A model generated the notes under the pieces. The model ran no database searches and was not told where the DNA came from. It was given only the letters and a program-made list of their open reading frames with translations. Position numbers and translations under genes: made by a program. Shown here piece after piece: positions 1-39,260 of a stretch of DNA of 39,260 nucleotides. The stretch covers positions 1 to 39,260 of the forward strand of contig RFPI01000009.1 of assembly GCA_009926205.1 (NCBI GenBank), read 5' to 3'. Every line of letters begins with the position of its first letter. Positions within the stretch are counted from its first letter, which is position 1. This DNA comes from Methylophilaceae bacterium (GTDB lineage: Bacteria; Pseudomonadota; Gammaproteobacteria; Burkholderiales; Methylophilaceae).

Positions 1-48
1 TATCAGCGGATAGATAGGCCAACCTGCTGCAAGAATGATTTCTAACAC
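1..48 (-). CDS. exbB: ExbB/TolQ/MotA-type proton channel protein, N-terminal fragment cut by the window edge
   Basis: Sixteen codons are visible, starting at a GTG (46-48) behind a good ribosome-binding site (AGGGAG, seen on the plus strand as ctccct at 55-60). The peptide VLEIILAAGWPIYPLI matches the usual first residues of the MotA/TolQ/ExbB family that sits after lolCD/comEC in many betaproteobacteria, where exbB-exbD precede lpxK and kdsB. Those neighbours lie outside the window. The family powers TonB- or Tol-like complexes in the inner membrane from the proton gradient. The identification rests on a short N-terminus plus gene order. Confidence 0.6.
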   Translation of the reverse strand, partial: MLEIILAAGWPIYPLI

Positions 49-86
49 TCTGAACTCCCTAAAATGATGTGATATAAAACTGCGTT

Positions 87-115
87 ACTTTAGCGCGTCG
101 GCCTAATTTCAGCAA
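87..115 (-). promoter_or_regulatory. Candidate sigma70 promoter for the exbB-like gene
   Basis: On the minus strand TTGCTG (110-115) and TAAAGT (87-92) are separated by 17 bases, giving a predicted start near position 80, about 32 bases before the GTG at 48. It lies in the non-coding stretch left after the comEC remnant, so exbB need not depend on readthrough from lolD. Only sequence resemblance supports it. Confidence 0.35.
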
Positions 116-144
116 GTCATTAAGGGCCTTGCTAATAGCTGAGA

Positions 145-246
145 TTAATTCCAATCACTGTTCTTGAATCTGAATACTCCCAGCAAAAAACCACATTGCT
201 GCAACAGCCAAACGCCACTCACAAAACCGAGCGCTGGCCACAGCAT
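145..246 (-). pseudogene. Probable comEC remnant: start codon and about 33 codons, then a stop
   Basis: Fifteen bases after lolD ends, an ORF of 33 codons opens at ATG 244-246 with AAGGA about 10 bases upstream and stops at TAA 145-147. Residues 1-17 (MLWPALGFVSGVWLLQQ) resemble the first membrane segment of the DNA-uptake channel ComEC, and lolD-comEC-exbB is a common betaproteobacterial order. ComEC is normally 700-800 residues. Here only the start survives and the next gene begins about 100 bases later, which looks like a large internal deletion. It could instead be a chance or genuine small membrane peptide. Confidence 0.4.
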
Positions 247-260
247 ACAATTAAGTCCTT

Positions 261-950
261 CTATTGCTCATGGAGTTGCCCATCAATCAGCGCATATTGC
301 TTGCGTAACTTGGCTGCCAAACTTAAGTCATGGGTCACCACTACCAATGCGACCCCGTGTTGCTGGTTGAGCTGCAAAAGTAAATCAAACACGGCGTTAG
401 AGGTTGCGCGATCTAAATTACCAGTCGGCTCATCCGCCAAGATGCATTGCGGTTTTGTTACCATAGCACGTGCAAGTGCTGCTCGTTGACGCTCCCCCCC
501 TGACATTTCACCCGGCATATGCTGCATACGATGCTGTAAACCGACTTGTTTCAGCAGTTCGCTTGCCTCTGCATAGGCCTGCGCAGATTCCACACGCCGA
601 ATCAGCAAGGGCATCGCAACATTTTCTAAGGCGGTAAACTCAGGCAATAAATGATGGAATTGATAGACAAAACCCAGTGATTGATTGCGTAAACGACCAC
701 GCTCTGCTTCACTCATCTCTGCGACATTGCGTCCCATCAACGTCACTTTGCCTTGGCTGGGTTGATCTAAGCCACCCAACAAATGCAGCAAGGTACTTTT
801 ACCAGAGCCAGAAGTCCCCACAATCGCGATTTGCTCGCCTGCCCTCACATGAAAGTTAATATCACGCAGCACTGGCACGTCTAAATCTGCATAGGTCTTA
901 CTTAAAGATTGTGTATCAATAATGGTAGAAATTTTTTTCTGCTTAGTCAT
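261..950 (-). CDS. lolD: Lipoprotein-releasing system ATP-binding protein LolD
   Basis: Cytoplasmic ATPase of the LolCDE-type ABC transporter, which extracts outer-membrane lipoproteins from the inner membrane and hands them to LolA. Its 229 residues are the normal length. Walker A is GTSGSGKST at 45-53, the Q-loop region FVYQFHHLLPEF at 94-105, the ABC signature MSGGERQR at 149-156, Walker B CILADEPTGNLD at 169-180, and the switch histidine sits in VVVTHD. The VYQFHHLLPEFTALENV stretch is typical of LolD rather than MacB. The first 8 bases overlap the end of lolC, so the two are translationally coupled in the order arnT-like, lolC, lolD. Confidence 0.96.
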   Translation of the reverse strand: MTKQKKISTIIDTQSLSKTYADLDVPVLRDINFHVRAGEQIAIVGTSGSGKSTLLHLLGGLDQPSQGKVTLMGRNVAEMSEAERGRLRNQSLGFVYQFHHLLPEFTALENVAMPLLIRRVESAQAYAEASELLKQVGLQHRMQHMPGEMSGGERQRAALARAMVTKPQCILADEPTGNLDRATSNAVFDLLLQLNQQHGVALVVVTHDLSLAAKLRKQYALIDGQLHEQ

Positions 951-2211
951 AACGCAAAGCCTCCGCTGCTTGCATTTTTGAGGCTTTCCAACTGGGGTAT
1001 AAGGTAGCCAGCAAACTCAAGCCCAATGACAGCAACATTATGGTCAGCACATCTGACCACAATAAATGGGAGGGTAGCTCGCTAATGTAGTAAACATCTT
1101 TGGCAAGAAATTCGACATGAAATAGATGCTCAATAAAGGGGACGATGGTGCCGATATTGAGCGCAATCAGCACCCCAAAAACACCGCCCAGAACAGTGCC
1201 GACGAATCCTATCATGGCACCTTGAATAACAAAAATACGCATAATACTCTGTGGACTTGCGCCAAAGGTGCGCAAAATCGCGATGTCTGCTCGTTTATCT
1301 GCCACCGCCATCACCAAGGTCGAGACAATATTAAAAGCTGCCACAGCGACAATCAGGGTAAGAATAATAAACATCACACGTTTTTCCATTTGTACTGCAC
1401 GGAAAAAGTTAGCGTGCTCTTGGGTCCAGTCGGTTAGATAGTAGGTTTCAGGATAATCAGCCAACGTGGTTTCCGCTAACTGATGGGTGACCTGAGGCGC
1501 CAAAAACAAATCATCCAATTTCAGCCTTAAACCAGATACTTGGTCGCCCATTTGGAATAACTTGGCAGCATCCTCAATATGAATCAAGGCTAGTCCAGCG
1601 TCATATTCATACATGCCAATCTGAAATAATCCCACCAGGGTGAATTGCTTGATGCGAGGCACCATGCCGGCAGGCGTCACTTGGCCTTGGGGTGCCATCA
1701 CAGTAATTTTGTCACCCACCACGACACCCAAATTTTGCGCCAAATCGGCGCCTAGAATAATGCCAAATTCGCCCGCTTTAAGTTGTTGGAGCTGGCCGAT
1801 TTTCATGGCACTCGATAGCTCGGATACCTTTTTTTCATATTCGGGCAACACACCGCGCACTATCGTGCCTTGCACAGCATCAGTTCCGGACAACATGGCT
1901 TGTGCCATAACAAAAGGCGCGGCTGCTTGCACATGCGGCGCGTGGATTACTTTATTTTGCAATTCTTGCCAGTCACTTAATCGTTGATTGGCTTGAGTGA
2001 TTTGCACATGTGCCGCCACCCCCAAAATTCGAGCGCGCAATTCCTCTTGAAAGCCATTCATTACAGACAGCACTACGATAAGTGCAGCGACGCCAAGGGC
2101 GATGCCTATCATACTGGTCGTTGAGATAAATGAGATAAAGTGATTTTTGCGCTTGGCGCGGGTATAGCGCAAGCCCACAAACCACTCGAATCCCCAATCC
2201 TTAATCTGCAT
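943..2211 (-). CDS. lolC: Lipoprotein-releasing system transmembrane protein LolC/LolE family
   Basis: Membrane subunit of the lipoprotein exporter. It has 422 residues with the family layout: a first transmembrane helix at about 31-51, a large periplasmic domain (about 55-270), then three helices in an FtsX-type C-terminal domain (about 275-405). The N-terminal MNGFQEELR motif at 51-59 is characteristic. The start is chosen by GAGG 6 bases upstream. It overlaps the arnT-like gene by 11 bases and lolD by 8. Only one LolC/E subunit is present here, so a homodimeric (LolF-like) exporter is possible, but a second copy elsewhere cannot be excluded. Confidence 0.94.
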   Translation of the reverse strand: MQIKDWGFEWFVGLRYTRAKRKNHFISFISTTSMIGIALGVAALIVVLSVMNGFQEELRARILGVAAHVQITQANQRLSDWQELQNKVIHAPHVQAAAPFVMAQAMLSGTDAVQGTIVRGVLPEYEKKVSELSSAMKIGQLQQLKAGEFGIILGADLAQNLGVVVGDKITVMAPQGQVTPAGMVPRIKQFTLVGLFQIGMYEYDAGLALIHIEDAAKLFQMGDQVSGLRLKLDDLFLAPQVTHQLAETTLADYPETYYLTDWTQEHANFFRAVQMEKRVMFIILTLIVAVAAFNIVSTLVMAVADKRADIAILRTFGASPQSIMRIFVIQGAMIGFVGTVLGGVFGVLIALNIGTIVPFIEHLFHVEFLAKDVYYISELPSHLLWSDVLTIMLLSLGLSLLATLYPSWKASKMQAAEALRYD

Positions 2212-3916
2212 TCATATCCTCTGATTTTTTATGTTGGGCTGCTTTACGACGATGACTACGCTGCTCTAGCCATGCTTGCCATTGCGCTTGGTCTATCACT
2301 GCCAAGGAGATGCCACGGTAGAGTTGCGTATACTCCGGCTGTATATTCCCCAAGTCAAAATTATCCAAATAAATTACGATACGCCCTTGCGGGTGACGCT
2401 GAAACCAGGCCATCACTTGTTTCTCTTCTAGTTTCTCGGGTGATCGTTTTAAGCGACCAATAAAATTATACTGTCCATGATAGTCACCCACATTCCCCAA
2501 GGCCACGCCAGATTGTTCTAGCTTGCCCAAATATGCGGATATTCCACGCATATCATAGGCTTGACCTGTGGCACGCACCACACCTGTCATCCCTATCACA
2601 AATAGCAAGATTCCTAGCATGGAAGATCGCACAAACAAATCTTTGGGGCGTAAAGGGTTGGCAATTTGATACCACAAAGCCGATAACAACAGAGACCATG
2701 CGACCCAGGGCTGAATCGCTAATACCCATGCCGGTAAACGATGTTGCCCACTAAGCTCTTGGATATTTAACAGGGCAAGTCCCACTGCAAATACCATTCC
2801 AGATAAGGCCAGTGAGCCCCAAGAAAATAATTCCTTATCATGATGATTTGCCGATTTTGAATCCGCTACACCTTGCCAACCAAATGCCAGCAACAATGAT
2901 AGAGCAGGCAAAATAGGCAATAGATAATGCATTTGTTTACCGCTAATCAAACTAAATGCGAACAAGACGGGCAGCGCCCATACCCAACAAAATCTTACGC
3001 TAGCCTGCTGTCGAGATTGCCAAGCGTGGGTCCAAGAACGCCAACTTTGTCCCAGCCATATCCATGGAAACAAAATCACTATCGACATCTGTAGATACCA
3101 ATAGATGGGGCGTTGATGCGCAAAAGAATTCACCATGCGCTCAGCTGTTTGTCCCCAAAAAATCTCATGCTGATATTGTGCACCCCCGAGTATGCCTGCG
3201 GGGATTGCCCACATCAGCAAAATCAAAATACCCGCTAGAGTGGCAAGAAATAGTGGCCCATACCAGACTCTTTTTGACGGATAAGGCCAAGATGTAGCCA
3301 TCACCCATGGCATTAAGATGGCAACAGGCAGCAACTGTAATAAGATAGTCGGACCTTTAGCCAGCAACCCTCCCGCAATCGCTAGCGCAAATATCCCCCA
3401 AGCTCTCAGGCCCAAACCTTGAATCGCTAAGATCAGCCCTAACATTCCCAAGGTAGTAAAGAAAGCCACCATCATGTCAAACATGGTGGCAGTACTGAAA
3501 ACAGCCCAAATGCTCGTGCTTAACAATATCCAAGCAGCGCGCTCAGCTATCTTGTTTTCGCCATTGGATTGAGTCGAAGCAGGCCATAGGCGCAGTGCAA
3601 TACTTCGCGTCAACAGCATCGCGCCCAGACCAAAAATAGCGGGCACCATACGCGCCCACCAATCGCTCACCCCAAACAAATGCCAACCCAAATTAATCAA
3701 CCAAAATAACAAAGGTGGTTTATGGCTATAAGCAATATCATTTAAGTAAGGCACGACATACTGACCACTCTGATACATATTCCAAGCAACCGTAACGTAT
3801 CGGGTCTCATCAATCGGGACAAAAGAGCGGCTTAACAATGAAACCATGAATAGCACTAGCCAAGCCAAAGCAATGCGAATGTTGAAGCTGAGATTTAAAA
3901 AGGAAGCAAACTTCAT
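2201..3916 (-). CDS. ArnT-like membrane glycosyltransferase (GT-C fold, PMT/GT39-GT83 type)
   Basis: A 571-residue polytopic membrane protein. The first periplasmic loop carries the catalytic-type motif DETRY at 36-40 and YSHKPPLLFW at about 63-72, as in ArnT and related transferases that move a sugar from undecaprenyl phosphate to lipid A or other envelope acceptors. About a dozen hydrophobic segments fill residues 10-445, followed by a soluble C-terminal domain (about 450-571) ending in a basic tail. The acceptor and sugar cannot be told from sequence; polymyxin-resistance genes such as arnA-F are not nearby. It is the first gene of the lolCD operon and diverges from ribE. Confidence 0.8.
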   Translation of the reverse strand: MKFASFLNLSFNIRIALAWLVLFMVSLLSRSFVPIDETRYVTVAWNMYQSGQYVVPYLNDIAYSHKPPLLFWLINLGWHLFGVSDWWARMVPAIFGLGAMLLTRSIALRLWPASTQSNGENKIAERAAWILLSTSIWAVFSTATMFDMMVAFFTTLGMLGLILAIQGLGLRAWGIFALAIAGGLLAKGPTILLQLLPVAILMPWVMATSWPYPSKRVWYGPLFLATLAGILILLMWAIPAGILGGAQYQHEIFWGQTAERMVNSFAHQRPIYWYLQMSIVILFPWIWLGQSWRSWTHAWQSRQQASVRFCWVWALPVLFAFSLISGKQMHYLLPILPALSLLLAFGWQGVADSKSANHHDKELFSWGSLALSGMVFAVGLALLNIQELSGQHRLPAWVLAIQPWVAWSLLLSALWYQIANPLRPKDLFVRSSMLGILLFVIGMTGVVRATGQAYDMRGISAYLGKLEQSGVALGNVGDYHGQYNFIGRLKRSPEKLEEKQVMAWFQRHPQGRIVIYLDNFDLGNIQPEYTQLYRGISLAVIDQAQWQAWLEQRSHRRKAAQHKKSEDMNAD

Positions 3917-3943
3917 GAGTGAACCTAATCAGACTGTGGCCGA

Positions 3944-3952
3944 ATTTTAGCA
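3944..3952 (-). promoter_or_regulatory. Extended -10 promoter of the arnT-lolC-lolD operon
   Basis: The minus strand reads TGCTAAAAT, an extended -10 (TGnTAAAAT) without a recognisable -35. The predicted start is near 3937, about 21 bases before the ATG at 3916. It is back-to-back with the same kind of element for ribE (3970-3978). Confidence 0.45.
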
Positions 3953-3969
3953 GGATTCATCCTTGCTTC

Positions 3970-3978
3970 TGTTAAAAT
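3970..3978 (+). promoter_or_regulatory. Extended -10 promoter of ribE-ribBX
   Basis: TGTTAAAAT is an extended -10 element with a predicted start near 3985 and about 20 bases of leader before the ATG at 4006, including TAGGGAAA as ribosome-binding site. With only 89 bases between the divergent genes there is no room for, and no sign of, an FMN riboswitch. Confidence 0.45.
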
Positions 3979-4005
3979 TGCATATAGATTTTTAGGGAAA
4001 CACGC

Positions 4006-4611
4006 ATGTTTACTGGAATTATTCAGAGTATTGGAAAAATCGCTTCTATTTCACCAAAAGGTGAAGATTTGCTATTGGATATCAATTTGGCAGATTTAGA
4101 TGTGGGCGACATACAAATCGGCGATAGCATTGCCGTCAATGGTGTTTGTTTAACTGTGGTTGCTTTGCAAAATGGGCATTTTCATGCACTGGTCTCTGCC
4201 GCCACGCAAAGTTGCACGGTCGGCCTAGACTCCAGTCATGCAGTCAATTTAGAAAAAGCATTACGCCTATCTGACCGTCTCGGCGGCCATATTGTTAGCG
4301 GTCATGTGGATGGCGTAGGACAGGTGATACGTTTTGAACAGTTGGACAATTGTTGGCATCTGAGTATCCGTGCGCCGCATCAACTAGCGCGCTACATCGC
4401 AGTGAAAGGATCAATAGCAGTTGATGGTGTTAGCTTAACCGTGAATGAAGTGCATCAAGATGATTTCAGCGTCAACATTATCCCGCACACCCTAGAAAAG
4501 ACCACGTTGTCTCAATTAGGCATTGGAAGTCGGGTGAATTTGGAAGTCGATATGCTGGCACGCTATATCGACAGAATGCAGCAATGGGAACAGGAAAATA
4601 ATAAGTCATGA
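4006..4611 (+). CDS. ribE: Riboflavin synthase, alpha subunit type
   Basis: Converts two 6,7-dimethyl-8-ribityllumazine molecules to riboflavin plus the pyrimidinedione, the last step of riboflavin synthesis. The 201 residues show the two tandem lumazine-binding barrels: the first opens with MFTGIIQ and has NGVCLTV at about 46-52, the second has the matching DGVSLTVN at about 142-149. GGHIVSGHVDGVG (about 92-104) is the family signature. The ATG is preceded by TAGGGAAA. It overlaps ribBX by 4 bases (ATGA). ribD and ribH are not adjacent, so the pathway is split over the genome. Confidence 0.96.
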   Translation: MFTGIIQSIGKIASISPKGEDLLLDINLADLDVGDIQIGDSIAVNGVCLTVVALQNGHFHALVSAATQSCTVGLDSSHAVNLEKALRLSDRLGGHIVSGHVDGVGQVIRFEQLDNCWHLSIRAPHQLARYIAVKGSIAVDGVSLTVNEVHQDDFSVNIIPHTLEKTTLSQLGIGSRVNLEVDMLARYIDRMQQWEQENNKS

Positions 4612-5705
4612 GTTTGCCGAATATCAGCCCCACTGAGGAAATTATTCAAGAAATACGCCATGGTCGCATGGTGGTTTTGATTGATGATGAGGACAGAGAG
4701 AATGAGGGCGATTTAGTCATCGCAGCGGAATTCGCCAGTGCAGAGCATATCAATTTTATGGCGAAATATGGTCGCGGGCTCATCTGTTTAACTCTGACTG
4801 AAGCGCGTTGCCGTCAATTGGCTTTGCACTCTATGGTAGATAACAACGGCTCGAGTATGCGCACCAATTTTACTGTTTCGATTGAAGCTGCTGAGGGGGT
4901 GACCACCGGTATTTCCGCAGCTGATCGCGCCCGCACAATTCAAGCTGCCGTCGCCAAAAATGCTACCCCACGTGACATCGTCAGTCCTGGGCATATCTTC
5001 CCTTTGGCAGCACAAAACGGTGGTGTATTAGTGCGTGCCGGTCATACCGAAGCGGGTTGCGATTTAGCGGGTATGGCAGGATACGAACCAGCTGCTGTCA
5101 TTTGCGAAATTCTTAAAGACGATGGCAGCATGGCACGTTTGCCTGATTTATTAGAATTTGCTGCTCAACATCAACTCAAAATCGGCACGATTGCAGATTT
5201 GATTCATTACCGCAGCAAAAATGAAAGTCTCATTCAACGCGCTGCAGAGCGCACTATTGAGACTCCTTATGGCACGATGCAACTCATCGCCTATCAAGAC
5301 AAGATAGCGCAGGAAACCCATTTAGCCTTGGTCAAGGGCAAGCCACATCCCGAGCAAGAGGTCTTAGTCCGCGTGCATGAGCCTTTGTCTGTATTTGATT
5401 TGCTGGATAAATCTAGCAATAGCCACTCCTGGAATACTCTGAAAGTGTTAGAAACCATGCAAAACAGCGAGTGTGGCGTCATTGTATTCTTGCACAGAAA
5501 AGAAGATGGCAATGATTTGCTTAACCGTATTAAAAATGCTGACAGCCCTTTGCGACAGCATCAGGCTTTGCGTAACTACGGCATAGGATCACAAATCTTG
5601 CTGGATTTAAATGTGAGAAAAATGAAATTGCTCGCCACTCCTAGAAAAATGCCAAGCATGGTGGGTTTTGGTCTCGAAGTCACAGGCTTTTTAGAGTCAA
5701 ATTAA
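4608..5705 (+). CDS. ribB: 3,4-dihydroxy-2-butanone-4-phosphate synthase fused to a degenerate GTP cyclohydrolase II-like domain (RibBX)
   Basis: Residues 1-200 are a complete DHBP synthase, making the four-carbon riboflavin precursor from ribulose 5-phosphate. It shows the acidic loop [10 protein letters not shown] at 26-35, PGHIFPL at 127-133 and [10 protein letters not shown] with the catalytic His146. Residues 214-365 look like GTP cyclohydrolase II, but the zinc-binding CxxGD...CDC segment is gone: after VRVHE (254-258) the sequence runs [17 protein letters not shown] with no cysteine. The GR-IG active-site loop is also changed (EDGNDLLN). This is the RibBX architecture described in proteobacteria, where the second domain lacks cyclohydrolase activity. 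A separate RibA should exist elsewhere. Confidence 0.92.
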
Positions 5706-5751
5706 GCCTATTTAAACCCAGCATTTATCCTCGCCAAACCCATGCTGGCTG

Positions 5752-5760
5752 TGATAAAAT
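5752..5760 (+). promoter_or_regulatory. Extended -10 promoter overlapping the yqgE start
   Basis: TGATAAAAT fits the TGnTAAAAT pattern seen before ribE, the arnT-like gene and aroC. The hexamer overlaps the conventional ATG of yqgE (5759-5761). If used, transcription would begin near 5767, at the in-frame GTG 5768-5770, and would drive the whole yqgE to yggT string. Confidence 0.4.
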
Positions 5761-6328
5761 GCTTGTCGTGGAAAATGTAAATCTTACTGGTCACTTCCTA
5801 ATCGCGATGCCCGCGATGACCGATCCATATTTTGCCAAATCCCTCACTTATATTTTTGAGCACACCGATCAAGGTGCGATGGGCTTGGTTGTCAATCGTC
5901 CATTGGAAATCAATATGGACCATGTGTTTAGCCAACTCGATCTTGATATCAAACATAGTCCGTTGGCACTTGAGCATCCTGGCTATGGCGGCCCTGTTCA
6001 AATGGAACGTGGTTTTATTTTGCATCAACCAGTTGGCAATTGGGATGGCACTATCGCCAGTCAAGGACAAACTGCCGTTACCATTTCTAAGGATGTATTG
6101 CAGGCCATCGCACAAGGTCAAGGTCCTGAGAAATTCTTGTTGGTATTAGGCTTTGCCGGTTGGTCTGCCGGACAATTAGAGGATGAGCTAAGTCAAAATG
6201 CTTGGCTCACAGTTGAAGCGCAAGACCATATTATTTTTGATCTTCCTCCCCAAGAAAAATTAAATGCAGCCATGCATATTTTGGGCGTGAATGCCGCAAG
6301 TTTGTCGGAGGTGGCGGGACATGCTTAA
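5759..6328 (+). CDS. yqgE: YqgE/AlgH (UPF0301) family protein
   Basis: Cytoplasmic protein of unknown biochemical function, 189 residues, complete. The conserved N-terminal part [17 protein letters not shown] (about 9-25) and the segments MGLVVNRPL and [14 protein letters not shown] are typical of UPF0301. It lies directly upstream of ruvX, as in most gamma- and betaproteobacteria. The start is uncertain: ATG 5759 has no ribosome-binding site and overlaps a promoter-like TAAAAT, while GTG 5768 is in frame and would give a leaderless message. The end overlaps ruvX by 8 bases. Confidence 0.9.
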
Positions 6329-6821
6329 GTGCGACGCCCTGCAACCGATCAATAACGACAAAACCATACAACTTTCTTTTCAGGGCAGTGTGCTTGCTTT
6401 TGATTTCGGTGAAAAGCGCGTTGGTGTTGCCCATGGCGAACATCTGATTGGGATTGCCCACCCGCTCACCACCATTCAAGCCGAGTCGAGCAAAGACAAA
6501 CTAAGCGCTATTGATGCACTGGTTCATGAATGGCAACCGAGTACCCTCGTGGTTGGATTGCCAGCCCATCTTGATGGCGCACAACATGAGTTAACAGCTC
6601 TGTGCCAAAAATTTGCCCGTCGCTTGGATGGCCGTTATCACTTACCAGTAGTATTGATTGATGAACGTTTAAGCTCAGCCCAAGCCAGTCAAACCCTGAA
6701 CGAGCTGGGTATTCGCGGTCGCCAACAAAAACCATTGTTAGACCAAATTGCAGCGCAAATCATATTACAATCTTATTTTGACCAAATTCAGCAGACACGC
6801 CCTTATGAGCACACTACCTAA
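6321..6821 (+). CDS. ruvX: Putative pre-16S rRNA nuclease RuvX/YqgF
   Basis: RNase H-like fold protein thought to mature the 5' end of 16S rRNA. An in-frame ATG exists at 6291, but ATG 6321 is preferred: GGAGG (6307-6311) lies 9 bases upstream and the overlap with yqgE falls to 8 bases, giving 166 residues. Conserved blocks are [13 protein letters not shown] with Asp28, [23 protein letters not shown] and the C-terminal [14 protein letters not shown]. The last 17 bases overlap pyrR. Confidence 0.92.
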
Positions 6822-7302
6822 CGCAGAACAATTATTTCAGCAGTTGTGTCAGCAAATCAAACCATTGATTCAGGAAAATACTGCATTGATTGGCATCCAC
6901 AGCGGTGGCGCATGGCTTATGCAAAGATTATTGGACACGCTGACTGTGCAGCCTGTGCATGGCACCCTCGATGTCTCTTTTTATCGCGATGACTATTTGC
7001 AACGTGGCCTACATCATGAACCCAAGCCGTCTAATATTGCGTTTGATGTGCAAGACCGCCATATTATTTTGATAGACGATGTGTTCTATACAGGACGCAC
7101 TATACGCGCCGCCATGAATGAATTATTTGATTATGGCCGCCCAGCCTCTATCACGCTGGCTGTGTTGATTAATCGTGGGGGGCAGGAGTTGCCTATCGCC
7201 CCGCAAATTTGCGTACATCACATGCAAGTAGCGCAAAACCAAAATATCCAACTGCTGCAGCACGCAGATGGAAGTTTCTATCTTGAATTGGAAGACTGCT
7301 GA
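6805..7302 (+). CDS. pyrR: PyrR-type uracil phosphoribosyltransferase / pyrimidine operon regulator
   Basis: Type I phosphoribosyltransferase fold, 165 residues. The PRPP loop is [13 protein letters not shown] at 87-99, and [10 protein letters not shown] at 55-64 is the characteristic PyrR segment. In Bacillus PyrR binds pyr mRNA leaders; in proteobacteria it sits upstream of pyrB and its regulatory role is less clear. An in-frame ATG at 6748 would add 19 unconserved residues and lie deep in ruvX, so ATG 6805 is chosen. pyrB begins 1 base after its stop. No attenuator-like leader is visible before the operon. Confidence 0.9.
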
Positions 7303-7303
7303 T

Positions 7304-8257
7304 ATGTACAACCCGCAATTGGATAAGGACGGCAATCTCAAGCATCTGCTCACGATTGAGGGCTTGCCGAAAAAAATTCTTAATCAAATTCTAGACACTG
7401 CTGAATCGTTTGTTGGCGTTGCAGAGCGTGAGGTCAAAAAAGTCCCGCTACTGCGAGGAAAAACCGTATGTAATTTGTTTTTCGAGAACAGTACCCGCAC
7501 ACGCACTACTTTTGAAATCGCAGCCAAGCGTTTATCCGCCGATGTGATTTCCCTCAACGTCAGCACCTCGTCACAATCTAAAGGCGAAACCATACTCGAC
7601 ACCATTAACAATCTAACTGCCATGCACGCCGATATGTTTGTGGTGCGCCACGCCCAGTCCGGTGCAGCGCACATGATAGCCAAACACGTTGCTCCTCATA
7701 TTCACGTGATTAACGCTGGCGATGGACGTCATGCTCACCCTACGCAGGGTCTGTTGGATGTATTCACTATCCGACACTACAAGCCCGATATGCACAACCT
7801 GAAGGTGGCTATCGTAGGGGACATTCTGCACTCCCGCGTGGCGCGTTCAGAGATACACGCGCTAACCACTTTGGGGGTGCCTGAGATACGTGTCATCGCA
7901 CCTAAAACGCTGTTGCCAGAACAAGTAGAAAAACTTGGCGTGCACGTTTATCACGATGTCAATCAAGGTTTGAAAGATGTAGACGTGGTGATGATGCTGC
8001 GCCTACAAAACGAGCGTATGGCTGGGGCGATGTTACCAAGCTCACAAGAATTTTTTAAAACCTATGGCCTTACCCCAGAAAAGTTAGCTTTAGCCAAACC
8101 TGACGCTATCGTCATGCACCCCGGCCCCATGAATCGTGGTGTTGAAATTGATAGCGCGGTCGCGGATGGCAAACAGTCTGTCATATTGCCGCAAGTCACT
8201 TATGGCATTGCGGTGCGTATGGCGGTAATGAGTATTTTGGCAGGAAATCCTTCATGA
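7304..8257 (+). CDS. pyrB: Aspartate carbamoyltransferase catalytic subunit
   Basis: Joins carbamoyl phosphate and aspartate, the first committed step of pyrimidine synthesis. The 317 residues carry the carbamoyl-phosphate motif STRTRTTFE at 63-71, [19 protein letters not shown] and [11 protein letters not shown]. The upstream in-frame ATG at 7268 lies within pyrR; ATG 7304, immediately after the pyrR stop, gives the normal N-terminus. It overlaps the next gene by 4 bases (ATGA), the arrangement known for Pseudomonas pyrB-pyrC', where both chains form one holoenzyme. No pyrI regulatory subunit is present here. Confidence 0.97.
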
Positions 8258-9537
8258 AAATTCATATCAAACATGGACGTTTAATAGACGCGACACAAAG
8301 CCTAGACCGCGTGGCAGACATTTACATTGCAGCAGGCAAAATCGTTGGCATAGATAAAGCGCCAGATGGATTTCAGGCCAACCAAGTGATAGATGCCACA
8401 GGCTGCGTTGTCAGCCCCGGCCTTGTCGACATCTCTGCGCGTCTACGCGAACCAGGATTTGAATATAAGGCGACGCTCGAGAGCGAATTAACCGCTGCCG
8501 CACGCGGCGGCATTACTAGCCTCGCTTGCCCACCCGACACCGACCCTGTATTAGATGAGCCAGGCTTGGTCGAGATGCTTAAGCACCGCGCCAAGCAACT
8601 CAATCTTGTCCATGTCTATCCTTTGGGTGCTTTGACGCAAAAACTTTTGGGTAGAGAAATTACAGAAATGTGTGAATTAACCGAAGCGGGTTGTGTGGGA
8701 TTTTCACAAGCCGATACGGCCATCACTGATACCCAGGTTCTTTGGCGTGCAATGCAGTATGCAGCCACATTTGGATTGACCGTATGGCTTCGTCCAGAAG
8801 AGCCGTATCTGGCAAATAATGGTGTCGCCCATGACGGTGAGGTTGCCGCAAGATTGGGACTCAAAGGTATACCGGCGGCGGCTGAAACACTATCGATTTA
8901 TCAACTGCTGAGTATCGCCAAGCACACCGGTGCAAAATTGCACTTATGTCGCCTTTCCACTGCCGAAGGAGTCGAAATGGTGCGTGCTGCAAAACGTGCT
9001 GGCCAAGCCGTCAGCTGCGATGTCAGTATCAACCATTTGCACTTAACCGATATGGATATTGCTTACTTTGATAGCAATGCCCATCTGAAACCTCCATTGC
9101 GCAGCCAACGTGACCGCGATGCACTGAGAAAAGGCCTGAGTGATGGCACCATCGATGCAGTCTGCTCAGACCATACCCCAGTGGATGACGATAGCAAGTT
9201 GTATCCCTTTGCAGAAGCAGAGGCGGGTGCAACAGGGCTGGAGTTACTATTACCACTCACACTCAAATGGGCGCATGAAAACAAGGTTGAATTAGCACTC
9301 GCTATGCAAAGTCTGACCCATAAACCAGCCCAGATATTAGGCATTCCTGCCCCTAGTTTAGCCATCAACAGCGATGCCGATATCTGTATATTCCATCCCG
9401 AACAAGCATGGACGGTATCCGCTCAATCATTGCTCAGTCAGGGAAAAAATACACCATTCTTGGGCTATGAAATGTTGGGACGAGTCACCCATACCTTGTT
9501 GCATGGTCAGATTGTGTTTAACGCACAACATGTCTAA
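8254..9537 (+). CDS. pyrC': Dihydroorotase-like PyrC', catalytically dead partner of aspartate carbamoyltransferase
   Basis: 427 residues with the amidohydrolase fold of type I dihydroorotase, but metal ligands are missing. The usual HxH after PGLVD is replaced by Ser61 and Arg63 ([14 protein letters not shown], 55-68), and the histidine expected in HxxHxST is Arg233. Asp306 of the SDHTP block remains. Pseudomonas PyrC' shows the same losses and serves as a structural subunit needed to assemble PyrB. The ATGA overlap with pyrB supports equal-dose production. An active dihydroorotase must be encoded elsewhere. Automated pipelines would probably call it plain dihydroorotase. Confidence 0.9.
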
Positions 9538-9539
9538 CG

Positions 9540-10244
9540 ATGGCTATCGCTGAGCAGTTAGCGCAGATTCACGAGCGCATACAACAAGCACTGACAAAAC
9601 GTCCAAGCGGATGTGTGATAGCGCCAGACGTCACCTTGATTGCAGTGAGTAAAGCTAAACCAGCTGCTGATATCCGAGCTGCTTTCCAAGCTGGACAGCG
9701 CCATTTTGGTGAAAATTACTTGCAAGAAGCGCTAGGCAAACAAACAGAATTAAGCGACTTAGCCATACAATGGCATTTTATTGGCCCTATACAGAGCAAC
9801 AAAACGCAGCCGATTGCCCAACATTTCGCTTGGGTACATGGCGTGGATAGACTCAAGATTGCGCAGCGTCTGAATGACGCCAGAGAGGGAATGGACGCCC
9901 CCCTGAATATCTGTTTGCAGGTGAATATTAGTGGCGAAGATAGTAAAAGTGGTATCGAGCCAGATCAATTAGCCAGTTTAGCGCAAGCGGTACAAAGCAT
10001 GCCAAACCTACGCTTGCGGGGATTGATGGCGATTCCAGATCCGAGTTTGAGTACCGAGGCACTTCGTCTGCAATTCTCACAAATGCGTACCTTGTTTAAC
10101 CAATTAAAACAACAAGGTTATGCCCTAGATACACTATCCATGGGAATGTCGAATGACTATACTGAGGCTATTCTTGAGGGTGCCACCATGGTCAGAATAG
10201 GCAGTGCCATTTTTGGCGAGCGCAACAAAACAACGCAAACATAA
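9540..10244 (+). CDS. yggS: YggS/PLPBP family pyridoxal-phosphate homeostasis protein
   Basis: Single-domain alanine-racemase-like barrel that holds PLP and helps control vitamin B6 and amino-acid pools; no catalytic reaction is established. It has 234 residues, with the PLP lysine Lys38 in LIAVSKAKP, FGENYLQEA, WHFIGPIQSNK, and the phosphate-binding SMGMSNDYTEAI near the C-terminus. The ATG follows the pyrC' stop after 2 bases. Pairing with proC and yggT downstream is the usual arrangement in proteobacteria. Confidence 0.95.
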   Translation: MAIAEQLAQIHERIQQALTKRPSGCVIAPDVTLIAVSKAKPAADIRAAFQAGQRHFGENYLQEALGKQTELSDLAIQWHFIGPIQSNKTQPIAQHFAWVHGVDRLKIAQRLNDAREGMDAPLNICLQVNISGEDSKSGIEPDQLASLAQAVQSMPNLRLRGLMAIPDPSLSTEALRLQFSQMRTLFNQLKQQGYALDTLSMGMSNDYTEAILEGATMVRIGSAIFGERNKTTQT

Positions 10245-10269
10245 AAACACAGAATAGGACTTTTGAACG

Positions 10270-11097
10270 ATGTCGGATGCACTTACACAAAAAATCTGCT
10301 TTATTGGTGGTGGCAATATGGCGCAAGCGCTGATTGCTGGCTTGCAAAACAACCAACATGATATGAGCAGCGTATGTGTGATCGAGATAGATGCGGATAA
10401 ACGCGCCCAGTTAAAACAAAATTATGGTGTACAAGTAAGCGACCAACTTCCCGCTGTGACGCAATCTGACATTGTGGTTCTCGCGGTAAAACCCCAACAA
10501 TTGCGCGATTTGGCAATTTTCTTGGGCAGCCTATTAAGTACGCAACTAGTGGTGTCTATTGCCGCAGGGGTAAAAGCCAGTGACATCAGCAAATGGTTGG
10601 GCGCCTATCCTTACATCGTGCGCGCTATGCCGAATACACCTGCGCAAATTCAAGCAGGAATCTCTGGACTGTTTGCCTTGGCAGAAGTAAGCGATGCGCA
10701 ACGACAGGCAGCACAGCAGATTATGCAAGCGGTGGGCGAAACGCTTTGGTTGGATCAAGAAAGTAAAATGGACGCCGTCACGGCCGTGTCTGGTAGCGGT
10801 CCTGCTTATGTATTCTATTTTATTGAGGCCATGCAGCAAGCGGCGATGGAGCTGGGCCTCGATGCTGAGCAAGCCAAATCACTCAGCCTAGAAACCTTTG
10901 TCGGTGCCAGCCTTTTAGCTGCGCAAAGCCTGCATGACCCTGCTACCTTACGCCAACAAGTCACCTCTAAAGGCGGCACGACCGAACAAGCCATCTTGAG
11001 TATGCAAAATCAGCAAGTGCAACAAGCCATTATTCAAGCTATCAAGGCTGCAGCCAATCGCTCTAAAGAACTCGGGGAAATCCTCGGAAAGGATTAA
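10270..11097 (+). CDS. proC: Pyrroline-5-carboxylate reductase
   Basis: Last step of proline synthesis, NAD(P)H-dependent. 275 residues. The Rossmann motif is FIGGGNMAQAL at about 11-21, followed by VLAVKPQ, the PNTPAQIQAGISG stretch, SGSGPAYVF in the dimerisation domain and VTSKGGTTEQAI at the C-terminus. It sits 25 bases after yggS and 2 bases before yggT, part of the same plus-strand string. Confidence 0.97.
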   Translation: MSDALTQKICFIGGGNMAQALIAGLQNNQHDMSSVCVIEIDADKRAQLKQNYGVQVSDQLPAVTQSDIVVLAVKPQQLRDLAIFLGSLLSTQLVVSIAAGVKASDISKWLGAYPYIVRAMPNTPAQIQAGISGLFALAEVSDAQRQAAQQIMQAVGETLWLDQESKMDAVTAVSGSGPAYVFYFIEAMQQAAMELGLDAEQAKSLSLETFVGASLLAAQSLHDPATLRQQVTSKGGTTEQAILSMQNQQVQQAIIQAIKAAANRSKELGEILGKD

Positions 11098-11099
11098 TC

Positions 11100-11678
11100 A
11101 TGGCAATTTCTATGGCGATGATATTTCTTGTGCAATCTCTGTTGGGATTGTTGTCTTTGGTATTTTTATTGCGGTTTTTTATGCAAATCTGTCGTGCGCC
11201 ATTTCATGATAGTTTTTGTCATGCAGTGACGCGTTTGAGTGATTTTGCAGTATTGCCCATGCGCCGCGTGATCCCAGCCATTTATCGCTGGGACACCTCC
11301 AGTCTCATGCTGGCACTGATATGCGAGTACCTGATTCAAGTACTGGTGCGTATGCTGAATGATTTTCCGCTATGGGTCGCAGGTGCCCATATTTGGTGGG
11401 TATTTTTAGGTCTAAGTGCGGTTGCACTCATCAAGCTCAGTATCGATATTTTTCTGTACGCCGTGATATTGCAAGCATTGCTCAGCTGGTTTAATCCCTT
11501 GATGGCGCATCACCCAGTATTAAATGCTTTTACCCATGCCATTCTATCCAAATTGCGTCAGCTGGTACCGCAACCTAATGGGGTAGACTTGACCCCAATC
11601 TTGGTGGTGATTATCGCGCAATTGCTCAAAATCTTGCTCATCGGCCCACTGAATACAGCTTTGTTGATGGCTTTATAA
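11100..11678 (+). CDS. yggT: YggT family integral membrane protein
   Basis: 192-residue membrane protein with two YGGT repeats, each a pair of hydrophobic helices (about 5-30 and 60-85, then 95-125 and 155-190). RFFMQ and the later LLSWFNPLM are the conserved repeat features. Its function is not settled; homologues have been linked to osmotic tolerance, and its fixed place behind yggS-proC suggests an envelope or homeostasis role. It is the last gene of the string; rng converges from the other side after 28 bases, with no clear terminator between. Confidence 0.9.
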   Translation: MAISMAMIFLVQSLLGLLSLVFLLRFFMQICRAPFHDSFCHAVTRLSDFAVLPMRRVIPAIYRWDTSSLMLALICEYLIQVLVRMLNDFPLWVAGAHIWWVFLGLSAVALIKLSIDIFLYAVILQALLSWFNPLMAHHPVLNAFTHAILSKLRQLVPQPNGVDLTPILVVIIAQLLKILLIGPLNTALLMAL

Positions 11679-11706
11679 AAGACCAGTGGTGAAAATCGCT
11701 ATCGCC

Positions 11707-13158
11707 TTACATTAAGACGATATCGAAACTCTCTTGCGCATACTCTTTCTCTATCTGCAATGAAACCGGTTTGCCGATAAAGTCAGATAAATTGGCCAAG
11801 CTCTGCGACTCCTCCTCAAGCAATAAAGAAATCACTTTTGCTGAAGCCAATACGCGATATTCTTTGGCACTAAACTGTCGTGCATGACGCAATAACTCAC
11901 GCAAAATTTCATAGCACACAGTTTGCGCAGTTTTTAACTCACCGCGCCCGCGACAGCAAGGACATGGCTCACACAATAAATGCGCCAAACTCTCGCGTGT
12001 ACGTTTACGCGTCATCTCTACCAAACCAAGACTGGAGAATCCATGCACAGAGATACGCGCCCTATCCTTGGCCAAAGCGCGCTGAAATTCATCCAATACC
12101 GCTTCTCGATGGGACTCGTCTTCCATATCAATAAAATCGACGATGATAATGCCGCCTAAATTTCTCAAGCGCAGTTGTCTTGCAATACACTGAGAGGCCT
12201 CAAGATTAGTTTTGAAAATGGTATCCGCCAAATTTTTACCACTGACAAAACCACCAGTATTCACATCCACCGTGGTCATCGCTTCGGTTTGATCAAAAAT
12301 TAAATATCCGCCAGATTTCAATTCCACCTTGCGTGACATCGCACGATTGATTTCTGCTTCGACTTGATACAAATCGAATAAGGGTCTATCTCCCTGATAA
12401 TGCTTAAGCTTGCTTAACGCGCTGCTGGCATATAACTCAGCAAACTCCAGCAAACTTTGCAAAGTCTCACGCGAGTCGACCATGATGCTCTGTGTATCCT
12501 CACGCACAAAATCACGCAAAATGCGTTTGGGCAAATTCACATCTTTGAATACTAAGCCTGTCTCATTGCTGCGCTGTGCTTGTTCTTGAATATGTAGCCA
12601 CACCTTTTGTAAATAACCGATATCCGCACGCAGTTCATCATCTGTCGCTGTTTCAGACATGGTGCGCATAATATAGCCACCCTGACGCTGCTCAGGTAAT
12701 ACCGTCAGCAAACGATTCTTGAGTGCTTCTCTTTCTGCCTCATCTTCAATCCGCTGTGATACTCCAATATGCTCCTGCTGCGGCAAATACACTAAAAATC
12801 GGCCGGCGATACTAATTTGCGTGGTGAGCCGGGCACCCTTAGTGCCTATCGGTTCTTTCAACACTTGCACCATTAATTGCTGCCCTTCATGCAATACCTC
12901 TTGAATGGGCTTTTCTTGCCCCTCGATATTGCATTCAAATACATCCGCCACATGCAAAAATGCCGCACGGCTTAGACCTATCTCAACAAAAGCAGATTGC
13001 ATACCGGGCAAGACACGACATACTGTGCCCCAATAGATATTGCCAACCAATCCCAAAGAACTGGCACGCTCTATGTGTAAATCCTGTACAACGCCCTGCT
13101 CCACCACCGCGACACGAGTCTCTTGCGGTGTAACATTAATTAAAATTTCTTCACTCAT
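11707..13158 (-). CDS. rng: Ribonuclease G
   Basis: Endoribonuclease of the RNase E/G family, which trims the 5' end of 16S rRNA and degrades some mRNAs. Its 483 residues match RNase G length, with no RNase E-like C-terminal scaffold. An S1 domain lies at about 35-125. The magnesium-binding aspartates are Asp298 (VDVNTGG) and Asp341 (VDFIDM), and the zinc-link cysteines are in CEPCPCC at 396-402. It follows maf on the minus strand, the classic maf-rng pair. The downstream cafA-associated tldD or yhdP genes are absent here. Confidence 0.95.
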   Translation of the reverse strand: MSEEILINVTPQETRVAVVEQGVVQDLHIERASSLGLVGNIYWGTVCRVLPGMQSAFVEIGLSRAAFLHVADVFECNIEGQEKPIQEVLHEGQQLMVQVLKEPIGTKGARLTTQISIAGRFLVYLPQQEHIGVSQRIEDEAEREALKNRLLTVLPEQRQGGYIMRTMSETATDDELRADIGYLQKVWLHIQEQAQRSNETGLVFKDVNLPKRILRDFVREDTQSIMVDSRETLQSLLEFAELYASSALSKLKHYQGDRPLFDLYQVEAEINRAMSRKVELKSGGYLIFDQTEAMTTVDVNTGGFVSGKNLADTIFKTNLEASQCIARQLRLRNLGGIIIVDFIDMEDESHREAVLDEFQRALAKDRARISVHGFSSLGLVEMTRKRTRESLAHLLCEPCPCCRGRGELKTAQTVCYEILRELLRHARQFSAKEYRVLASAKVISLLLEEESQSLANLSDFIGKPVSLQIEKEYAQESFDIVLM

Positions 13159-13183
13159 CTGATTTCAAGTCCAATATCTAATT

Positions 13184-13780
13184 CTAATTCTGTAGTGCAA
13201 GTATATTGATACCTGCTTGTCGACATAATTCGCCTGTTTCATAAATAGGCAAACCCATGACGCCGCTATAACTGCCCTCAATGCGCTGCACAAACAAACT
13301 GGCTAAGCCTTGGATGCCATAAGCGCCAGCCTTATCCATAGGCTCACCGGAACTGATATAACTATGCAACTCTGACTCACTCAGTGGTTTCATCATTACT
13401 CGTGTAGAACTGAGTGCTGTGTATAGCCCCTGCGCAGTCATCATCGCTAGCGCAGTATGCACCTCATGCACACTGCCAGATAGTTGCTGCAGCATACGCA
13501 GCGCATCTGCTTGATCCACGGGTTTGCCCAAGATTTCACCCGCTAAGCTTACGGTAGTATCTGCACTTAGCAATGGCAATACTGTTAGCTGTTGCTGTTG
13601 CATTAGATGCCAGCCCGCCTCTGCCTTAGTCTTGGCTATTCGTTGCACATACTCCAAAGCATCCTCATGAGGCATTGGGGTCTCATCCACGTCCACCTGC
13701 AATACCTGAAAGGGCACCCCCAGCTGCTTTAAAATTTCAGCGCGTCGGGGAGATTTTGAGGCAAGGTACAACATTGTCAT
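13184..13780 (-). CDS. maf: Maf-like nucleoside triphosphate pyrophosphatase
   Basis: House-cleaning enzyme that hydrolyses dTTP/UTP and modified nucleotides to monophosphates. The N-terminus LYLASKSPRRAEIL is the family signature, LLSADTTVSL contains the catalytic acidic residue, and GKPVDQADA and the GAYGIQG segment follow. The ORF could open at a TTG (13798), but ATG 13780 or ATG 13774 gives the usual start; none has a good ribosome-binding site. A promoter at 13811-13839 supports a start close to 13780. It is upstream of rng with 25 bases between. Confidence 0.92.
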   Translation of the reverse strand: MTMLYLASKSPRRAEILKQLGVPFQVLQVDVDETPMPHEDALEYVQRIAKTKAEAGWHLMQQQQLTVLPLLSADTTVSLAGEILGKPVDQADALRMLQQLSGSVHEVHTALAMMTAQGLYTALSSTRVMMKPLSESELHSYISSGEPMDKAGAYGIQGLASLFVQRIEGSYSGVMGLPIYETGELCRQAGINILALQN

Positions 13781-13810
13781 CGTGCCAACTTTGTTCAATG
13801 CAAAGGTATC

Positions 13811-13839
13811 AGCATACCCAAGCTCCGTCAGTAAGACAA
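13811..13839 (-). promoter_or_regulatory. Candidate sigma70 promoter of maf-rng
   Basis: Reading the minus strand, TTGTCT (13834-13839) and TATGCT (13811-13816) are 17 bases apart. The predicted start near 13804 leaves a leader of about 24 bases before the maf ATG at 13780. Confidence 0.45.
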
Positions 13840-13949
13840 CGCAAGCCCATCAGTTTAGTCTGAAGCAATCGAGAACAGCAGGAATTCGGCAAAAGCTGGT
13901 CATCCGCGATAAAATAACGACTTTAAAAGTCTATGCAGTCGAACAAGAC

Positions 13950-14396
13950 ATGATTTGGAAACCCAACACCACAGTCGCAGCCATCGTGCATCAAGATGGA
14001 AAATTCTTGATGGTCGAAGAAGACACAGCGGATGGACTCCGTATTAATCAGCCCGCTGGTCATCTTGAACAAGGTGAAACATTGTTTGATGCGGTGCAAC
14101 GCGAAACCTTGGAAGAGACAGCTTATCATTTTGAGCCCACAGAATTGTTGGGTATCTATCATTGGCAACGCCCTGACCGTGATATTACCTATTTGCGTTT
14201 TGCGTTTGTCGGCACATTGGGTGAACACGACGCCGGTCGCGCTTTAGATACTGGCATTATTCGCGCCTTATGGATGACGCGAGCAGAGTTGGCAGCATCT
14301 CAACATCTGCATCGCAGCCCCCAAGTATTGCGCTGTGTAGACGATTACTTAGCGGGGCAACGCTATCCGCTGGCATTAATTCATCATTTGGTCTGA
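13950..14396 (+). CDS. Nudix hydrolase, NudJ-like
   Basis: 148-residue Nudix phosphohydrolase. The Nudix box runs from GHLEQGETL to RETLEETAY (about residues 36-57), with the preceding FLMVEEDTADGLRINQPA typical of NudJ (phosphatase of thiamine-precursor and other pyrophosphates). The in-frame ORF extends up to 13782, but its first 56 codons are unlike the family; ATG 13950 gives the expected MIWKPNTTVAAIV start. GATAAAAT at 13908-13915 is a possible -10. It lies 3 bases before mnmA, as nudJ-mnmA does in many proteobacteria. Substrate is inferred. Confidence 0.85.
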   Translation: MIWKPNTTVAAIVHQDGKFLMVEEDTADGLRINQPAGHLEQGETLFDAVQRETLEETAYHFEPTELLGIYHWQRPDRDITYLRFAFVGTLGEHDAGRALDTGIIRALWMTRAELAASQHLHRSPQVLRCVDDYLAGQRYPLALIHHLV

Positions 14397-14399
14397 TTT

Positions 14400-15494
14400 A
14401 TGAAAACAAAACGTGTAGTAGTCGGACTATCCGGCGGTGTAGATTCCTCAGTGGCCGCCTTGCTGCTCAAGCAGCAAGGCTATGAAGTGGTAGGTCTGTT
14501 TATGAAAAACTGGGAGGATGATGATACTGATGAGTATTGCTCATCCAAACAAGACTTATTGGATGCCGTTGCAGTAGCCGACAAAATTGGTATCGAAATC
14601 GAAGCAGTCAACTTTAGCAAAGAATATAAAGATCGCGTTTTTCAAAACTTCCTTGAAGAATATCAGGCAGGACGTACACCCAATCCTGATATCTTGTGTA
14701 ATGCCGAAATCAAATTCAAAGCTTTTCTGGACCATGCATTGGGATTAGGCGCTGATTTAATTGCCACAGGTCACTATGCGCAAGTGCGTGAAAATCCTTT
14801 TGTCGCAGGTGAATATCAATTATTAAAGGCAGAAGATGGCACCAAGGACCAAAGCTATTTTCTGTATAGGCTCAATCAAGCGCAGTTGAGTAAATCGCTG
14901 TTCCCTTTGGGTAAATTATTAAAGCGCGAGGTACGCGATATCGCTAGAGCTGCCGGACTGATTACCAGCGAGAAGAAAGATTCAACAGGTATTTGTTTTA
15001 TCGGTGAACGCCCTTTTCAAGAATTTCTCAGCCGCTATCTTCCCCGCCAACCAGGCGAGATGCGCACACCCGAAGGCAAGCTAGTCGGTCGTCACGAAGG
15101 CTTGATGTATTACACCTTAGGGCAACGGCAAGGTTTAAAAATCGGCGGCTCGCGAGAGAGCAACGGTGAGCCATGGTTTGTCGCAGGCAAGGATATGCAA
15201 AAAAATGTGCTGATTGTGGTGCAAGGTCATGACCACCCAGCTTTACTCAGCGATGGACTTGAAGCTGGCCAATTACATTGGATCAGTGATAGAGACCCTA
15301 AAACAAATTGGGTTTACGCAGCGAAAACGCGTTATCGTCAGGCTGATGCCCCTTGTGAAATCGATGAAGTCAACAGTCAAACTGCGACCATCCGCTTTGG
15401 CCAAAAACAATGGGCTATTACCCCTGGACAGTCAGTCGTTGTTTATGAAAGCAATGTTTGTTTGGGCGGTGGCATTATCGAACGTGCTGTTTAG
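14400..15494 (+). CDS. mnmA: tRNA-specific 2-thiouridylase MnmA
   Basis: Inserts sulfur at uridine 34 of tRNA-Lys, -Glu and -Gln. 364 residues, complete. The ATP pyrophosphatase loop is GLSGGVDSS at 9-17. The two catalytic cysteines are Cys100 ([10 protein letters not shown]) and Cys199 (STGICFIGE). The C-terminal barrel domain shows [11 protein letters not shown]. It starts 3 bases after the Nudix gene stop and converges on the GST-like gene. Confidence 0.97.
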
Positions 15495-15520
15495 TGCTGC
15501 ACAAGCGATAGCTTCTAAAA

Positions 15521-16132
15521 TCAAACTGGTGGCGGGGCAGTTTCTTGAAATGAGGGCCGTTGCATCATGCGCGCATAATGCTTCGCCAACTTAGGATATT
15601 TCTTATCAAAATCCAATTCCGGATAACGCAAATTCAGATAGGCCATCACACAACCCAGCGCGATATCTGCCAAAGTCATACTCTCGCCAACGCAAAAAGA
15701 ACGATCACCTAAATCCGTTTCCATACGACTTAAGCCGCGTTCCACTTTGGTCATTTGGCGAGCAATCCAGCTAGGGTCCTGTAAATTTTCTGCGCGTCTA
15801 CGTTCCATCATGGCTGACACTGCAGCATCACAAACTCCGTCAGAGAGGGCTTCCCAACGCTTAACTTGAAAACGCATACGGGTATCTTGAGGAAGCAAAT
15901 GAGCCACTGGCGTGCGTTGTTCCAAGTAGTCGACGATTACACTTGAGTCATACAGAGGCTCACCGTCATCCATAATCAATACAGGAATTTTGCCTAGCGG
16001 ATTAAAATCTGGGACAGGATTGTCTGGCTCAGCCAAAACCACCTCTTGTAACTCTAAGGTGATGTGTTTTTCTGCTGCAATAATTCTTACCTTGCGGGCA
16101 TATGGACTTGTTTTGCTGTAGAGTAATTTCAT
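15521..16132 (-). CDS. Glutathione S-transferase family protein
   Basis: 203-residue soluble protein with an N-terminal thioredoxin-like domain (MKLLYSKTSPYARKVRII, then NPLGKIPVL with the cis-proline and LYDSSVIVDYL with the glutathione-binding ES/SS position) and an all-helical C-terminal domain from about 85. The SPYARKVR motif is typical of YibF-type and related bacterial GSTs, whose substrates are mostly unknown. It is transcribed alone, divergent from nadC, and ends 26 bases from mnmA. Confidence 0.88.
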   Translation of the reverse strand: MKLLYSKTSPYARKVRIIAAEKHITLELQEVVLAEPDNPVPDFNPLGKIPVLIMDDGEPLYDSSVIVDYLEQRTPVAHLLPQDTRMRFQVKRWEALSDGVCDAAVSAMMERRRAENLQDPSWIARQMTKVERGLSRMETDLGDRSFCVGESMTLADIALGCVMAYLNLRYPELDFDKKYPKLAKHYARMMQRPSFQETAPPPV

Positions 16133-16148
16133 GTTTTAACCCGTCAAT

Positions 16149-16162
16149 ATTTTATGGATAGA
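16149..16162 (-). promoter_or_regulatory. Candidate gst promoter with adjoining TCTATCCA element
   Basis: On the minus strand the sequence reads TCTATCCA directly followed by TAAAAT (-10 at 16149-16154). The predicted start near 16142 leaves a leader of about 10 bases before the ATG at 16132. The same TCTATCCA octamer stands just before the nadC -10 on the other strand. Confidence 0.4.
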
Positions 16163-16239
16163 CTGTAATCATCTCATTTGATTCCCAAAATAATCGCGAT
16201 TTGTCTGGTAGTTATAGTCAACTGAAATGGGATAAATAA

Positions 16240-16256
16240 TCTATCCACATTATAAT
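16240..16256 (+). promoter_or_regulatory. nadC promoter: TATAAT with upstream TCTATCCA element
   Basis: A consensus -10 TATAAT (16251-16256) is preceded by TCTATCCA (16240-16247). No good -35 is seen. The -10 ends only 6 bases before the nadC ATG at 16263, so the predicted start coincides with the start codon and the message would be leaderless. Confidence 0.5.
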
Positions 16257-16262
16257 GCAGGA

Positions 16263-17126
16263 ATGCAGACATTAGACCCCCAATCAACTAGCTTTCAACA
16301 CCAGATCCAACAGCAAGTCGCTCAAGCACTTGCCGAAGATATTGGCGTTGCGGATTTCACAGCAGAGCTGAGCAATCCCCAAACGATGGGACAAGCCACG
16401 ATAGTGGCAAGAGAATCAGCCGTGATTTGTGGCATTCCATGGGTCAATCAAGTATTTCAACAATTATCAACGGATGTGGTGCTGGATTGGCAATGCCAAG
16501 AAGGCGATCAGGTCAACGCAGGACAAGTCATTTTAAAGCTGCACGGTCCCGCACGAGCAATGCTGACTGGTGAGCGTACCGCTTTGAATTTCCTGCAAAC
16601 GCTTTCCGCTGTTGCAACCCTCACCAAACGCTATGTGGAGCTTTTGCAAGGCACAAACGCTTGCATTATGGACACACGCAAAACTATACCTGGAATGAGA
16701 CTGGCGCAAAAATATGCAGTGCGCGTGGGCGGAGGATCCAATCAACGTCTTGGCTTGTATGACGGTATTCTCATCAAAGAAAATCATATCCTCGCAGCAG
16801 GCTCAATTTCTGCAGCTCTTCAACAAGCCGAAAAAATCGCTGTAAAACATGGATTAGAGATACAAATTGAAGTGGAAAATTTAGATGAGTTGCAACAAGC
16901 ACTCGACGCAGGTGCAAAGCTTATCCTGCTCGACAACTTCTCTCTAGAGATGCTGCAACAAGCCGTCAAGATCAATCACCACCGCGCGCAACTGGAGGCT
17001 TCAGGTGGTGTCAATTTGACGACTGTGCGAGAAATCGCTTTGACTGGTGTTGATAGAATTTCCACTGGCGATCTGACTAAAAACATTCAAGCTATTGATT
17101 TATCGATGCGCTTTGACAGTCTGTAG
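16263..17126 (+). CDS. nadC: Nicotinate-nucleotide pyrophosphorylase (quinolinate phosphoribosyltransferase)
   Basis: Makes nicotinate mononucleotide from quinolinate and PRPP in de novo NAD synthesis. 287 residues: an N-terminal alpha/beta domain with ALAEDIGVADFTA at about 22-34, then the barrel with GERTALNFLQ, MDTRKTIPGMR, LYDGILIKENH and the C-terminal ASGGVNLTTVREIA. ATG 16263 is the only start that keeps the conserved N-terminus; it has no ribosome-binding site and lies about 7 bases behind a TATAAT box. nadA and nadB are not nearby. Confidence 0.95.
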   Translation: MQTLDPQSTSFQHQIQQQVAQALAEDIGVADFTAELSNPQTMGQATIVARESAVICGIPWVNQVFQQLSTDVVLDWQCQEGDQVNAGQVILKLHGPARAMLTGERTALNFLQTLSAVATLTKRYVELLQGTNACIMDTRKTIPGMRLAQKYAVRVGGGSNQRLGLYDGILIKENHILAAGSISAALQQAEKIAVKHGLEIQIEVENLDELQQALDAGAKLILLDNFSLEMLQQAVKINHHRAQLEASGGVNLTTVREIALTGVDRISTGDLTKNIQAIDLSMRFDSL

Positions 17127-17145
17127 CGTATTTATTCTTTATTTC

Positions 17146-17236
17146 GGAGAAGTGGCAGAGAGGCTGAATGCACCTGACTCGAAATCAGGCAAGGGTGAAT
17201 AATCCTTCGGGGGTTCAAATCCCCCCTTCTCCGCCA
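17146..17236 (+). tRNA. tRNA-Ser (anticodon CGA)
   Basis: A class II tRNA can be folded by eye. The acceptor GGAGAAG pairs with CTTCTCC (17226-17232), followed by discriminator G and an encoded CCA (17234-17236). The anticodon stem CCTGA/TCAGG encloses CTCGAAA, giving anticodon CGA, which reads UCG serine codons. The long variable arm expected for serine tRNAs is present, as is the T loop GTTCAAATC. It stands alone between nadC and ilvB. A TTGACA at 17113-17118, inside the last nadC codons, could be its -35, but the -10 is unclear. Confidence 0.95.
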
Positions 17237-17267
17237 TGATAATCAAGCATTTACAGGCACTAACACC

Positions 17268-17296
17268 TTGACCAAAAAGCCGTAACAGGTTACTGT
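17268..17296 (+). promoter_or_regulatory. ilvBHC promoter with an overlapping palindrome
   Basis: TTGACC (17268-17273) and TACTGT (17291-17296) are 17 bases apart, with a predicted start near 17303. A perfect inverted repeat GTAAC-AG-GTTAC (17282-17293) covers the spacer and the start of the -10, a position suited to an operator. The leader is only about 13 bases, so no leader-peptide attenuator is present. Confidence 0.45.
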
Positions 17297-17316
17297 TCAG
17301 GGTTCCCAAAAAGTAT

Positions 17317-19101
17317 ATGGCATCTGAAATTCGTATGGACGATAGTAGTTATCAAAAAACAGAGCAGCTCACCGGCGCTGAGATTATTATGCGCTGCCTA
17401 CATGAGGAGAATGTCGAATTCGTTTTCGGCTATCCAGGTGGTGCTGTATTACACATTTATGACGCACTGTTTAAACAAAACAAGTTTAAACATATCTTAG
17501 TGCGTCACGAGCAGGCTGCTGTTCATGCCGCAGATGCATATTCTCGCGCTACTGGCCGTGTTGGAGTCGCTCTAGTGACCTCTGGTCCCGGCGCAACCAA
17601 TGCAGTGACGGGTATTGCGACGGCATACATGGATTCCATCCCATTGGTGGTGATTAGCGGTCAAGTTCCTACTGCTGCCATCGGTATGGATGCTTTCCAA
17701 GAAGTTGATATGGTGGGGGTGACACGCCCTTGCGTTAAACATAATTTCTTGGTGAAAGATGCGCGTGATTTAGCGACCACCATGAAAAAAGCTTTTTATA
17801 TCGCCGCCAGCGGAAGACCTGGTCCGGTGGTCGTGGATGTTCCCAAAGATATCACTGCAGATATCGCTGAATTTGCCTATCCCAAAACGATTGAGATGCG
17901 TTCTTACACGCCCGTTTTGAAAGGTCATTCAGGCCAAATCAAAAAAGCGGTGAAGTTATTACTCGAAGCTAAACGTCCGATGATTTATACCGGCGGCGGC
18001 TTGGTACTGGGTGATGCTGCGCCGGAGTTGGTGAAGCTTGCCAAAACTTTAGGCTTCCCAGTCACTAATACCTTGATGGGTTTAGGCGGTTATCCTGCAA
18101 CAGATCCTCAATATGTCGGTATGCTGGGTATGCACGGCACTTATGAAGCTAATAATGCAATGCAAAACTGCGATGTATTGCTAGCGGTAGGTGCACGTTT
18201 TGACGACCGCGTGGTTGGCAATCCTGATCATTTCTTGAGTGTGCCTCGTACAATTATTCATATTGATGTAGATCCATCCTCTATTTCCAAACGCGTGAAA
18301 GTGGATGTTCCTATTGTCGGCCACGTGCAATCTGTCGTTGCTGAGATGAATGAATTATTGGCCGCTGAAACAAAGCGTCCTGATGCCAATGCATTGAAAC
18401 AATGGTGGGCGCAGATTGATCAATGGCGTAGCAAAAAGACGGCAGATTATCGTCTAGATAAAGACATCATCAAGCCCCAACAAGTGATAGAAAAGCTTTG
18501 GCAAGTGACCAAAGGTGATGCATTTGTGACCTCCGATGTAGGTCAACATCAGATGTGGGCTGCCCAGTATTACAAATTTGACAAACCACGCCGTTGGATT
18601 AACTCAGGTGGCTTAGGCACCATGGGGGTAGGCTTGCCTTATGCAATGGGTTGTCAATTGGCTTTCCCTGATGCACAGGTCGCTTGCGTGACTGGCGAGG
18701 GTAGCATTCAGATGAACATTCAAGAATTGTCGACCTGTAAGCAATTTAATTTGCCTATCAAGATTATTCTATTGAATAACCGTTATCTCGGCATGGTGCG
18801 TCAGTGGCAAGAGTTCTTCTATAACAATCGTTACTCAGAATCCTATATGGAAAGCCTGCCTGATTTCGTCAAAATGGCAGAGTCCTATGGCCATGTCGGC
18901 ATGAATATTGAACGTCCAGAGGATGTTGAAGGTTCACTGCATGAAGCTTTTGCAATGAAAGATCGTTTGGTATTTATGAATTTTGTGACAGACCAAAAAG
19001 AAAACGTATTCCCTATGGTGCCGAATGGCAAGGGTTTATCAGAGATGATCTTAGGTGATGAACCCGGTGCAGATGCAGCTCAAAGCGAAGGAGAAGGTTA
19101 A
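17317..19101 (+). CDS. ilvB: Acetolactate synthase large subunit
   Basis: Thiamine-diphosphate enzyme making acetolactate and acetohydroxybutyrate for valine, leucine and isoleucine. 594 residues. FGYPGGAVLHIYDA at 37-50 and the catalytic Glu65 in RHEQAAVHAADAY define the PYR domain. GQVPTAAIGMDAFQE and the FAD-binding middle domain follow. The ThDP-binding motif starts at GEGSIQMNIQEL and ends NNRYLGMVRQWQ. The first Met (17317) or Met7 (17335) could be used; neither has a strong ribosome-binding site. Its stop overlaps ilvH by one base. Confidence 0.97.
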   Translation: MASEIRMDDSSYQKTEQLTGAEIIMRCLHEENVEFVFGYPGGAVLHIYDALFKQNKFKHILVRHEQAAVHAADAYSRATGRVGVALVTSGPGATNAVTGIATAYMDSIPLVVISGQVPTAAIGMDAFQEVDMVGVTRPCVKHNFLVKDARDLATTMKKAFYIAASGRPGPVVVDVPKDITADIAEFAYPKTIEMRSYTPVLKGHSGQIKKAVKLLLEAKRPMIYTGGGLVLGDAAPELVKLAKTLGFPVTNTLMGLGGYPATDPQYVGMLGMHGTYEANNAMQNCDVLLAVGARFDDRVVGNPDHFLSVPRTIIHIDVDPSSISKRVKVDVPIVGHVQSVVAEMNELLAAETKRPDANALKQWWAQIDQWRSKKTADYRLDKDIIKPQQVIEKLWQVTKGDAFVTSDVGQHQMWAAQYYKFDKPRRWINSGGLGTMGVGLPYAMGCQLAFPDAQVACVTGEGSIQMNIQELSTCKQFNLPIKIILLNNRYLGMVRQWQEFFYNNRYSESYMESLPDFVKMAESYGHVGMNIERPEDVEGSLHEAFAMKDRLVFMNFVTDQKENVFPMVPNGKGLSEMILGDEPGADAAQSEGEG

Positions 19102-19592
19102 TGAAACATATTATCTCCTTGCTGATGGAAAATGAGGCAGGCGCATTATCGCGCGTTGCCGGCTTGTTCTCTGCACGTGGTTATAACATTGAGTCACTCA
19201 CTGTTGCACCCACCGAAGATGAAACCTTATCCCGTATGACCATCGTCACTTCTGGTTCTGACGATGTGATTGAGCAAATCATCAAGCAGCTAAACAAGCT
19301 GGTTGATGTGGTGAAAGTGTTGGATTTAAACGATGGACGCTTTATCGAGCGTGAATTGATGCTAGTGAAAGTAAAAGCCACTGGCCCACTGCGCGAGGAG
19401 ATGAAGCGTATCAGCGATATCTTCCGCGGCAGAATCATCGATGTTGCAGATGGTAGCTACACCATAGAGTTAACGGGTTCAGGCTCCAAGCTGGATGCGT
19501 TTCTTGAAGCATTAGACCGTACCGTGATTTTAGAAACAGTACGTACTGGTGCATCCGGCATAGGTCGTGGTGACCGCATTTTAAAAGTTTAA
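19101..19592 (+). CDS. ilvH: Acetolactate synthase small (regulatory) subunit
   Basis: Regulatory subunit that activates IlvB and confers valine feedback inhibition. 163 residues: an N-terminal ACT domain (HIISLLMENEAGALSRVAGLF, about 3-23, with YNIESLTV) and a C-terminal ACT-like domain (RELMLVKVKA onward). Translation begins at the TAATG junction with ilvB behind GGAGAAGG. The strict ilvB-ilvH-ilvC order gives the common pathway operon. Confidence 0.96.
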   Translation: MKHIISLLMENEAGALSRVAGLFSARGYNIESLTVAPTEDETLSRMTIVTSGSDDVIEQIIKQLNKLVDVVKVLDLNDGRFIERELMLVKVKATGPLREEMKRISDIFRGRIIDVADGSYTIELTGSGSKLDAFLEALDRTVILETVRTGASGIGRGDRILKV

Positions 19593-19624
19593 AAATTAAT
19601 TAGATTAAAAGTACTGAAAGGTAA

Positions 19625-20644
<1,020 letters not shown>

Positions 20645-20661
20645 GCCAGAAAGGCATATAC

Positions 20662-20688
20662 AAGGGAAGGCTAGTCCTTCCCTTTTTT
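20662..20688 (+). terminator. Rho-independent terminator after ilvC
   Basis: AAGGGAAGG (20662-20670) pairs perfectly with CCTTCCCTT (20676-20684) around a 5-base loop, continuing into a T-run up to 20688. The psd start codon lies only 4 bases beyond the T-run. Confidence 0.88.
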
Positions 20689-20692
20689 CATC

Positions 20693-21535
20693 ATGCAAAC
20701 ACCGTTTTCTATCACACTCCAATACCTCATACCCAAGCAGCTTTTGACTGCATTGGCCGGCAAACTAGCCAGTGCAAAATTAGGCTGGCTTACCCATCGC
20801 TTTATTGCTTGGTTTGTTCGTCGTTATGGCGTAAATATGCAAGAGGCGGCTGACACCAACATCAATCACTACGCCAGCTTTAATGATTTTTTTACCCGCG
20901 CACTCAAAGCAGGCACCAGAACCCAATCCAAGAGTCTGCTCACTTGTCCGGTAGATGGTCGCATAAGTCAATTTGGCCCGATTCAGCATGGTAAATTAAT
21001 ACAAGCTAAAGGGCATGACTATAGCTTAGAAGCCCTGCTGGCTGGAGATAAGCAACAAGCAGAGAGCTATGCTGAAGGTGACTTTGCCACGATTTATTTA
21101 AGCCCCAAAGACTACCACCGCATTCATATGCCCTGCGCTGGTCAATTGCTAAAGATGACCTATGTGCCAGGTGATTTATTCTCGGTTAACCCACTCACTG
21201 CAGAACATGTCCCAGGCCTGTTTGCCCGAAATGAGCGAGTCATATGCGAGTTTCATGGCAAGGCCGGTCATTTTGTCATGGTTTTAGTAGGCGCCACCAT
21301 CGTCGGTAGCATGGCCACCGTTTGGCATGGTGTGGTCAACCCGCCGCGCCGAGGCAAAATTCAACATTGGGATTATCGCCAACAAGAGATACATCTTAAG
21401 CAAGGGGATGAGATGGGACGTTTCTTACTAGGCTCAACAGTGATTGTATTATTACCGCAACGTCAGTTCGAGTTTCATCCCGATTGGCATGCTGGCAAGG
21501 CAGTAAAACTTGGCGAGGCTATGTCGACAAAATAA
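20693..21535 (+). CDS. psd: Phosphatidylserine decarboxylase
   Basis: Membrane-associated pyruvoyl enzyme that makes phosphatidylethanolamine. 280 residues, the proenzyme length of the E. coli type. It has SFNDFFTRALK near 64-74, the HRIHMP segment, and the self-cleavage motif LGST at 246-249, where Ser248 becomes the pyruvoyl group. The conserved N-terminus (SITLQYLIPKQLL) requires a start near the first ATG, yet this ATG follows the ilvC terminator by 4 bases and has no Shine-Dalgarno sequence. Expression must rely on terminator readthrough or a promoter inside ilvC. Confidence 0.95.
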   Translation: MQTPFSITLQYLIPKQLLTALAGKLASAKLGWLTHRFIAWFVRRYGVNMQEAADTNINHYASFNDFFTRALKAGTRTQSKSLLTCPVDGRISQFGPIQHGKLIQAKGHDYSLEALLAGDKQQAESYAEGDFATIYLSPKDYHRIHMPCAGQLLKMTYVPGDLFSVNPLTAEHVPGLFARNERVICEFHGKAGHFVMVLVGATIVGSMATVWHGVVNPPRRGKIQHWDYRQQEIHLKQGDEMGRFLLGSTVIVLLPQRQFEFHPDWHAGKAVKLGEAMSTK

Positions 21536-21555
21536 AATATGGCTCGATTGAGATG

Positions 21556-21587
21556 AAAAAAAGGGGTAGACAATCTACCCCTTTTTT
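21556..21587. terminator. Bidirectional terminator between psd and rppH
   Basis: A-run, then AGGGGTAGA pairing with TCTACCCCT across a CAA loop, then a T-run. The A- and T-runs flank the stem on both sides, so the hairpin can stop psd on the plus strand and rppH on the minus strand. Confidence 0.9.
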
Positions 21588-21594
21588 ATTTTTT

Positions 21595-22128
21595 CTATTC
21601 TTGGTTCGCTACTTTTCTGGGTCTGTGCGCTGGATAACGAAGCTTTGGGCCACCTTTAGGGTGCAAATGGACAGCCAATTCGTTCAATGCCATACGATAA
21701 ACTTCTCGTTTAAACTCAATAACGCTATCGATAGGCATCCAATAATCACCCCAACGCCAGGCGTCGAATTCTGGGTGCTCACTGGCTCTGAGCGATACAT
21801 CACTATCTCTGCCAACCAACCTGAGCAAAAACCAAATCTGTTTTTGTCCTCGATATGTCCCACGCCATTCTCGTTTGATCCAAGTGTTAGGCACGTCATA
21901 GCGCAACCAATCTCTGGTTCTGCCAAGGATTTTGACATGCTCAGGGCGCAAGCCGACCTCTTCCATTAGCTCGCGATACATGGCGGCTTCTGGCGTTTCA
22001 CCGTGCTTGATTCCCCCTTGAGGAAACTGCCAGGAATGCTCCCTAACCCGCTTACCCCAAAATACTTCGTTCTTGTGATTACAAAGAATAATGCCGACAT
22101 TCGGACGATAACCATCACGATCTATCAT
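21595..22128 (-). CDS. rppH: RNA pyrophosphohydrolase
   Basis: Removes pyrophosphate from the 5' end of mRNAs and so triggers RNase E-dependent decay. From ATG 22128 the protein has 177 residues and begins [15 protein letters not shown], the normal family start, with AAGG 9 bases upstream. A longer GTG-started form (22170) is possible but less likely. The Nudix box GG(I)KHGETPEAA...RELMEEVGL spans 38-60, and WQFPQGG precedes it. It is transcribed alone. Confidence 0.95.
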
Positions 22129-22181
22129 ATCCAAATACCTTAAATTTTCAGTTCCCTGCAATTTTTTCACATTTCAGGCAC

Positions 22182-22209
22182 ATTGTAAAAGCATATAGTC
22201 CGCGCTCAA
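22182..22209 (-). promoter_or_regulatory. Candidate rppH promoter
   Basis: On the minus strand TTGAGC (22204-22209) and TACAAT (22182-22187) are 16 bases apart, with a predicted start near 22175. This would also place the ORF's first GTG (22170) almost at the 5' end of the message, leaving about 47 bases before ATG 22128. Confidence 0.4.
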
Positions 22210-22228
22210 GATAAAATCACAATGCCTG

Positions 22229-22254
22229 TCAACGCGAATTCATCAACGCGCGTT
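22229..22254. repeat. Direct repeat TCAACGCG twice, second copy overlapping palindrome AACGCGCGTT
   Basis: TCAACGCG occurs at 22229-22236 and 22243-22250, 14 bases apart, and the second copy is part of the 10-base palindrome AACGCGCGTT (22245-22254). They lie in the leader of the beta-propeller gene, downstream of a TAAAAT (22212-22217) that could be its -10. A regulator-binding role is possible but unproven. Confidence 0.3.
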
Positions 22255-22277
22255 ACTCACATGAAGAGCATAGTGAA

Positions 22278-23222
22278 ATGAAATATTTATTTTTTTTGAT
22301 TTTTGTCTTAACGAGTCCTTGGCTTCAAGCTGCGCCATTGGCTTTTATCACCAATCAGGGTGAGCACACTGTCTCAGTGATTGATATCAAGCAACAAAAA
22401 GTTCTCAAAACAATCCCAGTAGGCAAAGCTCCAGTTGGCGTAGTGACTGCGCCCAAGCTAGGTTTGGTATTTATCAGCAATGTCGACAGCCAAGATGTGA
22501 GCGTGATTGATAGCAAACAACTACAAGTCATTCAGCAAATTGCGATTGGCGGCTCGCCTGTTGGACTTGCCTTGTCGCCAGATGAAACGCGATTATTTGT
22601 TGCAGATTGGACAGCAGACCGTGTGCATATTTATGACACTCACTCATTTCAAAGAATTGATAGCATTGATGTAGGCAAAGCCCCAGCAGGTCTATTATTA
22701 AGCCGAGATGGTCAGATGCTGATCGTTGCTAATCGTGATGATAATCAGATTGTATTGGTCGACCCGAATCATCATCAGCCCATGCAAACACTCGCAGTAC
22801 AAAAACATCCTTTCGGCATGTCTCTCAGCCATGATGGTCAGAGGCTATATGTGGTGAATGTCCTGAGCAATTCTGTCTCCATCGTTCAATTGAATCATCT
22901 CAGCGAGCCCATGCAACATATCACAGTAGGCGAGCATCCTTATTGCGTCGTGGAGAGTCTCGATGGGCGTTATTTAATGGTTACCAATACCCAAGATGAT
23001 GATGTCAGTGTGATTGATTTAACGCTGGGAAAACAAATCAAGAGAATCAATGTGGGGGCCGTCCCTGAAGGCATCGATATTGACCCAATAACTGGCTTGG
23101 TGCTTGTGGCAAACTGGTCTAGCGGTGATTTAAGCTTGATAGATAGTCAACAATTAGTTTTGATCAAGCAGATAAAAACGGGGGATAAAAGTCGCGCTTT
23201 TGGACAATTTATTTTGCAATAA
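22278..23222 (+). CDS. Secreted YVTN-type seven-bladed beta-propeller protein
   Basis: 314 residues with a signal peptide (MKYLFFLIFVLTSPWLQA, cleavage about 18/19), so periplasmic. Seven repeats of about 42 residues can be read, each with a V(S)VID-like strand, an I(P)VGxxPxG turn and LxLSxDG, ending with GLVLVANWSSGDLSLID. Propellers of this kind accompany PQQ/cytochrome alcohol-oxidation genes in several proteobacteria, and the next gene here is MxaD-like. No catalytic residues or heme motifs are visible; a scaffold or binding role is an inference. Confidence 0.8.
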   Translation: MKYLFFLIFVLTSPWLQAAPLAFITNQGEHTVSVIDIKQQKVLKTIPVGKAPVGVVTAPKLGLVFISNVDSQDVSVIDSKQLQVIQQIAIGGSPVGLALSPDETRLFVADWTADRVHIYDTHSFQRIDSIDVGKAPAGLLLSRDGQMLIVANRDDNQIVLVDPNHHQPMQTLAVQKHPFGMSLSHDGQRLYVVNVLSNSVSIVQLNHLSEPMQHITVGEHPYCVVESLDGRYLMVTNTQDDDVSVIDLTLGKQIKRINVGAVPEGIDIDPITGLVLVANWSSGDLSLIDSQQLVLIKQIKTGDKSRAFGQFILQ

Positions 23223-23273
23223 AGTGGGCATTTATCTCGTCAAAACAGGCAAACTTAGGTAAAGTACCAGCTT

Positions 23274-23293
23274 CGTTTTTGTGCCTAAAAACG
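23274..23293 (+). other. Hairpin upstream of the mxaD-like gene
   Basis: CGTTTTT and AAAAACG form a perfect 7-base stem around GTGCCT. It lies 33 bases before the mxaD-like ATG and could be a weak terminator, a processing site that separates the two mRNAs, or chance in AT-rich DNA. Confidence 0.3.
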
Positions 23294-23326
23294 GTTTATT
23301 TTATCGATATTCAGTGGAGAAATTTC

Positions 23327-23863
23327 ATGAAGAAAATATTAGCTTTAATCGCCATGAGCGCATTTGCCATGTCCGCCTATGCCCACGGTCCTAGCCCACA
23401 AAAAGTAGAAAAAGAAATGGTGATCAAAGCAGAACCAGCAAAAGTTTGGGGTATCGTTAAGGATGTTGGCCATGTACAAAATTGGCTACCTTTAGTGACC
23501 GATACCAAATTAGATGTCAAAAAAGACGACGGTGGCAGTGATGTTACATTCCGTACCTTGACGCTGAAAGCCGGCGGCACAGTCTCTGAAAAAATCAGAA
23601 GTGCCGACGATAAAGATATGGTGTTGAAATATGAAATTCTAGAAGGCGCAGTTCCAGTCGCTGACTTTAACGGCAAGATGACGGTTAAAGCTGGCCCAGG
23701 TGCAGGTGAAAGCACTGTGACTTGGGTGGGTCGCTTCTATCGAGTATACAAACTTAACCCACCTATTCCAGCCGGCCAAGATGATGAAAGTGCTGTGAAT
23801 GCAGTGAATACCATTTTTGATGCTGGTTTAAATGGTTTGAAAGCAAAAGCAGAAGCCAAGTAA
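23327..23863 (+). CDS. Periplasmic SRPBCC-fold protein, MxaD-like
   Basis: 178 residues. A signal peptide ends MSAYA (cleavage after 19) and the mature chain begins HGPSPQKVEKE, the start seen in MxaD, the 17-kDa periplasmic protein of methanol oxidation. The remainder is a polyketide-cyclase/START-like domain (AEPAKVWGIVKDVGHVQNWLP is the typical first helix). The first ORF codon is at 23279, but ATG 23327 has GTGGAGAAA in front and starts the signal peptide. Expected role: helping methanol dehydrogenase interact with its cytochrome. Methanol dehydrogenase genes are not in this window, so the assignment rests on family resemblance. Confidence 0.65.
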   Translation: MKKILALIAMSAFAMSAYAHGPSPQKVEKEMVIKAEPAKVWGIVKDVGHVQNWLPLVTDTKLDVKKDDGGSDVTFRTLTLKAGGTVSEKIRSADDKDMVLKYEILEGAVPVADFNGKMTVKAGPGAGESTVTWVGRFYRVYKLNPPIPAGQDDESAVNAVNTIFDAGLNGLKAKAEAK

Positions 23864-23875
23864 TATTCAGTCTAT

Positions 23876-23906
23876 AAAAAGCCCAGTGCTTGCACTGGGC
23901 TTTTTT
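23876..23906 (+). terminator. Rho-independent terminator after the mxaD-like gene
   Basis: GCCCAGTGC pairs with GCACTGGGC, preceded by AAAAA and followed by six T. It closes the propeller/mxaD-like unit; the flanking A-run could let it act in both directions. Confidence 0.9.
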
Positions 23907-23932
23907 ATTCCTAGCTCAATCTCGAGAATGCC

Positions 23933-24583
23933 ATGTTAGATGCCATAAAAATCGAAACCTCCTTACCCATTCAACAAAGCGTGATTTGGTTGCACGGCTT
24001 GGGCGCAGATGGTCATGATTTCGCACCCATAGTGCCGCAACTTCAGCTAGACAATACGCGCTTTATTTTCCCTCATGCGCCCATACGTCCTGTCACGCTC
24101 AATCATGGCTATGCAATGCCCGCTTGGTTTGATATTTATGGCCTTGGCGGCAATGATAAGCAAGACGTAGATGGCATGCAGTTGATGGCAGAAGAAATTC
24201 ATGCCTTGATACAAAGTCAATTGGATGATGGCATTCCCAGTCATCGTATTGTTTTGGCAGGGTTTTCTCAGGGTGGCGCCATGGCAGCCTTCTGTGCTTT
24301 GCAATATCCTCAGCCCCTGGCTGGATTGATGATGTTGTCCAGCTATTTGCCACAAAAGCATGAAATTACCCAACAGATACACCCAGCTAACCGAGATTTA
24401 CCTATTTTTCTTGCGCATGGCGTATGGGATGACATTATTCCTCTAAATAGCTATCAGCAAATGTTACAAATACTCAATGACGCTGGATGTGCCACAGAAG
24501 CTCACGAATATCCGATGGCACATAGCGTGTGCGATGAGGAAATCAAGCAGATTAGCGACTATTTACAGCGTATTTTTTGCTAG
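23933..24583 (+). CDS. Alpha/beta hydrolase, phospholipase/carboxylesterase family
   Basis: 216 residues of the short esterase family (acyl-protein thioesterase/Est-II relatives). The oxyanion region is WLHGLGADGHDF at 19-30, the nucleophile Ser112 lies in GFSQGG, the acid is Asp166 in HGVWDDIIP, and the base His197 in YPMAHSV. No signal peptide, so cytoplasmic. Esters of short-chain alcohols or lysophospholipids are the usual substrates; the natural one is unknown. It follows the terminator and precedes xseB by 20 bases. Confidence 0.9.
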   Translation: MLDAIKIETSLPIQQSVIWLHGLGADGHDFAPIVPQLQLDNTRFIFPHAPIRPVTLNHGYAMPAWFDIYGLGGNDKQDVDGMQLMAEEIHALIQSQLDDGIPSHRIVLAGFSQGGAMAAFCALQYPQPLAGLMMLSSYLPQKHEITQQIHPANRDLPIFLAHGVWDDIIPLNSYQQMLQILNDAGCATEAHEYPMAHSVCDEEIKQISDYLQRIFC

Positions 24584-24603
24584 TGGATGGAGTAAAATAA
24601 GAC

Positions 24604-24849
24604 ATGAGCGAAAATTCAACAAATTCAAATCAAGCGGATCAGGGCATGGGCTTCGAAACAGCAATGGCTGAACTTGAATCTATTATTCGTCAGATGGAAG
24701 GTCAACAATTGCCGCTACAGGACGCCTTGGCCGCATTCAAACGTGGCACAGCCTTGCTGCAACAATGCCAACAAACCTTGGCGGATGCTGAACAGCAAGT
24801 ACGCATTCTGACAGAGCAACAAACCCTCACCCCATTTCAAGATAAATAG
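24604..24849 (+). CDS. xseB: Exodeoxyribonuclease VII small subunit
   Basis: 81-residue helical partner of XseA in the single-strand-specific exonuclease VII. The conserved FETAMAELESIIRQMEGQQLPLQDALAAF can be read in parts at about 18-47: FETAMAELE, then LEGG-like MEGQQLPL and the AFKRGTALLQQCQ helix. xseB-ispA-dxs is a widespread gene order in beta- and gammaproteobacteria. GGAG lies 11 bases before the ATG. Confidence 0.93.
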   Translation: MSENSTNSNQADQGMGFETAMAELESIIRQMEGQQLPLQDALAAFKRGTALLQQCQQTLADAEQQVRILTEQQTLTPFQDK

Positions 24850-24866
24850 GGCTTCAATACTCGCGC

Positions 24867-25766
24867 ATGAATCAGACTGACCAATTCCATGCATGGACGC
24901 TTGTTGCACAACAGCGCACTGAACAGGCACTCGCGCAACACTTGCCCGATGCCAGCGAGGACTCAAGCTCTCTGCACGCTGCTATGCGTTATGCTAGCTT
25001 AGGCGGCGGCAAGCGACTGCGGGCTCTGCTTGCCTATGCTGCGGCAGAGTTTGTTGAAGCGTCTGTTGAGCGCGCAGATCGAGTTGCCGCTGCAGTGGAA
25101 TGTATGCATGCATATTCCTTAATCCATGATGATTTACCTTGTATGGATGATGATGATTTGCGTCGCGGGAAACCCTCATGCCACAAGCAATTTGATGAAG
25201 CGACTGCATTGCTTGCTGGGGACGCCTTGCAAACTTTGGCCTTTGAAATGCTGAGTGCGCCTGATTGGCATACTCAAACGCAACAACAATTATCTATGTT
25301 GCATCTATTGGCGATTGCCTCTGGCGCTCAAGGCATGGCAGGAGGTCAGGCAATCGACTTGGCGAATGTCGGCAAAACTATGACGCAAGATGAATTAGAA
25401 CGTATGCACAGAATGAAAACGGGTGCATTGATTGAGGCTGCGACATTATTAGGCGCATATTGTGCGGATCATTTGGACAAAGAAAAGCAGCAAGCACTGC
25501 AACGCTATGCGCATCAAATCGGCTTAGCATTTCAGGTCGTGGACGATATTTTAGATACTGTTGCGGATACAGCAACATTGGGCAAAACTGCAGGAAAAGA
25601 TATTGAACAAAACAAGCCAACCTATGTCAGCCTAATGGGCTTAACGCAAGCTCAAGTGTTTGCAAAACAACTGATAGAGGATGCCTGCTCTGCCATTACG
25701 CCATATGGCCAACAGTCAAATAGACTGATACAAATTGCCCATTTTATTGCACAACGAGCCTATTAA
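24867..25766 (+). CDS. ispA: (2E,6E)-farnesyl diphosphate synthase
   Basis: Condenses dimethylallyl and isopentenyl diphosphate to farnesyl diphosphate, feeding ubiquinone and undecaprenyl phosphate. 299 residues. [10 protein letters not shown] at 47-56 binds IPP. The first aspartate-rich motif is [14 protein letters not shown] with Asp88 and Asp94, the second DDILD at 226-230. Position in the xseB-ispA-dxs operon is typical. Its TAA overlaps the dxs ATG by one base. Confidence 0.96.
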
Positions 25767-27613
25767 TGAATCAACCATTTTCATTATTACCGACGATAGA
25801 TTTTCCGCATCAATTGCGTGATTTGTCGCGCAAGCAATTACCTGAATTGGCGCAAGAGTTGCGCGAATTTATGATTCAAAGTGTGGCGCAAACCGGCGGT
25901 CACCTCTCCTCCAATCTTGGCGTTGTTGAACTCACGATTGCCTTGCATTATGTATTTAATACTCCGGATGACAGACTTGTTTGGGATGTGGGTCACCAGA
26001 CTTACCCTCACAAAATTTTGACTGGGCGACGTGAGCAAATGCATACGCTAAGAAAAGCAGGTGGTATCGCAGGGTTTCCGCGCCGGCAAGAGAGCGAATA
26101 TGACTGCTTTGGTGTAGGACATTCCAGTACCTCCATATCTGCTGCATTGGGCATGGCGGTTTCTGCGCAAAAATCTGGTTCTGATAGGCGTGTAGTCGCC
26201 ATTATTGGCGACGGTGCGATGACGGCTGGCATGGCATTTGAAGCATTGAATAACGCAGGAGCCATGGATGCCAACTTGCTAGTGATTCTGAATGACAACG
26301 ATATGTCGATTTCAGAAAACGTTGGGGCTTTGCAAAATTACTTGGCTAAATTACTTTCCGGCCGTGTTTATACCACCATGCGTCGCTCTAGCGAGAGAGT
26401 TTTGGGCGTCGTTCCTCCGGTGCTGGAGTTTGCCAAACGGGCTGAGGAACATGTGAAGGGCATGATGACGCCTGGGACATTGTTTGAAGAGTTTGGCTTT
26501 AATTATATCGGTCCTATTGATGGCCATGATATGGATACACTAGTGACTACGCTGAGCAATATTCGCAAATTAAATGGTCCACAGTTCTTGCATGTCGTCA
26601 CGCAAAAAGGTCATGGCTATGCCCCAGCTGAACAGAGTCCGGGTAAGTTTCATGGGGTCGGTCAATTCAATCCTGAAGATGGTGCCTCACTGGTCAGTAA
26701 AAAAGGCAAAAGCTATACCGAAGTTTTCGGCGAGTGGTTGGTTGATATGGCCACACAAGATGAGAAATTAATGGCGATTACGCCGGCGATGTGTGATGGC
26801 TCAGGACTGAATGCATTTGCAAATGCTTTTCCGGAGCGTTATTTTGATGTGGGTATTGCAGAACAACATGCCTTGACCTTTGCTGCAGGACTCGCCTGTG
26901 AGGGCTTAAAGCCTGTTGTCGCGATTTACTCTACCTTTCTTCAGCGCGCTTATGATCAACTTATCCATGATATTGCTTTGCAGAACTTACCCGTGATGTT
27001 CGCTATTGATCGTGCCGGACTGGTAGGCGCAGATGGTCCTACTCATGCGGGTAGCTTTGATTTGAGTTATTTGCGCTGTATCCCGAATATATTATTGATG
27101 GCACCCTCCGATGAAAATGAATGTAGGCAAATGTTGACGACTGCCTATCATCATCAAGGCCCTAGCGCGGTGCGATATCCGCGTGGAAACGGACCTGGAT
27201 CGACGATTCAAGCAGACCTAACAGGCTTAGAAATTGGACGAGCTGAGATAAGAAGGCAAGGCAAAAAAGTCGCATTATTGTCTTTTGGAAGTATGCTTAA
27301 TATTTGCTTGCAAGCCGCTAATCAGTGCGATGCCACAGTGGTTAATATGCGCTTCATCAAACCACTGGATAATCAAATGATTGCACAGATTGCCAACACA
27401 CATGATGTGATTATCACGGTTGAAGAAAATACCTTGCTGGGCGGCGCTGGTAGCGCTGTATTGGAAAGTCTACAGGCATTGAACTTTGCCGGAAAAACTC
27501 ACTCTGTTGGATTACCTGACGCATTTATCGAGCACGGAAATCACGAGCAGATGCTGTCAGAGTGCGGGTTAAGCGCTGAGGGAATTTTAGCTTTGATCAA
27601 AAAATTAACCTAG
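25766..27613 (+). CDS. dxs: 1-deoxy-D-xylulose-5-phosphate synthase
   Basis: First and flux-controlling step of the MEP isoprenoid pathway: pyruvate plus glyceraldehyde 3-phosphate gives DXP, with thiamine diphosphate as cofactor. 615 residues, full length. Conserved blocks: [19 protein letters not shown] (about 42-60), [15 protein letters not shown], the ThDP motif GDGAMTAG at 148-155 ending [19 protein letters not shown], and the catalytic glutamate in DVGIAEQHA. Translationally coupled to ispA. Confidence 0.98.
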
Positions 27614-27667
27614 CAATTTACTCAAGTATTATGTATCATTATCACCTGTTTAAAAGTTAGGAACTCC

Positions 27668-28468
27668 ATGAATACTATTGCGCAACTCCCCATCGAAGAC
27701 GTACAAAATACGCCTGATGTGAGACATTTAGCGATTGATAAAGTGGGTATCAAATCGATCCGCCATCCTGTCAAAGTGAAAGATAAAACTGGCGGTGTTC
27801 AACACACAGTAGCCATGTTCGATATGTATGTGCATCTTCCACACAACTTTAAAGGGACACATATGTCCCGTTTTGTGGAAATTCTCAACATGAATGAGCG
27901 CGAAATCTCTATCGAATCATTCGAGACCATATTGCGTGAGATGGTGAAACGTCTTGAGGCAGAATCAGGCTATGTGGAAATGACTTTCCCCTATTTCGTC
28001 AATAAAGCCGCTCCTATTTCTGGTGTACAAAGCTTACTGGACTATGAAGTTAGTTTTATAGGTGAAATTAAACAGGGTAAATTTGATATTACAGTGAAGG
28101 TATTGGTCCCTGTGACTAGCTTGTGCCCATGTTCCAAAAAAATCTCTGATTATGGTGCGCATAATCAACGCTCACATGTAACGGTGACCGCACTGATTAA
28201 TGATTTTATTTGGGTAGAAGATTTGATCAGTATGGTCGAAGCACAAGCCTCTTGCGAGTTGTACGGTTTGCTCAAACGCCCCGACGAAAAATATGTCACT
28301 GAGCGTGCATACGACAATCCAAAGTTTGTTGAGGACATGGTGCGCGATGTGGCGACAGCTTTAAATAACGAGCCTCGCATCGATAAGTTTGTTGTTGAGT
28401 CTGAGAACTTTGAATCTATCCATAATCATTCTGCTTATGCGCTGATTGAAAAGGATAAACGCATTTAA
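27668..28468 (+). CDS. folE2: GTP cyclohydrolase FolE2 (type IB)
   Basis: Opens the GTP ring to dihydroneopterin triphosphate, the entry to folate and queuosine. 266 residues of the COG1469 family, unrelated in sequence to FolE. The catalytic cysteine region is [21 protein letters not shown] (read as Cys153 and Cys155 with the following His). FolE2 works with metals other than zinc and is under Zur control in some bacteria; I see no Zur-like palindrome in the 54-base upstream gap. TTAGGAACTCC precedes the ATG. A terminator follows. Confidence 0.95.
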
Positions 28469-28489
28469 TTAAACTGAAATGCGTATTAG

Positions 28490-28516
28490 AAAAAACCCGC
28501 TTGAGCGGGTTTTTTT
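28490..28516. terminator. Bidirectional terminator between folE2 and the MFS gene
   Basis: AAAAAA then CCCGC, loop TTGA, GCGGG and seven T. The symmetrical A- and T-runs serve both convergent genes; the hairpin touches the stop codon of the MFS gene. Confidence 0.9.
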
Positions 28517-29657
28517 ATGTCTTGATATCACGTTCTAGGTAAATGAACACCAACGCTCCAAGCAGTGCCATTAAAGCACTGATAGAAAACGTCCATTGTG
28601 GTCCTACTGCCTCCCAAGCATAGCCAGAAACTAAACCACCAAAAGTACCCCCTACACCATATGAAATACTGGTGTATAAACCCTGCCCCTTAGACTGGTG
28701 TTGGCCTTTGAAATATTGGTGTGTCAACGCCACTGCAGAGGCGTGGTAAGCTCCAAAGGTAGCAGCGTGCAACGCTTGCGCGAGTAAAACGACCACGCCT
28801 ATCCCAACCGCCCAACCGATTAGATTAAACCTTATGAAAGCAATCAACAGCGTGACTAACAAAATGTATTTCAAACTAAATCGCTTGCTCAGTTTAGGCA
28901 TGATTAAAAAGATCAAAATTTCACAAATCACCCCGAGTGCCCATAACCATCCCACTTGCGCTTTGCTATAGCCATGATTGACTAAATAGATAGAGTAAAA
29001 CGTGTAATACACGCCGTGCGCTGCAGACATCGAGAAACACGCCACCAATAAAGCGACCACATGACGTTGGCGAATAATCTGCCAAATCGAATCATGCAAG
29101 CTATCATGCTTGGGAACGCTCGCATCGGGAACACGGTAAGACAGGACAAATACCGATAGCATGTAGAGCAAAATAGCCCACAACAATACACGGATAGAAA
29201 ACCAGTCGAGTAAATAACCCAAGCCTATCACCGAGACAATAAAACCGATGGAGCCCCACATGCGAATATGCCCATAGCGATCAAAACGGTCGCCTAAATG
29301 CCCTAAAGTCACAGTCTCAATTAGGGGTAATGAGGCACTCCAAAAAAAACTGAGCAATAGCATCACAGCAAACAACCAGACATAGCTAGTACCGATAAAT
29401 ACCCCGAGATAGCTGAGCAAACTTAATCCGGCTAACCACTGGATGATGGTGACGCGCCGACCATAATGATCGGCTAGCCAGCCCCAAAGCCCTGGCGAGA
29501 AAATACGCGCAATTTGGAACAGCGACATTAGAACGGCGATTTGAAAGGCACTGAAGGCCAAGGACTGGAGGTACAAACTCCAGTAGGGAGCAAACGCTCC
29601 AACGAAACTAAAATAAGCGAAATAGAATAGGGACAGCGACCAATAGGGAATTTGCAT
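28515..29657 (-). CDS. Major facilitator superfamily transporter, phenylpropionate-permease-like (HcaT type)
   Basis: 380 residues with about twelve hydrophobic segments. The N-terminus (MQIPYWSLSLFYFAYFSFVGAF, read in part) and the loop WGWLADHYGRR between helices 2 and 3, the MFS signature, resemble the PPP/HcaT branch. Its substrate is unknown; the family name should not be taken as function. It lies 11 bases downstream of aroC on the same strand, so the two are probably cotranscribed. An inner-membrane location is expected. Confidence 0.82.
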   Translation of the reverse strand: MQIPYWSLSLFYFAYFSFVGAFAPYWSLYLQSLAFSAFQIAVLMSLFQIARIFSPGLWGWLADHYGRRVTIIQWLAGLSLLSYLGVFIGTSYVWLFAVMLLLSFFWSASLPLIETVTLGHLGDRFDRYGHIRMWGSIGFIVSVIGLGYLLDWFSIRVLLWAILLYMLSVFVLSYRVPDASVPKHDSLHDSIWQIIRQRHVVALLVACFSMSAAHGVYYTFYSIYLVNHGYSKAQVGWLWALGVICEILIFLIMPKLSKRFSLKYILLVTLLIAFIRFNLIGWAVGIGVVVLLAQALHAATFGAYHASAVALTHQYFKGQHQSKGQGLYTSISYGVGGTFGGLVSGYAWEAVGPQWTFSISALMALLGALVFIYLERDIKT

Positions 29658-29668
29658 TGGGTATGCGA

Positions 29669-30760
29669 CTAGATAGCGGGCGTCGCAGACTGCACATCAC
29701 CACACTGAGCCCGATGACGCAAAGCATGGTCAATCAGCACCAACGCCAACATCGCTTCAGCAATCGGTGTTGCTCGTATCCCAACGCAAGGATCATGGCG
29801 TCCCGTCGTTTGCATCATGACGGGATCGCCAGTTTGATCGATAGAGCGACGTTCTTGCGGAATACTCGAAGTAGGCTTGAATGCCACATTCACCAAAATA
29901 TCTTGACCACTAGAGATGCCGCCTAAAGTTCCCCCCGCATGATTGGTAGCAAAGCCATTAGGCGTCAATTCATCGCCATGTTGACTGCCGCGTTGCGCAA
30001 TCGAGGCAAAACCTGCACCAAGTTCGACTCCCTTGGCAGCATTAATCCCCATCATGGCATAGGCAATTTCTGCATCCAAACGGTCAAATATGGGCTCACC
30101 CCAACCAACTGGCACGCCTTGTGCGACGACAGTAATTTGCGCACCCACAGAATCCCGCTCACTACGCACAGCATCTAGATAGGCCTCTAGCTCTGGCATC
30201 ATGGCCATATTCGGACTGAATATTTTGTTATCTGGATGGGCTAGATCTTCCCAACTGACAAAAGGTACTTTGAGTTCACCCAACTGACTGAGATAGCCTT
30301 GGATGGTGACGCCATAACGTTGCTTCAACCATTTTTTGGCAATCGCGCCTGCTGCCACACGCACCGCGGTTTCGCGTGCACTCGAACGGCCACCGCCGCG
30401 ATAATCGCGCAAACCATATTTTTGTGTATAGGTATAGTCGGCATGGCCAGGACGGAAGGTATTCATGATTTTGCTGTAATCTTGGCTACGCTGATCCGTG
30501 TTACGGATAATAAAGCCTATGGGCGCACCGGTGGTGACCCCTTCGAAAACTCCTGAGAGAATTTCTACGGCGTCATCTTCTTTACGCTGTGTCACATGAC
30601 GGGAGGTGCCGGGCTTGCGGCGGTCAAGGTCGACCTGCAAGTCTTCTGCAGATAAGGCCAATCCTGGCGGACAGCCATCTACAATGCCCCCAATAGCAGG
30701 ACCATGAGATTCACCAAAAGAAGTAAGGGTAAACAGCGTACCGAAAGTATTCCCAGACAT
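29669..30760 (-). CDS. aroC: Chorismate synthase
   Basis: Last step of the shikimate pathway, converting EPSP to chorismate with reduced FMN. From ATG 30760 the protein has 363 residues and starts [20 protein letters not shown], as is usual; a GTG three codons upstream is ignored. Signatures are [28 protein letters not shown], and GGISSGQDI near the C-terminal third. TGTTAAAAT upstream is a likely extended -10. Confidence 0.97.
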
Positions 30761-30789
30761 AGCGTGCACTTAAGCAAATGAAAGACTGA

Positions 30790-30798
30790 ATTTTAACA
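30790..30798 (-). promoter_or_regulatory. Extended -10 promoter of aroC
   Basis: The minus strand reads TGTTAAAAT, the same nonamer as upstream of ribE. The predicted start near 30783 leaves a leader of about 22 bases before ATG 30760. No good -35 is seen. Confidence 0.45.
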
Positions 30799-30829
30799 CA
30801 AGCCGACTTTTTACCGCCCGACTAGCGCA

Positions 30830-31534
30830 TTATCCTAGAGCTTTTATCCATTGTTGATAAACCCTTTGTGCTACTTGGTTGAGTTGCGCGATACGCTGCT
30901 CCAACCGATCTTGCATCTGCTCGGCTTGTTGCACTGCTGGACTAGCCATCGCCTCGTGCAATTCTTGTGCACCATTTTGGCACCATAACTGCACCATCTC
31001 AGCGGTCATCTCGACATGACATTGAAAGGCCAAATGTTTGCCAAGGCTATAAGCTTGATGATGACAATGGGGGCTGCTTAGTAAATGGGTAGCACCCTCA
31101 GGCAAAGCAAAGGTCTCGCCGTGCCAATGAAAGCTATCGAATTGTTGTAAATCGCCAAACCAAACGCGACTGAGTGGATGATCCAATACCTGCACTCGTC
31201 CCCAGCCGATTTCTTTATAAGCATTCGCCCGCACTTGAGCACCCAAGGCTTTACTGATCAGTTGCCCACCAAGGCAATGACCCAACACAGGGATATCCCT
31301 ATCCATGGCATCTCTGATCAACGCTAACTCCTGCGCAATCCAAGGCAAAGGATCGTTGACGCTCATGGGACCCCCCATCATGACCAGACCGGATAATGCT
31401 TGTGCGTTTTCTGGCAGGCGATCACCACAATCGATACTGAGCATCTGCCAAGGAATCTGTTGTTGATTGAAAAATTCACCCAAGTAGCCTGCGCCTTCTG
31501 TCTTGGCATGGCGAATCACGAGAACCGGTTTCAT
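30830..31534 (-). CDS. Class I glutamine amidotransferase-like protein (GuaA-amidotransferase/YfeJ type)
   Basis: 234 residues with the class I triad: nucleophile Cys87 in LGHCLGGQL, His173 and Glu175 in FQCHVEM. VMMGGPMSVNDPLPW at 51-65 is the usual oxyanion strand of this family. It stands without an ammonia-accepting synthetase domain, like the free-standing YfeJ proteins, whose acceptor is unknown. Some relatives hydrolyse gamma-glutamyl compounds. The ATG has TGAGGTCAGC in front. It lies about 100 bases downstream of the RluE-like gene. Confidence 0.85.
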   Translation of the reverse strand: MKPVLVIRHAKTEGAGYLGEFFNQQQIPWQMLSIDCGDRLPENAQALSGLVMMGGPMSVNDPLPWIAQELALIRDAMDRDIPVLGHCLGGQLISKALGAQVRANAYKEIGWGRVQVLDHPLSRVWFGDLQQFDSFHWHGETFALPEGATHLLSSPHCHHQAYSLGKHLAFQCHVEMTAEMVQLWCQNGAQELHEAMASPAVQQAEQMQDRLEQRIAQLNQVAQRVYQQWIKALG

Positions 31535-31634
31535 GCTGACCTCATAAGAAAAGATAGATACTTAATCTCACAGCAAAAAATATGCCTTATTCAAGCACAC
31601 ATCTATAACGCATGAGCTAGGATAAAGTGACTAG

Positions 31635-32168
31635 TTAGGGCAGAGTTCTGCTGGTGCCCAGCGCCAATCCCTCAATACTGTATTCGCCGATGGCATAACG
31701 AATCAGGCGTAACGTTGGAAAGCCTATATGGGCTGTCATACGCCTCACTTGACGATTTTTTCCCTCGCTAATTTTAATTTCTAGCCAGCTGGTAGGAATC
31801 GCCTTGCGTTCTCGTATGGGAGGATTTCTTGGCCATACAATAGCAGGCTCTTGAATTAATTTCACTTGCGCAGCTTGCGTCACAAAATCACCCAAATCCA
31901 CGCCACGCCTTAACGGCATTAAACTTGCTTCATCAGGAATACCCTCGACCTGAGCCCAATAAGTTTTGAGTTGTTTATAGCGTGGATGTGCAAGTCGGTG
32001 TTGTAGCGCTCCGTCATCGGTTAAAATAAGCAATCCTTCACTGTCAGTATCAAGCCTGCCCGCAGGATATACATTGGGCAATTGAATAAAGTCGGCTAGC
32101 GTCTGATGTTTCTCATGCGCACTGAATTGGCTAATGACGCCGTAGGGTTTGTTAAATAACACTAACAT
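31635..32168 (-). CDS. rluE: Pseudouridine synthase, RluE-like (RsuA/RluB/E/F family)
   Basis: 177 residues with the catalytic Asp40 in [12 protein letters not shown] and the C-terminal [13 protein letters not shown] motif. There is no N-terminal S4 domain, and the start [15 protein letters not shown] matches RluE, which modifies U2457 of 23S rRNA. The chain is shorter than E. coli RluE but contains the full catalytic core. It is divergent from icd with 36 bases between the starts, so the two promoter regions must overlap the coding ends. Confidence 0.88.
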
Positions 32169-32204
32169 TGAAATAGAGTTTATAAATTATCGTTAAGGGA
32201 AATT

Positions 32205-33443
32205 ATGTCGTCCAAAATAAAACTGCCGTCATACGGTGAAAAAATTTCCGTCAATGCTGACAATAGCTTGAATGTACCCGACCAACCCATTATCCCATTT
32301 ATTGAAGGTGATGGCATTGGCATTGATATTACGCCCGCCATGCATCAAGTGATTGACCACGCCGTTAGCAAAGCCTATCAGAACAAGCGCAAAATTGCTT
32401 GGATGGAAGTGTATGCAGGGGAAAAATCCACCAAAGTCTATGACGCCAATACATGGCTGCCTGAAGAAACGATGCAGGCGGTGAAAGACTACGTGGTTTC
32501 TATCAAAGGACCTTTGACCACGCCAGTAGGTGGCGGCATGCGCTCGCTGAATGTAACGCTTAGACAAGAATTGGACTTATATGTATGTCTACGCCCTATC
32601 CAATACTTTACTGGCGTCCCTAGTCCATTAAAGCACCCAGAAAAAACCGATATGGTGATTTTCCGGGAAAATACCGAAGACATATACGCTGGTATTGAGT
32701 GGGCAGCAGGGACTCCAGAAGTAGAAAAAGTGATTAGCTTTTTAAGCGACATGGGCGCACGCAAAAAAATTCGTTTCCCAGAAAGCTCAGCCATAGGCAT
32801 CAAGCCTGTCTCCATAGACGGCAGTCAGCGTTTAGTGCGTAAAGCCATTCAGTATGCTATCGATAACAATCGCAAATCCGTCACTATTGCTCATAAGGGC
32901 AATATCATGAAATTCACAGAAGGGGGTTTCAGAGACTGGGGCTATCAAGTAGCTAAAGAGGAATTTGGCGCAGTTGAAATCGACGGCGGCCCATGGTGCA
33001 AGTTACCTAATGGGATCGTGATTAAAGATTGTATTGCGGATGCATTCCTGCAAGAGATCTTGTTACATCCAAGCGATTACGATGTTGTCGCCACACTCAA
33101 TTTAAATGGTGACTATGTATCTGATGCGCTTGCAGCTCAGGTAGGTGGTATAGGCATAGCACCAGGTGCAAATTTATCTGATACGGTCGCGATGTTTGAG
33201 GCCACACATGGAACAGCGCCCAAAATTGCCGGAAAAAATATTGCCAACCCCAGCTCATTGATATTGTCAGCGGAAATGATGTTGCGACATTTGGGTTGGA
33301 CAGAGGCTGCGGATTTAGTGATTCAAGCAGTCAGCAAGGCCATCGCTTCTAAACGAGTGACGCAAGATTTCTCCTCACAAATGGAGGGAGCGACACAAGT
33401 AGGAACGCTGGAATTTGCCCAAGAAATCATCCGCCACATGTAA
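32205..33443 (+). CDS. icd: NADP-dependent isocitrate dehydrogenase
   Basis: Converts isocitrate to 2-oxoglutarate. 412 residues, the E. coli-type homodimer. [17 protein letters not shown] holds the serine that is phosphorylated in E. coli, the substrate arginines follow, and [14 protein letters not shown] and [11 protein letters not shown] are the metal- and cofactor-binding stretches. TAAGGGAAATT is the ribosome-binding site. In methylotrophs with an incomplete TCA cycle this enzyme mainly supplies 2-oxoglutarate for glutamate. Confidence 0.97.
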
Positions 33444-33464
33444 AAATGTAGTGGATTGCATAAC

Positions 33465-33493
33465 AAAAAGGCCTGAGAAATCAGGCCTTTTTT
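33465..33493. terminator. Bidirectional terminator between icd and cspA
   Basis: AAAAA, GGCCTGA, a GAAA tetraloop, TCAGGCC and six T. The stem is perfect, and both flanking runs are present, so it can end icd on the plus strand and cspA on the minus strand. Confidence 0.92.
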
Positions 33494-33504
33494 CATTATC
33501 TGGA

Positions 33505-33711
33505 TTAAGCTGCTTTTTGAATATTAGAGGCTTGCTTGCCTTTAGCGCCTTCAGTTACATCAAATGTAACGCGTTGGCCTTCTTTCAAGCTTTTATAGCC
33601 AGATTCAACAATCGCTGAGAAGTGGGCGAACAAATCATCACCACCATCATCAGGAGTAATGAAACCAAAACCCTTAGAATCATTGAACCATTTTACGGTA
33701 CCTGTTGCCAT
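33505..33711 (-). CDS. cspA: Cold-shock-domain RNA chaperone, CspA family
   Basis: 68-residue OB-fold protein that melts RNA secondary structure. RNP1 is KGFGFI at 13-18 and RNP2 LFAHF at 27-31, with the aromatic surface residues Trp8, Phe15, Phe17, Phe28 and Phe31 present. AAGGAAA precedes the ATG by 8 bases. The leader is about 108 nt and contains hairpins, and the promoter is close to consensus with phased T-tracts upstream, which suggests strong, structure-controlled expression. Which Csp paralogue it equals, and whether it is cold-induced, cannot be told. Confidence 0.96.
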
Positions 33712-33754
33712 TTATTACTTTCCTTACTTATCACAAAAGGGTTTCCCCCCAAAA

Positions 33755-33771
33755 TGTTTGACTTTCAAACA
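33755..33771 (-). other. Stem-loop in the cspA leader
   Basis: The minus strand reads TGTTTGA-AAG-TCAAACA, a perfect 7-base stem with a 3-base loop, about 44-60 bases before the ATG. A second small GGG-GAAA-CCC hairpin lies between it and the ribosome-binding site. Structured leaders control cspA mRNA stability and translation in E. coli; the sequence here is different. Confidence 0.5.
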
Positions 33772-33826
33772 ATTGACCCTTGTGTATAGAGCATTTGTTA
33801 TTCGAAATCTCAAACTCCGGTCTGTC

Positions 33827-33855
33827 GTTTTACTTTTGTTTATTAAAACTGTCAA
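33827..33855 (-). promoter_or_regulatory. cspA promoter
   Basis: On the minus strand a perfect TTGACA (33850-33855) and TAAAAC (33827-33832) are 17 bases apart. The predicted start near 33820 gives a leader of about 108 bases. This is the best promoter match in the window. Confidence 0.75.
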
Positions 33856-33856
33856 G

Positions 33857-33897
33857 CAATTTTTTACAGCCTGTCACATTTTTTTACAATTTTTTAC
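33857..33897 (-). repeat. Three phased T-tract repeats upstream of the cspA promoter
   Basis: On the plus strand CAATTTTTTAC (33857-33867), CATTTTTTTAC (33877-33887) and CAATTTTTTAC (33887-33897) lie 20 and 10 bases apart, whole turns of the helix. They cover about -38 to -78 relative to the predicted cspA start, where A-tracts can act as UP elements or bend DNA. Confidence 0.6.
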
Positions 33898-33915
33898 TTT
33901 TGGCGTATTTGTCGT

Positions 33916-34641
33916 TTATTTTTTACCCAAGGCCTTTTCAATTTCTGCCGCAGGATAGGCGCCTGTCATCCTTTTTCCATCAGCAAAAAATATTGTGGGC
34001 GTGCTGCTCACCGCATATTTTTTGGCAACGGCAGCAATTTTATCCAGTGGCACATCGCATGTATTGGTCTTTTTGGGCAACGTACCCTGCATCACCCAAT
34101 CCTGCCAAGCTTTAGCACGATCAGGCGAGCACCATATCTGTTTGGCCTTATTCGCAGCATCTGGGTGCAACTGATCGAGCGGAAGCAAGAAGGTGTAAAT
34201 CGTGACATCGGTTAAATCAACCAACTCATTTTGCTCTAAGCGCTTGCAAAACGGACAATCAGGATCAGAAAATACTGCCATCTTGCGGCTACCATTCCCC
34301 TTCACTACCTTGACGGCTAAATCTAAGGGCAAACTGGCAAAGTCGATTTTATTTAATTCATTCAGTCGCTCTGAGGTCATGTCTTTTTTGCTTTTAGGGT
34401 CCACGACGCGACCATCCACAATCAAGAAGCTAAATTTCTCATCGGTATAAATTAATTGTCCACCGATATACACCTCATATAGGCCAGCGTATGGAGTTTT
34501 GCTAATACTATCCACGGTAAACTTTGGATAGGCAGCTTCTATCATTTTCTTCAATGCGGCTTCGTTGGCAGACGCACTCGTCGCTATTAAAAAGCTAGCA
34601 ATCAGTAAGATTCTGGCGCACATATGATGGGGGAATTTCAT
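33916..34641 (-). CDS. dsbC: Thiol:disulfide interchange protein DsbC
   Basis: Periplasmic disulfide isomerase. From ATG 34641 (GAAGGA 7 bases upstream) the chain has 241 residues with a signal peptide ending TSASA (cleavage about 25/26). The N-terminal dimerisation domain covers about 27-85. The thioredoxin domain carries the active site CPFC at 129-132 in FSDPDCPFCKRL, the second cysteine pair (QIWCSP and NTCDVP), and the cis-proline in SSTPTIFF. An upstream in-frame GTG (34680) adds 13 unlikely residues. It is the last gene of the pepP-ubiH run. Confidence 0.93.
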   Translation of the reverse strand: MKFPHHMCARILLIASFLIATSASANEAALKKMIEAAYPKFTVDSISKTPYAGLYEVYIGGQLIYTDEKFSFLIVDGRVVDPKSKKDMTSERLNELNKIDFASLPLDLAVKVVKGNGSRKMAVFSDPDCPFCKRLEQNELVDLTDVTIYTFLLPLDQLHPDAANKAKQIWCSPDRAKAWQDWVMQGTLPKKTNTCDVPLDKIAAVAKKYAVSSTPTIFFADGKRMTGAYPAAEIEKALGKK

Positions 34642-34685
34642 TTTTTTCCTTCGCTGTTCAGTGTAAAAGTTATCTAACACCCTAT

Positions 34686-35846
34686 TTATCGGGTGGCTTG
34701 TTTAATCAGTAGTTGTTTGAGCCAAGGCAGCTGATTAGGCAGCCTCATCCCCCACTCACGTATACGCTGTATCCATGTCGGCTGAGGCTGGAATAGGCGA
34801 TACAACCCGCCGGTCAGCAACTGCATACTCTTAATGTCAAGTTGCCGCGAGCGCTCGAATTGTCGAAGTAAAAGAAAATCTCCGATATCTCTAGGCTTGC
34901 TGGCAAATAATTGCGCCAGCTCTGCCACATCTCGCAGGCCTAAATTGACTCCCTGACCTGCCATGGGATGCACCAAGTGCGCAGCATCACCAATCAGCGC
35001 CAATCTAGACTGGACCATTTGTTGTGCCGCTTGATTGGCCAAGGGGAATGCTTTCGCAGGCGTAATACATTGCAATTCACCCAAGCAATGGGCTCCTGCT
35101 TGTGCCACTTTTTGCGCCAACTCTGCCGGACTTAACTGCAATAGTTGATCGGCATCTTGGGTAGACCAAACCATAGAAATTTGCTGATTGGGTAATGGCA
35201 ACCAAGCCAAAATATCACCCTCCAAAAACCACTGTCGTGCAATATTTTGATGGGGGTTTTCACAAGCAAAATTGGCCACTACCCCCTTATGCGCATAATC
35301 CTGACGCTGTACCGGAATATCCGCCTGTTGTCGCAACCATGACTGCCCTCCATCGGCACCTAATACTAGCTTTGCAGCAAATTCTCCGGCCGAGGTCATT
35401 AAATGGGCGAATTCAGTATCTATCTCTAGCGCATGGGGTTGTGTAGCGAAAAATATCGCCAGGTTACGCTGCTTCGCCCGCGCCAACAGAGCCTGAACCA
35501 GTTGCTGACTTTCTACTATTGCGCCTAAATCATTCAACCCCGCCTCAAAGGCATCAAAGCTTAATGGGGATAGATGCGCATTGGCCCAAACTTGCATTTT
35601 TTGCACAGCGCATAAACGCGCCTGATCCATGTTTTGCCATACTTGCAATTGTTCTAACAGGGCAATATTGCCTGGGGTCAGCGCATAGATGCGACTATCC
35701 AATGGCGCCGTTATAGGAAGTAGCTCAGGTTCATTCTGCTGATCCATAACGGCCACACGATAGCCATGTTGCTCAAGCGCCAAAGCAGCCGTGAGTCCGA
35801 CTATGCCGGCGCCAAGGATGATGAGGTCATATTCCTGTTGAGGCAT
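34686..35846 (-). CDS. FAD-dependent ubiquinone-biosynthesis hydroxylase, UbiI/UbiF/VisC-like
   Basis: 386 residues of the UbiH/COQ6 flavin monooxygenase family. The dinucleotide-binding motif is LGAGIVGLTAAL at 11-22, and the second FAD motif GDAAHLVHPMAGQGVNLGLRD has the family HPxAGQGxNxGxxD signature. It hydroxylates a ring position of the ubiquinone precursor; which carbon cannot be told, as betaproteobacterial hydroxylases differ in regioselectivity. The order pepP-ubiH-this gene matches pepP-ubiH-ubiI of E. coli. Its start overlaps the ubiH stop by one base (TAATG). Confidence 0.88.
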   Translation of the reverse strand: MPQQEYDLIILGAGIVGLTAALALEQHGYRVAVMDQQNEPELLPITAPLDSRIYALTPGNIALLEQLQVWQNMDQARLCAVQKMQVWANAHLSPLSFDAFEAGLNDLGAIVESQQLVQALLARAKQRNLAIFFATQPHALEIDTEFAHLMTSAGEFAAKLVLGADGGQSWLRQQADIPVQRQDYAHKGVVANFACENPHQNIARQWFLEGDILAWLPLPNQQISMVWSTQDADQLLQLSPAELAQKVAQAGAHCLGELQCITPAKAFPLANQAAQQMVQSRLALIGDAAHLVHPMAGQGVNLGLRDVAELAQLFASKPRDIGDFLLLRQFERSRQLDIKSMQLLTGGLYRLFQPQPTWIQRIREWGMRLPNQLPWLKQLLIKQATR

Positions 35847-37027
35847 TAGCCCTTACTCCCAAAACTCATTTTCCTGATTAGATGGGCTTTGGCGGGTGTC
35901 AAAGCATCAAACAATCCCAAGCCTAGACTGCGTATACCGCCTAAGCCGGCAATATCATTGGAGAAAAATCGCACTAAAAAATCAGTAAATTTAAGACCGC
36001 GTTGGGTATCTTGCTGGCGACTCGCCTGATAGGTTTGCAGGAAGCTCGCTGCACCCAAATTGACCTCATCGGTTTGCATAATCAATTCTGCAAGCTCCCA
36101 AGCGTCACGCAAGCCGACATTAAAGCCCTGACCTGCCACCGGATGCATAGTCTGCGCGGCATTGCCTATCACTACCAAATGTGGCGCAGTGACAGGTGAC
36201 AGATAAGAGAGTTTGAGAGGAAAACATATACGCTTTTGCACTTGGGTAAAACGCCCCACTCGGTCACCAAAATGCTGGTGTAACTGGGCAAGAAAAACGT
36301 CATCAGATAGCTCTAACAAAGGTTCTATCCCAGCAGTCTCGCCGGTCCAAACAAGCGAAAATTCACGCTCTCCATTGGGCAACAAAGCCACAGGACCCAT
36401 AGGCGTAAAGCGTTCATAAGCAATACCATCGTGAGCTAACTCTGCGGCTACTTTGCACACCAAAGCATGATGACCATATTCTTTGTTAATCCGCTCAATA
36501 CCGGGGATGTCTTTTAGCGACCTACCCCCATCCGCCAACACAGCCAAGGCAGTGGTCAAGGTCTGGGCTTGCCCCCCTTGTTGGATATGCAACTCAGTAT
36601 TGCGATTGTTGGGGATGATTTGCTGCACTTCCGTGTCGTAATGGATGGTTATTTTGGCAGCTTGAGATTTGTCCGCATACTCTGACAATACTTGATCGAT
36701 AGCCTGCATCAAATGTCCATAGGACAATACATATCCTAATGCTGCCATATCGTAATCACTGGCACGCAAAACACTGCGCCCAAAACTCCCTTTTTGCGAC
36801 ACATGAATACTGTTAATCGGAGTAACGGCTGGTATGCGTGACCAAACATCCAAGTTCTCTAGCATGAGTTTGCTAGCCTGCGACAAGGCTAGCGCACGAT
36901 GGTCTTGATAGTAAGCCCCTTGGGCTTTGGCCTCTAGTACCACGCAATCGCGACCGGACTGGAATAGGCGCAAAGCCAGACACATCCCGACTGGGCCGCC
37001 CCCAGCAATCACAATCGGACTAGTCAT
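35846..37027 (-). CDS. ubiH: FAD-dependent ubiquinone-biosynthesis hydroxylase UbiH-like
   Basis: 393 residues, the same monooxygenase family as its downstream neighbour. GGGPVG at 9-14 binds ADP, and GNAAQTMHPVAGQGFNVGLRDAWELAEL is the UbiH-type version of the C-terminal FAD motif. It probably hydroxylates C6 of the benzoquinol precursor, by analogy with E. coli UbiH. Its ATG overlaps the end of pepP by 8 bases, so it depends on translation of pepP. Confidence 0.9.
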   Translation of the reverse strand: MTSPIVIAGGGPVGMCLALRLFQSGRDCVVLEAKAQGAYYQDHRALALSQASKLMLENLDVWSRIPAVTPINSIHVSQKGSFGRSVLRASDYDMAALGYVLSYGHLMQAIDQVLSEYADKSQAAKITIHYDTEVQQIIPNNRNTELHIQQGGQAQTLTTALAVLADGGRSLKDIPGIERINKEYGHHALVCKVAAELAHDGIAYERFTPMGPVALLPNGEREFSLVWTGETAGIEPLLELSDDVFLAQLHQHFGDRVGRFTQVQKRICFPLKLSYLSPVTAPHLVVIGNAAQTMHPVAGQGFNVGLRDAWELAELIMQTDEVNLGAASFLQTYQASRQQDTQRGLKFTDFLVRFFSNDIAGLGGIRSLGLGLFDALTPAKAHLIRKMSFGSKG

Positions 37028-38336
37028 TACGCATTAAATCCTCAATTTGTTGCACACTCTTTGGAGCCGCAGCGGAGAGTACTTCTGGCCCATTTTGCTG
37101 CACCAAAACGTCATCTTCAATACGCACGCCAATATTCCAAAACTCTTCAGCGACATTATCGGCTGGGCGGATATAACAGCCAGGCTCCACTGTGGTGACC
37201 ATGCCCGCTTCCAGATTACGCCAATCACCTGCAGCAGTTTTGTATTCGCCTGCATCATGCACGTCTAGTCCCAACCAATGACCGGTTCTATGCATGTAAA
37301 ACTGGCGATAACTACCGCTCTCAATAATCGATTCTACTGAGCCATGACACCAACCAAAATCTTTAAAGCCTTGCACCAATATCTGCAAGGCAGCCTCATG
37401 GGGCGCATTCCAATGTTGCCCCACCCGCACACTATCAATAGCAGCATACTGTGATGCCAAAACTAGTTCATAGACAGCCTTTTGTGCTGGGCTAAATTTT
37501 CCATTGACAGGGAAAGTACGGGTGATGTCTGAGGCATATCCATCCAGTTCGCAACCAGCATCAATCAGCAATAAATCGCCTGACTTCAGCTCGCAATTGT
37601 TAGCATGGTAGTGCAATGTACAAGCATTCGCGCCCCCCGCGACAATACTGCCGTAAGCAGGCGACTGGGCTCCATGGCGACGAAACTCGTGCAGAAATTC
37701 CGCCTCGACTTCGTATTCAAATAAACCAGGACGCGTGAAATTCATCGCACGTTGATGTGCCATCGCCGCAATACTTGCTGAACGACGCATAACCGCTTGC
37801 TCGTCCGCAGACTTTATCAATCGCATTTCATCCAGAATTTGATAGATATCTTGCGTCTGCGCAGGCGCATGCATGCCTAATCGGCTCTGGCTTCGCAGGT
37901 GATTAATCATGCCGGTCAGCTTTTCATCCCATTGAGGATACGCACCCCAGCTGTAGTACAAGTTTTGCTGATTTGCCATCAACTCGGGCAATAATCGATC
38001 TAGCTCGTGAATACTGTAAGTTTCGTCCATCTCAAAGCTTGTTAAAGCGGCCTCAGGGCCATAGCGAAAGCCATCCCAAATTTCTTTTTCAAGATTCTTT
38101 TCACGACAAAACAAAATGGATTTAGGCTGCTTTCCTGCAATCAACACTAATACTGATTCAGGCTCGGTAAACCCAGTTAGATAATAGAAATAGCTATCAA
38201 AGCGATATGGATAGTGGCTATCTCGATTGCGCACAACTTCAGGTGCGGTAGGAATAATCGCAATGCCTGGTGACAATTGTTGGAGCAGGCGCAACCTCGT
38301 CTGTTTAAAAGCTTGAATAGAAATGTTTGTCATCAT
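37020..38336 (-). CDS. pepP: Xaa-Pro aminopeptidase (M24B)
   Basis: Removes the N-terminal residue before proline. 438 residues, like E. coli PepP. The dinuclear metal site is complete: Asp259 and Asp270 (LLIDAGCELDGYASDITRTF), His353 (HRTGHWLGLDVHD), Glu384 (VEPGCYI) and Glu407 (GVRIEDD). The N-terminal creatinase-like domain covers about 1-170. The start ATGATG overlaps the stop of a small upstream ORF by a few bases, and the 3' end overlaps ubiH by 8 bases. Confidence 0.96.
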   Translation of the reverse strand: MMTNISIQAFKQTRLRLLQQLSPGIAIIPTAPEVVRNRDSHYPYRFDSYFYYLTGFTEPESVLVLIAGKQPKSILFCREKNLEKEIWDGFRYGPEAALTSFEMDETYSIHELDRLLPELMANQQNLYYSWGAYPQWDEKLTGMINHLRSQSRLGMHAPAQTQDIYQILDEMRLIKSADEQAVMRRSASIAAMAHQRAMNFTRPGLFEYEVEAEFLHEFRRHGAQSPAYGSIVAGGANACTLHYHANNCELKSGDLLLIDAGCELDGYASDITRTFPVNGKFSPAQKAVYELVLASQYAAIDSVRVGQHWNAPHEAALQILVQGFKDFGWCHGSVESIIESGSYRQFYMHRTGHWLGLDVHDAGEYKTAAGDWRNLEAGMVTTVEPGCYIRPADNVAEEFWNIGVRIEDDVLVQQNGPEVLSAAAPKSVQQIEDLMRND

Positions 38337-38443
38337 GCTGCAATCCTTACTGAGCTTTCTAATGGATTTAATTGAGCCAACTGCTCTAGATAAAGCGAAT
38401 TAATTGATTTGGCTAAGCCATCTTGTTTTGTCATAAGCCTCAT
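38333..38443 (-). CDS. Small unrecognised ORF of 36 codons coupled to pepP
   Basis: Not recognised. It opens at ATG 38441-38443, 14 bases after the murU stop (a second ATG is three codons in), and its TGA overlaps the pepP ATG as ATGA. The peptide begins MRLMTKQDG, has a helix-like middle (LAKSINSLYLEQLAQLNPLE) and ends VRIAA, with no cysteines or membrane segment. It fills the 121-base gap between two genes of a run whose other members overlap or nearly touch. The ribosome-binding site is weak. It could be a real small protein, a coupling leader for pepP, or the tail of a lost gene. Confidence 0.35.
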   Translation of the reverse strand: MRLMTKQDGLAKSINSLYLEQLAQLNPLESSVRIAA

Positions 38444-38457
38444 GATTAAGTTCTCAG

Positions 38458-39153
38458 CTAGTCTGGATTTTTAATCACTTGCGTGTCCAATAGCGTATTG
38501 ATTTCCTGAAGACGCTGCGGCGTACCGATATCATGCCAAGTCCCGGTAAATTTCTCACCACTGACCAAACCTTGTTGCATCGCCAGCCTTAATAAAGGTG
38601 CCAATTTAGCGCTTTCCCCGCGCACGATCGATTTAAAAAGGTCTGGGTGATAGACACCCACCCCTGAAAAAGTTAAGCGCTCGCCCTCTTGCTCAGACAC
38701 CCGCTGTGCCTTTAAACCAAAATCACCTTGCGGGTGTTGCGCTGGATTTGGCACCATCACTAAATGCGCTAAATCTGGCACATTCAGGCGCATCTGGGCA
38801 AAATCCATATGACAAAATACATCGCCATTGACCACCAAAAATGGAGCATTGCCTAACAAATGCAAGGCATAAGCAATACCCCCTGCGGTCTCTAGCGCTT
38901 GCCCTTCAGGGCTGTAATGCAGCTTGACCCCCCAGCGACTACCATCACCCAAAGCTTGCTCAATTTGCTCACCCAAGTAAGCATGATTAATGACGATATC
39001 CTCAAATCCAGCCCTCGCTAATGCTTCGATATGCCAGACAATCAGCGGCTTATCAGCGACGGGCAAAAGTGGCTTGGGCATATGATCTGTCAACGGGCGC
39101 ATACGCTCGCCTCTGCCCGCTGCCAATATCATCGCGCGCATAGACACCATCAT
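38458..39153 (-). CDS. murU: N-acetylmuramate alpha-1-phosphate uridylyltransferase MurU
   Basis: Nucleotidyltransferase of cell-wall recycling: MurNAc-1-phosphate plus UTP gives UDP-MurNAc, bypassing de novo synthesis (and fosfomycin-sensitive MurA). 231 residues. The UTP loop is LAAGRGERMRPLTDHMPKP, with VNGDVF as the metal-binding aspartate strand, and WHDIGTPQRLQEI near the end. The first ATG (39151-39153) overlaps the amgK stop (TAATG); Met5 would give the typical MRAMILAAG start. The pairing with amgK distinguishes it from other sugar nucleotidyltransferases. Confidence 0.9.
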   Translation of the reverse strand: MMVSMRAMILAAGRGERMRPLTDHMPKPLLPVADKPLIVWHIEALARAGFEDIVINHAYLGEQIEQALGDGSRWGVKLHYSPEGQALETAGGIAYALHLLGNAPFLVVNGDVFCHMDFAQMRLNVPDLAHLVMVPNPAQHPQGDFGLKAQRVSEQEGERLTFSGVGVYHPDLFKSIVRGESAKLAPLLRLAMQQGLVSGEKFTGTWHDIGTPQRLQEINTLLDTQVIKNPD

Positions 39154-39260
39154 TAGAATGTGTACCCTACTTGCGCCTGTTTCCCCTCAATTTGGTTCAA
39201 CAGTTTCAGCATAGGATTCAACTCAATATAGCGCTCACATACTTTGCGCAGGTAATCCAT
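39153..39260 (-). CDS. amgK: AmgK, anomeric MurNAc/GlcNAc kinase, C-terminal fragment cut by the window edge
   Basis: The last 35 codons are visible, in frame to the window end. The peptide MDYLRKVCERYIELNPMLKLL and the following NQIEGKQ resemble the C-terminus of the aminoglycoside-phosphotransferase-like kinase AmgK, where a final helix after LPxV holds YLRxVxxRY. AmgK phosphorylates MurNAc for MurU, and amgK-murU are adjacent and overlap by one base here. The fragment is short, so the call leans on context. Confidence 0.7.
   Translation of the reverse strand: MDYLRKVCERYIELNPMLKLLNQIEGKQAQVGYTF

Follow-up and report, generated by a model that had tools for sequence, protein, structure and literature searches.

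The window, i.e. the whole stretch of 39,260 nucleotides analysed here (contig RFPI01000009.1), belongs to a Methylophilaceae genome of 1,506,408 bases (96% complete), the sole genome of its genus in the sample. It harbours a cold-shock gene (csp), preceded by a dsbC-like gene of the same orientation and followed by icd, which converges on csp. The features of the locus are listed below.

33465-33493, between the converging icd and csp: inverted repeat AAAAAGGCCTGAGAAATCAGGCCTTTTTT, recognised by eye
33505..33711, minus strand: csp, encoding a 68-aa cold-shock-domain protein (Pfam CSD, E 2.1e-30)
33712..33820, minus strand: csp mRNA leader with conserved stem-loops (covered by the match of model R1 at 33826-33713)
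33827..33832, minus strand: csp -10 hexamer TAAAAC, weak, 17 bases from the -35 hexamer; +1 predicted near 33820
33850..33855, minus strand: csp -35 hexamer TTGACA, perfect
33857..33867, minus strand: proximal unit GTAAAAAATTG, with A6 at 33865-33860 (about -45 to -40), an UP-element-like proximal site
33871..33888, minus strand: probable decayed duplicate of 33868-33849 (A-tract and -35), TGTAAAAAAATG--TGACAG versus TGTAAAAAATTGCTTGACAG
33877..33887, minus strand: middle unit GTAAAAAAATG, with A7 at 33885-33879 (about -65 to -59)
33887..33897, minus strand: distal unit GTAAAAAATTG, with A6 at 33895-33890 (about -75 to -70)
33916..34680, minus strand: dsbC-like gene, start codon uncertain (Pfam DsbC_N and Thioredoxin_2)

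The inverted repeat between icd and csp, which is absent from the output of the terminator scan, is probably a terminator serving both genes. The same scan, covering 33440-34000, found no minus-strand terminator between dsbC and csp, so that read-through into csp is possible.

The three units were recognised in the first-pass annotation as near-identical elements lying 20 and 10 bases apart, at about -38 to -78 of a promoter with a perfect -35 hexamer and 17-base spacing, and this description agrees with the sequence at the exact positions given. On the plus strand, three 11-mers CA(A/T)TTTTTTAC start at 33857, 33877 and 33887, i.e. with separations of 20 and then 10 bases; CAATTTTTTAC occupies the first and the last position and CATTTTTTTAC the second, base 33887 is common to the middle and distal units, and the window contains no further copy on either strand. 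With +1 set at 33820, the array extends from about -37 to -77, and TTGACA (33855-33850) is indeed followed at 17 bases by a -10 hexamer, albeit the weak TAAAAC. Since csp is encoded on the minus strand, the plus-strand T-tracts are A-tracts on the gene strand, where the units appear as A6, A7 and A6 runs whose centres lie at about -42.5, -62 and -72.5 relative to the +1 predicted for csp. A fourth A6 run (33924-33919), unlisted in the annotation, corresponds to two lysine codons preceding the dsbC stop and is in phase with the array at 10.0 bp per turn and out of phase at 10.5.

The density of A-tracts at this site is beyond chance, and the phase of the three tracts taken alone is marginal. 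The arrangement A6-N2-6-A6-N12-17-A6 occurs once in the 1,506,408-base genome, while the looser criterion of three A6 runs with 0-30 bases between neighbours yields 20 overlapping matches genome-wide, which merge into 11 places, the array included. Within the window, 41 of the 78,400 overlapping 60-bp segments (both strands) contain at least three A6 runs. Compared with random placement, the phase of the three tracts gives p = 0.009 at 10.0 bp per turn, 0.035 at 10.3, 0.074 at 10.5 and 0.13 at 10.7. Three of the 11 merged places lie in contig C10 and, judged by eye, are apparently lysine-alanine coding repeats.

The promoter itself is shared within the family. The pattern TTGAC[A/T]-17-TA[TAC]AA is common to Methylophilaceae csp genes: it was present in 39 of the 40 loci of the first set, the exception (L022, identical with L237) having no -10 at 17-base spacing, and was parsed in 138 of 151 family csp loci, repeats of one place included. 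The other 13 were dropped, the parser having found no promoter and start codon of the required form, or the stretch being truncated or a placeholder. Clustering at <75% ungapped identity over 60 bp left 82 representatives, the window among them, all of which fit by construction, as the parser demanded 17-base spacing and either TTGAC or TTGTTT. The -35 hexamers of this set are TTGACA (41), TTGACT (39) and TTGTTT (2), and the -10 hexamers TATAAA (36), TAAAAA (29), TACAAA (10), TAAAAC (6) and TACAAG (1). A sigma-70 consensus scan of 33440-34000, the rule of which requires T as the final -10 base, misses the csp promoter and reports one plus-strand site, 33863-33890, at chance level (1 versus 1.3 expected). 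In four other loci (L045, L052, L066 and L104), csp promoters of the Oxalobacteraceae/Burkholderiaceae type were seen, with TTGAC-17-AACAAT replacing TA.AA.

In addition to the hexamers, the family shares the proximal A-tract. A run of at least four A (A4+) between -13 and -2 relative to the -35 hexamer is present in 52 of the 82 family promoters, the window's included, compared with 16, 9, 12 and 9 of 82 in segments of the same size further upstream and with a mean of 8 and a maximum of 17 in 300 shuffles. It occurs in at least one promoter of 17 of the 21 genus groups. It is absent from 30 of the 82, including all six promoters of genus group g13, and scarce in g20 (2/9) and g22 (2/8). Outside the family the preference is weak at most: the proximal tract was detected in 13 of 46 csp loci (the non-redundant part of 58 loci, out of 82, with TTGAC upstream), against 10, 3 and 2 in the three segments that follow upstream.

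Such a position is that of the proximal site of an UP element. According to the accessible part of PMC2613000, the proximal site spans about -45 to -37 and the distal one about -58 to -45, and either or both may be contacted. In the window, the A6 run at -45 to -40 provides an A/T-rich site directly upstream of -35, as in UP elements of the A-tract type; unlike in these, the region of the distal subsite (-58 to -46, TGTGACAGGCTGT) is not A/T-rich, 7 of its 13 bases being G or C, and further tracts follow at -62 and -72.5. The host also encodes the presumed partner: the genome has one match to the C-terminal domain of the RNA polymerase alpha subunit (PF03118, above the cut-off), and R265, K291, N294 and K298, named as DNA contacts in the available text of PMC7822876, are all present by position counting. 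The suggestion of an UP element in the first-pass annotation is thus supported for the proximal tract, by its position, its occurrence in 52 of 82 promoters and an alpha domain with the contact residues; the outer two tracts are lineage-specific.

The annotation had proposed to look for the tracts in the csp regions of relatives. As described above, the promoter and the proximal tract are common to the family; the outer two tracts are not conserved, and a conserved promoter with non-conserved tracts, regarded in the annotation as speaking against its proposal, is what was found for two of the three. Only 3 of the 82 promoters, namely those of the window, L009 and L026, have at least three A5 runs on the strand of the gene. 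Locus L181, which by eye has the same dsbC-csp order, contains one run of at least five A and lacks the middle and distal units. The distance from the dsbC stop to -35 is 60 bases in the window, 14 in L181, 14 in L017 and 24 in L019 (the dsbC ends of the latter two were recognised by reading the sequence), so that the window gap is, by eye, 36-46 bases longer. Part of the extra length resembles the promoter itself: the putative duplicate at 33871..33888 aligns to the segment of proximal A-tract and -35 with 17 of 18 bases identical and a single gap of two bases (p = 0.0005 when the upstream piece was shuffled 2000 times), while the segment of the middle unit gives p = 0.06 against the promoter of L181 and p = 0.89 against that of L017. 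We take the outer tracts to have been gained locally in this lineage, probably by duplication in the case of the middle one. A further pair of loci, L180 and L181, have nearly identical csp leaders and quite different DNA just upstream of -35, which indicates that the stretch above -35 turns over fast.

In a rival explanation the outer tracts do nothing, being leftovers of a local duplication in an A/T-rich intergenic gap, with their phase a by-product of the 20-base unit. The duplicate alignment (p = 0.0005), the 36-46 additional bases relative to L017, L019 and L181, and the modest phase signal of the array when judged by itself (p = 0.07 at 10.5 bp) are all consistent with this explanation, which is to be taken seriously and is nevertheless rather doubtful; it is opposed by the csp promoters of other genus groups, which also tend to phase their distal tracts. 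In 77 representatives the distal A4+ tracts are no commoner than in shuffles (43 against 37.9, sd 3.8), and their spacing to the proximal tract falls preferentially close to multiples of 10 bp. The mean cosine in this set is 0.50 at 10.0 bp and 0.45 at 10.25 bp, values reached in 0 of 400 shuffles each, and 0.31 at 10.5 bp (p = 0.005), with no signal at 11. Under the strictest clustering (identity <0.65, 51 representatives), the signal of A4+ tracts weakened, with p rising to 0.018 at 10.0 and to 0.10 at 10.5. With one vote per genus group and the window excluded, 0 of 400 shuffles reached the observed value at 10.0 and p was 0.043 at 10.5 for A4+ (15 groups), and p was 0.003 and 0.020, respectively, for A5+ (seven groups); in this grouping, five of 8 representatives without a genome handle were assigned to genus groups and three to two ad hoc groups, and two Methylotenera loci among the 8 may belong to g6. 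Background pairs of A-tracts from the rest of the window and 29 family loci were unphased (631 A4 pairs, mean cosine -0.06 at 10.0 bp, and 101 A5 pairs). One must bear in mind that these tests were run with between three and seven periods, with two lengths of tract and at three cut-offs for clustering, which could flatter the result. Nonetheless, phasing in relatives, being independent of the window, is the best support for the view of the annotation that tract register matters, strong at 10-10.25 bp and weaker at the canonical 10.5. Helical phasing of A-tracts with promoter parts is described for Synechocystis in the accessible text of PMC9825172; there it is a genome-wide pattern tied to supercoiling, whereas one gene family was examined here.

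The annotation had also suggested curved DNA, which could add cold sensitivity at the level of initiation. As a DNA thermometer, the phased tracts would bend the promoter, the bend would grow in the cold, and stronger wrapping or alpha contact would raise csp transcription. Three near-phase tracts beside the -35 of a cold-shock gene and the common phasing in relatives would suit such a device. A precedent is the plc promoter of Clostridium perfringens, which reportedly carries phased A-tracts that form low-temperature-dependent bent DNA upstream. The likeness consists in several phased A-tracts upstream of -35; in the present array, which is known from its sequence, the tracts lie 20 and 10 bp apart and the outer ones are unconserved. 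No account of phased A-tracts at a csp promoter was found among the matches listed in the literature on promoter A-tracts and curvature (mostly non-subscription). Bending was predicted with a crude wedge model, with parameters from the literature and no temperature term, and its controls behaved as expected (87 for phased and 26 for antiphased tracts). The predicted bend of 58 degrees over 53 bp lies in about the top 2% of the window, which favours curvature, and ranks only 16th among the 82 family csp promoters; over about 42 bp the predicted 52 degrees were matched or exceeded by 96 of 500 same-base shuffles. The 53-bp measure was used for insertions between the middle and the proximal tract, to which the 42-bp maximum is insensitive: 5 bp lowered the predicted bend to 36-48 degrees and 10 bp to 43-49, and, as the 10-bp insertion fails to restore the bend, register carries little weight in the wedge model. 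Curvature is possible but, according to the model, not special, and the suggestion of curved DNA is weak. Together with the poor conservation of the outer tracts, these results make the thermometer reading unlikely. The highest predicted bend of the 82 (107 degrees) was obtained upstream of csp in L026, where A- and T-tracts lie about 10 bp apart and TTGTTT serves as -35. Still less probable, and indeed very unlikely, is that the 11-mer is an operator, bound either by a regulator or by a nucleoid protein resembling IHF or H-NS. The helical register of the near-identical units and an IHF-like match with one mismatch over the proximal tract (33854-33866) would fit an operator. However, GTAAAAAAWTG has 7 copies genome-wide, four of them outside the array (3 for the reversed-pattern control), too few for the operator of a regulator, which was rejected; in relatives the common part is, by eye, the A-run and not the 11-mer; and IHF matches with at most one mismatch are a common kind of site, the window having 70 versus 52 expected (as many in 2 of 100 shuffles). 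The H-NS variant was likewise rejected: the 96%-complete genome gave no PF00816 match, with Escherichia coli positive among the 14 control genomes.

Resting on the observed sequence, the promoter and proximal tract common to the family, the phasing in relatives and the alpha domain, the reading we favour, with moderate confidence, is that the csp promoter is an ordinary one of the sigma-70 type and the array its upstream portion, an UP-like docking site for alpha that has been locally extended. The proximal tract would serve as a dock for the alpha C-terminal domain, and at least the middle tract would have arisen when the stretch comprising A-tract and -35 was duplicated locally. About two and three turns farther upstream and facing roughly the same side of the helix, the outer tracts would be within reach of a second alpha C-terminal domain; contacts of alpha extend up to -90 according to the accessible part of PMC5101437. 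As a lineage-specific extension, the outer two tracts may add alpha docking, and would then contribute modestly to promoter strength. The array would then be a plain example of a cold-shock promoter that has retained one A-tract for polymerase docking and acquired further ones in register, probably through duplication. Should bending or docking of alpha prove stronger in the cold, csp would be under cold control at both the transcriptional and the mRNA level.

Should this locus respond to cold, the structured leader of the mRNA is a likelier source of the response than bending of the DNA. A leader model (A1, R1) was built from 22 leaders, the window's included, the members of which match by construction. 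It matched 139 of 187 genomes of the family, 40 of 250 of the order, 7 of these within the family, and 1 of 274 of the class, namely the window's own; in these searches stricter filters were used and weak matches lost. In all five non-family genomes checked by coordinates the match adjoins csp. Both sides have changed in 17 of the 23 pairs, with 90 such cells versus 28.7 in shuffles, as counted in an alignment of 96 matches (98 loci, 89 distinct rows) that leans to the model. A pseudoknot between AGGC at the 5' end of the leader and the loop of the last hairpin was considered and rejected: 81.8% of the cells are paired, and shuffles reached the observed value in 44 of 500 cases, as well as in 254 for pairs changed on both sides, 134 for cells so changed, 13 for pair types and 49 for the covariation score. 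Nor is a thermometer that simply hides the Shine-Dalgarno site supported: between 5 and 37 C, this site is predicted to be 66-81% unpaired and the start codon 31-51%.

The nearest described RNA is the cspA thermoregulator (RF01766), likewise a structured csp mRNA leader with the same kind of gene downstream. The Rfam model, in contrast, spans the coding region. Submitted alone, the leader of the window and two others reached the gathering level of no Rfam family, and RF01766 was not listed for that of the window; with the coding region included, the window's csp (L002) stayed below the cut-off of RF01766 (62.3 versus 78 bits), which was passed, coding region included, by 4 of 12 non-family Betaproteobacterial loci (3 distinct sequences). 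The only one of these also run without its coding region, L094, then fell below the gathering level for every Rfam family. Matches to the cspA leader are reported for Herbaspirillum in the accessible parts of PMC7011215 and PMC6337395, and no description of the present leader was encountered among the literature matches listed. We found no Rfam model of its own for the Betaproteobacterial csp leader.

By analogy, the conserved, covarying leader is a likelier seat of cold control than DNA bending, its part in such control being a guess from cspA of E. coli. That Methylophilaceae csp genes sense cold twice, through a ladder of helically phased A-tracts on one face of the DNA, acting as a DNA thermometer by way of the alpha C-terminal domains, and through a conserved Betaproteobacterial leader RNA acting as thermosensor, seems quite improbable. 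Apart from the promoter, the conserved leader offers a lead towards a named RNA family. By eye, the leaders of L045, L052, L066 and L104 look different.
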